64,000 nt of DNA from Salinibacterium amurskyense (GTDB taxonomy: Bacteria; Actinomycetota; Actinomycetes; Actinomycetales; Microbacteriaceae), in the NCBI RefSeq assembly GCF_002797685.1, contig NZ_PGFH01000001.1:186001-250000 (forward strand), written 5' to 3'. The position numbers and the translations under genes are program-made. The notes below the pieces were generated by a model, which ran no database searches, was not told the origin of the DNA, and saw only the letters and a list, made by a program, of their open reading frames with translations. Positions within the stretch are counted from its first letter, which is position 1. Every line of letters starts with the position of its first letter. Of this stretch, positions 1 through 64,000 are shown in pieces.

Positions 1-1
1 A

Positions 2-469
2 CGCGAGGGAGAGCGCCCAGTGGATGCCTACGCGCGGCTTTTGCGAGACGGGGATCCGCAGGTTCGAGCTGACGCGGCCCGCGCTTGGGAAACTTGGGAG
101 AGAACCCACATATCGCTAGACCCTCATTGGGCTCCCGGCCCCCTGTTCGACAACGATCGTGACCGGGAGAACTTCGCCACCCTCGTGACTCACTATTGGG
201 AGAACGACTGTTTTCTCGGCGGCGCCTTGCGAATCTGCGATCGCATTGCAGAGCTTGAGGGAATTCCCGCCACCCTCATCCACGGCCGTCGCGACATCAG
301 TGGGCCTGCAAGTACGCCCTGGCGGCTTCACCAGAACTGGCCGAGCAGCGAACTCATCGTCATTGAAGACGAAGGCCACGGCGGCCCCCGCCAGATGGAA
401 TGCGCTGCCGCCGCTCTCTCGAAGCTGATCTCATCGGCTGATCATCCTGCCTCCGGTCAGCTACCGTAG
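2..469 (+). CDS. Proline iminopeptidase-like alpha/beta hydrolase, C-terminal part (truncated by window edge)
   Basis: Only the C-terminal ~156 residues are present. The reading frame is open to base 2, so the GTG at 20 is probably internal. The stretch with AARAWETWE is typical of the cap region of proline iminopeptidases, which release N-terminal proline from peptides in the cytoplasm. The segment LIHGRRD would supply the catalytic aspartate and EDEGHGG the catalytic histidine; the nucleophile serine lies outside the window. It stops 4 bases before nucS, so the two may be co-transcribed. The family (alpha/beta hydrolase, S33) is fairly secure, the substrate is not. Confidence 0.8.
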
Positions 470-473
470 GACG

Positions 474-1169
474 GTGCGACTTGTCATAGCCAAATGCTCC
501 GTTGATTACGCCGGACGTCTCAGTGCCCACCTGCCCCTCGCGACGCGACTGCTATTGCTGAAGGCCGACGGCAGTGTGCTCGTGCACTCCGATGCGCTCT
601 CGTACAAGCCGCTCAACTGGATGAGCCCGCCCTGCGTGCTTTCCACCCTTGAGCCCGAAGCCGAACAGTCGGATGCCGGAGTCACCGAGATCTGGAAGGT
701 CGCCCACACCAAGTCGGCTGACATGCTCATCGTCTCGATTCACGAAATCCTGCACGACTCAAGCCACGAACTAGGCGTCGACCCCGGACTGCAAAAGGAT
801 GGCGTCGAGGCTCACTTGCAGAAGCTGCTGGCCGAGCACATCGACATTTTGGGTGACGGCTACCGCCTCGTGCGCCGCGAATACATGACCGCCATTGGGC
901 CGGTCGACATTCTCGCGACCGACGAAAACGGCGCAAGCGTTGCCGTGGAGCTCAAGCGCCGCGGCGATATCGATGGTGTCGAGCAGCTGACGCGCTACCT
1001 CGAGCTGATGAACCGTGACCCGTTGCTGGCTCCCGTCACGGGCATTTTTGCAGCCCAGGAAATCAAGCCGCAGGCACGCACGCTCGCGAAGGACCGCGGC
1101 ATCCGCTGTGTGCTGTTGGATTACGACGAAATGCGCGGCCTCGACGACCCCAACATGCGCCTGTTTTAG
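474..1169 (+). CDS. nucS: Endonuclease NucS
   Basis: 231 residues, the usual length for actinobacterial NucS, the mismatch-specific endonuclease that replaces MutS/MutL in most actinobacteria. It cleaves both strands at mismatches and is stimulated by the beta clamp. The N-terminal DNA-binding half begins [16 protein letters not shown]. The C-terminal RecB-like nuclease half has [12 protein letters not shown] followed by VAVELKRR, giving the D...ExK metal-binding residues. The start is GTG, 4 bases after the previous stop. It ends about 50 bases before the HAD gene. Identification rests on full-length family resemblance. Confidence 0.93.
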
Positions 1170-1219
1170 TCTGCGGGCGATTGTTCTAGTCTTCAGCCAC
1201 ACGGCCTAGGCTGGTAGCG

Positions 1220-1882
1220 ATGGCTACTAATTGGACTTGCATTCTCGTTGACCTTGACGGCACGATCGCTGACTCGGCGCCCGGAATTACGGCGTCGCTC
1301 GCGTACATGTTTGAGGAAATGGGCTACCCCGTGCCCTCCGCTGACGAGCTGCGCGCGTACGTTGGCCCGCCGATCGTTGACTCGTTCCGCGACCGCGCCG
1401 GGTTCACTCCCGTTGAAGCAGCGCAGGCACTCTCGATCTACCGCCGCCACTACATGGAGGGCAACAACGCCAACGGAAGCGACATCTTCCCCGGCATGCC
1501 CGAAGTGCTGAAGACGCTGCACGCGACCGGCATTCCGCTGTCGCTGGCGACCTCGAAGCCCGAGTTTCCGGCATCCGTAATTCTGGATCACGCGAACCTC
1601 ACACAGTACTTCCGCGTGATGGCCGGCGCCTCGATCGACGAGATTCGTAGCGCCAAGAAGGATGTCGTGGCCGAGGCCATCACGCGCCTGAAAATGATCG
1701 GTGCCGACGTGAGCAACCCGGTGATGATCGGTGACCGCTTCTACGACATCGAGGGCGCTGCCGAGCACGGCATCCCCACGATCTATGTCGACTGGGGTTA
1801 CGGCAACCCCGGCGAAGCTGAGGGATCGCTCGCTGTGGTGTCGAAGGCTGAAGAGTTGCTGCCGCTGCTGCTTCCTAGCTAG
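1220..1882 (+). CDS. HAD-superfamily hydrolase, phosphoglycolate phosphatase-like
   Basis: 220 residues with all four HAD motifs: DLDGT near residue 12 (nucleophile and acid/base aspartates), the motif II serine in LATSKPE, the motif III lysine in SAKKD, and GDRFYDIEGA as motif IV. The helical insertion between motifs I and II places it in the Gph/5'-nucleotidase type I cap group, which dephosphorylates small cytosolic phosphate esters. The substrate cannot be read from the sequence. It starts with ATG 50 bases after nucS and converges on the lipoprotein gene, with 10 bases between the stops. Confidence 0.85.
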   Translation: MATNWTCILVDLDGTIADSAPGITASLAYMFEEMGYPVPSADELRAYVGPPIVDSFRDRAGFTPVEAAQALSIYRRHYMEGNNANGSDIFPGMPEVLKTLHATGIPLSLATSKPEFPASVILDHANLTQYFRVMAGASIDEIRSAKKDVVAEAITRLKMIGADVSNPVMIGDRFYDIEGAAEHGIPTIYVDWGYGNPGEAEGSLAVVSKAEELLPLLLPS

Positions 1883-1892
1883 ACGGCGCGCG

Positions 1893-2306
1893 CTACCATT
1901 CTCCGAACTTGGGGTCGAGCGGGTACTTGATTTCGCAAACGTACTGCAGGGCGTAAAACTTTTCTTGGTCGAAGTCTTCGTTCACTACCCAGCCCATGCC
2001 GCCGCTGTCGTCGACCGTTACATCGAACCCTTCAGCGTTGAGGCAGTCGGCCCGCGCAGCCGGAAGTTCTTCGGGCGTGACATAGCGCACGAGCGATGCC
2101 TCGGGCACTTCGATGTCGGGATACAGCTCGAGCAATCTGTCGCGCGCGAGGTCGGCCTGCTCTGCGGCAACTTTCGCCTCTTCGTCCGGCGGAACGACCG
2201 GGTGCGTAACGACCTGGGGTTCTTGGGCGGTGCAGCCAGCGAGTATCGCGACGACTGACGCGAGGAGCACGATAGAGATCCGGTGTGGTGCGCGCATCGT
2301 TGACAT
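1893..2306 (-). CDS. Small secreted lipoprotein of unknown function
   Basis: 137 residues from ATG at 2306, chosen because a strong Shine-Dalgarno sequence (GAGGAAGA) precedes it and a lipoprotein signal peptide follows directly. The peptide is basic MSTMRAPHR, a hydrophobic run, then the lipobox LAGC at about residue 25. The mature part has an acidic linker and two cysteines late in the sequence (ADCLNAEGF and QYVCEIKYP) that could form a disulfide. I recognise no domain. It lies downstream of the polyketide operon on the same strand, with a 137-base gap, so it may have its own promoter. Confidence 0.75.
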   Translation of the reverse strand: MSTMRAPHRISIVLLASVVAILAGCTAQEPQVVTHPVVPPDEEAKVAAEQADLARDRLLELYPDIEVPEASLVRYVTPEELPAARADCLNAEGFDVTVDDSGGMGWVVNEDFDQEKFYALQYVCEIKYPLDPKFGEW

Positions 2307-2443
2307 CGTTTTCTCTTCCTCGGCCGTGGAAACGTCGGCTGTCTCAACGTACGTCGCGGCCTGAAAACCGTCAATGCATTCCAGCAGTTTTGCAGAGAAA
2401 ATGTCATATTGGTGCGCCGGATGCTCGCCCTTTGCCTCTACTG

Positions 2444-3580
2444 CTACCGGGCGAGGCTCTCCACCACGCGGCCGTAAACGCGCGGCAGTCGCGCGGCGAA
2501 GGGCACGATGGCTCGGCGCAGCGGTGAGTTCGCCGCCGCCACAAGCCCGGTGGTGAGCATCCGAAAGTCGCGGGTCACTCGCCGCCATTCGCGTTCGTAG
2601 CGTTCGGGTTCACCGGCGACGATGCACTCGATGGCGGCGCGCGCCTCGGCCAGCCCTAAGCGGATGCCCTCCCCCGTAATCGCATCGACGTAGCCAGCGG
2701 CGTCGCCTACGAGCAACACTCGGCCCGCGCGCTGCCCGGTCGTGTTCTGCAACAGCGGACCAGCTCCCCGCACGCTTGACGCAGGCGCCGCACCGCGCAG
2801 CCGTTCGGCGAGCGCCGGCACACTCGCCAATGCCTCCTCGAATGACGTTCCGCGCGGGCCCAACACGGCAACGCCCACCTCGGTGTCGCTCACCGGCGTG
2901 ACATACAGCTCAGCGGTCGGCGCCCAATGCACCTCCACGAGATCAGTCCACGGAGCAACCTCAAAGTGCTGCCGGATGCCGAACCGCCGAGAATCACGTC
3001 GCCCCACACGGCGAGGGCGCGCGGCCAGGCCCACCAGCTCACGCACCGTGGAGTGCAGGCCATCGCAGCCGAGCATCCACCGCCCCTCGATGGTGCGGCC
3101 GTCAGCGAGGTGCGCGGATACCGCGCCGCCCTGGTCACCGTCGTTCCCCTGCTCGATGGCCTCAACCTTGCCGTGGTCAAACTCGACGCCGAGCTCGACC
3201 GCGCGTTCGCTGAGCGCCCGGTGCAGTTCGGTGCGACGAACGCCGAGAGCGGCATCCGAAGCGAAGCGGTGTTCGGCGGTGTGGGTGCCGTCTTGGTAAC
3301 TGATGCCCGCGATCCTGCGCCCGTGCGGGTGAACCCCGAGGGCGGCGAGTTCGGTGACGGCGCCGGGCATGACTCCTTCGCCGCAGGCTTTGTCGATGGT
3401 GCCGGTGCGCGGTTCGATCACGAGCGCGGTCAGGCCGTGCATCCGCGCGTTGATGGTGGCAGCGAGACCGATCGGCCCGCCGCCGACGACGACTACGTCG
3501 ACGACCGGCGAAACGCTCGGTTCTGCTACAACATCATCGGCCGCACCTGCGGCAACCGCATCCTCGCCCGCCGCACTCAT
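2444..3580 (-). CDS. FAD-dependent oxidoreductase, geranylgeranyl-reductase/SrsC-like
   Basis: 378 residues from ATG at 3580, which overlaps the methyltransferase stop in an ATGA junction; longer in-frame extensions upstream only shadow that gene. A Rossmann FAD site, DVVVVGGGPIGLAA, lies near residue 28, and LLVGDAAGYVDAITGEG is the second FAD motif of the PHBH/geranylgeranyl reductase family. Position after a type III PKS and an isoprenylcysteine-type methyltransferase matches the Streptomyces srsABC order, where SrsC hydroxylates alkylresorcinols. It probably oxidises the polyketide product. Whether it acts as monooxygenase or reductase cannot be decided by reading. Confidence 0.82.
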   Translation of the reverse strand: MSAAGEDAVAAGAADDVVAEPSVSPVVDVVVVGGGPIGLAATINARMHGLTALVIEPRTGTIDKACGEGVMPGAVTELAALGVHPHGRRIAGISYQDGTHTAEHRFASDAALGVRRTELHRALSERAVELGVEFDHGKVEAIEQGNDGDQGGAVSAHLADGRTIEGRWMLGCDGLHSTVRELVGLAARPRRVGRRDSRRFGIRQHFEVAPWTDLVEVHWAPTAELYVTPVSDTEVGVAVLGPRGTSFEEALASVPALAERLRGAAPASSVRGAGPLLQNTTGQRAGRVLLVGDAAGYVDAITGEGIRLGLAEARAAIECIVAGEPERYEREWRRVTRDFRMLTTGLVAAANSPLRRAIVPFAARLPRVYGRVVESLAR

Positions 3581-4107
3581 GGCGTCAGTTCGCGCAGTGC
3601 CCGGTTTTCGGTCGGGATGCGAAACGCCAACAGCAGCACCGCATTCAGCACGGTGAAGACAATCGCGGTGACCCAGGCGGTGTGCACGAGCGGCAACGCG
3701 ATGCCTTCGATCGCGACAACCAGGTAGTTGGGATGCGGCAGCCACGTCAGCTTGTACGGTCCGCGGTTCTGCACGCGGCCGGCCCCGGGCACCACGATTA
3801 CGCGCGTGTTCCACTGTGCGCCGAGCGAGTTGATGATCCAGTAGCGCGCCGCTTGGCAGAGCAGAGTGATCACGAGCATCGGGATTCCGAGCCACAACAA
3901 GAAGGGGCGATCGGCGACGATCACTTCGACAACGCAGGCGATCAGCAGGCCCGTATGCAGGGCCACCATCCACGGAAAGTGCTTCTGCCCGTACTCACGA
4001 CCGCCGCGCTCAAATGCTGCGGCGGCATTGCGCTTGGAGATGCGCAGCTCATAGAGGCGCTCCATACTCGTGCCCACGATGAGGGCGATGTAGGCAATCA
4101 CGGTCAT
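3577..4107 (-). CDS. Isoprenylcysteine carboxyl methyltransferase-family membrane methyltransferase (SrsB-like)
   Basis: About 176 residues with four or five hydrophobic segments and the C-terminal ICMT signature GPYKLTWLPHPNYL followed by a conserved glutamate (AIEGIAL). In bacterial type III PKS operons (srsB, bpsB) this family O-methylates alkylresorcinols or alkylpyrones at the membrane. I chose ATG 4107 because GGAG lies 8 bases upstream; GTG codons at 4113 and 4116 are alternatives. It begins 2 bases after the PKS stop and overlaps the FAD gene by 4 bases, so the three genes are translationally coupled. Confidence 0.85.
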   Translation of the reverse strand: MTVIAYIALIVGTSMERLYELRISKRNAAAAFERGGREYGQKHFPWMVALHTGLLIACVVEVIVADRPFLLWLGIPMLVITLLCQAARYWIINSLGAQWNTRVIVVPGAGRVQNRGPYKLTWLPHPNYLVVAIEGIALPLVHTAWVTAIVFTVLNAVLLLAFRIPTENRALRELTP

Positions 4108-4109
4108 AC

Positions 4110-5165
4110 TCACCACTCCAAGAGAACGAATTCGGCGCTCACGCCCGGACCGAGAGCGAAGGCGAGGGCGTGACTACCGGGGGCTGGGGCCGGGTCGGCG
4201 TGCAGAGCATCCGCCAGCACATGCAGCACCGCCGCCGACGACAGGTTGCCGACGCGAGCGAGGCAATCCCAACTCGACTGCAGGTCGCTGCGCTCAAGCC
4301 CGAGCGAACTCTCGAACGCTTCGAGCACACGCGGGCCACCCGGATGCGCGATCCAGGTATCGATGTCCGCGATCGTCAGACCGTTGCGGCCTAGAAAGTC
4401 GCTGACCTCGCCCGGGAAGCTGTTCTGAATCACGTCGGCCACGCCCGCGCTCAACACAATCTCGAAACCGGTGCCGCCCACGTTCCAGCCGATCACATCG
4501 TGACTGTCGGCGACGAACGTGCTGCGGGTGTCGATCACGCGCGGGCCCGGCTCGCTGCGGTTCTCCCCCACCATCACGACCGCCGCGGCACCGTCGCCGA
4601 AGAGGCCGGTGGCGACAAAGTTGGCCATGCTGTGGTCATCGCGCTGCAGGGTGAGCGAGCACAGTTCGACGCTCAGCAGTACGCCGACCTCATCCGGATG
4701 CCCGACCAAATAGTCATGCACACGGGCCAAGCCCGCGGCCCCCGCCAGACAGCCCAGGCCGAACGAGGGAACCCGTTTCACGTCGGGGCGCAAGCCCAGC
4801 CGAGGAATCAGCAGCGCGTCGATCGACGGTGCCGAGATGCCGGTGACGGAAGTGAAGAAGACGAAGTCGACATCGCTCGGGGCGAGGCCGGCATCCGCGA
4901 GCGCCGTGGTCAGTGCACGCTCAAGCAGCTCGGTCGAGACGCGGATGAACTCATCGTTAGTCTCGCGAAAACTGCCGAGTTCGGGATACCGCTCGAGCGG
5001 AAGCGCCATGTGGCGACGGTCGATGCCACTGGCGCCGTGCATCCGCTCAATCACGGCCTCATGGCGGGAATTCTCGGCCAGAAGCGGCGCGAGCATGCCG
5101 GTCATTTCGGCTTGCGTGTAGCTATATTCGGGCACCACCGGGGCGACTGCCGCAACCCTGCTCAT
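4110..5165 (-). CDS. Type III polyketide synthase (alkylresorcinol/alkylpyrone-type)
   Basis: 351 residues, normal for the chalcone/stilbene synthase family. The Cys-His-Asn triad is visible: Cys139 in FGLGCLAG, His274 in WIAHPGGP and Asn307 in RVGNLSSAAVL. Such homodimeric enzymes extend an acyl-CoA starter with malonyl-CoA and cyclise it. The operon with an ICMT-type methyltransferase and a flavoprotein points to a long-chain alkylresorcinol or alkylpyrone, as in srsABC, rather than to RppA-type tetrahydroxynaphthalene. Starter and ring type are inference. It lies 29 bases after the DoxX-like gene. Confidence 0.92.
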   Translation of the reverse strand: MSRVAAVAPVVPEYSYTQAEMTGMLAPLLAENSRHEAVIERMHGASGIDRRHMALPLERYPELGSFRETNDEFIRVSTELLERALTTALADAGLAPSDVDFVFFTSVTGISAPSIDALLIPRLGLRPDVKRVPSFGLGCLAGAAGLARVHDYLVGHPDEVGVLLSVELCSLTLQRDDHSMANFVATGLFGDGAAAVVMVGENRSEPGPRVIDTRSTFVADSHDVIGWNVGGTGFEIVLSAGVADVIQNSFPGEVSDFLGRNGLTIADIDTWIAHPGGPRVLEAFESSLGLERSDLQSSWDCLARVGNLSSAAVLHVLADALHADPAPAPGSHALAFALGPGVSAEFVLLEW

Positions 5166-5194
5166 TCAGAGACTCCGCTCATTCACAGAAGTTA

Positions 5195-5704
5195 TCACGC
5201 GCCGAGGGTGCGACCCTCGTTGCGGCGATAGGCACGCCACGCGCGCCAGGCGCCGGTCGACCAGAGCGCCCACAGAACGAGCACGGGCTGGAACGGCATC
5301 CGGATCCAGCGTTTGAGGTCGGTGTCGAGCCCGAGCGAGTCGACCTGGTTCACGAGCTGCGAGATGTTGCCGGGGTAAATCGCGATGAAGAACGCAGCGG
5401 CAACCCAGCCCACGTGCGGGCGGTACTTCTTGGCGAAGATGAGTGCACTGCCGAGCGCAATTTCGACAACACCGGATGCCACAACCACGAAGTCTTGGTC
5501 GAACGATTGCCAGTCGGGCACTTGGGCTTGAAAGTCTTCGCGCGCGAACGTGAGGTGGCTGATGCCGGCAAACACGAGCGAGGCACCGAGCGCGATGCGC
5601 CCAATTCGGCGGCCGATGCGGCTGGCTCGGGAAAGTTCGTCGGGCTCGGTTGAATCTCTCACTGATGCGACGTGGATCGGCTCGCGGGGTGGTGTCTGCT
5701 CCAT
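5195..5704 (-). CDS. DoxX-like integral membrane protein
   Basis: 169 residues. A polar N-terminal tail of ~35 residues is followed by four hydrophobic segments: ALGASLVFAGISHL, VVVASGVVEIALGSALIF, VGWVAAAFFIAIYPGN and PFQPVLVLWALWST. The pattern RIALGASLVFAGISHLTFARE is typical of DoxX/DUF4267-like proteins, small quinone-associated or redox-linked membrane proteins of poorly defined function. It starts 5 bases after the MFS stop and 29 bases before the PKS gene, so it may be transcribed with both. A role with the lipid-like PKS product is possible but unproven. Confidence 0.7.
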   Translation of the reverse strand: MEQTPPREPIHVASVRDSTEPDELSRASRIGRRIGRIALGASLVFAGISHLTFAREDFQAQVPDWQSFDQDFVVVASGVVEIALGSALIFAKKYRPHVGWVAAAFFIAIYPGNISQLVNQVDSLGLDTDLKRWIRMPFQPVLVLWALWSTGAWRAWRAYRRNEGRTLGA

Positions 5705-5709
5705 CTGCC

Positions 5710-6921
5710 CTATCTTGGTGCGCTCGGCTTAGAGTCTGCCGAGCCTGACGCCTGACGCGGCCCAAAAACCACGAACATGATGGCGACGATAATCGCCCAT
5801 ACCGGGTAGGTCAGCCAGACCCAGGATGCTCCGGGCTCGCCCGAATCGGCGAGCGCGTAGATCACACCGGCCGAGCCGCTTCCGGCAGCGCCACCGATCG
5901 CGTTGGCGAGGCCCTGCACTCCGAAGTAGCTGGCGACGGAACCTTCCGGGGCAAAACGCGAAACGGTGGCGTTGAGCACGGGCTGCGCCAACATTTGGCC
6001 GACGATGAACACGGCAACGCCCACGAGCATCCCGACCAGATTCGTCGACAAGCCCATGATGCCGATCCCGACTCCCAGACAGGCAGTCGCGCCAGCGAGC
6101 GTGATGCGGTCGGGCAAGAAGCGGTTGGCGGCGCCCGTGAGCGGCAGCATCGTGAGCACCATCACAATCGCGGCGCCCGAGTAGATGAAACCGAGATCCG
6201 ACGGGCCCGAGGTGAACTCGGCCGCCCGGAACGGGATCACGAGATAGAACTGCGCGATCAGCACCGCGGTGCCCGCGACGAGAGCGCAGTACCGCAGGAA
6301 CGCGAGGTCGGCGAAAGCCACTCTCAGCCGTGGCGGCGTGCGCGCTGCATGCTCCTCCCCCGGGCCGGGCAAACCGATCGCGCTGATGATAAACGCGATC
6401 ACGAACATCCCGGCGGCCGAGAGGCTCACGAACGCGAAGTCGGCCCCCGCGAGAAAACCACCGATGATCGGGCCGACGATGAAGCCGACATTGCTCACGA
6501 CCTCGCGCGTCGAATACACCCGTACGCGGTCGCTGCCGGTGGTGAGCGCCGCATAGGCCGAGTAGCTGGCGGGGTGAAAGAGTGCGCCGCCGAGCCCCGT
6601 GAGAATCGACGCCACCACGAGCAACGGCACCGATTCCACCGTTCCGAGCATCGCGAAACCGGAGGCGCGAACCAGCACTCCGATCAGGATGGCGCGGCGA
6701 AAGTTGATGCGGTCAGCAACCCACCCGGCGATCGGCATCATCCCGTTTTGAGCCGCCGTGCGGAGTGCCGTCAACGCCGCAACGACTGCGATCGTGAGGG
6801 TCAGATCTTGCAGAAAGTGATACGCCAGCAATGGCACGAGCATGTAGAAACCGACGGCCATGATGAAGGTGTCGCTGTAGAGAACCTTCAGAGCGAAGGA
6901 GACCGGTGGGCGCTTCGCCAC
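5710..6921 (-). CDS. MFS transporter
   Basis: 403 residues with about twelve hydrophobic segments. The loop AGWVADRINFRRAILIG is the MFS signature GxxaDrxxrR between helices 2 and 3, and the second half repeats the fold. The start is GTG at 6921, 3 bases after the DUF624 gene stop, so it extends the lyase operon. It ends 5 bases before the DoxX-like gene, so it also abuts the polyketide operon. It could import oligosaccharides or monomers released by the lyases, or export the polyketide. Direction of transport cannot be judged. Confidence 0.82.
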   Translation of the reverse strand: MAKRPPVSFALKVLYSDTFIMAVGFYMLVPLLAYHFLQDLTLTIAVVAALTALRTAAQNGMMPIAGWVADRINFRRAILIGVLVRASGFAMLGTVESVPLLVVASILTGLGGALFHPASYSAYAALTTGSDRVRVYSTREVVSNVGFIVGPIIGGFLAGADFAFVSLSAAGMFVIAFIISAIGLPGPGEEHAARTPPRLRVAFADLAFLRYCALVAGTAVLIAQFYLVIPFRAAEFTSGPSDLGFIYSGAAIVMVLTMLPLTGAANRFLPDRITLAGATACLGVGIGIMGLSTNLVGMLVGVAVFIVGQMLAQPVLNATVSRFAPEGSVASYFGVQGLANAIGGAAGSGSAGVIYALADSGEPGASWVWLTYPVWAIIVAIMFVVFGPRQASGSADSKPSAPR

Positions 6922-6924
6922 GCC

Positions 6925-7578
6925 CTAATCCTGTTCGTCGTTGACGGGACGCTTCGGGCCCCACGCCCGCACGCCCACGTAGACCGGCAGCGCGATCGTC
7001 ACGAACGGCGCGAGGCTCGGCAGCAGCACCGAGGCCACGATGGTGACCGTCAGCGTGAACAACACGAGCAGCGAGCGACGCGGATGCTGCAGCATCAGCA
7101 CGAATCCCTCACGTGCCCAGGTGCGCGCATCCGCTTCGGTGGAGAGCGTCGCGGCCGCCGTGAGCGCGACGGCGAACACGCCCACCGCAGCAGCGATCGG
7201 CATCACGGCGGCGGCAAACATAAGCGCGAGCGGGTCTCCGGTGCTCGTCAGTTGCGCCGCGAGGAAGATGCCGTCGGCCACCAAGATCGCGAAGACGACG
7301 GTCGCGATGGCGCCGAGGCCCAGCGTGCGCCGCCACGTTTCCCGAAACTGCCGGAACGTATTCGTGAAAACTTTGTCGTCGTTCGTCACATTCCAGAGGG
7401 CGAAGGCGCGCGCGAGCGCGATCGCGGCCGGCAGCACCGTGATGATGCCGAGCGACAAGATGAGCACCGCAAGCGACCCCAGGAAGATGTTTCCCGGATA
7501 CGCGAGCGCACCAAGCAGAGTGGTCTCCCAGCGGGGAGACCGTCTCGTGCCCTGCGGTCGCTGCGGTCGTTGTCTCAT
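6925..7578 (-). CDS. YesL-like DUF624 membrane protein
   Basis: 217 residues. A basic N-terminus is followed by a five- to six-helix membrane protein with FALWNVTNDDKVFTNTFRQFRETWRRT, the loop typical of DUF624. Members such as Bacillus YesL sit in operons with CUT1 sugar transporters and polysaccharide lyases; their molecular role is not established. Here it overlaps the upstream lyase gene by 4 bases (ATGA) and is followed at 3 bases by the MFS gene, which fits that association. Confidence 0.78.
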   Translation of the reverse strand: MRQRPQRPQGTRRSPRWETTLLGALAYPGNIFLGSLAVLILSLGIITVLPAAIALARAFALWNVTNDDKVFTNTFRQFRETWRRTLGLGAIATVVFAILVADGIFLAAQLTSTGDPLALMFAAAVMPIAAAVGVFAVALTAAATLSTEADARTWAREGFVLMLQHPRRSLLVLFTLTVTIVASVLLPSLAPFVTIALPVYVGVRAWGPKRPVNDEQD

Positions 7579-9542
7579 CGGTGCGTACTCGTGCTCCCCT
7601 GGAATCCATCGCCCACGACGGCCGTTGCGCCCAAAGTGGGAGCGTCGCCATCAAAGCCCAACGATACGGTTTCGGTCACTCCGTCGCGCTCGATCTCCAC
7701 ACGCACCCCGCCCGCTGCGACGTCGTAGCGGATGCTCGCGGGTGCGGTGTCATCCCAGCGACGCGACTCGAGCACCGTGACGAAGCGAGCACTCGTGGTC
7801 GCCTCGCTCAGTCGCTTGAGGGTGTGCTGCTTCTTACTGATTGCCAAACTCGGCGTGGATGACGTGGGGTTAGCGTGCACGAAGGTTTCGACGATTTCGC
7901 TGATGGGGTTGTCGTCGAGCGCAGCGATCGGCATGACACCGTGTCCGGCATCCGCTCGCCACCGCTTGTCGCCGAGCCCGACCGGAGCGTTGTCGGTTTG
8001 CAGCAACCAGGTCCAGGTGCGGGGCTGGTCGGCAGCGAGATCGTCGGCAATCACGAGGGTTCCGCCGGGCGTCATGACGAGGTGGCGGCGCACCCGCGTG
8101 ACGCCGAGCGCCCGGTCGTACATCGCCGAGGATTCGCTCACCGCGTGAGTCCAGCCGTCTTTGAGCGTTGTCGTCAGAATCTCGGCCGTGAACTCTTCGG
8201 CCAGCTCTTCGAACACGTGATACCGGTCTTCGTTCACGAAGCCGTTGCCGTCAACGAGGATCGAGTTGTGGTGTTCGGTGAGCTTGCGCGACGAGTAGCC
8301 CTCGTCGATCGCCAGGTACGAGCCCTGACCTAAGAACACGAAGCTGCCGGAGTCGGGATGGTGGTGCCCCGCGTTCAGCGTGACCCAGCCGTTCTGCTCG
8401 CGCTGGCGGTGCGACTGGTTCCACGCCTTGTGGCCGCCACCGGGTGAGGCCTTGAACGACACGAGTGCCGCTTGCTCATCCCACGAGGTGCGCCCCACCA
8501 CGAGACCGAGGTCGTCGAAGTACTTGCTCGGTGGGAGCGTCTCGGGGCCAGCCGCCTCAACGCTGGGGTCAAACCACAACAGCTCTTGGTACGCCTCGGG
8601 GCGAACGCCGGGCCGCACTCCGCTCTCGTACGCTTCGCGCCAATAGAACTCGGTCGACACCTTGTTCGCCAACCACTGTGCCTGCGGGATGCGGTACTCG
8701 GCAGCGAGCTTGTAATACAGCGCGACCGGATGCCCGCTGCGGCGGTCGTGGCAGTCACCGTGGTCGACGATCCGCTCCAGGTCGGGAGCTGCCTGGTAGA
8801 GGCGGTACCAGAACGTCTCCTTCAAGTAGGTGCCGCGGTTGAACCAGTCGATGCCCTCTTGGTCACGCAGCACGTCAAGGTAGCTCGCGATCCACGGCAC
8901 TCCGTAGCGCCAGTACACGACGCCCTCGTTATTGGAGCCATCGTCGGGAAGCGAGTCGAGAACTAGGGCGAAGTTCTCCTTCGCGCGCTCAGTCCACGCC
9001 TTCGCTTCGGGGTACTTCTCTTGCAGCGCGTAACCGGCGGTGGCGAGGCCGGCGTAGCAAATCCAGTTGTGGTTCTGCCAGTACGACGACGACCACCATC
9101 CGCCCTCTTTCTCCACTGCGAACTCATACATGCGCTGGCCTTGAAGCAGCAGTTTGTCTTCGAGCGCCTGCTTCTCTTCGGGGCGCAGCGCGTCGCCGGC
9201 CCACGAATAGGCAAGCGAAAGACCGTGCAGAATCCAGCCCGCGTCGAGGTCGTGGTCGGGCAGATTCGCCTTGCCCCAGTGCGGGAACGACAGCGGCGGC
9301 GCCAACCAGCGACGCAACTCTTCGAGGTACGCGTCTTGCCCGGTGAGGCGGTACGCCAGCGCGAGATTTGCCGAGCCCGGTCCGAAATAAGTGATGGATG
9401 CCAGCGGGTGTTCCTGCGGAAGTTCCATCCCCTTCGCGCGCTCGCACTCCTCGAGCAGTCGACGGAACTGCGCACTCAGCGGCCCATCAAGTTCGCTCCG
9501 CAGCGCTTGCTCGCGAGAACCAATCAGCATGGGGGTGGTCAC
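7575..9542 (-). CDS. Heparinase II/III-family protein, probable polysaccharide lyase
   Basis: 655 residues. The first ~350 form an alpha-toroid rich in aromatic residues (NHNWICYAG, SNNEGVVYWRYG, DHGDCHDRRSGHP), followed by a beta-sheet domain with NAGHHHPDSGSFVFLGQGSYLAIDEGY and HHNSILVDG. The H-x-D-x-GSF and HN-x-hh-VDG elements are the metal and active-site signature of heparinase II/III domains, found in lyases of the PL12, PL15, PL17 and PL21 type. No signal peptide is seen, so it probably acts in the cytoplasm on imported oligosaccharides. The true substrate (alginate, glycosaminoglycan or other uronate glycan) is open. Confidence 0.82.
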   Translation of the reverse strand: MTTPMLIGSREQALRSELDGPLSAQFRRLLEECERAKGMELPQEHPLASITYFGPGSANLALAYRLTGQDAYLEELRRWLAPPLSFPHWGKANLPDHDLDAGWILHGLSLAYSWAGDALRPEEKQALEDKLLLQGQRMYEFAVEKEGGWWSSSYWQNHNWICYAGLATAGYALQEKYPEAKAWTERAKENFALVLDSLPDDGSNNEGVVYWRYGVPWIASYLDVLRDQEGIDWFNRGTYLKETFWYRLYQAAPDLERIVDHGDCHDRRSGHPVALYYKLAAEYRIPQAQWLANKVSTEFYWREAYESGVRPGVRPEAYQELLWFDPSVEAAGPETLPPSKYFDDLGLVVGRTSWDEQAALVSFKASPGGGHKAWNQSHRQREQNGWVTLNAGHHHPDSGSFVFLGQGSYLAIDEGYSSRKLTEHHNSILVDGNGFVNEDRYHVFEELAEEFTAEILTTTLKDGWTHAVSESSAMYDRALGVTRVRRHLVMTPGGTLVIADDLAADQPRTWTWLLQTDNAPVGLGDKRWRADAGHGVMPIAALDDNPISEIVETFVHANPTSSTPSLAISKKQHTLKRLSEATTSARFVTVLESRRWDDTAPASIRYDVAAGGVRVEIERDGVTETVSLGFDGDAPTLGATAVVGDGFQGSTSTHR

Positions 9543-11404
9543 AGTGCTACCTCTATTCGGGTGGTGTCATGGTCAGAAAGTTGGATGTCGATGGCGAGGT
9601 TCGTGCCCTCAACGCTCGCGCTAACGGTCGCAATGCTGCGCTCGGCGTCGAAGGAGTAGACGCTCACAAAGCTGGCTTCGGATGCCGTCGCCGCCCAGTC
9701 GCCAATCTCTTGCAGTCGGCTCGGATCGTCGGAGGGCCCGCGCCCGGCGTGCAGTTCTAGCGTGCTTTCGCCGGAAGCCCAGTGCCATCCGGTTAGCGCC
9801 GCCGGCTGTTGCTCGGTGCGTTTCGCGTGCGCTCCTGCGGGGGTTGCGGCGGAGGCTGCGGCAGCAGAGGAGGCGGCAGCGGCTCCCCAGGTGGAACGCC
9901 AGGCATCGCCCTCGACCACTACGGCGAAATCCACGGCGGGGCGAAGACCAAGCGAAATCTCGTGAGGTTGGCCGTCGTCGCACGACACGTGCACGACATC
10001 CACGAGCAGTCCGTCGCTGAGCTGCACCGTGCGGCTCAGTCGCACGCCGTCGATCGCGGTCGTCGTCACGGCCGTGACACGGGAGGCCGCGGCATCCCAC
10101 GCAGTGATTTCGGCGGTGGCTTCGACCTGATCAGCGCCGTCAACGCGAACCGTCGGATGCGCGATCGTTCGCGCGTAGTACGAGTGACGAAGCGCATGCC
10201 CATACGGCGGCACAGCCGGAGCCGGCTGCCACTTCGCGCCATCGCCGTACAGGTAGAGAGCGAGTTTGTCGAAGTGACCGTGAGCTCCCCCGTGAGGTCC
10301 AGCATCGAGGATGCCGACCATGCGATTGCGTGAATCACGCAACACGACATACCCGGCATCCTCGAATGCTCGCGAACCGACCACCACCGGTGCGCGGTCA
10401 AGCGGTGCGCCCACAAACCAGCCATCGAGCATCCACTCGAGGCCATCGTGGTCAGCACCCAGTCGTTCAACGACCCACGACTGCACAGTCGTCAGGCCGG
10501 TGTCACTAAAGAATTGTGCGCTCAGCGTGCAAATCTCGAGCACTTCGCGGTGCATCGCGACCCGGTCATAAGGGCCGTCATGCAGCGCGGGCAAGAAACC
10601 GTCGGGAGACGCAATCGACACCAGAACGTCGATCATCGAACGCACGCAGTCGACAGCCTCCTCAGGCATGTCACGCGGATTAACCCCGCGCAGCGCCAAG
10701 AGATAGGCCCGCAAAACGAACACGTGATAGTAAGTGGATGCCTCCCACTCCCAGCCGTCAGAACGTACCGCGAGCTGCATATGGTCGAAGACCACCGCCG
10801 CAAAGTGCGGTGCGACCGATGGCCCGCCCAGCGTGTGCGACGCCAGCGCTACCAACCGGGCTGCGGCATCCAGCCAGGCGGTGTAGTTGCTGCGCTGATC
10901 GTTGCGATCTTCCACAAGGATGCGGCGAGATTCGGCCAGTGTCGCGGCCAATCCGTCGAGGGTGCGGCTGAGTTCCGTCGATTCTTGCAGTTTGGGAATC
11001 GCTCCGAGCGTGATGATCGCATCCGCGAAGCCGACAGCCCACTGCGCCTCAGACAGCGCCTGAGCAAAGAGCTTGCCCTGCAGCATCCACGATTCGCTCC
11101 GGTCGCTCCAGCCGGCGGCCGAAATCTGCACGTAGAGAGAGGAGTAGTCGAGCACGAGTTCAACGGCCCGAGCACGGTCGGCTTCATCGCCGTGAAGGGA
11201 GTACCGCCGCGCAGCAACCCGGGCGGCACGAGCAAGCGCTTGATGCTCGAGTGCGAGCCAGGCGGCCTCAACTTTGTCGCCTGTGAGGCGACAGCCGTGG
11301 TCGCACAGAAACTCGTTACCCTCGCGAGCACCAAGCTCGATGCCGTGGGTGGGACAGACGTAGTCGTGCCACCATCCACCGGGCTGCTGCGGAACAGAAC
11401 TCAT
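9539..11404 (-). CDS. Heparinase II/III-family protein with N-terminal Cys/His motif
   Basis: 621 residues. The N-terminus has a zinc-ribbon-like set, CPTHG then LCDHGC, often seen at the start of this family, followed by an alpha-toroid domain and a beta domain with PHGGAHGHFDKLALYLYGDG and HPTVRVDG, the usual metal-binding histidines. No signal peptide is seen. An alanine-rich low-complexity insertion (around base 9826-9895) lies in the C-terminal beta domain. It overlaps the neighbouring SDR and lyase genes by 4 bases each, so the pair of lyases is co-translated and probably acts on one glycan, perhaps as endo and exo enzymes. Confidence 0.8.
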   Translation of the reverse strand: MSSVPQQPGGWWHDYVCPTHGIELGAREGNEFLCDHGCRLTGDKVEAAWLALEHQALARAARVAARRYSLHGDEADRARAVELVLDYSSLYVQISAAGWSDRSESWMLQGKLFAQALSEAQWAVGFADAIITLGAIPKLQESTELSRTLDGLAATLAESRRILVEDRNDQRSNYTAWLDAAARLVALASHTLGGPSVAPHFAAVVFDHMQLAVRSDGWEWEASTYYHVFVLRAYLLALRGVNPRDMPEEAVDCVRSMIDVLVSIASPDGFLPALHDGPYDRVAMHREVLEICTLSAQFFSDTGLTTVQSWVVERLGADHDGLEWMLDGWFVGAPLDRAPVVVGSRAFEDAGYVVLRDSRNRMVGILDAGPHGGAHGHFDKLALYLYGDGAKWQPAPAVPPYGHALRHSYYARTIAHPTVRVDGADQVEATAEITAWDAAASRVTAVTTTAIDGVRLSRTVQLSDGLLVDVVHVSCDDGQPHEISLGLRPAVDFAVVVEGDAWRSTWGAAAASSAAAASAATPAGAHAKRTEQQPAALTGWHWASGESTLELHAGRGPSDDPSRLQEIGDWAATASEASFVSVYSFDAERSIATVSASVEGTNLAIDIQLSDHDTTRIEVAL

Positions 11405-12165
11405 CGGAAGTTGAGGCCTCCGTTGATGTCGACTACCTGGCCAGTGACGTACGACGAGAGGTCAGAGGCCAAAAACAGAGCAACGTCGGCAACGTCTCCC
11501 GCGGTTCCTGCACGCCCAAGGGGGATGCCCGCGACGATGTTCTTCTGAGCCTCGCCCGGTGTGAACGTTTCGTGGAAGGCCGTCTCGCCGATGAAGCCAG
11601 GGGCCACAGCGTTAACGGTAATCTTCTTCGACGCGATCTCCTTGGCGAGCGCCCGAGTGAAGCCGACGACTGCAGCCTTCGAGGTTGCGTAAACCACTGA
11701 TCCAGCACCGCCACCGTTCTCGGCAGCGAGCGAGGCCATCGTGATGATGCGACCGTGCTCCGACTCGGCGAGCGCGGGGAGGGCCTGACGCGTGGTGAAG
11801 AAGGTGCTGGCGATGTTCACATCCATCACTTCGTTCCACCGCTCATCCGTGGTCTCGGTGATCGTGGCGCGGCCCACCAAGTGGCCAGCGTTGTTGACGA
11901 GGATGTCGAGGCCACCGAGGAACTCGACGGCGGCATCCACGAGCTTTGTCGCCTGCGCCGAGTCGGTGAGATCGGCCTGAACGGCGAGCGAGCGGCGCCC
12001 ACCAGCCTCGATCTGCTGCTTCACGGAGTTAGCGCCTGCTTCACTGTGGGCGTAGTGCACCACAACATCGGCACCCGCCTTAGCCAGTGCGATAGCGATG
12101 GCCGCGCCGATTCCTGCTCCGGCGCCTGTGACGAGTGCGCGTCGTCCGGTGAGGTCAATGCTCAT
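11401..12165 (-). CDS. SDR-family oxidoreductase, FabG-like
   Basis: 254 residues, a classical short-chain dehydrogenase: cofactor motif TGAGAGIGAA near residue 13, NNAG near 90, catalytic serine then YATSKAAVVG as YxxxK, and VAPGFIGET. In lyase operons such enzymes often reduce the unsaturated uronate product (for example DEH reductase in alginate breakdown), which is the most likely role here by context. A sugar-alcohol or general 3-oxoacyl reductase role cannot be excluded. It overlaps the next gene by ATGA and follows the permease gene by 61 bases. Confidence 0.85.
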   Translation of the reverse strand: MSIDLTGRRALVTGAGAGIGAAIAIALAKAGADVVVHYAHSEAGANSVKQQIEAGGRRSLAVQADLTDSAQATKLVDAAVEFLGGLDILVNNAGHLVGRATITETTDERWNEVMDVNIASTFFTTRQALPALAESEHGRIITMASLAAENGGGAGSVVYATSKAAVVGFTRALAKEIASKKITVNAVAPGFIGETAFHETFTPGEAQKNIVAGIPLGRAGTAGDVADVALFLASDLSSYVTGQVVDINGGLNFR

Positions 12166-12226
12166 TTTTCTTTACCGTGCCTATCTCTTTGTTGGTGATG
12201 GAAAGTTCGTGAATGGATGCGGCGAG

Positions 12227-13162
12227 CTACTTGATGCCCGCGTTAGTGAAGCCCTGAATGAAGTACTTCTGGGCGAAAATGAACAGGATCACCATGGGAA
12301 CTGTCGCCATGGTTGTTCCGGCCATCAGGTACTGCCACTGCGTGTTGTCGAGCTGCTGGAACACCGCGAGCCCCACCTGAATCACGCGCAGGTCGCTGCT
12401 GGTCGTCACGAGCAAGGGCCACAGGAAGTTGTTCCAGCTCTCTTGGAACGTGAGCAGCCCCACTGTGGCGATCGCTGGCTTGATGAGTGGCGTGTAGATC
12501 TGCGCGAAGATGCGGAACTCGCCCAGCCCATCGATGCGAGCGGCCTCTTCGAGGTCTTTCGGCAGCGATAAGTAGAACTGGCGAAAGAGGAAGATCGCGG
12601 ATGCGCTGAGCCCACCAGGAATGATGAGTGCCCACCACGTGTCCAGCCAGCCGCTACCGCCCTGGCCGAGGATGTCGTTGCCGCCGAACAGCGGCATGAA
12701 CTTCACGAGCAGGAACTGCGGAACGATCTTCGTGTAGGTGGGGATCATCAGCATCGCGATGAACGCGAGGAAGATCGCTTCACGGCCGCGGAAGTAGATG
12801 CGAGCGAGTGCGTAGCCAGCCATCGCACCGAGAGCGATCGTGATGAGCGTGTGCGTTGTAGCGATGACGAGACTGTTGCGAAAGTACAGGCCGAACGGCG
12901 CAGCATCCAGCGTCGCGGCATAGTTGCTCCACATCCACTCTTGCGGGAACACCGTCGGCGGAAACTGGGCCAACTCGGCTGGCGACTTGAGGCTCGTGAG
13001 AACCATCCAGAGGAACGGCACCAGCATCGTGATCGCGCCCAGACTGAGCAAGATATTGACGAGTACCGCCTGGCGTCCCTTGGCGTGATGGAACCACCGC
13101 TTGCGGGGTGCAACTGTGACCTCTTCGCTGATAGCGAGGGCTTTGATAGTGGGGAGGGTCAT
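12227..13162 (-). CDS. Carbohydrate ABC transporter permease, MalG-type
   Basis: 311 residues with six predicted membrane helices after a basic N-terminus. The EAA loop, LEEAARIDGLGEFRIFAQIYTP, contacts the ATPase. It belongs to the CUT1 class that imports oligosaccharides. The start lies 2 bases after the MalF-type permease stop, so the two are coupled. No ATPase gene is present in the operon, in line with actinobacterial CUT1 systems that share one multi-use ATPase (MsiK type) encoded elsewhere. Confidence 0.92.
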   Translation of the reverse strand: MTLPTIKALAISEEVTVAPRKRWFHHAKGRQAVLVNILLSLGAITMLVPFLWMVLTSLKSPAELAQFPPTVFPQEWMWSNYAATLDAAPFGLYFRNSLVIATTHTLITIALGAMAGYALARIYFRGREAIFLAFIAMLMIPTYTKIVPQFLLVKFMPLFGGNDILGQGGSGWLDTWWALIIPGGLSASAIFLFRQFYLSLPKDLEEAARIDGLGEFRIFAQIYTPLIKPAIATVGLLTFQESWNNFLWPLLVTTSSDLRVIQVGLAVFQQLDNTQWQYLMAGTTMATVPMVILFIFAQKYFIQGFTNAGIK

Positions 13163-13164
13163 CG

Positions 13165-14124
13165 CTAGTCCTCTTCTTTGGTGACGCGACGGCTAATGAG
13201 CGTGACGAAGAGCAGGAAGGCGAAGAGGGCGACCGACTGAGCCGAGGCCATTCCCATCCGGAACTCTTGGAAGGCGGAGCGGTAGACCTCGTAGGTCATC
13301 ATCGTGGTCGCGTTCGCGGGACCACCGTCGGTGAGCACGTAGATCTGGTCGAAGACTTGGAACGCTCCGATGATCGAGATGATGAAGACGAAGAAGGTCG
13401 CCGGCTTGAGCATCGGAACGGTGATGCTGAAGAACTGGCGAACCGCGGATGCGCCATCGAGCGAGGCAGCTTCGTACAGCGACTCGTCGATGTTCTGCAG
13501 CGCCGCAATGTAGATGAGCATCTTGATGCCGATGCCCTGCCACGCGCCGACCAGAATTACGGAGGGCAGTGCCCACTGCGGGTCGACGAGCCACGCTTGG
13601 CCGGGAAGGCCGATCGCTTCGAGGCCGGCATTAAGCAGACCGTACTGCGGGTTGAAGATCCAGAGCCACACCATTGCGATCGCGACCGTGGCGGTGACCT
13701 GAGGAAGGAAGAAGGCGGTGCGGTAGAACTTCTGGAGCTTGAGGCCCTGGTTGAGGAGCACTGCCACAACGACGGCCACGGCCATCGACACGGGCACGGT
13801 CCAGAAGGTGTACCAAATGGTGTTGCCGATCGACTGCATGAAGACCGGGTCGTTGAACATCTCAACGTAGTTGTCGAACCAGATCCACTTCGGCGCCGAG
13901 AAGATGCCGTAGTCAGTAAAGGAAAGGTAGAAGGTCGCGATGACGGGAATCAGCGTCCAGAGGCCAACGTGAATAACGGATGGCGTGATCATCAACCAGC
14001 CAGCACGTCGCCGCTTCTTCTCGGCCATACTGATGCGCTTGCGTTTGCGCGGTGGTGCTGTCGCAGTGCCGGGCACGGACGCCGCTTTCGCGACCCGAGC
14101 TGGCCGGTGGTCTGTAGTAGTCAT
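13165..14124 (-). CDS. Sugar ABC transporter permease, MalF-type
   Basis: 319 residues from ATG 14124, preferred to the upstream in-frame ATG at 14169 because GAGG precedes it at suitable distance and the extra residues are proline/histidine-rich filler. It has a basic N-terminus, six membrane helices and the EAA loop YEAASLDGASAVRQFFSITVPML. It pairs with the MalG-type gene to form the channel of a CUT1 oligosaccharide importer fed by the lipoprotein encoded 73 bases upstream. Confidence 0.9.
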   Translation of the reverse strand: MTTTDHRPARVAKAASVPGTATAPPRKRKRISMAEKKRRRAGWLMITPSVIHVGLWTLIPVIATFYLSFTDYGIFSAPKWIWFDNYVEMFNDPVFMQSIGNTIWYTFWTVPVSMAVAVVVAVLLNQGLKLQKFYRTAFFLPQVTATVAIAMVWLWIFNPQYGLLNAGLEAIGLPGQAWLVDPQWALPSVILVGAWQGIGIKMLIYIAALQNIDESLYEAASLDGASAVRQFFSITVPMLKPATFFVFIISIIGAFQVFDQIYVLTDGGPANATTMMTYEVYRSAFQEFRMGMASAQSVALFAFLLFVTLISRRVTKEED

Positions 14125-14197
14125 CACGCCCTCGTGTGTTTGGTGCTGGGGAGGTGGATGCTCGGGCACATGGAGTACCCGAGCATCCGGGGAGGAA

Positions 14198-15496
14198 CTA
14201 GCGGTCTATCGAGGTCTGAACGAGCGCGGCGAGGTCGTCAAGCGCCTCTTCCGGTGTCTTCTGACCAAGCAGAGCTGCTTGAACGGCGGGAGCGAAGTCA
14301 CCACGGACTTCGAGCCACTGAGCGGGGCCACCTTCACGCTTGGCGACATCCAGGTTTTCCATCGCGAACTGAACGAAGCGGTTCGACTGAACGTAGTCAG
14401 AGTCGAGTAGTTCGGTCAGAGCCGGCACGTTTCCGCGCTGTTCGTTGGCGGCAAGTGCAGCCTCGGGGCTCGACAGGAACTCGAGCAAGGCACGAGCGGC
14501 CTGAGGGTTCTTGGAGTTGTTGGCAACCGTCGCCAAGGTTCCGCCGAAGAACATTCCCGAGGACTCACCCTGAATCACGAAGGGTTCGAGATTGTCGAGC
14601 ACAGTTTCGTCTGCCTCGAGCGCCTGAGTCCAGAGGTTGTTGTGAGCGATACCCATCGCGGCGCGGCCGTTGATGAGCGGGTTCACGATGTCATCGGTTG
14701 ACGTGAAGCCGATGTCCTCTACTTCGTACTTGTTCACGAGGTCAGCCATGAGACCAAGAGCAGCGACACCCTCATCACTGTTGAAGGTGGGCTCCGTGGC
14801 ATCCGCATTGAAGAGGTCTCCACCGGCGGAGAAGAGCACTGTCTCGAAGGCCTGGCGGGCATCCAGCGACATCATGTCGAAGCCGGCACGTTCAAGCGAA
14901 CCATTGGATGACCGAACCGTTGTTGCTTCGGCGATCTCAATGAGCTCGTCCCACGACGACGGTGGGCTGTCGTAGCCCGCTTCCTTGAGGATGTCCATGC
15001 GAGCGACACCAAAGCGAGTGTCGAGCATGATCGGCACAGCGTAGACGTTGCCGTCCCACATGCCTGCTTCGACGATCTCGTCGGTGTAGCTCTCCTTGAG
15101 GTCAGCTTCACTGAGGCCGAGTTCACCGAGGTCGGCGAGTACGCCCTTATCGGCGAAGGCTTCGATCCAACCGACGCCCATGAGCATTACGTCAGGCACG
15201 AGGCCCGAGACGACCGCCGTAGTGAGCTTCTCGTTCAGGTTTCCGTAGGTCGTGTAATCCACGTTGACCGTGACGTTGGGGTACTCCTCGTAGAACTGCG
15301 GAAGCAGCTCATCTTCGAGAAGGTCTTGCCCAGGGCTTCCTTCAAAAATGGGGGTAAGCAGGCTGATCTCGCCCGATACCTCATCGGGGTTCAGATCGGC
15401 ATCCGCTTCTCCGGCTGAACAGGCGGCGAGACCGAGACCCATCAGGGCCACCATCGCGACCGATGCTGTGCGGCGCATTCGTGACTTCACTTCCAT
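14198..15496 (-). CDS. Extracellular sugar-binding lipoprotein (CUT1 family)
   Basis: About 432 residues. A lipoprotein signal peptide ends at the lipobox LAAC, followed by an acidic linker, then a type I extracellular solute-binding domain (SGEISLLTPIFEG, PDVMLMGVGWIEAFADKGVL, NGRAAMGIAHNNLW). It captures oligosaccharide at the outer membrane face for the two permeases. ATG 15496 is preferred because GAGAGG lies 8 bases upstream; the ATG at 15502 sits only 2 bases from that site. It is the first gene of the operon, divergent from the LacI gene. Confidence 0.92.
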   Translation of the reverse strand: MEVKSRMRRTASVAMVALMGLGLAACSAGEADADLNPDEVSGEISLLTPIFEGSPGQDLLEDELLPQFYEEYPNVTVNVDYTTYGNLNEKLTTAVVSGLVPDVMLMGVGWIEAFADKGVLADLGELGLSEADLKESYTDEIVEAGMWDGNVYAVPIMLDTRFGVARMDILKEAGYDSPPSSWDELIEIAEATTVRSSNGSLERAGFDMMSLDARQAFETVLFSAGGDLFNADATEPTFNSDEGVAALGLMADLVNKYEVEDIGFTSTDDIVNPLINGRAAMGIAHNNLWTQALEADETVLDNLEPFVIQGESSGMFFGGTLATVANNSKNPQAARALLEFLSSPEAALAANEQRGNVPALTELLDSDYVQSNRFVQFAMENLDVAKREGGPAQWLEVRGDFAPAVQAALLGQKTPEEALDDLAALVQTSIDR

Positions 15497-15502
15497 GTGC
15501 AT

Positions 15503-15776
15503 GTCCTCTCAAGCTGAGATTGAGCGACGGCTCCAGTGCCTTCGTTCCGCGACGTCGTCGTCGGCTCATTCGATTCCTAACCGATTTCCTAGGGGGGTGG
15601 ATGAAATCGGTGTAACGATGCACTGACCATAGACGAGTCGTTCTCCGTGAGTCAAGAGAGCCGCCGGATTATTTCTGAACACTCAAGCAAGAACTGGACC
15701 ACTGGTTGCCGAGATTCAATAAATCGTTACACTAAAACGACGATCATCAGGATCGACGACAACCGAAGGAGGTCGC
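15503..15776. promoter_or_regulatory. Divergent promoter region with paired LacI-type operator candidates
   Basis: The ten bases GTGTAACGAT at 15610-15619 recur as the exact reverse complement ATCGTTACAC at 15723-15732. The first overlaps a possible -35 (TTACAC on the minus strand) for the lyase operon. The second overlaps a possible -10 (TACACT, 15728-15733, 18 bases after TTGCCG at 15704-15709) of the regulator gene. A second inverted repeat, CCGATTTC (15581-15588) and GAAATCGG (15603-15610), spans the downstream side of the operon promoter. Binding by the adjacent LacI protein, repressing both directions, is inference. Confidence 0.6.
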
Positions 15777-16841
15777 GTGGCTCGAGTAACCATCCAGCAC
15801 GTGGCGCAAGCTGCTGGGGTCTCCCCCAGTACCGTCTCCAACTTTCTGAACGACCGTCAGGGTCGAATGGTCGCAGCAACGCGAGCTCGCATCGAGGCGG
15901 CTATCGCAGAACTTGGCTACCGCCCCAACCGTGCTGCTCGCCAGCTGCGCAACGGCAAGACTCAAACCGTCGGCCTCGTCGTGCCCTCCGTCGGCAACCC
16001 TTTCTGGGGAGCCTTCGCCCATGAAGTAGAAGTCGCCGCATTGGCCTTGGGCTGCAGTGTTTTGCTCTGCAACAGCGAGCGTGACCCGGAACGCGAGCGC
16101 CGCTATGTCGAAGAGTTGTGGGAAGACGGCGTTCGCAGCATCATCCTGTGCACCTCGCTGCCCTCGCTCGATCACGTCAGCCATGTCATCGAAGAAGGCC
16201 TGCGCCTCGTCACGTTCGACCGGCCGGCACAGCCCAATGACCCGCAGTCTGTGGTGAGCATCAGCATCGACAACAACGTCGGCGGCCAGGTTGCGACCGC
16301 GCATCTCCTCGAGCTCGGTCACACGAGCATCGCCTTCGTGTCGGGCTCGATCCGTTCGGTCAACCGGTCTGCGCGCTACCGCGGGTATTGCGATGCCCTC
16401 GAAGCCGCCGGTCTCTCGGTCGCGGACATGCCGCAGTGGACCGGGATGGATGCCTCACACTTCGGTGACGTCGAAGCTGCCGAAGTAGGGCGGGCCGCCG
16501 CGCGCGATCTCTTCGCTGATCCCACGAACGCGCCCACCGCGGTGGTAGCGATCAATGACATGACGGCACTCGGATTCTGCCGCGGGCTCCGCGATCTCGG
16601 CCTCAAGGTCGGCCGCGATGTCTCCGTGATCGGCTTTGACGACATCATCCTCGCCGACCTCTATGACCCACCGCTCACGAGCGTTCGCCAGCCCATCACG
16701 CGGATGGCGCAGCTCGCCGTCTCAGAGGCCATCGAGCGTGGTTCAAACGAGTCGACCGACCCGGGCAGCTCGGTTCTCTTGCGCCCAGAGCTAGTGGTGC
16801 GAGAGTCTACGGAGCATGTCCCCTCAGCCGCACGACCGTAA
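15777..16841 (+). CDS. LacI-family transcriptional regulator
   Basis: 354 residues. The N-terminal helix-turn-helix and hinge are clear (VTIQHVAQAAGVSPSTVSNFLN, then IAELGYRPNRAARQLRNGK). The remainder is a periplasmic-binding-protein-like effector domain with VGLVVPSVGNPFW and VIGFDDIILADLYDPPLTSVRQP. The start is GTG with a near-perfect AAGGAGG six bases upstream. Divergent placement from the lyase and transport operon makes it the likely sugar-responsive repressor of that operon and of itself. Its last 26 bases overlap the DUF2834 gene. Confidence 0.93.
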   Translation: MARVTIQHVAQAAGVSPSTVSNFLNDRQGRMVAATRARIEAAIAELGYRPNRAARQLRNGKTQTVGLVVPSVGNPFWGAFAHEVEVAALALGCSVLLCNSERDPERERRYVEELWEDGVRSIILCTSLPSLDHVSHVIEEGLRLVTFDRPAQPNDPQSVVSISIDNNVGGQVATAHLLELGHTSIAFVSGSIRSVNRSARYRGYCDALEAAGLSVADMPQWTGMDASHFGDVEAAEVGRAAARDLFADPTNAPTAVVAINDMTALGFCRGLRDLGLKVGRDVSVIGFDDIILADLYDPPLTSVRQPITRMAQLAVSEAIERGSNESTDPGSSVLLRPELVVRESTEHVPSAARP

Positions 16842-17187
16842 GCGCTCCGCTCTTCTCCGCCACTGGAATGCCACCGCAATCACTTTCGCGGTGCTTTCCC
16901 TCGTCGGCTTAGTCGGCACGTGGGTCTTCAACGCGCTAGCGATCGTGCAGATGCGGGATTACCTCGGCGACTGGTTCGGCAGCGGCCCGGCCGTCAACTC
17001 GCTCGGCGTCGACCTTCTCGTCGTTGCCGTGGCGGGCAGCATCCTGATCATCATCGAAGCACGCCGCCTCGGGATGAAGCGGCCCTGGCTCTACATCGTG
17101 CTCTCGGGCATCACGGCCTTCGCGTTCACCTTCCCGCTGTTCCTCGCGATGCGCGAGCGCAAGCTCGTGGAGCTCGGGCGCCGCTAG
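16816..17187 (+). CDS. DUF2834-family small membrane protein
   Basis: 123 residues with three hydrophobic segments: FAVLSLVGLVGTWVFNAL, SLGVDLLVVAVAGSILIII and WLYIVLSGITAFAFTFPLFLA. The block VDLLVVAVAGSILIIIEARRLGMKRPWLYIVLS and the end FPLFLAMRERKL are characteristic of DUF2834, whose function is unknown. The start ATG lies inside the end of the LacI gene, so translation may be coupled. A bidirectional hairpin follows the stop. Confidence 0.75.
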   Translation: MSPQPHDRKRSALLRHWNATAITFAVLSLVGLVGTWVFNALAIVQMRDYLGDWFGSGPAVNSLGVDLLVVAVAGSILIIIEARRLGMKRPWLYIVLSGITAFAFTFPLFLAMRERKLVELGRR

Positions 17188-17200
17188 CCCAAGACACCAA

Positions 17201-17234
17201 AAAGGGGAGCAGCCGCAACGCGGCCACTCCCCTA
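17201..17234. terminator. Bidirectional hairpin terminator
   Basis: AGGGGAG ... CTCCCCT with an inner GCCGC/GCGGC pairing forms a hairpin between the convergent DUF2834 and aldehyde dehydrogenase genes. An A-run precedes it on the plus strand and would give a T-run for minus-strand transcripts. Probably ends both transcripts. Confidence 0.7.
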
Positions 17235-17243
17235 ATCACACAA

Positions 17244-18611
17244 CTACGCCCGACGAATGAGCTTGCGGTTCACGAATTCGGCCATGCCGTATTCGCCAAG
17301 CTCTCGGCCCATTCCTGATGACTTCACTCCACCGAAGGGGAGGTCAGCCTGGGTTTGCGACGGGGCGTTGATTGCGACCATGCCGACTTCGAGCTGTTCG
17401 GCAACAGCTTGCGCACGCGCGTCGTCAGAGGTGAAGATCACACTTCCGAGTCCATACGGCGAATCGTTGGCGAGACGAATTGCGGCATCCTGATCCGCAA
17501 CCCGGTACACCGCGGCGACCGGCCCGAAGATCTCTTCTGTGTAAGCGCGGGTGCCCGGCTGAACATCCGCGATCACTGTCGGCTCGACGTAGGCTCCGGG
17601 ACGATCGATGCGCCCACCGCCGGTAAGCAAGGTTGCGCCATTGGCCACCGCATCCTCAACCTGTCCAACGACCTGAGCAGCAGCAGCTTCAGAAGACAGG
17701 GGGCCGAAGGCGACACCTCCCTCTCTAGGCTCACCCACCTTCAGCGCCTGAACCTGAGCCACGAAGCCCTCAACGAAACGGTCGTAGATCGCATCGAGCA
17801 CAATGATGCGCTTCGAGTTGTTGCAGGCCTGACCGGCGTTGCCCATGCGGCCGGCAACCGCCCCCGCGATCGCCGCATCGAGGTCGGCGTCGTCGAGCAC
17901 AATGAACGGGTCTGATCCACCCAGTTCGAGCACGAGCTTCTTCATCTCGCGGCCCGCGATCGCACCCACGGCACGCCCTGCACGCTCAGAACCGGTCAAC
18001 GAGACGCCCTGAATGACGGGGCTTTCGATGATCGTTTCAACCTGCTCGTTGGTGGCGAAAATGTTGACGTACACGCCCTCCGGGAATCCGGCATCCGCAA
18101 AGATCTCGGCGATTGCTTCGGCCGATTCGGGGCAGCTTGGGGCGTGCTTGAGCAGCATCGTGTTGCCCAATGCGAGGTTCGGCGCCGCGAAGCGGGCGAC
18201 CTGGTAATACGGGTAGTTCCACGGCATGATGCCGAGCAGGGCGCCAATGGGTTCGCTTCGAACATAAGCCGATCCGGATGCCACGTCGATGGGCTTGTCC
18301 GCCGCGAACGCCTCCGCGTTGTCGGCGTAGAAAGCGTAAATGCTCACGCACAGGTCTACCTCGCCAAGAGCTTCCGCGGTGGTTTTGCCCATCTCGCGGA
18401 TGATGATCTCAGCAAGCCGTTCGCGATCGGAAGCATAGCGATCAGCAACCTTCCGCAGCATGGCCGCACGCTCCGCGATGGGAACGAGACGCCACTGACG
18501 ATACGCCTGGCCAACGGAAGCGACAGCCGTTGCTATCTGTTCGTCGGTCGCGGTTTCATAGCGCTTAACAACGAGACCGGTAGCGGGGTCTGTAACGGCG
18601 TAGTCGATCAC
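17244..18611 (-). CDS. NAD(P)-dependent aldehyde dehydrogenase, succinate-semialdehyde dehydrogenase-like
   Basis: 455 residues, the short GabD type. Cofactor and active-site motifs are present: [13 protein letters not shown] near 128, SLTGSERAG near 204, Glu229 in LELGGSDPF and catalytic Cys263 in GQACNNSKR. It oxidises an aldehyde to an acid; close relatives act on succinate semialdehyde. It overlaps the M20 hydrolase gene by 4 bases, so the two probably serve consecutive steps of one catabolic route. The actual substrate is not evident. Confidence 0.85.
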
Positions 18612-19891
18612 GAAAGTTCCTTGTCAGTTGAATCGGATGTTGCTGGCGCGAGCTCTCCCGCCACCAGACGACGAGTCACCTCAGCGATAACGGCGAGGCC
18701 GGCCACGAGGTCTTCATCGGTGGTGTATTCGCCTTCGGCGTGAGAGATTCCTTCGACCGAGGGAACGAAGAGCATGACCGTGGGAACAATATCTTTCATG
18801 TTGGTCGAGTCATGACCGGCGACGGTCATGATGTCCATGTGCGAAAGGCCTAGCGCTTCCGCCGAGGAACGGCTGACGTCGACGCCCTCTGGCTGGTAGG
18901 GATTGATGCCCCACGAGTGCGACAAATTCATGTCGACGGAAACTTTGGCATCCGCTTCAATCTCGGCGATGGCACTGGCGAGAATCTCGTCTGCTTCCTT
19001 CAAAACGGCCTCGTCGCCCGACCGCAGGTCGAGCAGAAGGGTAACTCGCGAGGCTACGACAACAGGCGAGTTGGGATAGACATCCAATTGACCGACAGCA
19101 GTGTGGAGGCTGCCGGGGAAACGGTCGGCAAGACGACGAGCAGCGACAACGAGCAGCGAAGCGCCGAGGAGCGCATCGTGGCGATCCTCCATGACGGTCG
19201 CACCGGAATGAGCTTGCTCACCCTTGATCACGATGCGGTACTTGCTGGCGGCCCAGGTGGCCGTGACCAGGCCGATTGTGACCTTGGCATTTTCGAGAAG
19301 ACGGCCCTGTTCGATGTGGATCTCTGCACAACCAACGGCCTGAGGGCCATCACCCGTACCCACAAATCCCGTGTCAGCCAGCGCCTGCTCAACCGTGACG
19401 CCGAGGTGGTCGGTGACGGCGAGCGCTGTCTCCAGAGCCATCTTGCCGGTGTACACCGAGCTGCCCATCATCGATGGGGCGAAGCGGGAGCCCTCTTCGT
19501 TGAACCAGTTGACGACGGCGAGGTTGTAGGCAGGCGTAACGGCGCCCTGTTCCCACGCTTCCTTGAGGCGGAAGGCCGAGTGCGCAGCAGCGAGAACGCC
19601 GTACGCGCCGTCGTACTTGCCGGCGGTCGGCTGCGAGTCCATGTGAGAACCGACGATGACGTAGGGGGCACCGGGCACCAGTTCGAGAAGACCAAACTGG
19701 TTCGCGATGCGGTCGTACTCCACGGTGAATCCGTGAGACTCGAGCAAGCCAGCGAACCACCGTCGCTGCTCGATATCTGCAGCGCTGGCGGCCTGACGGT
19801 CAACTCCACCGTCGCCGGTAGCTCCGAACTCGCTCATCGTGGCGAAATCGGCCAAGAATGCGGCGTCGGTAGTGATGTCGTTGGCGTCCAT
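18608..19891 (-). CDS. M20-family Zn-dependent hydrolase, N-carbamoyl-amino-acid hydrolase/ureidohydrolase-like
   Basis: About 427 residues from ATG 19891, which has AAGGG upstream and matches the usual N-terminus; an in-frame ATG at 19951 is an alternative. Metal ligands of the hydantoinase/carbamoylase subgroup appear in order: VGSHMDSQPTAGKYDGAYG, NWFNEEGSRF, AEIHIEQG and a late ISHAEGEYT. Such dimeric enzymes cleave N-carbamoyl or allantoate-type C-N bonds, releasing ammonia. It shares a 4-base overlap with the aldehyde dehydrogenase gene and is divergent from the first PucR-type regulator, its likely controller. Confidence 0.85.
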   Translation of the reverse strand: MDANDITTDAAFLADFATMSEFGATGDGGVDRQAASAADIEQRRWFAGLLESHGFTVEYDRIANQFGLLELVPGAPYVIVGSHMDSQPTAGKYDGAYGVLAAAHSAFRLKEAWEQGAVTPAYNLAVVNWFNEEGSRFAPSMMGSSVYTGKMALETALAVTDHLGVTVEQALADTGFVGTGDGPQAVGCAEIHIEQGRLLENAKVTIGLVTATWAASKYRIVIKGEQAHSGATVMEDRHDALLGASLLVVAARRLADRFPGSLHTAVGQLDVYPNSPVVVASRVTLLLDLRSGDEAVLKEADEILASAIAEIEADAKVSVDMNLSHSWGINPYQPEGVDVSRSSAEALGLSHMDIMTVAGHDSTNMKDIVPTVMLFVPSVEGISHAEGEYTTDEDLVAGLAVIAEVTRRLVAGELAPATSDSTDKELS

Positions 19892-19951
19892 AGGACGGAT
19901 CCCTTCGTCGGGTGGTGCATGAGCGCTCAGATCAGAATTGACCATTTGCAC

Positions 19952-20105
19952 ATCTGGATTCCCGCAGTTGTCGCTGCCCAGAAGCTGACGTCAGAACGGG
20001 TAGATCAATGATTCCAACGATCTTCAGCCCCGGCAATTGCGAATGTGCATATCATTGAGGAGACATTATGTGCACCTGCACAGACTGAAATCTGTCAGAA
20101 ATGTG
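19952..20105. promoter_or_regulatory. Divergent promoter region with GCAATTGC and TGTGCA elements
   Basis: Between the M20 gene and the first PucR gene lie GGCAATTGC (20032-20040), TGTGCA (20044-20049) and the perfect inverted repeat TGTGCACCTGCACA (20069-20082); TGCACA also occurs at 19947-19952. The same elements recur upstream of the second PucR gene and of the alcohol dehydrogenase. Candidate binding sites for one or both PucR-type regulators; by inspection only. Confidence 0.45.
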
Positions 20106-21284
20106 ATGGACATGACCGAGTCATCCGTACCCCGAATTCTCGCGCAAGCTACAAGCGCGTGCCTCCTTGAGGTTGACGCTCTCGTCTCCCGGTGGGCCGT
20201 TCAGCTCGGCACAATCGATGCGTACAAAGCCGGACTCGTCGATCTGGATCGCGTCGCCGCCGATTGCCGAATGATCTTCATCCGTCTACTCACCGATATC
20301 GGTGGCCACGAGATTCCAGCCGAGGCTCGGGATGTGTCCGAACGCGTCGGGCACTCTCGCGCGCTTCAGGGGATCCCTCTTGTCGATGTGATGTCGGCCG
20401 TACGGCTGGACTACCGCATTATGTGGGAGGCGATTTCCGCGCACACGACGGATGCCGAGATGCGAGAGGTATTCGACAGCGTTCCCCGCATCTGGGATGC
20501 CGTCGAGCGCCACAGCCAAGAACTCACCACGGCGTACACGGCGACTCAATTCGGCATGGCGCAGGTACGGCAGGACGAACGACGACTCTGGTTTGCTCGC
20601 ATCCTTGAAACGGACGGCAAAAACCACGTGCTCAACACCCGCGCCTGTGCAGTGTTGTCCTTCGCGCCCGAAAGTGACTTCACCGTCTTCACGCACGCCG
20701 ACCGAGTCGACGAGTCTCTCGACCGCCTTCAGAACACCCTGCAGCAAGCGGGCGTCGTGTCTCACCATCATGAAACCGTGGCCGGTCCGGTACTCATTGC
20801 CCAGATGCCGCGGGAGGGCTCATTGCCGCTGAACGCGATCACTCACGAGCACAAGGTATTGATGCTCGACGACATCAGGGGTATCTCTGCGATCCCGGCC
20901 GCTATCCGGGTCACTCAAGCCGTGGCTCTCGTTTTGCCCGCGGGCGATGCCCGCTTGGTCAATGTCAGTGATTTTTGGCATGTAGCGGTTTTTCAGAATC
21001 CTCTCGATGCCGCCCGCATCCTCCACCAGCGCCACGTTGACTCGCTCCTGAAGCTGCCCTTCGCCGAGCGTGCGGTGCTTGAACGCACTGCCACTGAGTT
21101 TCTTCTGACCGGCTCAATCGCTCTTGCCTCGCGAGCTCTGTTTTGTCATCGCAACACCGTGACCAACCGTCTCGACAGCCTCGAACGCGTGACCGGCTTA
21201 GATCTACGACTTCCAGCGGAAGCGTCGCTGTACATCCTCGCCCGCAGCGCAACTCGGGCTGAAGCGACGTCACTCAGCGACTGA
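20106..21284 (+). CDS. PucR-family transcriptional regulator (copy 1)
   Basis: About 392 residues from ATG 20106; the start is uncertain because no strong ribosome site is seen and in-frame ATGs occur at 20037 and 20112. The C-terminal PucR helix-turn-helix is clear: TGSIALASRALFCHRNTVTNRLDSLERVTGLDL. The N-terminal ~160 residues (GIPLVDVMSAVRLDYRIMWEAI) resemble RsbRD-type helical domains, not the purine-sensing PucR domain. It is paralogous to the regulator at 23122 and lies divergent from the M20/aldehyde dehydrogenase pair. It overlaps the convergent amidohydrolase gene by 15 bases. Confidence 0.88.
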   Translation: MDMTESSVPRILAQATSACLLEVDALVSRWAVQLGTIDAYKAGLVDLDRVAADCRMIFIRLLTDIGGHEIPAEARDVSERVGHSRALQGIPLVDVMSAVRLDYRIMWEAISAHTTDAEMREVFDSVPRIWDAVERHSQELTTAYTATQFGMAQVRQDERRLWFARILETDGKNHVLNTRACAVLSFAPESDFTVFTHADRVDESLDRLQNTLQQAGVVSHHHETVAGPVLIAQMPREGSLPLNAITHEHKVLMLDDIRGISAIPAAIRVTQAVALVLPAGDARLVNVSDFWHVAVFQNPLDAARILHQRHVDSLLKLPFAERAVLERTATEFLLTGSIALASRALFCHRNTVTNRLDSLERVTGLDLRLPAEASLYILARSATRAEATSLSD

Positions 21285-22979
21285 ACCCCGCACGCCTGGC
21301 ACAGCCGAGAAAAGTCCGCTCCTGTCGTGACTCACGAAGCCACCGACGATGGTTGCCTCGACACCGATCTGACCGATGCGCTCAGCCCGAACATCCACGG
21401 GGCTATCGGCAAGCACCACAAGATCGGCGAGCATTCCGCGGGCCACCGTGCCTTTGCGAGCGCCCCACCCTGTAGCGACGGCGGAACCAACGGTGTAGGC
21501 GCGCAGCGCTTCATGCGCGGTGATCTTCTCCCCCTCGCCGTAGCTGGCCCCTGACTGAGTCAGACGCTCGACGAACGATTGCATCACTGCCAGGGGCGCA
21601 CCGGGCGCGACGGGGCGGTCAGAACTTCCTGGCAGCACGATTCCGGCATCAAGGAAAGAGCGGGCACGGTAACTCCACTGCGCTCGTTCGGCGCCCAGCC
21701 GTTCGATCATCCCGTCCCCAAAGAGGCGGATGAAGTGGGGTTGCGGCACGACGCTCGCCCCGGTGGCAGCAAGGCGCTGCAACTGATCCGGCCGGATGAC
21801 GCCTCCATGCTCAATCCGGTTCGGCATTGTGGGGTGCGACGAATCTTCGCGCGCACTCTCGAGAATCCCCAAAGCAAAGTCCAGGGCACCGTCACCGATG
21901 GCGTGCAGTGCGAGGGCCCAGCCTGTGCGGTGGGCTGCGAGCGCCTGCTCTCGCAGCGCTTCAGGATCACCCTGCAAATAGCCGTGGTTGTGAGAGGCGC
22001 CTTCGTAGTGCTCCGTCATGAGCGCCGTAGAAGCAAGGAGCGAACCGTCGGTAAAGATCTTGGTGGGACCGAGCTGTAACCATTCATCGCCAGCACCTGA
22101 GCGGATGCCTGCAGCCAGCCCGACGCCGGCGGGGTCATCGCTGTGTCCAGGGAGCGCGTCGAGCGCGTCGATGCTCACCATTACTTGCATCCGCGAAAGG
22201 AGCTTTCTCGCATCTTTTGCATTCTGATACGCGGCGAATTCGCGAGGACTGTGGCCGATCCAGCCGCCGGCAATTCCGGCATCCGTCACGCTCGTGAGGC
22301 CTTCGCGGGCGTACTGCGTGGTCGCTTTGGCGAGTGCATCCTCGATAACGGTCAGCGGATACGGGAGCACCAGCTGTTGCACGAGGCTCATCGCGGTTTC
22401 CTCAAGAACACCGGTTGGCCGGCCGGAGTCGTCGACCACGACACGTCCCCCGCTCGGCACGGTCGGGGCGGAGTTCTCAGCGCCGACGAGCTTCAAAGCC
22501 ACACCGTTGAGAACGCAGGCGTGCCCGGAACTGTGCTTGATCCACACCGGGCGCCCCTGCGAGACCCTGTCGAGTTCATCACGGTCGGGGTAGTTGCCAC
22601 CCGTGGCATGGTGATTGAGGCCACTCGCGATAATCCATCCATCGCCTTCGGAATCAGCAGCCGCCTCAGCTATAACGTCGTAGATGTCGGTCAGCGTTGT
22701 TGCGCCACTGACATCAGCCTCAATAAGCGTGAGTCCGAACCAAACGCTGTGAGCGTGCGCGTCGTTGAACCCGGGAACCACGGTTGCTCCCTGCGCGTTA
22801 ATGCGATTGCGGGCAGAGACCCCCAGGAGCTCTTCGTCGATTCCGACAATCACGCCGTGATTGATTCCCACACTGTGGGCGTACGGACGAGCCTCACTCA
22901 TGGTGATAATTGACGCGTTTTCGATGATGGTGTCGATGAGCACTGAGGCATCCTTGAACTGAGAAATCGAAGTGGACAT
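21270..22979 (-). CDS. YtcJ-like amidohydrolase (amidohydrolase family 3)
   Basis: 569 residues. A small beta domain with NASIITMSEARPYAHSVGINHGVIVGI precedes a TIM barrel with the metal motif PGFNDAHAHSVW near residue 70, later HAIGDGALDFAL, IEHGGVI and GSDRPVAPGAPL. It is a metal-dependent cytoplasmic hydrolase of the YtcJ/ExeA type acting on C-N or related bonds of an unknown compound. It is divergent from the second PucR gene and, with the M20 hydrolase, suggests breakdown of an amide or cyclic amide taken up by the neighbouring transporter. Confidence 0.87.
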   Translation of the reverse strand: MSTSISQFKDASVLIDTIIENASIITMSEARPYAHSVGINHGVIVGIDEELLGVSARNRINAQGATVVPGFNDAHAHSVWFGLTLIEADVSGATTLTDIYDVIAEAAADSEGDGWIIASGLNHHATGGNYPDRDELDRVSQGRPVWIKHSSGHACVLNGVALKLVGAENSAPTVPSGGRVVVDDSGRPTGVLEETAMSLVQQLVLPYPLTVIEDALAKATTQYAREGLTSVTDAGIAGGWIGHSPREFAAYQNAKDARKLLSRMQVMVSIDALDALPGHSDDPAGVGLAAGIRSGAGDEWLQLGPTKIFTDGSLLASTALMTEHYEGASHNHGYLQGDPEALREQALAAHRTGWALALHAIGDGALDFALGILESAREDSSHPTMPNRIEHGGVIRPDQLQRLAATGASVVPQPHFIRLFGDGMIERLGAERAQWSYRARSFLDAGIVLPGSSDRPVAPGAPLAVMQSFVERLTQSGASYGEGEKITAHEALRAYTVGSAVATGWGARKGTVARGMLADLVVLADSPVDVRAERIGQIGVEATIVGGFVSHDRSGLFSAVPGVRGSVAE

Positions 22980-23121
22980 CGAAGGATGCCAGGCCGTCGA
23001 GACCTTGGTCGCCTATTTAACCGGGGCATAAAGTCACTATCAATGGGATTTTGTGGCACTTATGGGCAATAGGCTGTGCACATCACCAAAGGTGATGATC
23101 CGGCTCTAATCGAGGTTTGGC
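22980..23121. promoter_or_regulatory. Divergent promoter region with perfect CATCACC/GGTGATG palindrome
   Basis: GGGCAAT (23064-23070), TGTGCACA (23075-23082) and CATCACC-AAA-GGTGATG (23081-23097) are tightly packed just upstream of the second PucR gene, which starts at 23122. The palindrome is perfect with a 3-base centre and lacks a following T-run, so it looks like an operator rather than a terminator. Probable control point for PucR copy 2 and the amidohydrolase. Confidence 0.5.
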
Positions 23122-24297
23122 ATGAAAGCACACGGCAACCCAGCGTCGGAGCAGGCAGACGTGGTCGATAACGAGTGGTTACAGCTTGTCGACCGTCTCT
23201 TCATTCACCTCGATGAGATCGTTGCGGATTTCCTCTCCCGATTCGCCGAGGCGGAATATTACGAACCCCGAGTCGTGGAGGAAAGCGATCTCGCCCGCAC
23301 CGCCAACGATGTGCTCAGCATGCTGCTCTACAAATTGGGCAACAAAGAGCTGCCGATTCAGTTCACCTCCCTCGCCCACGATTTTGGCGCCCGTCGTGCT
23401 CGCCAAGGCGTTCCCGAAGATGTCCTCCTCGAGGCCATCCGGCTCGATTTTCGAGTCTTATGGTCTGCGCTGCAACAGCATGCCGGGCCCGATTCCGAGG
23501 CACTCCTCGTGCGGAATGTGGAACGCGTGCTCACCACCGTGGAGGACTACGTCAGTGAGGTGCAGCAGTCCTTTCTGGCAGAACAGTCCCGACTCACCCG
23601 GGATTCCCGCTTGCTCACGGCCCGTCACGTCTCACGTCTTTTCTCTAGCGACACCTCCCGCCCCGAGCTGGTCGCCGAAATTGCGGCTGGCCTAGGCGTC
23701 TCCTCCACGGCTCGGTTCGAGGTTGCCGTGGTCGTTGGTGAAGGCGTCGCTGAATTACAAGCCCAACTGGCGAAGGGCGCAGTCTCACCAACTTGGTTTG
23801 GCTACGATCACGGCGATGGTTTCTGCCTGTTTCGCGAGCAGGGCACTCCCACCGCGAACACCACAGTGACCGACGAGTTAGCGGATCTCCCCGGGGGCTA
23901 CGTCGATGAGGTACTCGGCCTCGCCCACGTTCCCGCCGCAGCTGCCACCGCGGCAATTTTTGCGCGGCACGCCTCGCGCTCCGCCCAACCGCGGATGATC
24001 GGCAATGACGACGCCTGGCTTTCCGTGGCGCGCGAACTGTTGAACACCGCAATCCCTGACTTTGGACGCGACATCCGCGAAGCGCTATCCGAGTGCACAA
24101 CGCACGAGCGCGAGCATCTCGTACAGGCTGTACTCACGTACGCTGAGACAGGATCGATCAAGCTGACTTCTGAACGCTTGTTCTGTCATCGCAATACTGT
24201 GGTCAACCGCCTCAGTACGTTTCGTCAGGTCACAGGGCTCGACATTACGGTGCCCAAAGATGCCGCAATTGCGTTGGTGGCGCTGCACTCTCCGTGA
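23122..24297 (+). CDS. PucR-family transcriptional regulator (copy 2)
   Basis: 391 residues, start ATG with GAGG about 9 bases upstream. An N-terminal RsbRD-like helical region includes GVPEDVLLEAIRLDFRVLWSALQQH, matching the equivalent part of copy 1. The C-terminal helix-turn-helix is TGSIKLTSERLFCHRNTVVNRLSTFRQVTGLDI. The central region carries no recognisable catalytic motif. It is divergent from the amidohydrolase gene and upstream of the alcohol dehydrogenase and transporter, so it likely controls one or both. Effector unknown. Confidence 0.88.
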   Translation: MKAHGNPASEQADVVDNEWLQLVDRLFIHLDEIVADFLSRFAEAEYYEPRVVEESDLARTANDVLSMLLYKLGNKELPIQFTSLAHDFGARRARQGVPEDVLLEAIRLDFRVLWSALQQHAGPDSEALLVRNVERVLTTVEDYVSEVQQSFLAEQSRLTRDSRLLTARHVSRLFSSDTSRPELVAEIAAGLGVSSTARFEVAVVVGEGVAELQAQLAKGAVSPTWFGYDHGDGFCLFREQGTPTANTTVTDELADLPGGYVDEVLGLAHVPAAAATAAIFARHASRSAQPRMIGNDDAWLSVARELLNTAIPDFGRDIREALSECTTHEREHLVQAVLTYAETGSIKLTSERLFCHRNTVVNRLSTFRQVTGLDITVPKDAAIALVALHSP

Positions 24298-24553
24298 CGG
24301 ATATTTCCGGCATGTTTCGCCCACAATTCCGGCTGAGCTAATTCGGCGCGATTTTGGGCAATTGCACAGCGAGGCACCCAAGATCGCACAATTACGACAT
24401 TGCCGATGACTCTTTGCTGCATCTAGCGTTGCTTCAACGAACCGGAACGCACGGTTTTTGGCAGTCGAAACCAAGGCCATCAGACACGACAAATGTTCGT
24501 TGCTCATGGCCCCCATCTCTGCCCACGTTTTCATTCAGCAGTCAGGAACGCAC
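24298..24553. promoter_or_regulatory. Promoter region of alcohol dehydrogenase and transporter genes
   Basis: 256 bases without a convincing gene. GGGCAATTGCACA at 24356-24368 combines the GCAATTGC palindrome found before PucR copy 1 with the TGCACA half-site found in both PucR promoter regions; GCACAATT follows at about 24386. This makes the alcohol dehydrogenase promoter a probable third member of the same regulon. Confidence 0.45.
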
Positions 24554-25651
24554 ATGAAATCTCTCCTCTTCGATGGCGTCGGCACCGAGCCCTATCTCGC
24601 AGAAGTTGCTGTCGCCGATCCGCGTGCTGGTGAAGTGCTCGTTCGCATGACAACCGCCGGCGTCTGCCACTCTGACCTGCACGTCATCAACGGTGACTGG
24701 CCGTTCGACCACCGCGTTGCTCTCGGGCACGAAGGTGCCGGAATCGTCGAGGCGCTCGGCGAGGGCATCAGCGATCTCGCTGTCGGCGACCAAGTCGTGC
24801 TCTCCTGGTTTGCCCCCTGCAACACCTGCGCCTCCTGCATCGCCGGTCAGTCCTGGCTGTGCCAAGCCTCAGGCGCTGCAACCAACGGATTGCCCGACGG
24901 CAGCACTCCTCTTACTGCGGCCGACGGCAACGAAGTCCGTCCGTACCTCGGTGTCGGAACATTCTCCGACTACGCCGTCGTGCCCCGCTCGGCCGTCGTG
25001 CCCATCCCGGCTGAAGTGCCGGCAGCGGTGGCAGCACTCATCGGGTGCTCGGTCACGACCGGGGTCGGAGCTGTCATGAACACCGCCGACGTTCGCGCAG
25101 GGCAATCTGCAGTCGTCGTCGGATGCGGTGGCGTCGGCCAGACCATCATCATGGGTCTGAAGCTTGTGGGCGCCAGCACCATCATCGCGATCGACCTCTC
25201 CCCCGACCGGCTGGAGACCGCAACAGAATTCGGCGCAACGCACACTCTCCGCGGCGACGACCCAGAACTGGCCGAGAAGATCGTGGCGATCAGCAACGGC
25301 GGCGTCGATTACGCGTTCGATGCGATTGGCCTCGCCGCTACATCCGCTCGCCTCCCTGACTACCTGAAGCCGGGTGGGGCGGCCGTTCTCGTGGGAATGC
25401 CCGCGCGCGATGTCGAAGTTGGCTTCAAGACGTGGCACCTCGTGGCAACCGGAAAACGCATCCTCGGCTGCAACTACGGTTCATCACGCCCTCAGGTCGA
25501 CTTCCCTCGAATCGCTCGCCTGTACCTCGGCGGCCAACTTCCCCTCGACAAATTGATCGGCGACACCATCCCCGTTGCCGATGCAGCCCGTGCCATTGAC
25601 GATCTGCGCGCCTCCACCGGGCGCCGCATGGTCGTTGATCATTCCCTGTGA
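24554..25651 (+). CDS. Zinc-dependent alcohol dehydrogenase (MDR family)
   Basis: 365 residues from ATG 24554 (AGGA eight bases upstream). Catalytic zinc ligands are Cys38 in AGVCHSD and His59-Glu60 in GHEGAG; structural zinc cysteines are at 89, 92, 95 and 103. The Rossmann motif is VVVGCGGVGQ. It interconverts an alcohol and an aldehyde or ketone with NAD(P). It resembles class III or mycothiol/aryl-alcohol type enzymes. Together with the aldehyde dehydrogenase of the island it could oxidise an alcohol to an acid, but the substrate is unknown. Confidence 0.88.
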   Translation: MKSLLFDGVGTEPYLAEVAVADPRAGEVLVRMTTAGVCHSDLHVINGDWPFDHRVALGHEGAGIVEALGEGISDLAVGDQVVLSWFAPCNTCASCIAGQSWLCQASGAATNGLPDGSTPLTAADGNEVRPYLGVGTFSDYAVVPRSAVVPIPAEVPAAVAALIGCSVTTGVGAVMNTADVRAGQSAVVVGCGGVGQTIIMGLKLVGASTIIAIDLSPDRLETATEFGATHTLRGDDPELAEKIVAISNGGVDYAFDAIGLAATSARLPDYLKPGGAAVLVGMPARDVEVGFKTWHLVATGKRILGCNYGSSRPQVDFPRIARLYLGGQLPLDKLIGDTIPVADAARAIDDLRASTGRRMVVDHSL

Positions 25652-25750
25652 GCCACTAACTCTGCAGCTTTTCTCGCACGGCCGCTTTATCTGCGCCTCC
25701 TCAGCGGGCGCAGCCCTTCCGCAGTATCACTCCCAATAAAGGACACAGCA

Positions 25751-26743
25751 ATGTCTACAACCTCATCACGTTTTCGCCGCCGAGCTCTGAGCACGGTCGC
25801 AGCAGCATCCGTTCTCGCTCTTAGCCTCGGAGCCTGCAGCAGCGCTGCAGACGACTCGTCAAGCACGCCCGCAACCAACGGTGCGATCGCCATGGGCTTC
25901 GCTGGCATGGACATCACCATCTGGAACGACCAGCTGAAGATCATGCAGCCGATCATCGAAGATGCCGGATACGAGTTCTTGACAAGCGACCCGCAGTGGG
26001 ACGTCCAAACTCAGGTCTCTGACTGGGACGCTTGGATCCAGCGCGGCGACGTCAAAGCAATCATGGGCTTCCCCGTGCAGAGTGATGCCATGGTTCCTGT
26101 AACCGAGCGCGCTCAAGCAGCTGACATCCCCGTTCTCGGCTACGCCGTCAAGTGGGATGGCGTGGAATACGGCACCATCATCGACGCCTACGAAGACGGC
26201 CGCCTCCTCGGCACCGCCGCAGGCGAGTGGATCAACGAGAACATGGCCGACGAAGCTGAAGTAACGGTTGCTCTTATCGCCGACAAGACTTCTGACCTCG
26301 GAAAGGGTCGCACCGAAGGAATCACGGATGCGCTCCTCGAGACGGCCTCCAACGCCGTAATCGACGAACTTCCCGGCATCTCGCGCGCTGAAGGTAACGA
26401 CAACGCCAAGAGCCAGCTCATCGCCGACCCCGACACCAAGATCTGGTTGGGAACAAGCAACGACAACACGGCCGGCGTCTACCAGGCCCTGCTCGACTCT
26501 GGCGTAGCAGCGGATGACGACAGCTACCTCGTCGGCTCGCTAGACGCCACCAACGAGACGCTCGACATCGTGAAGGACGCCAACAGCATGTGGCGTTTCG
26601 CCTTCATCCTTCCCGCTCAGCTACTCGCAGAGAGCAACGCCTCGCTTCTGCTCAAGGCCGCTGCCGGCGAAGAACTCGAAGACACCGTGCTGACCTCGAT
26701 TCAGGTCACTCCCGAGAACGCAGAATCTTTCTACGTTCAGTAA
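25751..26743 (+). CDS. Periplasmic-binding-type solute-binding lipoprotein (RbsB-like)
   Basis: 330 residues. The signal peptide with twin arginines early (RRRALSTVAAASVLALSLG) ends at the lipobox GAC near residue 29, followed by a Ser/Ala/Thr linker and a type 1 periplasmic-binding fold (AIMGFPVQSDAMVPVTERAQAADIPVLGY, EDGRLLGTAAGEW, IWLGTSNDNTAGVYQAL). It binds the substrate of the following CUT2-type importer. Relatives bind pentoses, inositol or other small polyols; the ligand here may be a nitrogen compound given the hydrolases nearby. AAAGGA lies 7 bases before the ATG. Confidence 0.88.
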   Translation: MSTTSSRFRRRALSTVAAASVLALSLGACSSAADDSSSTPATNGAIAMGFAGMDITIWNDQLKIMQPIIEDAGYEFLTSDPQWDVQTQVSDWDAWIQRGDVKAIMGFPVQSDAMVPVTERAQAADIPVLGYAVKWDGVEYGTIIDAYEDGRLLGTAAGEWINENMADEAEVTVALIADKTSDLGKGRTEGITDALLETASNAVIDELPGISRAEGNDNAKSQLIADPDTKIWLGTSNDNTAGVYQALLDSGVAADDDSYLVGSLDATNETLDIVKDANSMWRFAFILPAQLLAESNASLLLKAAAGEELEDTVLTSIQVTPENAESFYVQ

Positions 26744-26756
26744 GCACGCAGCACTT

Positions 26757-26794
26757 GTCCCGCCGTCGACTCCATCGGGTGTCGACGGCGGGAC
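26757..26794 (+). terminator. Perfect 14-bp stem-loop between binding protein and ATPase genes
   Basis: GTCCCGCCGTCGAC and GTCGACGGCGGGAC flank a 10-base loop with no mismatch. No T-run follows and the downstream ATPase gene starts 20 bases later, so it probably works as an mRNA 3'-end stabiliser or partial terminator that raises expression of the binding protein over the membrane components. Confidence 0.75.
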
Positions 26795-26813
26795 TTCTAC
26801 AAGAGAGCAAGTC

Positions 26814-28280
26814 ATGACATCCACCACTGAGAGCGTTCGACTCCGCTTCGACAAGATCACGATGCGCTACGGCTCAACTCTCGCGGTTGATGGCATCGAT
26901 CTCTCCATCAAAGCGGGAGAAATCGTCGGCCTGCTCGGCCACAATGGCGCAGGCAAGTCCACCCTTCTGAATGTGGCGACAGGTGCCGCCACAGCGACAT
27001 CAGGTGCTCTCTGGCTCGACGGCGAGAAAATCCCTGCCGGATCGACACCAGGCGAGATTGCCCACAGCGGGATAACGGTTATCCACCAAGAGCCAGCCCT
27101 TGCTTCCAACCTCTCGATCATCGACAACCTGTTCCTCGCCCGGTCGAATGTGCCGGGCCGCGCAGAACGGTTGCGTCGCGGCCGCGAAGCGCTCGACTCA
27201 GTCGGCGCAGAAGGACTCGCGCTCGATGTTCCCGTTGGCGCGCTGACTCTAGGCGAACGCCAACTCGTCGACCTCGCGAGAGGCTATCTCGCCGGCGAGA
27301 TGAAAGTTCTCATGCTCGACGAACCGACGGCCGCCCTCGGCGCTGCCGAAACGGAGGCGCTGCACGACCTCATTCGCCGCCTCGCCAGCCAGGGAACCGC
27401 GGTCATCTACGTCTCGCACCGTCTTCCCGACATCCTCGAAGTATGCCAACGCATTGTCGTTTTGCGTGGCGGCGCACTCGTCATGGATCACTCCGCCAGC
27501 GGCATGAGCCTCGCTGCACTTTCCGCAGCCCTTGCCCCTGAAGTCGACTTCGATTCCGAATGGCATCCGGAGATCGGTGAAGAACGTCTCCTGGTCAATG
27601 ATGACGACGGGGAGTTAGTTTTCCGTGACGGTGAGATCGTGGGGCTCTTCGGCATGGCCGCCGGGGAACAGTTCGATCTCCTTGCCACACTCTTCGGTCT
27701 CGGCAATTCTGTCGACGCGACACTCTCCGGGCGACGGTATCGCGCCCTTTCTCCGCAGCATGCGATCAAGAGCGGCGTGCACCTTGTCCCTGCCGACCGT
27801 GAGGTCGACGGGTTAGTCGTTGGCATGAGTGCCGTCGACAACACTTTCCTTCCCTGGCGCGGTCGCCTCGGGCGCGCAGCAATGACCAAGCAGTACGCCA
27901 CCATCCGGGACACCCTCAACGTCGTCGGCCCCGATGGCGACGCACCCATCGCGAGCTTCAGTGGCGGAAACCGTCAGAAGCACCTGCTCGCCCGGTGGAT
28001 GTTCCCCGTGGCCCCCAAGGTGCTCCTGCTCGCTCAACCTACGCAGGGGGTCGACATCGGTGCAAAGCACGACATCAAACTCGCCCTCCGGGCACTCGCC
28101 GCAACGGGAGTGAGCATCATCATCGCGTCAGCCGAAACCGACGAAATCGCTTCACTGTGCGATCGCAGCTACGTATTGGCCCACGGCCGCCACCAAGAAC
28201 TACACCGCACTGGAGGCTACGAAGAGCGCCTCCTCAACACCCTTCTTGATCTCACTTCAGCCGAAAGAAGCCCCGCATGA
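26814..28280 (+). CDS. Sugar-type ABC transporter ATP-binding protein with two ABC domains (RbsA/MglA-like)
   Basis: 488 residues. Domain one has Walker A GHNGAGKST at 42-50, signature LGERQLVDLARG and Walker B VLMLDEPTAAL. Domain two, from about residue 265, keeps the signature FSGGNRQKHLLARW and VLLLAQPTQGVDIGAK, but its Walker A position reads GLFGMAAGEQ, degenerate as usual for the second half of this class. It energises the importer with the permease encoded next (ATGA overlap). The first-domain signature LTLGERQ differs slightly from the common LSIGQQQ. Confidence 0.92.
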   Translation: MTSTTESVRLRFDKITMRYGSTLAVDGIDLSIKAGEIVGLLGHNGAGKSTLLNVATGAATATSGALWLDGEKIPAGSTPGEIAHSGITVIHQEPALASNLSIIDNLFLARSNVPGRAERLRRGREALDSVGAEGLALDVPVGALTLGERQLVDLARGYLAGEMKVLMLDEPTAALGAAETEALHDLIRRLASQGTAVIYVSHRLPDILEVCQRIVVLRGGALVMDHSASGMSLAALSAALAPEVDFDSEWHPEIGEERLLVNDDDGELVFRDGEIVGLFGMAAGEQFDLLATLFGLGNSVDATLSGRRYRALSPQHAIKSGVHLVPADREVDGLVVGMSAVDNTFLPWRGRLGRAAMTKQYATIRDTLNVVGPDGDAPIASFSGGNRQKHLLARWMFPVAPKVLLLAQPTQGVDIGAKHDIKLALRALAATGVSIIIASAETDEIASLCDRSYVLAHGRHQELHRTGGYEERLLNTLLDLTSAERSPA

Positions 28281-29284
28281 ACCGCATCAAAATCGCTCTC
28301 GCTCAGAACGGGACATTCATCGCTCTCCTCGTGATGATCATCTTCTTTGCGTCGATGAATCCGCGATTCCTCAGCCTTGCAAATGGCCAGACCATTCTTC
28401 TGCAGATCGCTGAGCTGGGAATCATCGCTCTGCCACTAGCCTTCCTCGTCATGTCAGGGACCCTCGACCTGTCAGTAGGTTCGGTCGCTAGCCTCAGCGC
28501 TGTTGTATCGGCCATGGTGATGATCGAAACCAACTCTGCGCTATGGGGCTTTGCCGCCGCAATCGTGGTCGGAGTGATCACCGGGGCGCTGAACGGGCTT
28601 CTGGTTGCCTACCTCAAGCTCAATCCCCTCGTCATCACGCTCGGGTTCCTCAGCGTCTGGGGTGGCTTAGCGTTGTTCCTTACGCAGGGTTCGACCCTCG
28701 TGGGATTCCCCGATTCCTTCAAAGCACTCGGAACTATGACAGTCGGGCCCGTGCCGCTTCAAATCATCATCCTTGCCGTGGGCGTTTTCCTGGCGTGGTA
28801 CGTGCTGAATAGAAACTCGCTAGGCCGCAACGTGCTCGCAATCGGTGGCAACCCGCGGGCCGCTCACCTCATGGGCATCCGGGTCCCCCGCACGATCTTC
28901 TCGCTCTTCGTCGCTACCGGAGTTGCCGCCGCTATTTCGGGCACGCTGCTCGCCGCGAAGCTGCAATCTGCACCGCCAACAGTGGGTAACGGCATGGAGA
29001 TCCAGGCGCTGACTGTAGTGCTCCTAGGTGGCGTCGCTCTCGAGGGTGGCATGGGCCGCATCACCGGTGTTGTATCCGGTCTGCTGTTCGTCGGAGTGCT
29101 GCGCAACGGCCTCGTCATCATGGGCGTCTCACAGTTCCTTCAGACCATCCTCATCGGTGCCACGCTTGTCGTCGCCGTGTTGCTCGACGGCTCAGTCCAG
29201 CGCTTGCTCAAGAAGTCGTGGACGACTCTCGACGTCAAGAAGACACCGAAATCCGATAAGGCGAAGACTGAGGTTGCTGCCTAG
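28277..29284 (+). CDS. ABC transporter permease, RbsC-like
   Basis: 335 residues, eight to ten hydrophobic segments and the motif GVATIGILVGVALLFLG-like region represented by GTLDLSVGSVASLSAVVSA near residue 60, typical of CUT2 permeases. GNPRAAHLMGIRVPR is the cytoplasmic coupling region. The C-terminus is lysine-rich. The start overlaps the ATPase stop by 4 bases, closing a binding-protein/ATPase/permease operon of the ribose-importer class. Confidence 0.9.
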   Translation: MNRIKIALAQNGTFIALLVMIIFFASMNPRFLSLANGQTILLQIAELGIIALPLAFLVMSGTLDLSVGSVASLSAVVSAMVMIETNSALWGFAAAIVVGVITGALNGLLVAYLKLNPLVITLGFLSVWGGLALFLTQGSTLVGFPDSFKALGTMTVGPVPLQIIILAVGVFLAWYVLNRNSLGRNVLAIGGNPRAAHLMGIRVPRTIFSLFVATGVAAAISGTLLAAKLQSAPPTVGNGMEIQALTVVLLGGVALEGGMGRITGVVSGLLFVGVLRNGLVIMGVSQFLQTILIGATLVVAVLLDGSVQRLLKKSWTTLDVKKTPKSDKAKTEVAA

Positions 29285-29353
29285 GCGCCCCCACCGCCCA
29301 GTGACGCCCGGCGAATGCAGCATGCACGGAGTCGAAGGTGGGAGAATCGAGGG

Positions 29354-30205
29354 ATGAAGATCCTCTCGATTCAGTCCGCAGTAGCGTTTGGTCATGTCGG
29401 CAACTCTGCTGCGGTGTTCCCGCTGCAGCGCATCGGCGTTGAGGTGTTGCCGGTTTACACGGTCAACTTCTCTAACCACACTGGCTATGGCGCATGGCGC
29501 GGACCGATGATCGACCCGAGCGATGTCTCTGAAGTCATCGCTGGCATTGAGGATCGCGGCGTCTTCCCGCAGATCGACGTCATCCTTTCGGGCTACCAGG
29601 GTGGCGACGGCATCGGCGATGTCATCATCGACACTGTTGCTCGCGTCAAAGCGGCGAACCCCAACGCGATCTACGCGTGCGACCCGGTGATGGGCAATGC
29701 GAAATCCGGATGCTTCGTGGCTCCCGCTATCCCCATCCTGCTGCGTGAGCGCGTGGTTCCGGTCGCCGACATCATCACGCCCAACCAGTTCGAGCTGGGC
29801 TTCCTTACTAATACAGAGCCAGACACCATCGAGTCGACGCTCGCATCCGCCGATCTCGCCCGCGCCATGGGTCCCAGCACGGTTCTCGTGACGAGCGTTG
29901 AGCGCCCCGACCGTGAGGCCGACACCATCGAGATGATGGTCGTGACGGATGCCGGAGCCTGGATCGTGCAGACCCCGCAGCTTCCGATGAAGGCCAATGG
30001 TTCCGGTGACGTGACCGCCGCCCTCTTCACCGCCCACTTCACGCAGACCGGCGACGCGGCGGATGCGCTGGCCCGCACCGCATCCAGCGTCTTCGACCTG
30101 CTCACCAAGACCCTCGAGTCGGGCGAACGCGAACTCCAGCTCGTCGAGTCACAAGAGTTCTACGCGAACCCGCAAATGCAGTTCACTACGCGCCAGGTTC
30201 GCTAG
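29354..30205 (+). CDS. pdxY: Pyridoxal kinase PdxY
   Basis: 283 residues from ATG 29354, directly after a GAGGG site. MKILSIQSAVAFGHVGNSAAVFPLQ and NFSNHTGYGAWRG are the PdxY N-terminal and substrate-binding signatures, SGYQGGDG and CDPVMGNAKSGCFV the following ones, and KANGSGDVTAALF the ribokinase-family anion hole and catalytic aspartate. It phosphorylates pyridoxal in the B6 salvage pathway. It is followed by a strong terminator and is not obviously linked to the transporter operon upstream (69-base gap). Confidence 0.93.
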   Translation: MKILSIQSAVAFGHVGNSAAVFPLQRIGVEVLPVYTVNFSNHTGYGAWRGPMIDPSDVSEVIAGIEDRGVFPQIDVILSGYQGGDGIGDVIIDTVARVKAANPNAIYACDPVMGNAKSGCFVAPAIPILLRERVVPVADIITPNQFELGFLTNTEPDTIESTLASADLARAMGPSTVLVTSVERPDREADTIEMMVVTDAGAWIVQTPQLPMKANGSGDVTAALFTAHFTQTGDAADALARTASSVFDLLTKTLESGERELQLVESQEFYANPQMQFTTRQVR

Positions 30206-30243
30206 CCGGCAGAAAACAGGCCAAAGCGCCACAGACCAATAAG

Positions 30244-30271
30244 AAAAGGCCCACCAACCGGTGGGCCTTTT
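30244..30271. terminator. Rho-independent terminator between pdxY and tRNA-Leu
   Basis: AAAAGGCCCACC and GGTGGGCCTTTT pair perfectly around AACC, with A and T runs that make it work in both directions. It ends pdxY on the plus strand and the tRNA-Leu transcript on the minus strand. Confidence 0.93.
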
Positions 30272-30299
30272 CTTTTACTTCTGCTGTGCGATTGCACTG

Positions 30300-30383
30300 T
30301 GCGCGAGGGGGGACTTGAACCCCCACGTCCTTTCGAACACACGGACCTGAACCGTGCGCGTCTACCAATTCCGCCACTCACGC
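30300..30383 (-). tRNA. tRNA-Leu (anticodon CAG)
   Basis: 84 bases on the minus strand. The acceptor GCGTGAG pairs with CTCGCGC (one G-U), discriminator A. Anticodon stem CACGG/CCGTG encloses TTCAGGT, giving CAG. A long variable arm and GGTTCAAGTCC T-arm confirm the class II type expected for leucine. The 3' CCA is not encoded. Confidence 0.96.
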
Positions 30384-30593
30384 GTGGATTGAGTTGAACA
30401 CTCAACTGAGTGAGATTATCACAGCGCCGGGCTGTTCAACGATTCGTAGGCAGGAAGATGTTTAGTGACGATTCACAGCTTCGTCATATAGGGTCGATAG
30501 CTGTCCGTGTGCCTAAAGCCACGGGTTGAACCAGACTTGATCCAAAACTGTCCAACCAGACAGAACACAGACCACACCCCTGGGGGTTACCGC
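30384..30593. promoter_or_regulatory. Gene-free region between tRNA-Leu and M23 peptidase
   Basis: About 210 bases. It holds the inverted repeat AGTTGA-ACAC-TCAACT (30392-30407), just upstream of the tRNA on the minus strand, and presumably the two divergent promoters. No gene with coding character is seen; the in-frame extension of the peptidase ORF up to 30507 lacks a signal-peptide-like start. Confidence 0.4.
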
Positions 30594-31310
30594 GTGAAAC
30601 GATTGCTGACACTCAGCGCAATCATGGCTGTTGTCGTGAGCGTGACTGTTCCAGCCGCAGCACACATGGAACCTTCGTCGCGCGACATCGAATCGACTGC
30701 TTCTGCAGCTTCGGCATCCGCAATCCTGCAGCAGTCTGCTGCTGTCGCTACGACTGAACCTGTTCAAAGTGTGCCGATCCAGTCCTTCGCTTCTTCAGTA
30801 GAAACCGAAATCAGCGCCGCACAGCGCGACAAGCTCTCGATCAAAGAACCTGAGCCCGAGCCAGAGCCCGTTGCAGACGTTTACACCGCTGGGCCTTCCG
30901 GTTCATTCGCTGGTACGTATGGCGGAGAATTCGCCGGGTTCCTTGCGGTCTGGCCCGCTAACGCCCCGGTCAACGACGGCTTCGGCTACCGCGGATCAGA
31001 ATTCCACGGCGGCATCGACATCATGACCGGTAGCGGAATGACGATCGTGTCGGCATCGCCCGGTGTTGTTACCCAGGTCACTTACGGTGGCGGCTGGGGC
31101 CAGTACGTCAAGGTTGATCACGGCAGTGGCGTTTCCACCCTCTACTCGCACATGATCGCTGGCTCTCAGATGGTCTCCCCCGGCCAAACCGTTGCCGCCG
31201 GAACCCCCCTCGGCCTCAGCGGCGCCACCGGTTACGTCACCGTCGCCCACCTCCACTTCGAGACCTATGTCAACGGCACTCGCGTTGACCCCATGGGCCT
31301 CCTTCCTTAA
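30594..31310 (+). CDS. M23-family (LytM-type) secreted peptidase
   Basis: 238 residues from GTG 30594, chosen because it directly starts a signal peptide (basic MKRLL, hydrophobic core, PAAA-HM cleavage region). A Ser/Ala-rich linker and an EPEPEPEP stretch lead to a LytM domain with HGGIDIM (first zinc His and Asp), YSHMIAG and HLHFE (the H-x-H motif). The zinc ligands are complete, so it is probably an active peptidoglycan endopeptidase at the wall. It lacks an obvious binding domain such as LysM. Confidence 0.88.
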   Translation: MKRLLTLSAIMAVVVSVTVPAAAHMEPSSRDIESTASAASASAILQQSAAVATTEPVQSVPIQSFASSVETEISAAQRDKLSIKEPEPEPEPVADVYTAGPSGSFAGTYGGEFAGFLAVWPANAPVNDGFGYRGSEFHGGIDIMTGSGMTIVSASPGVVTQVTYGGGWGQYVKVDHGSGVSTLYSHMIAGSQMVSPGQTVAAGTPLGLSGATGYVTVAHLHFETYVNGTRVDPMGLLP

Positions 31311-31331
31311 TAGCTCGACCCTGAGTAACGG

Positions 31332-31354
31332 GTTAGCCGCACACACCGGCTAAC
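31332..31354 (+). terminator. Stem-loop before fhaA
   Basis: GTTAGCCG and CGGCTAAC enclose a 7-base CA-rich loop downstream of the M23 gene and 37 bases before fhaA. It lacks a T-run, so it may be a weak terminator or leader structure. Confidence 0.4.
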
Positions 31355-31390
31355 ATCGACGTACTACAACGAGCCACCACGAGGAGAGCT

Positions 31391-32107
31391 TTGGGTCTTC
31401 TGGACAACTTTGAGCGAGGTCTCGAACGCGCAGTAAACGGCGCCTTCGCAAAGACCTTCAAAAGTGGTCTGCAACCCGTCGAAATCACTAGCGCCCTGCG
31501 CCGCGAACTCGACACGCAGGCCGCTGTTGTGTCGCGCGACCGCATCCTCGTGCCCAACAACTTCACGGTTCGCCTCAGCGACACCGACTACCAGCGCATG
31601 GCCGGCCTCGGCAGCACGCTCATTTCCGAGCTCACCGAACTCGTTCAGCGCCACGCCACCGCCCAGCACTATTCCTTCTCGGGTGGCATCGCCATTGTTC
31701 TTGCCCCCGACGACTCCCTGAGTCAAGGCATGATCGAAGTCGATTCGGTCAGCGTCAAGGGCACAGTCGCGTGGACTCCTGTCGTCGACATCAACGGCGC
31801 CCGACACACCCTTGTGCACTCGCGCACCATCATCGGTCGCGGCAGCGAAGCCGACATCACCGTCGATGACAACGGCATTTCTCGCAAGCACGTCGAGATC
31901 CTTTGGGATGGCTCGCGTGCCGAAGTGAACGACCTGAACTCCACAAATGGGTCCAAATTGAACGGATCACCAGTTTCTCGCGCACCACTCGCGCCAGAAT
32001 CCGTGATTGATATCGGTCGAACCCGTATCGTGTTCCGTGTGCTTGCCCAATCCTCCGATGCCGACCAGTCCGCTGATCGCCGCAATGACCGGGGGTTCAC
32101 CCTATGA
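31391..32107 (+). CDS. fhaA: DUF3662/FHA-domain protein FhaA
   Basis: 238 residues with a TTG start preceded by GAGGAGAG. The N-terminal ~120 residues are the DUF3662 domain (GLLDNFERGLERAVNGAFAKTFKSGLQPVEI), the C-terminal ~90 an FHA domain with GRGSEADITVDDNGISRKHVEI and LNSTNGSKLNG, which binds phosphothreonine. In mycobacteria FhaA links PknB signalling to the lipid-II flippase MviN. It heads a tightly packed cluster running through pknB. Confidence 0.93.
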   Translation: MGLLDNFERGLERAVNGAFAKTFKSGLQPVEITSALRRELDTQAAVVSRDRILVPNNFTVRLSDTDYQRMAGLGSTLISELTELVQRHATAQHYSFSGGIAIVLAPDDSLSQGMIEVDSVSVKGTVAWTPVVDINGARHTLVHSRTIIGRGSEADITVDDNGISRKHVEILWDGSRAEVNDLNSTNGSKLNGSPVSRAPLAPESVIDIGRTRIVFRVLAQSSDADQSADRRNDRGFTL

Positions 32108-32628
32108 GTGAACTCACCCTCCTGTTGCTGCGCATCGCGTTCCTCGCCATCATGTGGGGTTTCATCTTCGCGATTGTCTACGCACTCCGTTCCGATCTCT
32201 TCGGAGAAAAGGTACGCCGGATGCCCGTGCAGAGCGCAGCTCAGGCGCAACAAGCTCCCGCCACTCCCCCGGCACCCGTTGCCGCACAGCCCACTCGCCC
32301 GGTGGCTCCCGCCGCTCCGGCAACCGGCAGCTCTCTCGACGCGACCCGCCTAGTGATTGTGTCTGGCTCTAAAGAGGGCCTGGAAATTGCTCTTCCCGAA
32401 GAGCAACTGACTATCGGTCGCTCGAGCGAATCGGGTCTCGTTATTCGCGATGACTACACCTCGACACACCACGCTCGCCTTTTGCGTTGGGCGGATAGCT
32501 GGGTTGTACAAGATCTTGACTCAACGAACGGCACCTTCTTAGCCGGTCAACGAGTGAGCGTCCCGACGCCAATTCCGTTGAATACGCCGATCAAGATCGG
32601 CACTACTAGCTTCGAACTGCGACGGTAA
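32104..32628 (+). CDS. fhaB: FHA-domain membrane protein FhaB (FipA)
   Basis: 174 residues. An N-terminal membrane helix (LLLLRIAFLAIMWGFIFAIVYAL) and a Pro/Ala-rich linker precede an FHA domain with GRSSESGLVIRDDYTSTHHARL and DLDSTNGTFLAG. The phosphothreonine-binding residues (R-S...S-x-x-H) are present. It is a substrate and reader of the PknA/PknB kinases in related bacteria and connects to FtsZ/FtsQ and RodA/PBP function. ATGA overlap with fhaA. Confidence 0.93.
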   Translation: MSELTLLLLRIAFLAIMWGFIFAIVYALRSDLFGEKVRRMPVQSAAQAQQAPATPPAPVAAQPTRPVAPAAPATGSSLDATRLVIVSGSKEGLEIALPEEQLTIGRSSESGLVIRDDYTSTHHARLLRWADSWVVQDLDSTNGTFLAGQRVSVPTPIPLNTPIKIGTTSFELRR

Positions 32629-32632
32629 CTGA

Positions 32633-33877
32633 ATGGCCACTTCGGGCAACAGTGCTGCCGCATCCCATGTGGGTAAAGTTCGGGCTAACAACCAGGACAG
32701 TGCCTACGCCGGCAGCCATCTCTTTATTGTCGCGGACGGTATGGGTGGCCACGCGGGTGGCGATGTTGCTTCGGCCATCACAATCAAACACGTAGCCGAA
32801 GCTGACCGCAGTTTCGAGTCGGCAGACGACGCCGCTCAGGTGTTGCACGACACTCTCCTTGCCGCCAACGGCATCCTCTCCGACACCGTTATTGAGCACA
32901 ATGAGCTCACGGGCATGGGCACCACTGTCAGCGGAATGATTCGCGTTGGCAACAAGATGGCCATGGCCCACATCGGCGACTCGCGTATCTACTTGCTGCG
33001 CAAGGGCGAAATGACGCAGATGACGCACGACCACACGTTCGTGCAGCGTTTGGTGGAGAGCGGCCGCATCACCCTTGAAGAAGCTGCCGTGCATCCGCGC
33101 CGCTCCGTTCTCATGCGCGTTCTCGGAGACGTCGATGCGTCTCCCGAGATCGATACTGAAGTTTTTACGACCGAGCCCGGTGACCGTTGGTTGCTGTGCT
33201 CCGACGGTCTCAGCAGTTTTGTCACTGAAGACAAGATCGCCGCGACCCTGCGCCGCGTTACAGATCCACGAGTGGCAACTGAGCGTCTCGTTCAGGCAAG
33301 CCTCGACCAGGGCGCTCCCGACAACGTCACCGTAGTGCTCGTCGACATCGGTGACGATGAGTCTTCAGCGCATGAGCCGCCGATCATGGTCGGTTCGGCC
33401 GCATCCCCGCTCTCCTTCGAGCCGACGATCGCCAAAAAGCCGGTTCGTCTGCCCAATCTGCTGCTGCACCCGCTCAAAGCAACGCAGCCCGACGACAGCC
33501 ACTTCGAGCCTGAGTCTGACGAGTACTACCAGGCGATCATCCGCGAGGACCGCCGTCGAGTTCGTAACCGCCGCATCTCGTGGATTACGTTCATCACTCT
33601 CACGATTGCCGCGATCACTGCGGGCGTCATCCTGGGTTACCAGTACACGCAACAGCAGCACTTTGTGGGTAGCGTGGATGGCAAGGTCGCCATCTATCAG
33701 GGTGTCCAGCAAGACATCGGCCCCATTTCCCTCTCGCACGTGTACCAAGTCAGCGATGTGCGCGTTGTCGACTTGCCGCTGTACCTGCGTGCCAGCGTCG
33801 AGAACACCATCAACGCGACTGACATCGAAGACGCCCGCCGCATCGTAAGAATGTTGTCTGATGCCCAAATCCCCTAG
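32633..33877 (+). CDS. pstP: PP2C-type Ser/Thr phosphatase PstP
   Basis: 414 residues. The catalytic domain (1-240) has the PP2C metal motifs: VRANNQDSAYAG, VADGMGGHAGGD, GTTVSGM, GDSRIYLLRKGE, CSDGLSSFV and APDNVTVVLVDI. A single membrane helix near 315-335 (WITFITLTIAAITAGVILGY) and a ~75-residue external domain follow. It reverses PknA/PknB phosphorylation. The start lies 4 bases after fhaB; the end overlaps rodA by 17 bases. Confidence 0.94.
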   Translation: MATSGNSAAASHVGKVRANNQDSAYAGSHLFIVADGMGGHAGGDVASAITIKHVAEADRSFESADDAAQVLHDTLLAANGILSDTVIEHNELTGMGTTVSGMIRVGNKMAMAHIGDSRIYLLRKGEMTQMTHDHTFVQRLVESGRITLEEAAVHPRRSVLMRVLGDVDASPEIDTEVFTTEPGDRWLLCSDGLSSFVTEDKIAATLRRVTDPRVATERLVQASLDQGAPDNVTVVLVDIGDDESSAHEPPIMVGSAASPLSFEPTIAKKPVRLPNLLLHPLKATQPDDSHFEPESDEYYQAIIREDRRRVRNRRISWITFITLTIAAITAGVILGYQYTQQQHFVGSVDGKVAIYQGVQQDIGPISLSHVYQVSDVRVVDLPLYLRASVENTINATDIEDARRIVRMLSDAQIP

Positions 33878-35306
33878 CGCCGACGCTCGTGCCTCGGCTT
33901 CGGCCGGCCCACGAGAGATCACTGAAAACATCCGCCTCAAACTGCGGGTGCCTGCCCGCCTGCGCAACCTTGAGTTGCTGCTGATCATTGTCGCGATTTC
34001 GATCAACCTCGGGTCAATCGCTCTCGTTCAGCTTGGCGTCATGGGCCACCTCGGCTTCACCGTGCTGGGACTTTCCGCGCTGCTTGGCGTACTGATTCTC
34101 GCGATGCACATCACTCTGCGTGTGACTGCTCGGGATGCCGACCCGCTAATTTTGCCGATCATCACGGTGCTCAATGGGCTCGGCATCGCCATGATCTACC
34201 GCATCGACCTAGCCGATGAGGCTACGGGCTGGGGCAGCGGCGGCGTTCGTCAGATCGTCTGGACGGGTATTGCGATCGTCATCGCTATCGCGGTGTTGAT
34301 CATCATCAAGAACCACCGCATCCTGCAGCGCTACCGCTACATCGCGATGTTCAGCGGTATCGCTCTGCTCCTGTTGCCGCTGGCTCCCGTGATTGGCGAC
34401 ACCCGCTTCGGAGCCCGCCTCTGGGTTCAGATTGGTGCATTCTCGTTCCAGCCGGGTGAGCTCGCCAAGATCGCTCTGGCCATCTTCTTCGCGGGCTACT
34501 TGGTGTCGGCACGCGATTCGCTCTCGATGGTCGGCCGCAAGTTCCTCGGCATGACCTTCCCGCGCGCCCGTGATCTGGGCCCGATCATCGTTGTCTTCGT
34601 GGCATCCATGCTCGTCTTGATTTTCCAGCGCGACATGGGAACAGCCCTGCTCTACTTCGGCCTGTTCCTCGTCATGATTTACGTTGCCACCGGCCGCTCG
34701 AGCTGGATCCTTCTCGGTATGGGCATGTTCCTCGGCGGTGCTTTCGTAGCAAGTCAGTACCTCACGTACATTTCTGGCCGCATCGACGCGTGGCTCGACC
34801 CCTTCAACCCTGAGGTCTACCAAGCCACGGGAGGCAGCTACCAACTGGTGCAGGGCCTCTTTGGTCTGGCAGATGGCGGGCTCATCGGCACCGGCCTCGG
34901 TCGCGGTAGCCCCGAGATCACGCCCCTCGCCGAGAGTGACTACATCGTCGCGTCGCTGGGCGAAGAACTGGGTCTTATCGGCATCTTCGCAATTCTGGCG
35001 TTGTACCTTCTCTTTGTGTCTCGTGGATTCCGTATCGGCTTTGCCGGTCAAGATGATTTCGGCCGCCTCTTGGGTGTCGGTCTCGCTTTCGTGATCGCTC
35101 TTCAGGTGTTCGTCGTTATCGGTGGTGTCACGCGCGTTATTCCGTTGACGGGACTCACCACTCCTTTCTTGGCCGCGGGTGGTTCCTCGCTCGTTGCCAA
35201 CTGGATCATCGCGGCCCTCTTGCTTCGCCTCTCTGACACAGTGCGCCACCAGCCGCAGCTTGTGATCGAGCCGTCAATCGAGAACCGATTGGTGGTGGGA
35301 CAGTGA
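33861..35306 (+). CDS. rodA: Peptidoglycan glycosyltransferase RodA (SEDS family)
   Basis: 481 residues, about ten to twelve membrane segments, with the SEDS signature near the C-terminus: EELGLIGIFAILALYLLFVSRG and later GLTTPFLAAGGSSLVANWI. RodA polymerises lipid II glycan strands with its cognate class B PBP, encoded next (GTGA overlap). The N-terminal ~30 residues are cytoplasmic and polar. Adjacent kinase and phosphatase genes suggest control by threonine phosphorylation. Confidence 0.95.
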   Translation: MPKSPSADARASASAGPREITENIRLKLRVPARLRNLELLLIIVAISINLGSIALVQLGVMGHLGFTVLGLSALLGVLILAMHITLRVTARDADPLILPIITVLNGLGIAMIYRIDLADEATGWGSGGVRQIVWTGIAIVIAIAVLIIIKNHRILQRYRYIAMFSGIALLLLPLAPVIGDTRFGARLWVQIGAFSFQPGELAKIALAIFFAGYLVSARDSLSMVGRKFLGMTFPRARDLGPIIVVFVASMLVLIFQRDMGTALLYFGLFLVMIYVATGRSSWILLGMGMFLGGAFVASQYLTYISGRIDAWLDPFNPEVYQATGGSYQLVQGLFGLADGGLIGTGLGRGSPEITPLAESDYIVASLGEELGLIGIFAILALYLLFVSRGFRIGFAGQDDFGRLLGVGLAFVIALQVFVVIGGVTRVIPLTGLTTPFLAAGGSSLVANWIIAALLLRLSDTVRHQPQLVIEPSIENRLVVGQ

Positions 35307-36757
35307 ATCGCGAACTCAAGCGAGTGAGCACAGTCGTGCTGATCATGTTTGTGAGCTTGTTCATCTCAAGTTCCGTCATCCAAGTCGTTACGGCCGATCA
35401 GCTTCAGGCAGATGGCCGCAATGTGCGCACTCTGTACGCGAGCTACTCGGCCGAACGTGGCCCCATCCTCGTCAATGGCGAGCCGATCGCGTACTCAGAG
35501 CCCGTGGACGACGAGTTCAAGTTCTTGCGCGTGTACCCGAAGGGCGAGCTGTATGCGCCCGTTACCGGCTACCTCACCTTGAACCAGGGCAACACTGGTC
35601 TCGAGAACTCGCTCAACGATTACCTCAGCGGTTCATCGAACGACCAGTTCTTCGACCAAGTCAACTCGATCCTCACGGGCCAGAACCCCACGGGTGCTGC
35701 CGTGGAACTCACCCTCGACCCGGTTATTCAGCAGGCCGCCTGGGATGCACTCGGCGACCTCAAGGGTGCCGTTGTGGCAATCAACCCGAAGACGGGCGAA
35801 ATTCTCGCGATGGTGTCGAAGCCTTCGTACGATCCCAACGAACTCGCGGTGCACAACACCAGCGAAGTCATCGATGCGTACGACCGTTTGCTCAACGATT
35901 CTGACGATCCCTTCTTCAACCGCACCCTCGCGGGCCCGCTTGATCCTCCCGGTTCCACGTTCAAGCTGGTCGTGGCGGCGGCAGCTCTCGAGAGCGGCGA
36001 CTACACCGCAGACAGTTCCTTCCCGAACCCCGCTGAACTGCAGTTGCCCGAGAGCACCTTCAAGATCAGCAATGCCGACAGCGGCACCTGTGGCTCGGGT
36101 TCGACGGCAACGATCGCCACGGCCATCCGCCTCTCGTGCAATATTCCATTCGCTGAGCTGGGTGACGAGCTCGGCTCGAATGCAATTCGTGAGCAGGCGA
36201 ATGCCTTCGGCTTCAACGAGAGTGTCTCCGTGCCTCTCGCCTCGACCGAGAGTGTTTACCCTCGCGCCCTCGACCGCCCACAGACGATGCTTTCGGCATT
36301 CGGCCAGTCGAGCGTGCGCGCGTCTCCCCTCCAAATGGCAATGGTGTCGATGGCGATCGCCAACAGCGGCACCATCATGCAACCCAATCTTGTTGAGAGC
36401 ATCGTTTCCTCCGATCTCACAACCATCCAGTCCTTCGAACCGACGCTGTTCAATCAGGCAATCAGTCCGCAAACCGCGGCCGCACTCACCCAGATGATGG
36501 TGGATGGGGTCAACAGCGGTGCAGCGAACACTGCCGCCATTGATGGCGTCGAGGTCGCAGGAAAGACCGGTACAGCAGAAAACGGAGAAGGCGAGCCATA
36601 CACGTTGTGGTTCACCGGATTCGCGCCGGCAAATGATCCAGAAGTTGTAGTAGCGGTAGTGGTGCAAGACGGCGGCGGACTGGGACAGTCCGGTACCTCG
36701 AGCGGCCTGTCCGCACCAATTGGGCGTCAAGTACTAGAGGCGGTGCTAAACAGATGA
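35303..36757 (+). CDS. pbpA: Class B penicillin-binding protein PbpA
   Basis: 484 residues. One N-terminal membrane anchor (VLIMFVSLFISSSVIQVV) is followed by a short dimerisation region and the transpeptidase domain with S218-TFK in PPGSTFK, SCN at 278-280 and KTGTAE near 424, the three penicillin-binding motifs. It cross-links peptidoglycan made by RodA. The start is GTG overlapping rodA and its end overlaps pknA, indicating strict co-translation. Confidence 0.95.
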   Translation: MNRELKRVSTVVLIMFVSLFISSSVIQVVTADQLQADGRNVRTLYASYSAERGPILVNGEPIAYSEPVDDEFKFLRVYPKGELYAPVTGYLTLNQGNTGLENSLNDYLSGSSNDQFFDQVNSILTGQNPTGAAVELTLDPVIQQAAWDALGDLKGAVVAINPKTGEILAMVSKPSYDPNELAVHNTSEVIDAYDRLLNDSDDPFFNRTLAGPLDPPGSTFKLVVAAAALESGDYTADSSFPNPAELQLPESTFKISNADSGTCGSGSTATIATAIRLSCNIPFAELGDELGSNAIREQANAFGFNESVSVPLASTESVYPRALDRPQTMLSAFGQSSVRASPLQMAMVSMAIANSGTIMQPNLVESIVSSDLTTIQSFEPTLFNQAISPQTAAALTQMMVDGVNSGAANTAAIDGVEVAGKTGTAENGEGEPYTLWFTGFAPANDPEVVVAVVVQDGGGLGQSGTSSGLSAPIGRQVLEAVLNR

Positions 36758-38442
36758 GACCGACCAGTGGACTCACTTTCGGTGGCAGATACCAGCTATC
36801 CAGTCGCGTAGCGATCGGTGGAATGGGCGAGGTGTGGGAAGCCACAGACCTCGTTATCGGTCGAACGGTCGCGATCAAGATCCTCAAGGATGAGTATCTC
36901 GGCGACCCTGGTTTCCTTGAGCGCTTCCGGGCAGAAGCCCGCCACGCGGCTCTCGTTAACCATGAAGGAATCGCCAACGTCTTTGACTACGGCGAGGAAG
37001 ACGGTAGCGCCTACCTCGTCATGGAACTCGTTCCCGGTGAGGCGCTCAGTGCCATTCTCGAGCGCGAGCGTGTGCTCGACCCCGACCGCGTGCTCGACAT
37101 GGTCGCGCAGACTGCGGCCGCTCTTCAGGCTGCCCACGCTGCGGGACTGGTTCACCGCGACATCAAGCCCGGAAACCTTCTCATCACGCCCGAAGGCCGC
37201 GTCAAGATCACCGACTTCGGTATTGCGCGCATCGCCGACCAGGTTCCACTGACCGCCACCGGTCAGGTCATGGGAACGGTGCAGTACCTCTCGCCCGAAC
37301 AGGCCAGCGGTCACCCGGCATCCCCGACCACCGACATCTACTCGCTCGGCATCGTCGCTTACGAGGCCCTCGCCGGCCGTCGCCCGTTCACGGGTGAGTC
37401 GCAAGTTGCTATCGCCATGGCGCAGATCAACGAAACTCCCCCGGAGTTGCCGATCACTGTCGCTGAGCCCGTACGCAACCTTGTCTACGCCTGCTTGGCT
37501 AAGTCGCCCGGCGACCGTCCGGCATCCGCGTCACACCTCTCACGTGCGGCGCAATCACTGCGCCGCGGCGACATCGCCGCTGCAGCAACAGCGGTACCCG
37601 GAATCATGGGAGACAACTCTCACGCCGCGACCGTCGGCCTCAACTACGGCAACGCAACCCAAGCCACGCGCGTACTGACAACCGCCGGTGCAGCAGGCGT
37701 TGCCGGTGAGCCGGCTACCGCCGCAGAAATCGCGGCAGAATCTAAGCCGCGCAATCCGTGGACGTGGCCCATCGTTGCCGTGATCTCGCTTCTCGCTGTG
37801 GTGCTGATTGGCGTCATCATCGCGCTTCTCGCCAGCCCGGGAGATGAAGAACCCGTCGCGACAAGCGCTTCACCCAGCGCATCGGAGACTGTAGTCCCCG
37901 AGCCAGAACCAACGCCTACGGTTGTCGCCCTCAGCGAAGATGAGCTCTTGGATCGTAAACAAGACGCCGTTTCTCAGATTTTGGAAGACAAAGGACTTGT
38001 ACTCGATGCACAAGTCGGTTCCGAGGCGCCTTCGTCTGAAAAGGTCGGCTTCTCCTACCGCGCAGCTCCGACAGGCAATGTCGCTAAGGGTGAAACCATC
38101 ACGGTCTACTTCTACGACAAGATCGCGGTTGTTCCTACCCCGCCACAGCCCCAGGCAAACCTGCTGGAGCCCTCAGGGCCCTACGAACCGGGTGACACCG
38201 TGACGGTTAAGTGGAACACCTACGGGGACTGCCCCGCCGGGCATCCACGTTCCGGCTACAGCTTCCTGATTCAGGGTGGCCCCAGTGCTGGTTCATCGAC
38301 GTGGGGACCGAACGATACCCAGTTCGACATCACGCTGCCGAACGATCCCAGCGTCGAAACTAAGATCTCGTATTCAGTTTCGTGCACGGACCTTTCGTCG
38401 CCTGCGTCAGAGCAGGTCATCGTGAGCGTTACCGCTCCGTAA
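36754..38442 (+). CDS. pknA: Serine/threonine protein kinase PknA-like
   Basis: 562 residues. Kinase domain 12-270 with glycine loop AIGGMGEVW, Lys42, HRDIKPGN (134-141), DFG at 154-156 and an activation loop with threonines. A membrane helix lies at 337-360. The external part (~200 residues) has one degenerate PASTA-like unit (about 390-455) and a C-terminal Ig-like domain with two cysteines (GDCPAGHP and VSCTDL) that may form a disulfide. Many PknA proteins have little external region, so this tail is notable. ATGA overlap with pbpA. Confidence 0.93.
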   Translation: MRPTSGLTFGGRYQLSSRVAIGGMGEVWEATDLVIGRTVAIKILKDEYLGDPGFLERFRAEARHAALVNHEGIANVFDYGEEDGSAYLVMELVPGEALSAILERERVLDPDRVLDMVAQTAAALQAAHAAGLVHRDIKPGNLLITPEGRVKITDFGIARIADQVPLTATGQVMGTVQYLSPEQASGHPASPTTDIYSLGIVAYEALAGRRPFTGESQVAIAMAQINETPPELPITVAEPVRNLVYACLAKSPGDRPASASHLSRAAQSLRRGDIAAAATAVPGIMGDNSHAATVGLNYGNATQATRVLTTAGAAGVAGEPATAAEIAAESKPRNPWTWPIVAVISLLAVVLIGVIIALLASPGDEEPVATSASPSASETVVPEPEPTPTVVALSEDELLDRKQDAVSQILEDKGLVLDAQVGSEAPSSEKVGFSYRAAPTGNVAKGETITVYFYDKIAVVPTPPQPQANLLEPSGPYEPGDTVTVKWNTYGDCPAGHPRSGYSFLIQGGPSAGSSTWGPNDTQFDITLPNDPSVETKISYSVSCTDLSSPASEQVIVSVTAP

Positions 38443-38511
38443 GCAAATATCACGTTTACCAGCGGATAGACTGAACCGGTACTTTCCGCGACAACAAACA
38501 GGAGTGAACCA

Positions 38512-40236
38512 GTGAGCGAAGGCGTTGCACAGGGCGTACGCCAGCTCGCTGGGCGGTACCAGATTGGCGAGCTTCTCGGCCATGGCGGTATGGCCGACGT
38601 TCACCTCGGTATGGATTCACGGCTCGGGCGTCGGGTTGCTATCAAGCTACTCAAGCCCACGCTCGCCAACGATCCCGCGTTCCGCACCCGGTTCCGTCGC
38701 GAAGCCCACGATGCAGCGAAGATGGCGCATCCCACCATCGTTCGTATTTTTGATGCGGGCGAAGAGTCCGTCATCGATCCTTCGGGTCATGAGACACTCA
38801 TCCCGTTCATCATCATGGAATACGTCGACGGTCGACTGCTGAAAGACATCGTCGCCGAAGGCCCGCTCGCACCAGAAGAAGCAGCGCGCATCGTTTCGCA
38901 GGTGCTCACCGCTCTCGAGTACTCACATCGTGCCGGCGTCGTTCACCGCGACATCAAGCCCGGCAACATCATGGTCACCAACAGTGGCCAGGTGAAGGTC
39001 ATGGACTTCGGTATCGCCCGTGCGGTCTCCGATTCTGCCGCTACCATCGCCGAGTCCAGTGCCATCGTCGGCACTGCGCAGTACTTCTCGCCCGAGCAAG
39101 CTCGCGGTGAAGGAGTGGATGCTCGCTCCGATCTGTACTCGACCGGCGTCGTGCTGTTCGAGCTCCTCACCGGGCAGCCTCCCTTCAGCGGAGAAAACCC
39201 GGTCGCCGTTGCCTACAAGCACGTCAACTCCGAGCCCGTTCCGCCGAGCACAACCACTGCTGCGGTGTCGCCGGCGCTCGACGCTGTCGTGTTGCGTTCG
39301 CTCGCGAAGGATCGCTTCGACCGTTACCAAAGTGCTGCTGAGTTCCGCACTGACGTAGAGTCCGCTGCGGCGGGTTCCGTTCCGGAGCGCAAGCAGCTCG
39401 CATCCACAGATTTCAACGCCACCCTCTTCGGCGTAAACCCCAATGCCACCGCGGGCAGCGATGCCACCTTCCGTCAACTTGCCGTTGACGAGAACGACCG
39501 CACGCCCCGCACCCAGAACCGCCCGCCCGTCGCGTGGATCTGGGGCGGCATTGCACTGATGGCTGTCATCATCGTTTCTGTTGTGGTCTGGGCTTTCAGC
39601 CTCAGCCCCGCACAACTCAGTGGCACGAGCGCTGTCGACATTCCCGACGTCGCTGCCATGACCTACGACGACGGTGCTGCTCTACTCACAGAACTCGAGC
39701 TGGTTCCCAAGCGCGTCAACCAGGCCAGTGAAACCGTCGATGAGGGTGTCATCATCCGTACCGATCCTGGCCCTGGCCAGACGGTATCCCTCGGCTTCGA
39801 AGTTCAGGTTATTGTCTCCCTTGGCCGCACTCCCGTCACCGTTCCGAACGTGGCGAACATGCAGGAAGATGCTGCCATCAAGCTGCTTGAATCGGCGGGT
39901 CTTGTCTACGGCTCTACTTCGCAGACGTACTCGCCTAACCTCAAGAAGGGCACCGTCATCAGCTCTGACCCGCGCGGCGATGCCGAGCGCACGGCCGATG
40001 GCGCGATCATCCGCGAGGGTGAGACGGTCAACCTTGTCGTGTCGAACGGTCTCGTTCAGGTGCCCGATGTCACGGGTAAAGACATTGGCGAAGCCAACAG
40101 CACTCTCACCGCTCTTCAACTCAGCGTGAAGCTGAGCGCCGACTTCGGATGCTCAGGCAACGTCGTGAGTTACCAGTCGATCGTGGGCGATCAAGCTCAG
40201 AAATCTGAGATCACGCTCCAGTACTGCGCTGGCTAA
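38512..40236 (+). CDS. pknB: PASTA-domain serine/threonine kinase PknB
   Basis: 574 residues with a GTG start behind AGGAG. Kinase domain 15-280: glycine loop LLGHGGMADV, Lys45, HRDIKPGN from 145, DFG 165-167, then activation threonine/serine region and GTAQYFSPEQARG. Membrane helix near 343-365. Three PASTA repeats follow (about 378-441, 442-515, 516-574); such repeats bind muropeptides or lipid II and regulate the kinase. The last repeat has two cysteines (FGCSG and QYCAG). It is the last gene of the fhaA cluster. Confidence 0.95.
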   Translation: MSEGVAQGVRQLAGRYQIGELLGHGGMADVHLGMDSRLGRRVAIKLLKPTLANDPAFRTRFRREAHDAAKMAHPTIVRIFDAGEESVIDPSGHETLIPFIIMEYVDGRLLKDIVAEGPLAPEEAARIVSQVLTALEYSHRAGVVHRDIKPGNIMVTNSGQVKVMDFGIARAVSDSAATIAESSAIVGTAQYFSPEQARGEGVDARSDLYSTGVVLFELLTGQPPFSGENPVAVAYKHVNSEPVPPSTTTAAVSPALDAVVLRSLAKDRFDRYQSAAEFRTDVESAAAGSVPERKQLASTDFNATLFGVNPNATAGSDATFRQLAVDENDRTPRTQNRPPVAWIWGGIALMAVIIVSVVVWAFSLSPAQLSGTSAVDIPDVAAMTYDDGAALLTELELVPKRVNQASETVDEGVIIRTDPGPGQTVSLGFEVQVIVSLGRTPVTVPNVANMQEDAAIKLLESAGLVYGSTSQTYSPNLKKGTVISSDPRGDAERTADGAIIREGETVNLVVSNGLVQVPDVTGKDIGEANSTLTALQLSVKLSADFGCSGNVVSYQSIVGDQAQKSEITLQYCAG

Positions 40237-40300
40237 TAACGCGCTCCGTTCCGGTGCGGACCGCGATAGCTACGAACTATGCACGGCAACTAGAGAACAG

Positions 40301-40936
40301 CTAGTTATGCACCAAGGGCGTGAGCGTCTTGGCCAGAGCAGGCGCTTCGGGCATCCCCACTTCGGAGAGCCAGTTGCCGAGCATCAGATACCCACCCTCG
40401 GTGAGTACCGACTCAGGGTGGAACTGCACGCCGTAGACCGGCTGCGAGGCGTGCTGAACGCCCATGATTACTCCACCGGGGGTGCGTGCGGTCACGATGA
40501 GCTCGTCGGGAACAGTCCCGTCCACAATCGCGAGCGAGTGATAGCGCGTTGCGGTGAACGGCTGCGGTAGATCGCGGAAGATGAGGCTGTCGTCGTGCTC
40601 GATCCGCGACGTCTTGCCGTGCATCAGTTCATCGGCGTGAGTAACTGTTGCTCCCAGAGCTTCGGCAATCGCTTGGTGGCCAAGGCAGACTCCGAACAGC
40701 GGCTTACTCGTGGCAAGGGCGGCGTGAACGATCGGGATGCTCACGCCAGCGTCGGCGGGAGTGCCGGGACCGGGCGAGAGCAGAACGGCGTCGTACTCGG
40801 CTATGCGGGCCGCCGCGTCATCCGCGCTGAAAGCATCGTTGCGCACAACGTCTGTTGTGGCGCCGAGCTCGAGAAGATACCCGTTGAGGGTGTAGACGAA
40901 GCTGTCGTAGTTGTCGACGACGAGGATGCGGGTCAC
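40301..40936 (-). CDS. trpG: Glutamine amidotransferase, anthranilate/aminodeoxychorismate synthase component II
   Basis: 211 residues from GTG 40936, which overlaps the stop of the small membrane gene (GTGA) and begins the family N-terminus TRILVVDNYDSFVYTL. The class I glutaminase triad is visible: Cys in FGVCLGHQAIAEALG and His-Glu in GVQFHPESV. It supplies ammonia for anthranilate or 4-amino-4-deoxychorismate synthesis; a lone copy away from trp genes often serves both (TrpG/PabA). Same position as trpG beside pknB in mycobacteria. Converges with pknB. Confidence 0.9.
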   Translation of the reverse strand: MTRILVVDNYDSFVYTLNGYLLELGATTDVVRNDAFSADDAAARIAEYDAVLLSPGPGTPADAGVSIPIVHAALATSKPLFGVCLGHQAIAEALGATVTHADELMHGKTSRIEHDDSLIFRDLPQPFTATRYHSLAIVDGTVPDELIVTARTPGGVIMGVQHASQPVYGVQFHPESVLTEGGYLMLGNWLSEVGMPEAPALAKTLTPLVHN

Positions 40937-41091
40937 TGTTGCACCGTCGCATCCAGCGGGGTTACCAGGGGCAGCACCCACGGGAAAACCCACGCAAAGA
41001 GCACAGCGACAATCGCAGCTGCCAAGATCAGCAGAGTCAGAACCCGCACGAGTGCTGGGCCTGGAAGTACACGCCAGAGTGCTGCATACAT
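40933..41091 (-). CDS. 52-residue membrane protein between sortase and trpG
   Basis: Translation of the minus strand gives MYAALWRVLPGPALV followed by one hydrophobic segment of about 28 residues (ending FAWVFPWVLPLV) and a short polar tail. The ATG overlaps the sortase stop by one base (TAATG) and its TGA overlaps the trpG GTG start by two bases (GTGA), which strongly supports a real coupled gene despite the small size. The function is unknown. Its place matches small membrane proteins often seen next to class E sortases in actinobacteria. Confidence 0.75.
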   Translation of the reverse strand: MYAALWRVLPGPALVRVLTLLILAAAIVAVLFAWVFPWVLPLVTPLDATVQQ

Positions 41092-41864
41092 TAGCCAGCT
41101 CCTTCGAGGTTTTGAGCGATCGCGGCGATCTCAGAGGGAGCTCCCTCTGAGCGGGGGTACCAAGTGTCGTAGACCGCGTAGGCGATGATTCGCTCATCGG
41201 CGGTGTGAATGGGGTTGCAGCTTGTGAGCGTCATGATGCGGTCACTCGCGGCGGCTCCTTCAAACTGCGGCACCGGGTTAAGTACTCCAACACCGGATGC
41301 CATCACATATTCCAAAGAGCGGAACACGTAGCGGTACCAGCCAGCTTCAGTCTCGACGTAAATGCTGTCGCCGATCTGAAGCTTATTGATGTCGTAGAAG
41401 GGGTCGCCCCAACCGGTGCGGTGGGCGGCGACGGCGAAGTTGCCGACCTCACCGGGCATCTGGGTGCCGGTGTAGTGGCCAACACCGCGAGTATTGAGAA
41501 CCTGCTCGAGGCTAACGCTCTCGGCGATGGGTCGCGTGTAGTCAGCGCCAAACCGCGGAACGATCAGGGTGCCAAACACTTCGGCACGAGCGGGAGCCTC
41601 GTCCACGATCGGTACGCCGGGATCAGCTCGCTCATCGGGCGCAAGCTTCACAGCCTCGCCCTTGTTCCACTCTTGGCTCAGCTCAACGGCTTCGTCGCGC
41701 TGCGCGTTGCTTACGAAGATGTTGTTCACCCAGGTCTGCCAGACCAAGAAGAGGAGCACAACAACGCCGGCAGTAATGAAGATTTCGCCGAGAACTCCAA
41801 TGAAGGAGACAGGGCGGCGGGCTTTCGCTCTGCGCCGCGATGGGCGGCCATCTTCGAGAACCAT
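41091..41864 (-). CDS. Class E sortase
   Basis: 257 residues. A basic N-terminus and one membrane helix (GEIFITAGVVVLLFLVW) are followed by the sortase fold with His148 in VAAHRTG, Cys216 in TLTSCNPIH and Arg225 in DERIIAYA, the complete catalytic triad. Class E enzymes attach secreted proteins, often with LAXTG signals, to the wall or pilins. No substrate gene with such a signal is seen in the window. It is read with the small membrane gene and trpG. Confidence 0.92.
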   Translation of the reverse strand: MVLEDGRPSRRRAKARRPVSFIGVLGEIFITAGVVVLLFLVWQTWVNNIFVSNAQRDEAVELSQEWNKGEAVKLAPDERADPGVPIVDEAPARAEVFGTLIVPRFGADYTRPIAESVSLEQVLNTRGVGHYTGTQMPGEVGNFAVAAHRTGWGDPFYDINKLQIGDSIYVETEAGWYRYVFRSLEYVMASGVGVLNPVPQFEGAAASDRIMTLTSCNPIHTADERIIAYAVYDTWYPRSEGAPSEIAAIAQNLEGAG

Positions 41865-41945
41865 AGGCGCAATTCTATCCGCAGTCTCCTACTGGTTTCC
41901 GCGCGGCCATTCGTCACTCAGGGCGTTCGCGCTAGAATCTCTCCC

Positions 41946-42176
41946 ATGGCCCGTAATTCTGCAGAAAAATCACCGTCGCGTCCCGCTGAAGACGCTCCCA
42001 ACGCGGTCTGGTTCAAGCCCGTCATGTTCGGCTTCATGCTGATCGGGCTCGCTTGGATCATCGTGTTCTACGTGAGCAACCAGCAGTTGCCTGTCGCCTC
42101 ACTCGGCAGCTGGAACATTCTTGTTGGCTTCGGCATCCTCTTCATCGGATTCCTCATGACAACACGGTGGCGTTAG
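41946..42176 (+). CDS. crgA: Cell division protein CrgA
   Basis: 76 residues: a polar N-terminus, two membrane helices (VMFGFMLIGLAWIIVFYV and WNILVGFGILFIGFLM) and the motif between them, SNQQLPVASLGSWNI, which is close to the CrgA consensus. The end is TTRWR. CrgA helps assemble the divisome and interacts with FtsZ and PBPs. Its location between sortase/trpG and ppiA matches other actinobacteria. Divergent from the sortase gene with 81 bases between. Confidence 0.93.
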   Translation: MARNSAEKSPSRPAEDAPNAVWFKPVMFGFMLIGLAWIIVFYVSNQQLPVASLGSWNILVGFGILFIGFLMTTRWR

Positions 42177-42235
42177 AAATTACACGCGTGTAGTTATACC
42201 CAGTGTTAATAAACCTGTGGATAACTTTTAGTCAC
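42177..42235. promoter_or_regulatory. Convergent gap with a perfect palindrome and a consensus DnaA box
   Basis: Between crgA and the rhomboid gene stops lie TACACGCGTGTA (42181-42192, a perfect palindrome) and TGTGGATAA (42216-42224, reverse of the DnaA box TTATCCACA). No promoter is expected here. The box is about 13 kb from the dnaA region. It may be a DnaA titration site or chance. Confidence 0.4.
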
Positions 42236-43069
42236 CTATAGAACGAAGATCCGCACGAGGGTCAGGCTGATGAGAGCCGCGACGACGAGCGCGACTAGAG
42301 CGATCTCCGGGTTGGCGGAGGGCTTGTTGCGCTGTCGCAGGAACACGAGTGCGAGCACGGCTCCCGTGATGAGCCCGCCGAGGTGAGCTTGCCAGGAAAT
42401 ACCGGAACCGGGGATGAACCCGATTACTAGGTTCGCGGCCAGCACGATAAGCAGCAGGCGGTTATTCACACCCATGCGGCGCTGAATGACAAAGAACGCC
42501 GCGGCCAAGCCGAACACCGCACCGGATGCTCCGATTACGACCGATTGCGGCGCAAGCAGCAGAACGGCGACCGAGCCACCGAGCGCGCTGATCAGATAGA
42601 GCGCAATAAACCTCGCTCTGCCGAGAGGCAGCTCCAGTGCGCGCCCAAAGATGAAGAGGGTGAACATATTGAACAGCAAATGAAAGATGCTGCTCTGAGA
42701 GTGCAGGAACGCAGAGGTAATCATGCGCCACGGCTGCTCAGCCGTGAACGGCGGGTAATACGCGAGAGCTTGGTACACCCGACCGTCAGACACCAGCTGC
42801 AATAAATACATCAGGACAGTTATCCCGATGAGGGTGTAAGTGACTACTGGCTTTCCCCGCGAGGCGCGGGATGCGCGAACCAAGACTGGTTTGCGCTTTG
42901 GCCCATTGGCTCGAGCCTCTTTGATGCATTCGGGGCAATGTACGCCCACAGCTGCCTGCGTTTGGCAGCTGGGGCATACAGTGCGCCCACATCGCTGGCA
43001 GAGAGTGAAACTTTGCCGGTCAGGATGCCGGTAGCAGTAGTTACCGCTGGCATCCGGCGATGTGGTCAC
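42236..43069 (-). CDS. Rhomboid-family intramembrane serine protease with N-terminal zinc-finger-like region
   Basis: 277 residues with a GTG start. The first 50 carry a B-box-like zinc set (C12-H15, C24-C27, C32-C35, H44/C45-C48), then six to seven membrane helices. Catalytic residues are Ser182 in VIGASGAVFG and His229 in WQAHLGG. Rhomboids cleave membrane proteins within or near the bilayer. The role in actinobacteria is unclear. It ends 59 bases from crgA and starts 5 bases after the ppiA stop, so it is probably co-transcribed with ppiA. Confidence 0.92.
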   Translation of the reverse strand: MTTSPDASGNYCYRHPDRQSFTLCQRCGRTVCPSCQTQAAVGVHCPECIKEARANGPKRKPVLVRASRASRGKPVVTYTLIGITVLMYLLQLVSDGRVYQALAYYPPFTAEQPWRMITSAFLHSQSSIFHLLFNMFTLFIFGRALELPLGRARFIALYLISALGGSVAVLLLAPQSVVIGASGAVFGLAAAFFVIQRRMGVNNRLLLIVLAANLVIGFIPGSGISWQAHLGGLITGAVLALVFLRQRNKPSANPEIALVALVVAALISLTLVRIFVL

Positions 43070-43074
43070 GAAGG

Positions 43075-43614
43075 TTAGACCTCGTCGATCGTGACGCTCT
43101 CGATGACAACGTCGGTGAGGGGCTTGTCGCTACCGTCGGTGTCGACTGCCTCGATGGCGTCGACGACCTTCTTCGACTCGTCGTCAGCAACCGCACCGAA
43201 GATGGTGTGCTTGCCCTGGAGCCAAGGAGTAGCGACTGTGGTGATGAAGAACTGCGAACCGTTGGTTCCCTTACCCGCGCGCGTGCCGGCGTTTGCCATG
43301 GCGAGGATGTAGGGGGCCGAGAAGTCGAGCTCGGGGTGGATTTCGTCGTCGAAGTTGTAGCCGGGGCCGCCGATGCCCTTACCCAGGGGATCTCCACCCT
43401 GAAGCATGAACTGCTTGATGATGCGGTGGAAGATTACGCCGTCGTAAAGAGGCGCGGTGGTCTTCTGACCGGTGGCGGGGTGGGTCCATTCGATATCGCC
43501 CTTGGCGAGACCGACGAAGTTAGCAACGGTCTTCGGCGCGTGGTTGCCGAAGAGGTTGAGACGGATTTCTCCGAGGTTTGTCTTGATCGTGGCAACTGCG
43601 GTGTGTTGAGACAT
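43075..43614 (-). CDS. ppiA: Cyclophilin-type peptidyl-prolyl isomerase PpiA
   Basis: 179 residues, no signal peptide. Cyclophilin active-site elements are visible: FHRIIKQFMLQGGDP (catalytic arginine), NGSQFFITT and HTIFGAV. It catalyses cis-trans isomerisation of Xaa-Pro bonds in the cytoplasm. The position near tRNA-Ala/tRNA-Ile and gyrA matches ppiA of mycobacteria. It is divergent from the small membrane protein at 43748. Confidence 0.95.
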   Translation of the reverse strand: MSQHTAVATIKTNLGEIRLNLFGNHAPKTVANFVGLAKGDIEWTHPATGQKTTAPLYDGVIFHRIIKQFMLQGGDPLGKGIGGPGYNFDDEIHPELDFSAPYILAMANAGTRAGKGTNGSQFFITTVATPWLQGKHTIFGAVADDESKKVVDAIEAVDTDGSDKPLTDVVIESVTIDEV

Positions 43615-43747
43615 AGCGTCAATTCTTACATAGCCAACCTGAGCCTCAGATACCAGTTATTCAGCCTGCTCACAGGCAAAGCAGTGCGGACTCGGAAGGC
43701 ACCGTGGCAGTATGGAGTCACCGTTCGACCATCTTTGGAGGTTTCCC

Positions 43748-44293
43748 GTGGCACTAACTCGCAAACGCCGGAAAGAACTCAAGCGCTTGAAAGGTCAAGC
43801 TGAAGACCTTTGGCATGACCAGAAAGAGCTGCTCGACCACGCATCTGCCGTAGTACGTGAGGCAAGCCAACAGGCTGCCAACTACGCGCGTGAAGAAGTC
43901 AGCCCCAAGATTCACAACACAATCGACTCTCGGGTGAAGCCCGTTGTCTCCTCGTCAGTCGCTGGCGCGCGCTCAGCGGCTGAAAGCACCAAGTCGAAGA
44001 TCAAGGGCGACGTACTGCCTGCGGTCACCTCGGCGCTCGGTACAGCTCTCGCAGCGCTCGAAGTAGCTAAGAACCAGCAGGTTCGGGATGCCTTCGCTCG
44101 CGTCTCCGGACTCGCGGCAACCGCGGGCGAAAAGACTGGCCTTGTTAAGCCTCAGCCGAAGTCGGCTGGCTTTGGCCGCTACATCCTCATCGGTGTCGGC
44201 GTGGTAGCTGCAGTCGGCGTTGCGTACGCCGCCTGGCAGACCCTTCGCGCAGACGATGACCTGTGGATTGACGACGAAGCAGAGACTGCTTAA
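43748..44293 (+). CDS. Membrane-anchored protein of unknown function
   Basis: 181 residues from GTG 43748, with GGAGG six bases upstream. A basic start (LTRKRRKELKRLKGQ) leads to a long, charged, probably helical region with Ala/Ser-rich stretches, then one membrane helix near the C-terminus (YILIGVGVVAAVGVAYAAW) and an acidic tail DDDLWIDDEAE. The layout resembles tail-anchored coiled-coil proteins often found near crgA in Microbacteriaceae. No domain recognised. A strong terminator follows. Confidence 0.78.
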   Translation: MALTRKRRKELKRLKGQAEDLWHDQKELLDHASAVVREASQQAANYAREEVSPKIHNTIDSRVKPVVSSSVAGARSAAESTKSKIKGDVLPAVTSALGTALAALEVAKNQQVRDAFARVSGLAATAGEKTGLVKPQPKSAGFGRYILIGVGVVAAVGVAYAAWQTLRADDDLWIDDEAETA

Positions 44294-44337
44294 CTTCTCT
44301 CTGCTGCTCACCGCCAGCGGTGTAGCCACAACCTCTT

Positions 44338-44381
44338 AAACAGTTCTGGCCCGGTTCTTGCGAATCGGGCCAGAACTGTTT
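44338..44381. terminator. Strong bidirectional terminator
   Basis: AAACAGTTCTGGCCCG and CGGGCCAGAACTGTTT form a perfect 16-bp stem with a 12-base loop between convergent genes. It ends the membrane protein gene and the SDR gene. Confidence 0.9.
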
Positions 44382-44399
44382 CGTCGTTGAAGGACGGGG

Positions 44400-45200
44400 C
44401 TAGGCAAGCCCGCCGTTAGCGAAAACTACCTGCCCGTTCATCCACCGCGCAGGGCCCGCCAGGAATGCCACAACCTCAGCGATGTCCTCAGGCCTCCCGA
44501 GTCGCTCGAGCGGAGTCGCCTTCGCGAGCCGTTCGATCGTCGCGTCATCCTTGCCGTCAAGAAAGAGGCTGGTTGCCGTCGGCCCGGGAGCCACCGCATT
44601 AACCGTCACGTCTCGGCCGCGAAGCTCCCGTGCCAGCGTCAAGGTCAGGCTTTCCACCGCCGCCTTGCTCGCCGAGTATGCCCCGTAGTTGGGAAACTGC
44701 GTGCGGGTGACCGAGGTAGAAAAGTTGATGATGGCTCCCCCGGCGCGAACTCGACGGGCGGCCTGCTGCGAGACGACGAACGTTCCGCGAACATTTGTGC
44801 GGTGCATCCGATCGAAGTCATCAAGGCTGAGCTCGGCAATTGGCGCCAGGGTCATGATGCCGGCAGTGTTCACGACCACGTCGACTCCGCCGAATTCCGC
44901 TTCGACGGCAGTGAACGCGCCAGCTACGTCGCGGTCGTCTGCGACGTCACCGCTTACCGCGAGAGCGCGACCACCCGAAGCAATGATCTCTTTCACCATG
45001 TCGAGGGCTCCGATCTCATTCCCGCTGTAATGAACGGCCACTGCCATGCCATCGTGCGCAAGACGCAACGCCACCGCGCGACCGATACCGCCGGAACCAC
45101 CGAACACGAGCGCAACCCGCTCCGAGGACTCCCGGTCGGTCTGGAGAGCATCCGCTGTCGCGTGCTCCCGGCTGTGCCTGTTTTCCGCGTTGTATGTCAT
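44400..45200 (-). CDS. SDR-family oxidoreductase next to TetR regulator
   Basis: 266 residues from ATG 45200, with GAAGGAG upstream and ATGA overlap with the tetR stop. Motifs: FGGSGGIGRAVA for cofactor binding, NTAG, catalytic serine in FSTSVT and YSASKAAVES as YxxxK. Like typical sugar/3-oxoacyl reductases of the FabG type. It is transcribed after and coupled with the TetR gene, so it is probably the regulated function; the substrate may be a xenobiotic or secondary metabolite. The N-terminal 28 residues are extra and hydrophilic. Confidence 0.87.
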   Translation of the reverse strand: MTYNAENRHSREHATADALQTDRESSERVALVFGGSGGIGRAVALRLAHDGMAVAVHYSGNEIGALDMVKEIIASGGRALAVSGDVADDRDVAGAFTAVEAEFGGVDVVVNTAGIMTLAPIAELSLDDFDRMHRTNVRGTFVVSQQAARRVRAGGAIINFSTSVTRTQFPNYGAYSASKAAVESLTLTLARELRGRDVTVNAVAPGPTATSLFLDGKDDATIERLAKATPLERLGRPEDIAEVVAFLAGPARWMNGQVVFANGGLA

Positions 45201-45964
45201 GAGTGTGCTCCTTCGACTGTCGAAACGGTGTCGTCTGTGTTGAATCGGGCGAGCCACTCATCGAGGAGCGTTTGCTCGGCGCCGGTAAAGATCGGCGCAT
45301 CCAGCCGGGCTAGCGCCGCACGCAGCGTGATCGCCGCGGCCACGACCGCCTCTGAGTTGGAGCCAGATGCACCCTCAGCCTTCGCAGCCAGCGCAGCGGT
45401 GGTCGATGGCTCACCCGCTCCCCCACCGACAAGGATCGAATGGATGACGCTCTCCCGCATCCGCTCGGAGAGCCGCGGGTCGTCGCTCTGCTCCGGTCGC
45501 AGAATCATGGCAAGCGCTACACCGCTGTTTGCGGCCATCACGTGCTGCGCGGCGACCTCGGGTGTCACCCGCAGGCGTCCTTGGGCCGCCAGACGCTCTA
45601 GGACGCCCTGCAGGAGCCGAACAGCCTCGGTGCCAGACTCTGCCCGCGCAACCGCGTTTGAGCCGAAGAGCAGCCTGTAGGCGTTCGGATTGGCGAGCGC
45701 AAAGGCGGTGTGGCCATCCCAGCCCCGGCGAAGATCGGCAAGCGGGTCACTCGAGGCCTCCGCTGCCCGCTTCATGCTCAGATATTTGTTCCACACGTGA
45801 TCAACAGTTGCTTCAAGCAGGGCGGCTTTATCGCCGAAGATTCGATACAAGGCGGGTTGTTGAATCCCGGATGCCTCACACACCGCCCGTGTGGAGATAT
45901 CGCCGTCGGCAGACTGAGCCAGCAATCGCGCTGCGGCCTCGATGATCGTGAGTTTCGCATCCAT
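45197..45964 (-). CDS. TetR/AcrR-family transcriptional regulator
   Basis: 255 residues. The N-terminal helix-turn-helix is DISTRAVCEASGIQQPALYRIFGDKAALLEA (about 22-52). The ligand domain has a TetR C-terminal 33-like look (AFALANPNAYRLLFGS). No ribosome-binding site precedes the ATG; an imperfect 38-bp palindrome directly abuts it, so the mRNA may be leaderless and autorepressed. It and the SDR gene are inserted between a conserved core block (ppiA side) and the tRNA-Ala/Ile genes. Confidence 0.9.
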   Translation of the reverse strand: MDAKLTIIEAAARLLAQSADGDISTRAVCEASGIQQPALYRIFGDKAALLEATVDHVWNKYLSMKRAAEASSDPLADLRRGWDGHTAFALANPNAYRLLFGSNAVARAESGTEAVRLLQGVLERLAAQGRLRVTPEVAAQHVMAANSGVALAMILRPEQSDDPRLSERMRESVIHSILVGGGAGEPSTTAALAAKAEGASGSNSEAVVAAAITLRAALARLDAPIFTGAEQTLLDEWLARFNTDDTVSTVEGAHS

Positions 45965-46002
45965 GATAGCGACGCTAACATTAATATGTAATCAACGCTA
46001 TC
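45965..46002. promoter_or_regulatory. 38-bp imperfect palindrome, candidate TetR operator
   Basis: GATAGCG (45965-45971) and CGCTATC (45996-46002) surround TAACATTAATATGTAA (45976-45991); all are centred on the same point, and 13 of 19 base pairs match. It abuts the tetR start codon and holds a possible minus-strand -10 (TATTAA). This is the size and form of a TetR-family operator. Confidence 0.7.
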
Positions 46003-46065
46003 GCGGAGTTGGCTCAGAGCTCGGTGCAAGGGCTTGGCGAACGCGACGGCGGAGCGCGGATACGC

Positions 46066-46099
46066 AAAAACCCCGACCAGAAAACTGGCCGGGGTTTTT
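46066..46099. terminator. Rho-independent terminator after tRNA-Ala
   Basis: AAAAACCCCGACCAG-AAAA-CTGGCCGGGGTTTTT, a 15-bp stem with one G-T pair and T-runs on both strands. It ends the tRNA-Ile/tRNA-Ala transcript. Confidence 0.92.
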
Positions 46100-46111
46100 G
46101 TTGTCGTGCTG

Positions 46112-46184
46112 TGGAGCCTAGGGGAATCGAACCCCTGACCTCCTGCTTGCAAAGCAGGCGCTCTACCAATTGAGCTAAGGCCCC
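46112..46184 (-). tRNA. tRNA-Ala (anticodon TGC)
   Basis: 73 bases. Acceptor GGGGCCT/AGGCTCC with one G-U pair, discriminator A, anticodon stem CCTGC/GCAGG around TTTGCAA (TGC), T-arm GGTTCGATTCC. CCA is not encoded. Second in a pair with tRNA-Ile, as near gyrA in mycobacteria. Confidence 0.97.
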
Positions 46185-46213
46185 GTTTAAGGAATTTCTT
46201 GTGGAAATTCCAG

Positions 46214-46287
46214 TGGGGGTACGTGGACTTGAACCACGGACCTCTTCGTTATCAGCGAAGCGCTCTAACCGCCTGAGCTATACCCCC
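46214..46287 (-). tRNA. tRNA-Ile (anticodon GAT)
   Basis: 74 bases. Acceptor GGGGGTA/TACCCCC, discriminator A, anticodon stem CTTCG/CGAAG around CTGATAA (GAT), T-arm GGTTCAAGTCC. CCA is not encoded. Lies 48 bases from the DUF3566 stop, from which it is separated by a GGGCAGA/TCTGCCC hairpin. Confidence 0.97.
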
Positions 46288-46289
46288 GT

Positions 46290-46321
46290 TGGGCAGATAC
46301 GAGAGTACCGCATTCTGCCCG
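46290..46321. terminator. Hairpin between DUF3566 gene and tRNA-Ile
   Basis: GGGCAGA and TCTGCCC enclose an 18-base loop just after the DUF3566 stop on the minus strand. Only a short T-run follows on the plus side, so termination strength is uncertain. Confidence 0.45.
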
Positions 46322-46335
46322 TTTGGCGTAATCGA

Positions 46336-46743
46336 CTAGTTGTTAGTGAAACCCACGAGGATTCCACCGGTCAGTCGCACGCTGAAGTTATAAAGCATAC
46401 TCGCAATTGCGCCGAGTGCAGTACCCACCAAAACGTTGAGAATTGCCACGACAAACGAGAATCCTGCGACCTGTCCCAGCGAGAAACTTGTCGCAACGCT
46501 GAAGGACTCGTCGCTCAAAACATCGCGCAAAATCTCATCGAGCTTTCCAAAGATTCCCGTGGAGTTAAGCACGATCCAGATCAGGAGCGATGCCACCACC
46601 AGAACGATTCCGAGCGACACTGCCACGAGGAACGAGAACTTAACGGCCGACCAGAAGTCGATGTACACCAGCTTGAGGCGAACCTGTTTGACTGATGTTT
46701 GGCGCTGCGACTTGCGCTGCAGCTTCTCTGCGACACTACTCAT
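46336..46743 (-). CDS. DUF3566 membrane protein
   Basis: 135 residues. A basic N-terminus, then [36 protein letters not shown], an amphipathic region, and a second membrane segment [32 protein letters not shown]. This is the DUF3566 pattern, in mycobacteria encoded directly after gyrA (Rv0007). It overlaps gyrA by 8 bases. Function unknown; cell-division association has been suggested for relatives. Confidence 0.92.
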
Positions 46744-49312
46744 CTACCGACTCGTCCTTCCCAGCAGGGGCATCTTCACTCGGAACACTATCGTCCCCAG
46801 CTTCAAGTTCTTTGTTGTCTAGATTTCGTTCGCTATTTCGTGCGATTGCAATGATCTTGTCTTCCGCTGCAAAACGGGCGAAAACTACGCCCATCGTGTC
46901 ACGGCCCTTGGCCGGAACCTCAGCGACAGAAGAGCGTACCACCTTGCCACTGGCAAGAACCACAAGAACTTCGTCCTCATCCCCGACCATCAAAGCACCC
47001 GCCAAATCGCCGCGAGTTCCGTCGAGTTTGGCGACCTTGATACCCAAACCACCACGTCCCTGGACGCGGTACTGATCAGCGGCAGTGCGCTTCGCGAAGC
47101 CACCCTCGGTGACTACAAAGACGAAGCCGCTCTCGGGTACAACGCTGGCACTCAGCAACTGGTCGTCTTCACGGAAGCTCATGCCCATCACACCCGAGGT
47201 CGAACGCCCCATAGGACGCAGGGCCTCATCGGATGCCGTAAAGCGAATCGACATTCCCTTGCGAGATACGAGCAAGACATCGTCTGTGTTCTCCACGAGC
47301 ATTGCCGAAACGAGTTCGTCGCCCTCGCGCAGGTTCACGGCGATGATTCCACCGCTGCGGTTGGTGTCGTACTCCGCCATCGCGGTCTTCTTGACGAGAC
47401 CGTTACGGGTAGCGAGTACCAAGTAGGTGGACTGCTCGTAGTCACGAATGTCGAGAATCTGAGCGATTTCTTCACCCGGCTGCAGTGCCAAGAAGTTGGC
47501 AACGTGCTGCCCCTTCGCGTCGCGGCCACCCTCTTGCAGCTCGTAAGCCTTGGCACGGTACACGCGACCCGTGTTGGTGAAGAACAGCAACCAGTGATGA
47601 GTGGTGGTGACGAACAAGTGGTCGACCACGTCATCCGCACGCAGCTGGGCACCCTTGACGCCCTTGCCGCCGCGGTGCTGGCTGCGGTAGTTGTCGCTGC
47701 GCGTGCGCTTGACGTAACCGCCGCGCGTGACTGTGACCACCATCTCCTCTTCGGGGATGAGGTCTTCCATGCTCATGTCGCCGTCGAAACCCATCATGAT
47801 TTCGGTGCGGCGGTCATCGCCATACTTAGCGAGGAGTTCGGTCAGTTCTTCACTGACGATGTTGCTCTGACGCTCCTTGCTTGCAATGATCGCCTTGAAA
47901 TCAACGATCTCGCGCTCGATCTCGTCGTGCTCGTCAATGATCTTCTGGCGCTCAAGAGCGGCAAGTCGACGCAACTGCATATCGAGAATCGCGCGAGCTT
48001 GAATTTCGTCGATGTCGAGCAGCTCGATGAGGCCGTTGCGGGCATCTTCGACGGTGGGCGAACGACGGATGAGCGCGATGACCTCGTCGAGAGCATCCAG
48101 AGCCTTAAGGTAACCACGCAAAATGTGGGCACGCTCTTCGGCCTTGCGCAAACGGAACTCGGTGCGGCGAACGATAACTTCGATCTGGTGGGTAGCCCAC
48201 TCGGTGATGAAACCGTCGATCGAGAGCGTGCGAGGAATGCCGTCAACGATCGCGAGCATGTTTGCGCCGAAGTTTTCCTGCAGCTGCGTGTGCTTGTACA
48301 GGTTGTTGAGAACAACCTTGGCAACGGCGTCGCGCTTGAGCACGATGACGAGGCGCTGGCCGGTACGACCCGACGTCTCATCACGGATGTCGGCAATGCC
48401 GGCAAGCTTGCCATCCTTAACGAGGTCGGCAATTTTCAACGCCAGATTGTCGGGGTTGACTTGGTACGGCAGCTCGGTGACGACGAGGCACGTACGCCCC
48501 TGCAGCTCTTCGACGTTAACCACGGCACGCATTGTGATCGAGCCACGACCCGTGCGGTACGCATCCTGAATTCCCTTAACGCCGAGAATCTGGGCGCCGG
48601 TCGGAAAGTCCGGCCCCTTGATGCGCTGAATGAGCGCCTCAACAAGTTCTTCCTTCGACGCGTCAGGGTTGGCGAGGTGCCAGAGGGCACCCTCTCCCAC
48701 TTCACGCAGGTTGTGCGGCGGAATGTTCGTGGCCATACCGACCGCGATACCGACCGAACCGTTGACGAGAAGGTTGGGGAAACGGCTCGGCAGAACCGTG
48801 GGTTCCTGCGTGCGACCGTCGTAGTTGTCTTGGAAGTCGACGGTGTCTTCTTCAATGTCCCGAACCATTTCCATGGCGAGCTGAGCCATTTTGGTTTCGG
48901 TGTAACGGTGGGCAGCAGCGCCGTCGTTTCCGGGAGAACCGAAGTTTCCCTGGCCCAGAGCCAGTGGGTAGCGAAGGCTCCACGGCTGAACCAAACGAAC
49001 AAGAGCGTCGTAGACCGACGAGTCACCGTGCGGGTGGAACTGGCCCATCACGTCACCGATGACTCGGGTGCACTTGGAGAACCCCTTGTCGGGACGGTAG
49101 CCACCGTCATACATCGCGTAGATCACGCGACGGTGCACGGGCTTGAGACCATCACGCACTTCAGGAAGCGCACGCCCCACGATGACGCTCATGGCGTAGT
49201 CGAGGTAGGAGCGCTGCATCTCCAGTTGAAGATCAACCTGGTTGATCTTGTCGTGACGGTCGTCTACGGGTGCGTCTTCGAAGGTCTTCTTCGGAGTTTC
49301 TTCGTCAGCCAT
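46736..49312 (-). CDS. gyrA: DNA gyrase subunit A
   Basis: 858 residues. The breakage-reunion domain has catalytic Tyr137 in AAAHRYTET. The quinolone region reads [13 protein letters not shown]: Ser98 and Asp102 correspond to E. coli Ser83 and Asp87, so the usual resistance changes are absent. The C-terminal beta-pinwheel follows with the GyrA box QRGGKG-like [10 protein letters not shown]. An acidic tail is present. It introduces negative supercoils with GyrB, encoded 59 bases upstream. Confidence 0.98.
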
Positions 49313-49371
49313 TAAATTTCAGTTCCAGTCTGTATCTGTCGCGAGTGCGGGCGCCGAGAGCTCGGTGAGAG

Positions 49372-51372
<2,001 letters not shown>

Positions 51373-51532
51373 TTAGGCTCCTGCCGCTAGTTCACACAGG
51401 CCATTCAGAGCGGATAACTCCATAAGGAGGTGCGTCCGACGGCTCTTGAGATTCTAACAAATTCCGAGCGGTCGCGGCGGTCAAATCGCGTTCTACGGGA
51501 GTTTCTTTAGCGGCGTGACCTATTTTGTCTCC

Positions 51533-52033
51533 CTAACCGTAAGTATCGCGCGGGCCCCTACCTGGAATTGATCTGGGGCCTCTTTTCCACGAAGGGGCGT
51601 TGGGGCCTTCAAAGCGCACAGTTTCCACACCCGCTTCTGGATGCTGCTGAGCAATCGTCGTGGTGATGTGTCCGCGCATAAGTCGCAGCTGTGTTGCCCA
51701 CGCTGTGGAATCGCAACGAATGGTGAGCACGCCTTCTTCAATTCCCACCGGCTCGGAGTGTTCGGCTGTTTCAGCGCCGACGATCGTGGTCCACGCCAGA
51801 ATGAGTTCCGAGCGAGCGAGCGGGGACTTCCATCCCATATTGGAAGTGAGGCTGTCCATCACATCGCCCAATCCGTGCGGATCACGGCCTGGGGCAAAGG
51901 GAACGCTGGTCCCCGGCTCTTTCTTGTTCCGCTTTCGCGCCATGTACGAACGTTTCGTGGCGTCGCCAAAGACATCGCGAAATCGCAGATACACGGCAAC
52001 GTGTTCGTCAACGTTGGGATCACGATCATTCAC
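51533..52033 (-). CDS. dciA: DUF721 protein, DciA-type replicative helicase loader
   Basis: 166 residues, GTG start overlapping recF by 8 bases (GTGAATGA). The DUF721 core is visible from about residue 55: DVMDSLTSNMGWKSPLARSELILAWTTIVGAETAEHSEP, then GVLTIRCDSTAWATQLRLM. In bacteria lacking DnaC/DnaI this family interacts with DnaB and supports loading. The location between recF and gyrB is the standard actinobacterial one (Rv0004 equivalent). The C-terminal ~25 residues are basic and disordered. Confidence 0.9.
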   Translation of the reverse strand: MNDRDPNVDEHVAVYLRFRDVFGDATKRSYMARKRNKKEPGTSVPFAPGRDPHGLGDVMDSLTSNMGWKSPLARSELILAWTTIVGAETAEHSEPVGIEEGVLTIRCDSTAWATQLRLMRGHITTTIAQQHPEAGVETVRFEGPNAPSWKRGPRSIPGRGPRDTYG

Positions 52034-53189
52034 CGACGATCACCTCGCCAGCTTTGATGCGCACGACGTTCGCTGCAAGTTCCTCCGGAACATCTCCAAA
52101 TACCGCGGCTGTAATCAAAACTTGCTCGAACCCGGAGATCGAACTCGCTAACCGCTCGCGGCGTGACTGGTCGAGTTCGGCGAAAACATCATCCAGAATC
52201 AGCACCGGGTCGCCTGCTGATGAATCACGACGCAGCAGCTCAGCGGATGCCAATTTGAGCGCCAGCGCAAACGACCACGATTCACCATGGCTGGCGTAGC
52301 CTCGCGCCGGCAACCCGTTGAGCCCGAAAATCAAGTCATCGCGGTGCGGGCCGACCAGCGTAATCGCACGATCGCGTTCAGCTTTTCGCACGGAAGCGAG
52401 GGCCGCCGTGAATGCTGTCGTCGCGTCAGCGACCGAAATTATTTCGCCGACGGCATTGGTGGCAACAGCGTTGTCCGGGTCATCCTGTCGCGAAATAATG
52501 CTCAATGAATTAGCAAGCGATGCACCATGATCTGCGCCGACGATCTGTTCGTACGCACGAGCCACTTCAGGGGTGAGATCGGCGATGAGCGCGCTTCGAG
52601 CACTGATGATCTCTGCACCAAAAGCCACGAGCCGTTCATCCCACACATCGAGCGTGCTCAATTGAGTGTCACGGACCCCGGATGCGCGAGCCGATTTAAG
52701 CAGCATGTTGCGTTGTTTCACAACGCGCTCGTAGTCACTCATTACTCCGCTAAAGCGCGGCGACCGCAACACCAGTAAGTCATCGATGAAACGTCGGCGT
52801 CCAGACGGTTCGCCGCGAACGAGAGCGAGATCTTCGGGAGCGAAGAGAACGCTGGAGAAGTACCGTGGCAGTTCTCGAGTGCGGATGACGGAACGATTAA
52901 TCTGAGCACGATTGGCCCCGGAGCGATTGATCTGCACTTCCGCCAAAAACTTACGATCATTGTGCTCAAGACGCACCCGCACGATCGCGGCATCCATTGC
53001 CTGGCGCACCATCGCATGATCGGTGGAGACTCGATGCGATCCGAGGGTGCTCAGAAACCCGAGCGCCTCGACCAAATTTGTTTTGCCCTGACCATTCGAT
53101 CCGACAATCAGAGTCGGCCCAGCACCGAGCTCGAGAGTGAGCTCCTTGTAATTGCGAAAATCTTTAAGTTCGACGTGAGTTACGCGCAT
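52026..53189 (-). CDS. recF: DNA replication and repair protein RecF
   Basis: 387 residues. Walker A GSNGQGKTN near residue 30, the signature region and Walker B (GDPVLILDDVFAELDQSRRERL) near the C-terminus define an SMC-like ABC ATPase. FRNYKELTLELG is the expected N-terminal motif. It loads RecA on gaps with RecO and RecR. It follows gnd with an 11-base gap. Confidence 0.96.
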   Translation of the reverse strand: MRVTHVELKDFRNYKELTLELGAGPTLIVGSNGQGKTNLVEALGFLSTLGSHRVSTDHAMVRQAMDAAIVRVRLEHNDRKFLAEVQINRSGANRAQINRSVIRTRELPRYFSSVLFAPEDLALVRGEPSGRRRFIDDLLVLRSPRFSGVMSDYERVVKQRNMLLKSARASGVRDTQLSTLDVWDERLVAFGAEIISARSALIADLTPEVARAYEQIVGADHGASLANSLSIISRQDDPDNAVATNAVGEIISVADATTAFTAALASVRKAERDRAITLVGPHRDDLIFGLNGLPARGYASHGESWSFALALKLASAELLRRDSSAGDPVLILDDVFAELDQSRRERLASSISGFEQVLITAAVFGDVPEELAANVVRIKAGEVIVGE

Positions 53190-53200
53190 TGCGGCAGAGC

Positions 53201-54097
53201 TTAGCTCTTGCGGACGCTATGCCCGCCGAACTGATTACGGAGAGCAGCGACAGCCTTCATTGAGGGCGAGTCTTCTTGACGAGAGACAAAGCGCGCGAAG
53301 ATTGCTGCGCTGATAGTGGGAACCGCAACCGCCTGGTTGAGCGCTTCGTGCACCGTCCACCGGCCCTCCCCCGAATCTTCGACGTAGCCGGCGATGTCAG
53401 CAAACTCGGGATCTTCTTCCAGTGCTTTCACGAGGAGTTCAAGCAGCCATGATCGAACGACTGTTCCGCGTTGCCATGCCTTGAATGTTCCGGGAACATC
53501 TTCAATGAGATCTTTGCGGCTAACGAGCAGTTCAAATCCTTCGGCCCAGGCCTGCATCAACGCATATTCGATGCCGTTGTGGACCATTTTCGCGTAATGT
53601 CCGGCACCTACAGGGCCAGCATGCACGAATCCTTCATCGCGAGGACCTTCAGGACGAAGCGCGTCGAATATCGGCATCGCGCGCTCAATGTCACTTTTTT
53701 CGCCGCCGGCCATCAGCCCGTAACCGTTTTCGAGGCCCCAAATTCCCCCCGAAACTCCAACATCAACGAAGTCAAGCTTCAATTCAGCTAGCTGGTCTCG
53801 GTGAAGTTGGTCATCGGTGAAGCGCGTGTTTCCGCCATCGATGACGAGGTCGCCCGGCTCAAGAAGTGCTGCAACGTCGCTAATCACCGAGTCGGTAATT
53901 GGCCCCGAGGGAACCATGACCCACACGATTCGCGGGGTGGGCAATGCATCCACTAAGTCAGATAGTTCGGCAACATCGGAGACCTCGGCGTTCGGGTCAT
54001 AGCCGGTGACCGTAAGACCGGCAGCTCGCATGCGCTCGCGCATGTTGCCGCCCATTTTTCCGAGTCCGATGATTCCGACGTGCGTGGTGTCTGCCAT
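53201..54097 (-). CDS. gnd: 6-phosphogluconate dehydrogenase, short (GndA-like, probably NAD-type)
   Basis: 298 residues, the short decarboxylating form. The Rossmann motif GIIGLGKMGGNM is followed by YDPN, where NADP enzymes usually have an arginine, so NAD is likely. DGGNTRFTDD and GVSGGIWGLENGYGLMAGG are substrate motifs, GHYAKMVHNGIEYALMQ holds the catalytic lysine. It converts 6-phosphogluconate to ribulose-5-phosphate and CO2. Placed between dnaN and recF, a known actinobacterial arrangement, 3 bases from dnaN. Confidence 0.95.
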   Translation of the reverse strand: MADTTHVGIIGLGKMGGNMRERMRAAGLTVTGYDPNAEVSDVAELSDLVDALPTPRIVWVMVPSGPITDSVISDVAALLEPGDLVIDGGNTRFTDDQLHRDQLAELKLDFVDVGVSGGIWGLENGYGLMAGGEKSDIERAMPIFDALRPEGPRDEGFVHAGPVGAGHYAKMVHNGIEYALMQAWAEGFELLVSRKDLIEDVPGTFKAWQRGTVVRSWLLELLVKALEEDPEFADIAGYVEDSGEGRWTVHEALNQAVAVPTISAAIFARFVSRQEDSPSMKAVAALRNQFGGHSVRKS

Positions 54098-54100
54098 GAA

Positions 54101-55246
54101 CTACCTCAACAACAGGTTGGGCTGGAGAAGGTACTTGTAGTTGTCGCTGCCCGGCTGGTCTTTTGACGATTGGCTAGTGATCAACACGGGGCCTGGCTTG
54201 TTCGGGTTTTCCGTCTTGGTAAACGAAATGCGCACGAACTCGGAGTGCACGGAACTCAATCCATCGATGAGGAACTGTGGCTTCAGCGAAACCACAGTGT
54301 CGTCACCGGTCAAGAACGCATCGATGGTCTCGGATGCCTGAGCCTGCTCAGATCCGATCGCCTCAAGAGTGACTCCCTCTTCGGTGAATGTGAAGCGCAA
54401 TGCGGCTTCGCGTTCGAGCACCAGAGAGACACGACGAACAGCTTCGATCAACTCTCCCGTGTTCATGACTGCGAAGTTATCCACAGTCTCGGGAAAAAGT
54501 CGGCGAACCGGTGGAAAATTGCCCTTGATGAGCAACGACGTCACAGTTTTCTTGTCCGCTTGGAAGGCGATGAGCTCGCGCTCATCGGTGCTCGTGATGG
54601 CCACGGAAATTTCTCCGCTGTTCCCGAAGGTCTTTCCGACTTCCATCAGCGTCTTCGCCGGCACGAGAGCGGTCGCGGTTTCAACACCCGAGGCGCCGGC
54701 ATCCCATTCGATGTCGCGAACGGCAACGCGGTAGCGGTCAGTGGCGACGAGCGAAATGTTGTTTTCAGAAACTTCGAGCTGCACACCGGTGATGACCGGA
54801 GTGACATCGTCACGCGAAGCCGCAACGGCGACCTGCGAAATGGCGGCCGAGAACAGATCCGCTTTCAGAGTTCCCACCTTGTCGGAAATCTGGGGAAGGC
54901 TTGGATACTCCTCGACGGGCATGCTCGACAATGTGAAATGACCGGTGCCACAGGCAACGATGATCTTGTTCTCTTCAGTGCTAAAACGCACGGGAGCATT
55001 GGGAAGTCGGCTTGCAATGTCGGCGAGAAGCTTGCCCGAAACGAGGATGCGACCAGGCTCTTCAACCTCAGCAACGATCTGAGTGCGAGCCGAAACCTCG
55101 TAGTCAAATGACGACAGTGTCAGACCCTCATCGGTGGCTTCAATCAAGACTCCACTCAAAATGGGCAGCGTTGTGCGCTGCGGCAGCAGTTTGACCGCAA
55201 ACGAAACCGCCTCGCTGAAGACGTCACGATTGACCTGAAACTTCAT
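54101..55246 (-). CDS. dnaN: DNA polymerase III beta subunit (sliding clamp)
   Basis: 381 residues with the three-domain beta clamp pattern: MKFQVNRDVFSEAVSFAVKLLPQRTTLPILSGVLIEA at the N-terminus, middle-domain PVITGVQLE and VATDRYRVAVRDI, and the C-terminal part ending PNLLLR-like. It forms a ring on DNA that tethers polymerases and in this group also stimulates NucS. The start ATG has AGGGG upstream. The ORF follows the putative oriC. Confidence 0.97.
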   Translation of the reverse strand: MKFQVNRDVFSEAVSFAVKLLPQRTTLPILSGVLIEATDEGLTLSSFDYEVSARTQIVAEVEEPGRILVSGKLLADIASRLPNAPVRFSTEENKIIVACGTGHFTLSSMPVEEYPSLPQISDKVGTLKADLFSAAISQVAVAASRDDVTPVITGVQLEVSENNISLVATDRYRVAVRDIEWDAGASGVETATALVPAKTLMEVGKTFGNSGEISVAITSTDERELIAFQADKKTVTSLLIKGNFPPVRRLFPETVDNFAVMNTGELIEAVRRVSLVLEREAALRFTFTEEGVTLEAIGSEQAQASETIDAFLTGDDTVVSLKPQFLIDGLSSVHSEFVRISFTKTENPNKPGPVLITSQSSKDQPGSDNYKYLLQPNLLLR

Positions 55247-55572
55247 GAACTACCCCTAACCGGATCACGCTCTGGCCGTTAATACTGGCACAGCCGATCC
55301 ACTTGCGAACTACAGGTTATTTGGGATTCAAATTTCATTCTTTAAAGGTCACACTCTTAACCGCTGTGGATTGTGTGTATAACTCGTCGAAATTCTTGTA
55401 ATTGCTGGAAACTACATCCGTGTGACTTGTTGACGAGCCGTGGAGAACAGTCGCACTCTCCGTGGAAACTCGAGTTACAAGAATTTCCAATTCCACAGAA
55501 AGATTCTTGTGATCAACAATCTTTCCGGCGAGTTGGAGAGGTTATCCCCAAGTTATCCCCAAGTGGGAAAAC
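55247..55572. other. oriC: dnaA-dnaN intergenic region, putative oriC
   Basis: 326 bases without genes. DnaA-box-like 9-mers: TGTGGATTG (55365-55373, two mismatches), TGTGTATAA (55374-55382, reverse of TTATACACA), and two direct copies of TTATCCCCA (55542-55550 and 55553-55561) exactly 11 bp apart. An AT-rich segment (about 55312-55350) could be the unwinding element. This interval is the usual origin position in actinobacteria. The boxes are weaker than those upstream of dnaA, so a two-part origin is possible. Confidence 0.75.
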
Positions 55573-56991
55573 CTACTTTTGAGTGAATCGGTGGTTTTGT
55601 TTGATGCGACTGGTCAGTTCAGTGACCTGGTTATAGATCGAACGACGCTCTTTCATTAGCTCCGTGATCTTCTTATTCGCGTACATCACGGTGGTGTGGT
55701 CCCGGTTGCCGAAGAGCTGACCGATCTTCGGCAGCGACAGATTCGTCATTTCACGGCAGAGATACATTGCGATCTGCCGAGCAGTTGCTACCGCCTGGGA
55801 ACGGGAAGACCCGTAGAGGTCGTCGACCGTGAGCTTGAAGTAGTCGGCAGTGTGATTAATGATGTCGACCGGTGCGATGACGTTGTCTTCATCCAGAGTG
55901 ATGAGATCCTTCAGCACTGTTTGAACCAGTGCCATATCTACCTCGGTGCGATTGAGGCTCGCAAAAGCGGTAACGCGGATTAGCGTGCCTTCGAGCTCGC
56001 GGATGTTCGACGACACCTTCGACGCCATGAACTCCAGGATGTCGTTGCCCACTTGCATCTTCTCGCTCTGCGCTTTCTTGCGAAGAATGGCGATGCGCGT
56101 CTCGAGATCAGGCGCCTGCACGTCGGTAATCAGACCCCACTCGAAGCGTGACCGCATCCGGTCTTCGAAACCGGTGAGGTGCTTCGGAGGTAGGTCGCTC
56201 GTGATGACCACTTGCTTGTTGTGGTCGTGAAGAGTGTTGAAGGTGTGGAAGAACGCCTCTTGAGTGGAGTCCTTGCCCTGCAAGAACTGGATGTCATCGA
56301 TGAGCAGAATGTCGATCTCGCGATAGCGCGACTGAAATACCGAGGCGCGGTTGTTAGCGATCGAGTTGATGAAGTCGTTCGTGAATTCTTCTGAACTCAC
56401 ATAGCGAACACGGATCCCGGGATAGAGGCTCTCGGCGTAGTGGCCGATTGCGTGCAAGAGGTGAGTTTTACCGAGACCCGATCCTCCATAGATGAAGAGC
56501 GGGTTGTAAGCCTTGGCGGGAGCTTCGGCTACGGCAACTGCTGCAGCATGGGCGAACCGGTTTGAGCCACCGATAACGAAGTTGTCGAAGCTGTATTTGG
56601 GGTTGAGCCGTGAGTCACTGCGGCGAGGGGAGGACGCTTTTTCCACGGGAGCCGGAGGAGTGGGCTCAATGTAGGGCTGCTCGGTATGAGGAAGATCCTG
56701 GGAAAGGGCATCCTGTTGGATCTCTGGATTCACGACTGTCGCAAAGTTGGTGACCCCGTGCGAATCGTCGAGGGCAGCGATTGCATCAATGAAGGGTTGT
56801 CGGAGTCGCTGTTCCAGCATGCCGCGGGTGAGTTCATTCGGAACCTCGAGATAGAGGGTTCCAGCCATCACACCTTTAGGTTCAACCAGATTCACGAAGC
56901 CCTGCAATTGCGGGGTAATTCGCTCGTCTCCGTTGAGGTGCGTCAGAACTACTTGCCATAGTCCCTTAGTCGGGTCGGGTGTTTCCGACAT
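55573..56991 (-). CDS. dnaA: Chromosomal replication initiator DnaA
   Basis: 472 residues. Domain I about 1-85, a proline-rich linker to 130, then AAA+ domain III with Walker A GGSGLGKT (169-176), Walker B LLIDDIQFL and sensor motifs, and domain IV with the DNA-binding signature LFGNRDHTTVMYA. It opens oriC and binds DnaA boxes. Five candidate boxes upstream (57028-57168) suggest autoregulation. It is divergent from rpmH. Confidence 0.98.
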   Translation of the reverse strand: MSETPDPTKGLWQVVLTHLNGDERITPQLQGFVNLVEPKGVMAGTLYLEVPNELTRGMLEQRLRQPFIDAIAALDDSHGVTNFATVVNPEIQQDALSQDLPHTEQPYIEPTPPAPVEKASSPRRSDSRLNPKYSFDNFVIGGSNRFAHAAAVAVAEAPAKAYNPLFIYGGSGLGKTHLLHAIGHYAESLYPGIRVRYVSSEEFTNDFINSIANNRASVFQSRYREIDILLIDDIQFLQGKDSTQEAFFHTFNTLHDHNKQVVITSDLPPKHLTGFEDRMRSRFEWGLITDVQAPDLETRIAILRKKAQSEKMQVGNDILEFMASKVSSNIRELEGTLIRVTAFASLNRTEVDMALVQTVLKDLITLDEDNVIAPVDIINHTADYFKLTVDDLYGSSRSQAVATARQIAMYLCREMTNLSLPKIGQLFGNRDHTTVMYANKKITELMKERRSIYNQVTELTSRIKQNHRFTQK

Positions 56992-57027
56992 TCTTTTCCC
57001 ATCCCTCTGCAGTAATTACTCACAGGC

Positions 57028-57168
57028 TTATCCACTGGTGAGTACAGCTATTCTCGCTGAAATACTGTGATCTTTTGGCCGTTATGCACCGATAGTCACC
57101 TTAGTTGTCCACAGCATGTCGTTACCAATACCGATGTATTCTGTGTGGATAATGCGGCGTTGTTCACA
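57028..57168. promoter_or_regulatory. DnaA-box cluster upstream of dnaA
   Basis: Within 141 bases: TTATCCACT (57028-57036), TTATGCACC (57082-57090), TTGTCCACA (57105-57113), TGTGGATAA (57144-57152, perfect TTATCCACA on the minus strand) and TTGTTCACA (57160-57168). They cover the dnaA promoter region and end just before the rpmH promoter. Probable sites for dnaA autoregulation and possibly part of the replication origin. Confidence 0.75.
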
Positions 57169-57175
57169 TTGCGGT

Positions 57176-57204
57176 TTGACCGCATCCGTTTAACGCCGTA
57201 GTTT
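57176..57204 (+). promoter_or_regulatory. Predicted housekeeping promoter for the rpmH operon
   Basis: TTGACC (57176-57181), a 17-base spacer and TAGTTT (57199-57204), about 75 bases before rpmH. A second TTGACT follows at 57212-57217 with a poorer -10. Prediction by pattern only. Confidence 0.5.
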
Positions 57205-57278
57205 TAATCAGTTGACTTCCGGCCTTAGGGCCTACCAATTCTTCCCGGCTGCTAGAGCTGGGCCTTGGAGATATAGCT

Positions 57279-57416
57279 ATGAGCAAGAGAACTTTTCAGC
57301 CGAACAACCGTCGCCGCGCGAAGGTTCACGGTTTCCGCCTTCGCATGCGTACCCGTGCCGGCCGCGCGATCTTGAGCGCGCGTCGTCGTAAGGGACGCAC
57401 CGAACTCTCCGCGTAA
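57279..57416 (+). CDS. rpmH: 50S ribosomal protein L34
   Basis: 45 residues, [19 protein letters not shown] at the start, then [11 protein letters not shown] and [11 protein letters not shown]. Full match to bacterial L34, very rich in arginine. TTGGAG lies 8 bases before the ATG. It heads the rpmH-rnpA-yidD-yidC-jag-rsmG series in the opposite direction to dnaA. Confidence 0.98.
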
Positions 57417-57425
57417 TCTCGTCCG

Positions 57426-57767
57426 GTGCTGTCTAAGGCGAACCGCGTCGCGTTACCAAGCGATTTTCGTTTGGCTGTTCGTCGGGGTCGCCGTTTTACA
57501 GCACCGCACTGCGTTGTCCACATTGTGAACAACGAGAGGTCTCAGGGCGTGCGCTTTGGATTCATTGTTTCCAAGGCAGTAGGCAACGCGGTTGTACGTA
57601 ACCGGGTTCGTCGTCGACTCCGGGCGGCGGCAGCTCAGTTGCTCCCGGATGTGCACGCGAATGCGGATATCGTTGTTCGGGCTCTGGCAGGTTCCGCGCA
57701 AGCGGAGTGGACTACGCTACAGGCTGAGATCTCAGAAGGGATTGACCGCATCGTGGTGAAGGTATGA
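57426..57767 (+). CDS. rnpA: Ribonuclease P protein component
   Basis: 113 residues with a GTG start 9 bases after rpmH. RFGFIVSKAVGNAVVRNRVRRRLR is the RNR motif that binds the P RNA. It joins the RNA subunit to process tRNA 5' ends. Overlaps yidD by 4 bases. Confidence 0.96.
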   Translation: MLSKANRVALPSDFRLAVRRGRRFTAPHCVVHIVNNERSQGVRFGFIVSKAVGNAVVRNRVRRRLRAAAAQLLPDVHANADIVVRALAGSAQAEWTTLQAEISEGIDRIVVKV

Positions 57768-58075
57768 ACGCCGTCGTTACGTTCGCGCTGCTCATTCCGC
57801 GAAACCTCTGTGTGTTTATCCTGCGCATTTATCGTGCAGTAATTTCTCCGCTGTATGGAGATGTTTGCCGGTATTACCCGTCGTGCTCTCACTACACTCT
57901 TCAAGCTATTCAGCAGCACGGTGTTATCCGTGGTGTGTGGCTTGGCTCTCGTCGACTCCTTCGCTGCCACCCTTGGGCAGAGGGCGGTATCGATGACATC
58001 CCGGCTCGCCGGCATGACCGCTACCAGATCACCCGGTTCGGCTTTGTTATAGCCGCAAGCCACGAAAGGGGCTAA
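57764..58075 (+). CDS. yidD: Membrane protein insertion efficiency factor YidD
   Basis: 103 residues. The motif YRAVISPLYGDVCRYYPSCSHYTLQAIQQHG followed by GSRRLLRCHPWAEGG is diagnostic of YidD, including its conserved cysteines. It supports YidC-dependent insertion at the inner face of the membrane. ATGA overlap with rnpA; yidC follows after 7 bases. Confidence 0.96.
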   Translation: MNAVVTFALLIPRNLCVFILRIYRAVISPLYGDVCRYYPSCSHYTLQAIQQHGVIRGVWLGSRRLLRCHPWAEGGIDDIPARRHDRYQITRFGFVIAASHERG

Positions 58076-58082
58076 CCACTTC

Positions 58083-59060
58083 ATGGATCTTTTTGCTTTC
58101 TTTGGCAATCTGCTTTGGCCAATCAAGTGGGTAATCGAGGCAATCCTCGTCGCCTTTCACGAAATCCTTACCTTCTTCGGTATGGATGCGGATGCTGGCC
58201 TGACCTGGGTTCTTTCGATCGTCGGCCTCGTCCTCGTTGTGCGCGCAGCCTTGATTCCAGTCTTCGTGCGCCAGATCAAGAGCCAGCGTCGCATGATGGA
58301 AGTCGCGCCTCAGCTCAAGAAGATCCAGGACAAGTACAAGGGCAAGAAAGATCAGTTCTCTCGTGAGGCAATGTCTCGCGAAACGATGGCGATGTACAAG
58401 AACGCGGGTACCAACCCGTTTAGTTCCTGCCTTCCTCTTCTTCTGCAGATGCCGATCTTCTTCGGTCTCTTTTCAGTACTGCGTAACGCACAGCTCGAGG
58501 GAAATGCCCCGGGTGTTGGACTCCTCAACGCCGAGCTCTCAGAATCCTTCGGTACCTCGTCGCTGTTTGACATCGCTCCCCTGCACCTCGCGATCAGCAC
58601 GGCAGAGGGCAACGTAGCGGTCATCATTACTGCGGTCATCATGGTCATCCTGATGACTGGATCGCAGTTCATCACGCAACTTCAGATCATGTCGAAGAAT
58701 CAGTCGGCAGAGATGAAGGCTAGCCCCATGTACCGCCAGCAGCGGATCATGTTGTACCTACTCCCCCTCGTCTTCGCCTTCTCGGGATTCACGTTCCCAC
58801 TTGGCGTGATGTTCTACTGGCTGGTGTCGAACTTCTGGACCATGGGTCAGCAGTTCCTCGTTATTCGCAACATGCCCACCCCTGGCAGTGAAGCAGCACT
58901 CGCTCGAGAAGCGCGCCTTGCTAAGCGCAACCAGCGCAAGGGCATCGTCGAAGAAACTCCCGATGCCGGCACGATCGTGATCGAAGAACCTAAGAACCCG
59001 CAGCGGGAACAACCCGTTAGCAAAAACCGTGCGAAGAAGAAGCAGGGAAAGAAGAAATGA
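58083..59060 (+). CDS. yidC: Membrane protein insertase YidC
   Basis: 325 residues, the Oxa1-type with five membrane segments and no large external domain. NPFSSCLPLLLQMPIFFGLFSVLR and IMLYLLPLVFAFSGFTFPLGVMFYWLVSNFWTMGQQ are family blocks. The C-terminus is lysine-rich and may contact the ribosome. It inserts membrane proteins alone or with SecYEG. Overlaps jag by 4 bases. Confidence 0.95.
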   Translation: MDLFAFFGNLLWPIKWVIEAILVAFHEILTFFGMDADAGLTWVLSIVGLVLVVRAALIPVFVRQIKSQRRMMEVAPQLKKIQDKYKGKKDQFSREAMSRETMAMYKNAGTNPFSSCLPLLLQMPIFFGLFSVLRNAQLEGNAPGVGLLNAELSESFGTSSLFDIAPLHLAISTAEGNVAVIITAVIMVILMTGSQFITQLQIMSKNQSAEMKASPMYRQQRIMLYLLPLVFAFSGFTFPLGVMFYWLVSNFWTMGQQFLVIRNMPTPGSEAALAREARLAKRNQRKGIVEETPDAGTIVIEEPKNPQREQPVSKNRAKKKQGKKK

Positions 59061-59587
59061 CGAACGTTTCTGACACCGAGACCACCGCTGTCGAGTCCGC
59101 TCCCGTGGACGATCGCGAAGACCGTACTACCGCGCAACTCGAAGAAGAGGGCGATATTGCGGCTGACTACATCGAGGAGCTGCTCGATATTGCAGACCTC
59201 GATGGCGACATCGAGATCGATGCGCGGGCCGGTCGCTCCTATGTATCGGTAACGTCGAGCGAAGACACTAACCTTCGTCTGCTTTCCAAGCCTGACACTG
59301 TCACAGCACTTCAGGAGCTCACCCGAATTGCGGTTCAGAACAAGACCGGAGCGTTCTCGCGTCTCATTTTGGACATCGGTGGCTCGCGTGAAGCTCGTGC
59401 TGCGGAACTCTCGAAGCTTGTCGATGCGGCAGTTGCGCGCATCGAAGCGGGATCTGATTCTGCCGCACTCCCCCCGATGTCATCGTACGAGCGCAAGCTC
59501 GTTCACGATGTTGTGGCTGAGCGCGGTTTCGTGTCGCAGTCCAGCGGTGAAGGCCGCGACCGTCACACCGTCATTACTCGTTCATAG
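59057..59587 (+). CDS. jag: Jag/KhpB-like protein with degenerate KH domain and R3H domain
   Basis: 176 residues. An acidic N-terminus leads to the KH region (EIDARAGRSYVSVTSSEDTNLRLLSKPDTVTALQELTRIAV), in which the GxxG RNA-binding loop normally seen before the ALQ helix reads SKPD. The R3H domain follows with PPMSSYERKLVHDVVAERG and SSGEGRDRHTVI. The family is RNA-binding and linked to cell elongation. Loss of the GxxG loop suggests altered RNA contact by the KH part. The parS site begins within its stop region. Confidence 0.9.
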   Translation: MTNVSDTETTAVESAPVDDREDRTTAQLEEEGDIAADYIEELLDIADLDGDIEIDARAGRSYVSVTSSEDTNLRLLSKPDTVTALQELTRIAVQNKTGAFSRLILDIGGSREARAAELSKLVDAAVARIEAGSDSAALPPMSSYERKLVHDVVAERGFVSQSSGEGRDRHTVITRS

Positions 59588-59601
59588 TTTCACGTGAAAC
59601 A
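59586..59601. other. parS: parS site 1
   Basis: AGTTTCACGTGAAACA, one base off the 16-bp parS consensus TGTTTCACGTGAAACA and containing the perfect 14-bp palindrome. It covers the jag stop and touches the rsmG start. ParB encoded nearby should load CTP-dependent clamps here. Confidence 0.93.
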
Positions 59602-60237
59602 TTGACCGACGGAGTAGTGCTCGAACAAGAGCCTGAGATTGCGGCTGAGCTATTTGGCTCGCGTATTGACCTGGCGCGCGCGTACACCGAGAGCTTGGCT
59701 CTTCGAGGTGAAGAGCTTGGTCTTATCGGTCCCCTAGAGGTTCCCCGTCTGTGGTCGCGTCATATTGTGAATTGCGTGCTTGTCGCTCCCCTGCTTCGAC
59801 CGGGGCTCGTTGGTGACATTGGCAGTGGCGCGGGTCTTCCTGGTCTAGTTCTAGCAATCGCTCGCCCCGATGTGAACTTCGTTCTTATCGAACCCATGGA
59901 ACGCCGAGTTGACTGGCTCAATGCTGAAGTTGATCGCCTCGGGTTGTCGAATGTCGTTGTCGACCGCTCTCGTTCACAGGATGCTCCTTATGCTGAGGCT
60001 CTCACGCAGATCACTGCGCGTGCTGTCACTGCGCTTTCTAAGTTGATCCCCTCCACAGAGCACCTCCTTGCCCCCGGCGGCGAGATGGTGTTTATGAAGG
60101 GTGCGCGCATCGATGAAGAGATAGAGGCCGCTGCGAAGGTCATTCGCAAGGCCCGCCTCAAGGATGTGGAGTCTCTCGTTCTAGGTGAAGGCATCACGCC
60201 GGAGATCACAAGGGTCTTTCGGGCTAGAGTGGACTAA
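59602..60237 (+). CDS. rsmG: 16S rRNA (guanine527-N7)-methyltransferase RsmG
   Basis: 211 residues. The TTG start directly follows parS site 1; a GTG at 59617 is an alternative and neither has a good ribosome site. The SAM-binding motif DIGSGAGLPGLVLAIARPD and the block RAVTALSKLIPSTEHLLAPGGEMVFMKG identify RsmG. It methylates G527 of 16S rRNA; loss gives low-level streptomycin resistance in other bacteria. Confidence 0.93.
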   Translation: MTDGVVLEQEPEIAAELFGSRIDLARAYTESLALRGEELGLIGPLEVPRLWSRHIVNCVLVAPLLRPGLVGDIGSGAGLPGLVLAIARPDVNFVLIEPMERRVDWLNAEVDRLGLSNVVVDRSRSQDAPYAEALTQITARAVTALSKLIPSTEHLLAPGGEMVFMKGARIDEEIEAAAKVIRKARLKDVESLVLGEGITPEITRVFRARVD

Positions 60238-60295
60238 TTCGGCAGTCACTATCGCCGCTACCAGTCTTCCCCGTTTTTACAGCAGTCTGAGAGAA

Positions 60296-60311
60296 AGTTT
60301 CACGTGAAACA
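60296..60311. other. parS: parS site 2, overlapping the parA start codon
   Basis: AGTTTCACGTGAAACA, same form as site 1. The GTG start of parA (60304) is the central GTG of the palindrome, so ParB bound here could block parA translation initiation sites in DNA or transcription. Confidence 0.93.
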
Positions 60312-61221
60312 TCCCGAAAGCGAAGTCAACGAACAAGGTAAGTCGTTCGATGAAACCACGCCGCTTGCGCGGGAGATTGCGGATCTCACTCGTCGTCGAC
60401 AGGCTGTTGCATCAGCCTCCCTACCCCTTCCCTCTTCGCCACGCGTTTTCACGGTTGCTAACCAAAAGGGCGGGGTTGGAAAGACCACATCCACGGTTAA
60501 CTTGGCTGCTGCTCTTGCACGCACAGGTGCCCGCGTTCTTGTGATCGATCTCGATCCTCAGGGAAATGCGTCCACTGCCGTGGGTGTCGAGCATCGTTCG
60601 GAGACGTCAAGCGTCTACGACGTCATGATCAACGACGTGCCGATGGCAGATGTCGTACAGAAGAGTCCTGAATTCGACGCACTGTACTGCGTGCCGGCTA
60701 CGATCCACCTGGCTGGTGCCGAGATCGAGCTCGTTTCTCTCGTTGCCCGCGAACAACGGCTTCGCTCAGCGCTCGATACGTTCCTTTCGGAGACTCCCGA
60801 GCCGTTCCATTATGTCTTCATCGACTGCCCGCCGTCACTGGGCCTTCTCACCATCAACGCTTTCGTTGCGGCTCAAGAAGTTCTCATTCCAATTCAGTGC
60901 GAGTACTACGCGCTTGAGGGTCTGAGTCAACTTCTCAACAACATCAAACTGATCGAGCGTCATCTGAACCCGCGACTGCGAGTGTCCACGATCTTAATGA
61001 CCATGTACGACTCTCGCACTAATCTTGCTAATCAGGTGGTCGATGATGTGCGTGCTCACTTCCCCAAGCAGGTGCTGACTACTCTCATCCCCCGCTCGGT
61101 TCGGATTTCTGAGGCACCTAGCTACGGCCAGAGTGTGATCAGCTACGACCAGAACTCCCCTGGATCGCTTTCCTATCTTGAAGCGGCAGCGGAGATCGCA
61201 CATCGAGGAGCACCCAAATAA
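60304..61221 (+). CDS. parA: Chromosome-partitioning ATPase ParA (Soj)
   Basis: 305 residues. The deviant Walker A QKGGVGKTT near residue 55, FIDCPPSLGLLTINA and QCEYYALEGLSQLL are family signatures. The first ~45 residues are a polar extension. The only plausible start is GTG 60304 inside parS site 2; no other in-frame start occurs before the conserved domain. ParA binds DNA non-specifically and moves ParB-parS complexes. Its stop overlaps the parB start by one base (TAATG). Confidence 0.95.
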   Translation: MKHPESEVNEQGKSFDETTPLAREIADLTRRRQAVASASLPLPSSPRVFTVANQKGGVGKTTSTVNLAAALARTGARVLVIDLDPQGNASTAVGVEHRSETSSVYDVMINDVPMADVVQKSPEFDALYCVPATIHLAGAEIELVSLVAREQRLRSALDTFLSETPEPFHYVFIDCPPSLGLLTINAFVAAQEVLIPIQCEYYALEGLSQLLNNIKLIERHLNPRLRVSTILMTMYDSRTNLANQVVDDVRAHFPKQVLTTLIPRSVRISEAPSYGQSVISYDQNSPGSLSYLEAAAEIAHRGAPK

Positions 61222-62171
61222 TGGCAGCACCAAAACGAACTGGTTTGGGTCGGGGAATTGGCGCGCTGATTCCCTCCGCGGATGAGAACCAAGAGCGTCC
61301 TGTCGACGTATTCTTTCCCGGCGGCGAGATCGCTCCCGAGCGGCTGCGCTCCGTTCCGGGTGCGCGCCTCGCGAGCCTGTCCCCTCTCGACATCGTTCCC
61401 AACTCGCGTCAACCGCGTAGTGAGTTCCGTCAGGAAGAGCTAGAGGAACTGATTGTTTCCATCCGCGAGATCGGTGTTCTTCAGCCGATCGTGGTTCGCC
61501 CTCTTGTCGGTGCGGTCGAAGGTGGGCCGCAGTATGAACTGATCATGGGTGAACGTCGCCTTCGCGCGACCAAGCACCTCGGGCTTGCAAGCATTCCGGC
61601 TGTCATCAAGAGCACTGCTGATGAAGACATGCTTCGCGACGCTCTTCTCGAGAACCTCCACCGCGCTAACCTGAATCCTTTGGAAGAAGCATCCGCCTAC
61701 CAGCAGCTTCTCGCCGATTTTGGGATCACCCAGGAACAGCTTGCGGAGCGAATTGGCCGTTCTCGCCCGCAAATTACGAACACAATGCGTCTTTTGCGCC
61801 TTCCAGAAAGCGTTCAGCGCCGAGTAGCGGCTGGAGTTCTCACCGCAGGACACGCTCGAGCGCTCCTATCGCTTCCTGACAGCGCCGGAATGGAGCGTTT
61901 GGCGGAGAAAATCGTCAATGAAGAGCTCTCCGTGCGCGCAGCCGAAGCCGCGGCAGGATCGCTTTCAACCAAGCCCCCTCGCGCTAAGCCGTCACGCGGC
62001 AAGAAGCAGGGCCATCTCGATGAGATTGCTGAGCGCTTAGGCGACCGACTGAACACCCGGGTGAAAGTAACCCTCGGAGCCAGTAAGGGCCAAGTCGTCA
62101 TCGACTTCGCTACCGTGGCTGACCTCAACCGCATCCTCGAAGAACTGGGCGACACGGGCTTCAGCTCCTAG
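61221..62171 (+). CDS. parB: Chromosome-partitioning protein ParB
   Basis: 316 residues. N-terminal ParA-interacting GLGRGIGALIP, the CTP-binding core with SPLDIVPNSRQPRSEF, LQPIVVRP and GERRLRATKHLGL, then the helix-turn-helix GITQEQLAERIGRSRPQITNTMRLLRLP that reads parS, and a C-terminal dimerisation domain. A CTPase clamp that spreads from parS. Four parS sites lie within about 3.3 kb. Confidence 0.96.
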   Translation: MAAPKRTGLGRGIGALIPSADENQERPVDVFFPGGEIAPERLRSVPGARLASLSPLDIVPNSRQPRSEFRQEELEELIVSIREIGVLQPIVVRPLVGAVEGGPQYELIMGERRLRATKHLGLASIPAVIKSTADEDMLRDALLENLHRANLNPLEEASAYQQLLADFGITQEQLAERIGRSRPQITNTMRLLRLPESVQRRVAAGVLTAGHARALLSLPDSAGMERLAEKIVNEELSVRAAEAAAGSLSTKPPRAKPSRGKKQGHLDEIAERLGDRLNTRVKVTLGASKGQVVIDFATVADLNRILEELGDTGFSS

Positions 62172-62623
62172 AGAGCATTCAGGACCACTCCCCCGTGGGA
62201 GTGCGTTAGCTAAGTGCACTGCTGTCCAGGATGGCGGTGAGCCGTGGGGCGAGGAATGCGTGCGGTCTGCGGATTGTGATCGCAGCGAACCTTAGCGCCA
62301 GCACGAGAAACGGTGAACGCACGGCTTACGCGCGACTCAAAGCCTCGCTCCCTGTATTGGTAGATGGGTCTCGTCGTGGCAGCCACGTTGAACGCCCCGG
62401 CAATCTGTGTCGTGGGATTTCGTCGACCTGGATGTCACTGAGAGAGTCGCGGCTGACTCCCCGGGCTCAGTGGTTGGCACCGCTTGTATTTGCACAGGCG
62501 CTCGCACTGGTAGACGGCAGGCGGCAGCCGGCACTTTCACTGGCAGCTGGGAGCGACCGCTCGCGGTTGGTTGTGTGGAATGTCGAGCATGCGCCTGTCT
62601 GCAAACGAGGTTTGCATCGAGCA

Positions 62624-62639
62624 TGTTTCACGTGAAACT
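62624..62639. other. parS: parS site 3
   Basis: TGTTTCACGTGAAACT, one base off consensus, ending two bases before the heptamer array. Confidence 0.93.
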
Positions 62640-62641
62640 TC

Positions 62642-62781
62642 GCTAGTCGCTAGTCGCTAGTCGCTAGTCGCTAGTCGCTAGTCGCTAGTCGCTAGTCGCT
62701 AGTCGCTAGTCGCTAGTCGCTAGTCGCGAGACGCGAGACGCGAGACGCGAGACGCGAGACGCGAGACGCGAGACGCGAGAC
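62642..62781. repeat. Tandem heptamer array, 12 x GCTAGTC + 8 x GCGAGAC
   Basis: Twenty uninterrupted 7-bp units: 62642-62725 is GCTAGTC twelve times, 62726-62781 is GCGAGAC eight times. The two unit types differ at positions 3 and 6 and each block is homogeneous. CTAG, generally rare in bacterial genomes, occurs twelve times. It starts two bases after parS site 3. ORFs through it would give artificial 7-residue repeats, so it is taken as non-coding. Confidence 0.97.
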
Positions 62782-62831
62782 GCGGCGCACTGAAGTCGGC
62801 GCGGCCGAGTGTGCGCAGGGTGTGCACTACC

Positions 62832-62909
62832 TGTGGATAACGGGGCCTCACCCTTGCTATGTTCCACGTGAAACATGGCATCTACCGCTGTGGATAGGCC
62901 TGTGTATAA
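62832..62909. promoter_or_regulatory. DnaA-box group near parS site 4
   Basis: TGTGGATAA (62832-62840, perfect box on the minus strand), TGTGGATAG (62889-62897, one mismatch) and TGTGTATAA (62901-62909, TTATACACA form). All point the same way and surround parS site 4. About 6 kb from the dnaA gene. Confidence 0.65.
62860..62875. other. parS: parS site 4
   Basis: TGTTCCACGTGAAACA, the TGTTCC variant common in Gram-positive parS sites, otherwise full match. Lies between DnaA boxes. Confidence 0.93.
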
Positions 62910-63003
62910 CAGCGCGCTAGCATGCGGACGAGTCTTCAACGAGGAGCGCCGCTGGAAGCCAACTCTGCAATGCTGCTTGCTCCGTGGGGCTTGCTGAGGT
63001 GCT

Positions 63004-63954
63004 CTAGTTCTCCATCGCGATGTCGGCAAGGGCAGCGTAAACCCAGCCGAGATCGTGGCCTGCCGCCACCAAAGCCTGCGGCAGAATCGAAGTTTCGGTG
63101 AGGCCGGGCAGCACGTTTGCCTCGAGAAACCAGGGCGTTCCGGCGCGATCCACGATGAGGTCTACGCGCGACAAGTGACGAAGTCCGAGAGCGGAATGTG
63201 CTGCGAGTGCTGCTTCAGCGGCGCGATCCGCGTGCTCCTGCGATATACGAGCCGGGGTGTAAAAGCGTGTCTGACCAGCGTTATACCGAGCCTCGAAAGT
63301 GTAGGCCCCTTCGACCGGATCGATCTCCACGGCGGGAAGCGCGACTGGACCCATTCCGCTGTCGAGGATGCCGATAGCGATCTCGACTCCGGTAATGCGT
63401 TGTTCGATGAGAGCTACGTCGCAATAGTTGTAAGCGTTGACCATGGCGCTCGGAAGATCGGCACGGTCCGTCACGATGGAAACGCCCTGCGCTGATCCAC
63501 CCTGCGCTGGCTTCACAACCAACTCCCCCGACAATTCATCGGCAAGCTCGTCCAAGATGCTGTGAGCACCCAGTTCGCGGAAGGAATCGCGAGACAAAGC
63601 GATCGACAATGGGGTGCGAACTCCAACACGAGAGACAAGCGACTTGGCGGTGGGCTTATCCCATGCCAAACGCGCTGCGTCCGCTCGCGATCCTACGTAG
63701 GGAATGCCGATCAGGTCGAGGAGTCCGCGCAGGGCGCCGTCTTCTCCACTTGCGCCGTGGAGTGCAGGCCAGACAACGTCCGGCTTAGCCTCACGCAGGT
63801 AGGGCAGCAACGACGCATCCGGGTCTCGGAGTTCGACGATCTTGCCTTGAGCGCGGAGGCCATCAGCGACACGGCGACCGGAACGCAGCGAAACGTCCCG
63901 TTCATGCGAGATTCCGCCAGCTAGAACGAGTACGCGGGTGGGTGAATCGTTCAT
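63004..63954 (-). CDS. ddl: D-alanine--D-alanine ligase
   Basis: 316 residues. N-terminal LVLAGGISHERDVSLRSG, HGASGEDGALRGLLDLIGIPYVGS, central VKPAQGGSAQGV and late EANVLPGLTE motifs define the ATP-grasp Ddl family, which makes D-Ala-D-Ala for peptidoglycan. The start ATG follows AGGA at 5-6 bases. It converges on parB across the repeat region and may be coupled to an upstream gene at the window edge. Confidence 0.92.
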   Translation of the reverse strand: MNDSPTRVLVLAGGISHERDVSLRSGRRVADGLRAQGKIVELRDPDASLLPYLREAKPDVVWPALHGASGEDGALRGLLDLIGIPYVGSRADAARLAWDKPTAKSLVSRVGVRTPLSIALSRDSFRELGAHSILDELADELSGELVVKPAQGGSAQGVSIVTDRADLPSAMVNAYNYCDVALIEQRITGVEIAIGILDSGMGPVALPAVEIDPVEGAYTFEARYNAGQTRFYTPARISQEHADRAAEAALAAHSALGLRHLSRVDLIVDRAGTPWFLEANVLPGLTETSILPQALVAAGHDLGWVYAALADIAMEN

Positions 63955-64000
63955 GATGTTCCTAGCTGAGGTTGGCTGGAGGGTTGATCATCGATGGCGC
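63951..64000 (-). CDS. Possible C-terminus of a gene upstream of ddl (partial)
   Basis: On the minus strand one frame stays open from the window edge and stops with TGA overlapping the ddl ATG (ATGA, 63951-63954), a coupling pattern used throughout this window; it would end PSSQPQLGTS. Another frame stops at TAG 63962-63964. Too short to identify. Confidence 0.3.
   Translation of the reverse strand, partial: AIDDQPSSQPQLGTS

Follow-up and report, generated by a model that had tools for sequence, protein, structure and literature searches.

Variable tandem arrays beside parS in the parB-ddl gap of Salinibacterium amurskyense and related Microbacteriaceae

The window analysed here, a stretch of 64,000 nucleotides from the genome of Salinibacterium amurskyense, carries a heptamer array in the gap between parB and ddl, directly beside a parS site. 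The array is real and non-random, and it is no conserved binding array. From the comparison of related genomes we consider it reasonably probable that the array is a snapshot of a hypervariable, satellite-like locus in the parS-bearing parB-ddl gap, driven by slippage. Sequence-specific protein binding is improbable, and any function would have to rest on length or on the low complexity of the DNA. A further and much more tentative reading would make the locus a bacterial counterpart of centromeric satellites, in which parS-loaded ParB would be a fork obstacle whose edge begets and resizes arrays of 6–8-bp units, the segregation centre thereby driving rapid change in the DNA beside it.

Structure and setting of the array

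The array is composed of two perfect blocks, and direct reading and Tandem Repeats Finder (TRF) return exactly the 12 GCTAGTC and 8 GCGAGAC units over 62642–62781 that an earlier sequence-only reading had reported. With partial units included, the period-7 runs extend over 62640–62727 (12.6 copies) for block A and 62725–62784 (8.6 copies) for block B; the first base of the periodic run, 62640, directly follows parS site 3. The period-7 run of block A is 88 bp long, versus at most 17 bp across 20 simulated windows (first-order Markov, 64 kb each), and a chance origin is excluded by these simulations. The window contains no further perfect array (period 4–14, at least 3 copies, at least 20 bp) and seven weaker tandem repeats of 1.9–2.3 copies (TRF). 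The CTAG richness pointed out earlier was also recovered, 12 of the 75 CTAG tetramers in the window lying inside the array, while CTAG outside it occurs about once per kb versus about 3.6 per kb expected from base composition. Exact GCTAGTCGCTAGTC is found once more in this genome outside the array. At a second GCTAGTC site in this genome (L039:4881–4894, G000:C1:495880), two units are followed by GCG as at the junction of blocks A and B.

Table 1 Features around the array (window positions)
Feature	Position	Strand	Remark
dnaA	55573–56991	−	
Likely oriC	56992–57425		Gap adjoining dnaA; DnaA boxes at 57105 and 57144
parS site 1	59586–59601		Directly before rsmG/gidB frame; no array alongside
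parS site 2	60296–60311		Overlaps listed start of parA-type frame; no array alongside
parA-type partition ATPase gene	60304–61221	+	ParA-superfamily models, all those shown below curated cut-offs
parB, 316 aa	61221–62171	+	TIGR00180, 183 bits, cut-off 58
Non-coding parB-ddl gap, 832 bp	62172–63003		Holds parS sites 3 and 4 and the array; parB and ddl convergent
parS site 3, TGTTTCACGTGAAACT	62624–62639		Array abuts directly
Array block A, 12 perfect GCTAGTC	62642–62725	+	Direct reading and TRF
Array block B, 8 perfect GCGAGAC	62726–62781	+	Direct reading and TRF
parS site 4, TGTTCCACGTGAAACA	62860–62875		parS 16-mer scan
ddl, D-alanine--D-alanine ligase	63004–63954	−	NF002378, 254.6 bits, cut-off 243

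The conserved parS sequence sets ParB binding. Scanning with what we take to be the parS 16-mer consensus, at most three mismatches being allowed, gave four parS-like sites in the window versus 0.34 expected, and these matches lie near parAB and oriC as a parS cluster does. To judge from dnaA, dnaN and three DnaA boxes (57105, 57144 and, just past the likely oriC gap, 57514), oriC probably lies near 57.0–57.5 kb, and forks would then move rightwards through parB to the array. The gene order in this direction is rsmG, the parA-type gene, parB and the convergent ddl. Around parS site 4 there are DnaA-box-like sites on the minus strand at 62832–62840 (TTATCCACA), 62889–62897 (CTATCCACA) and 62901–62909 (TTATACACA); the gaps of the other ten species of the clade defined below contain no such box except one TTGTCCACA in G012.

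Several other interpretations of the region were tried and rejected. A 107-aa frame across the array (62706–63029, minus strand) is a mechanical open reading frame only, positions 55000–64000 gave no Rfam match at gathering thresholds, and 61200–63960 gave no megablast match among plasmids. Between 62000 and 63200 one terminator-like site was found versus 0.8 in shuffled sequence, and no promoter-like site.

Recurrence and turnover among relatives

ParB and parS-like sites are present in all 27 genus genomes searched (one per species, G000 being this genome). Among named records, ParB is closest to those of Salinibacterium sp. SWN248, SWN167 and NG253 and of the marine actinobacterium PHSC20C1. 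We define as the clade the 11 species, G000 included, with ParB identity of at least 88%; in a midpoint-rooted tree these 11 genomes stand apart from the three distant genomes included, with support 100/100. The clade parB-ddl gaps carry one to five parS sites each, and their 8.7 kb of DNA contains 19 perfect arrays of period 6–7, distributed over 9 of the 11 species; no array is present in G004 or G025, although their gaps contain parS. Neither parS nor an array was found in the parB-ddl gap of the 16 more distant genus genomes. The array units differ in nearly all clade species, the TCGCTAG unit being common only to G000 and its sister species G007, and GTGCCTA- and CAGTACC-type units to the sisters G011 and G012. 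So it is the parB-ddl gap as a place, not the unit, that recurs across these sequences.

Between sister species the arrays differ strongly in copy number. In G007, TCGCTAG is repeated 6.6 times, immediately next to a parS of identical sequence, as compared to 12.6 copies in G000, and the G007 array was probably inherited together with that of G000. The GCGAGAC block is found in G000 only, being absent from G007, which for its part carries two hexamer blocks, not shared with G000, to the left of the array. The aligned gaps of this pair are 76.8% identical, and the two species are less close than G011 and G012, which have 96.9% identical parB and 87.5% identical aligned gap sequence. The G011/G012 gaps are separated by 12 indels, seven of which, of 6–42 bp, all fall in repeat tracts, the remaining five, of 1–5 bp, lying outside them; this pair thus shows copy number varying between close relatives with alignable flanks, as in VNTR loci. 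These differences fit the neutral hypervariable locus that the sequence-only reading had offered as one of its options.

Adjoining blocks of one period with an altered unit occur in 6 of the 9 array-bearing clade species (G000, G007, G010, G012, G014 and G005). Moreover, single-copy intermediates are present at block boundaries in G012 (CAGTACC-CAGCACC-AAGCACC) and G010 (TGGCGC-TGGCAA-CGGCAA). The stepwise boundaries and the side-by-side changed blocks support a course of events in which a unit at the edge mutates and a second expansion then starts from it, in keeping with the earlier suggestion of two separate expansions from one ancestor.

In the mechanism that we propose, a short chance duplication would expand through replication slippage, and a unit mutated at one end of the array would expand in turn to give the next homogeneous block. 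Slippage loops would persist because mismatch repair is of the NucS type, reported to be blind to indels, with no MutS. Indeed, the NucS family was matched in 27/27 genus genomes and MutS_V in 0/27, MutS_V being matched in 11 of 14 control genomes. A passage of PMC8228993 states that NucS cannot correct indels and that DnaE proofreading may suppress most short indels. Since NucS without MutS acts genome-wide and is also found in the 16 genus members that lack arrays, some local cause is required in addition. Hairpin-driven expansion was rejected as a general cause, as the mean fraction of permutations folding as well as the unit was 0.50 for 25 units. As single-stranded DNA, the 252 bases that cover the array and both parS sites do fold better than shuffled versions (z −3.47). 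As a weaker step of the proposal, ParB on parS may pause forks and so promote slippage at the parS edge.

Association with parS and alternative readings

The foremost alternative is ordinary neutral slippage, favoured by a convergent gap that is long, unconstrained and close to the origin; parS would merely share this gap and have no causal part. We regard it as possible, if rather unlikely. In its favour, a passage of PMC4692102 describes an excess of heptameric repeats in many bacterial genomes and puts forward polymerase slippage as a hypothesis. Other long gaps, however, are array-free. In a clade sample of 50 stretches, drawn from eight of the 11 genomes (999,000 bp, of which 97,461 bp are estimated to be intergenic), no perfect array of 6–7-bp units was found in 78 gaps of at least 300 bp, among them 20 convergent gaps, and none was found in 18 other gaps of at least 300 bp in the same clade par loci. 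Half of this sample is from G000, about 17% of which was sampled outside the window, and one of the sampled stretches, 20 kb long, is part of the window but does not touch the array. The sample plus L039 (1,009,001 bp) contains three perfect arrays of period 4–14, a 9-mer and a 6-mer array in estimated coding sequence and one intergenic 9-mer array of 3.2 copies, the genes being estimated by a greedy open reading frame rule and not by a gene caller, so that some array stretches are assigned to coding. Imperfect repeats (TRF score at least 40, period at most 30) are less one-sided, with 21 in 8,672 bp of clade gaps versus 27 in the intergenic part of the sample (97,461 bp).

The search for arrays between parB and ddl across Microbacteriaceae that the sequence-only reading had suggested found them in 20 of 170 gaps with a convergent ddl; these come from 188 distinct parB loci, the other 18 being excluded from gap counts. 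Arrays are present in 17 of the 88 parS-bearing parB-ddl gaps (29 arrays, 98.6 kb) and in three of the 82 parS-free ones (L067, L212 and L283; 6 arrays, 13.8 kb). Outside the clade, arrays occur in 8/77 parS-bearing parB-ddl gaps of any length and in 1/15 parS-free ones of at least 300 bp, with no clear difference between the two, in 1/34 other gaps with parS, and in 0/168 other parS-free gaps of at least 300 bp in par loci. In 80 named loci, 16 arrays lie in 61.8 kb of parB-ddl gaps, nine of them from the clade, versus four intergenic arrays in 107 kb elsewhere (shorter gaps and locus ends). The largest array, in the parB-ddl gap of Arenivirga flava (L070:12752–13042), has 36.4 perfect copies of the 8-mer CCCTGATG and ends 46 bp from parS. 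A wider search of 44 genomes gave 29 new loci, scanned for about 1.5 kb on each side of the ParB match, five of them without any parS in the scanned stretch; they contain one array, 3.4 kb from parS, and none of the 27 that come from the order but not from the family has an array near parS.

Three side observations belong to this survey. Long parB-ddl gaps with several parS are also seen in Curtobacterium, Leifsonia and Arenivirga (L073–L116 and others). The arrays of L212 and L283 are hexamer arrays, about half of the 102-bp gap of L212 being array. At L271:98–394 (parB turned forward), dense mixed 8–9-bp arrays (GTAGGGCT, GGTCTCGT and variants) lie upstream of parB, 348–608 bp from parS.

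The position of the arrays relative to parS also speaks against neutral slippage. Merging adjacent blocks gave 21 array loci in 17 parS-bearing gaps, 7 of which have a parS edge no more than 3 bp away versus 0.61 expected, a number reached in 0/20,000 shuffles, the 3-bp abutment being post hoc, as the pattern was noticed before its test. The seven are from G000, G007, G010, G023, two Curtobacterium and Microbacteriaceae bacterium PS02343. Without G007, 6/19 loci abut (1/50,000 shuffles), comprising 3/10 in the clade (126/50,000) and 3/9 in the rest of the family (55/50,000). The sequence-only reading had named absence or random placement in relatives as the finding that would count against it: nine of the 11 clade species do have arrays in this gap, and these lie against parS more often than chance placement would give, whereas the unit is not conserved and two of the species lack any array. 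In 107 later loci (L181–L287) none of the four array loci in parS-bearing gaps abuts parS, the distances being 20, 35, 95 and 205 bp, and thus exact abutment was not reproduced; in this set, the arrays of L256 and L272 lie upstream of parB, 15 and 28 bp from parS.

ParB on parS would be no more than a candidate cause of the arrays, given the arrays in some parS-free parB-ddl gaps and two lone parS-like sites without arrays, observations that favour neutral slippage. The lone sites, G007:C1:1840782 (L161) and G006:C2:668401 (L167), are located about 169 kb and 14 kb from parAB, and no perfect array (period 4–14) was found in the 19 kb around each. Also against a role of parS are parS sites 1 and 2, near parA/gidB and without an array, and the array-free gaps of G004 and G025. 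In favour of a ParB effect, a DNA-bound protein, dCas9, stalls forks in yeast and makes a tandem array unstable (PMC7826275); that array, however, mostly contracted, its instability involves Rad52 annealing, and its units are reportedly much longer. Nine array loci have a parS no more than 20 bp away, and eight of them lie on its ddl side, presumably origin-distal, which is not what a simple stall-before-barrier model would lead one to expect.

Selection for length offers a second alternative, in which the array would be a low-complexity, gene-free spacer with a sequence-independent role, serving ParB clamp sliding, SMC loading or the shielding of parS from parB/ddl read-through. We judge it improbable. 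Nine of the 11 clade gaps (671–1202 bp) exceed every parS-free gap of the 16 other genus genomes (42–521 bp), and arrays of differing units recur in the parS-bearing clade gaps. Nevertheless, clade gap length varies eightfold (146–1202 bp), the gaps of G023 (404 bp) and G025 (146 bp) are not longer than those of parS-free relatives, and the parS-bearing gaps of G004 and G025 are without an array.

A sequence-specific protein-binding array, acting as a ParB spreading barrier or an SMC loader as the sequence-only reading had proposed, is very improbable and went unsupported. It would suit the position directly at parS and the regular 7-bp spacing, by which three units span 21 bp, about two helical turns. 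However, the units lack conservation even among closely related species, and at least two consecutive TCGCTAG units occur in just 2 of 27 genus genomes; this lack of conservation argues against binding by sequence. Finally, although short-read assembly can mis-size perfect repeats, an assembly artefact is scarcely credible, since G007 has the same unit (GCTAGTC/TCGCTAG) in its own parB-ddl gap, next to a parS of the same kind; the G007 contig concerned is 2,995,446 bases long.

If the satellite-like reading of the locus is true, mutational hot spots where DNA turns over as in satellites can exist at the segregation sites of bacteria. These actinobacteria would then provide both a simple genetic system, in which parS is moved and repeats are counted, for asking why centromere-side DNA evolves fast and a variable typing locus.

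Relation to known systems

No open-licence PMC literature joining parS, tandem repeats and Microbacteriaceae was found, and among the matches listed from open-licence PMC papers no title or abstract start dealt with tandem arrays at chromosomal parS. In ParABS systems, parS clusters near oriC, and here too parS lies beside parAB near the likely origin; the difference is the extra parS in the parB-ddl gap, accompanied by variable arrays. VNTR and minisatellite loci share copy-number change and block-wise homogenised unit variants with the arrays, but here the locus, not the unit, recurs across species. Eukaryotic centromeric satellites, by analogy, are likewise fast-evolving, unconserved tandem repeats beside a segregation site, whereas the arrays here measure only about 20–290 bp and are absent in some species.

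The closest likeness is to bacterial heptameric simple sequence repeats (SSRs), such as Xanthomonas GGGAATC and Nostoc GGGGA(T/C)T, which a passage of PMC4692102 describes as intergenic 7-bp arrays varying in length and sequence among close relatives, with slippage proposed; the array of S. amurskyense is likewise a perfect intergenic tandem of 7-bp units. In the SSRs described there, one unit type occupies many sites, which the GCTAGTC array does not, the units here varying by species within one gap beside parS. The array is therefore of a known kind, that of the bacterial heptamer repeats in this passage of PMC4692102, and what appears to be new, within the literature searched, is that arrays with ever-changing units are concentrated in the parB-ddl gap where it bears parS.
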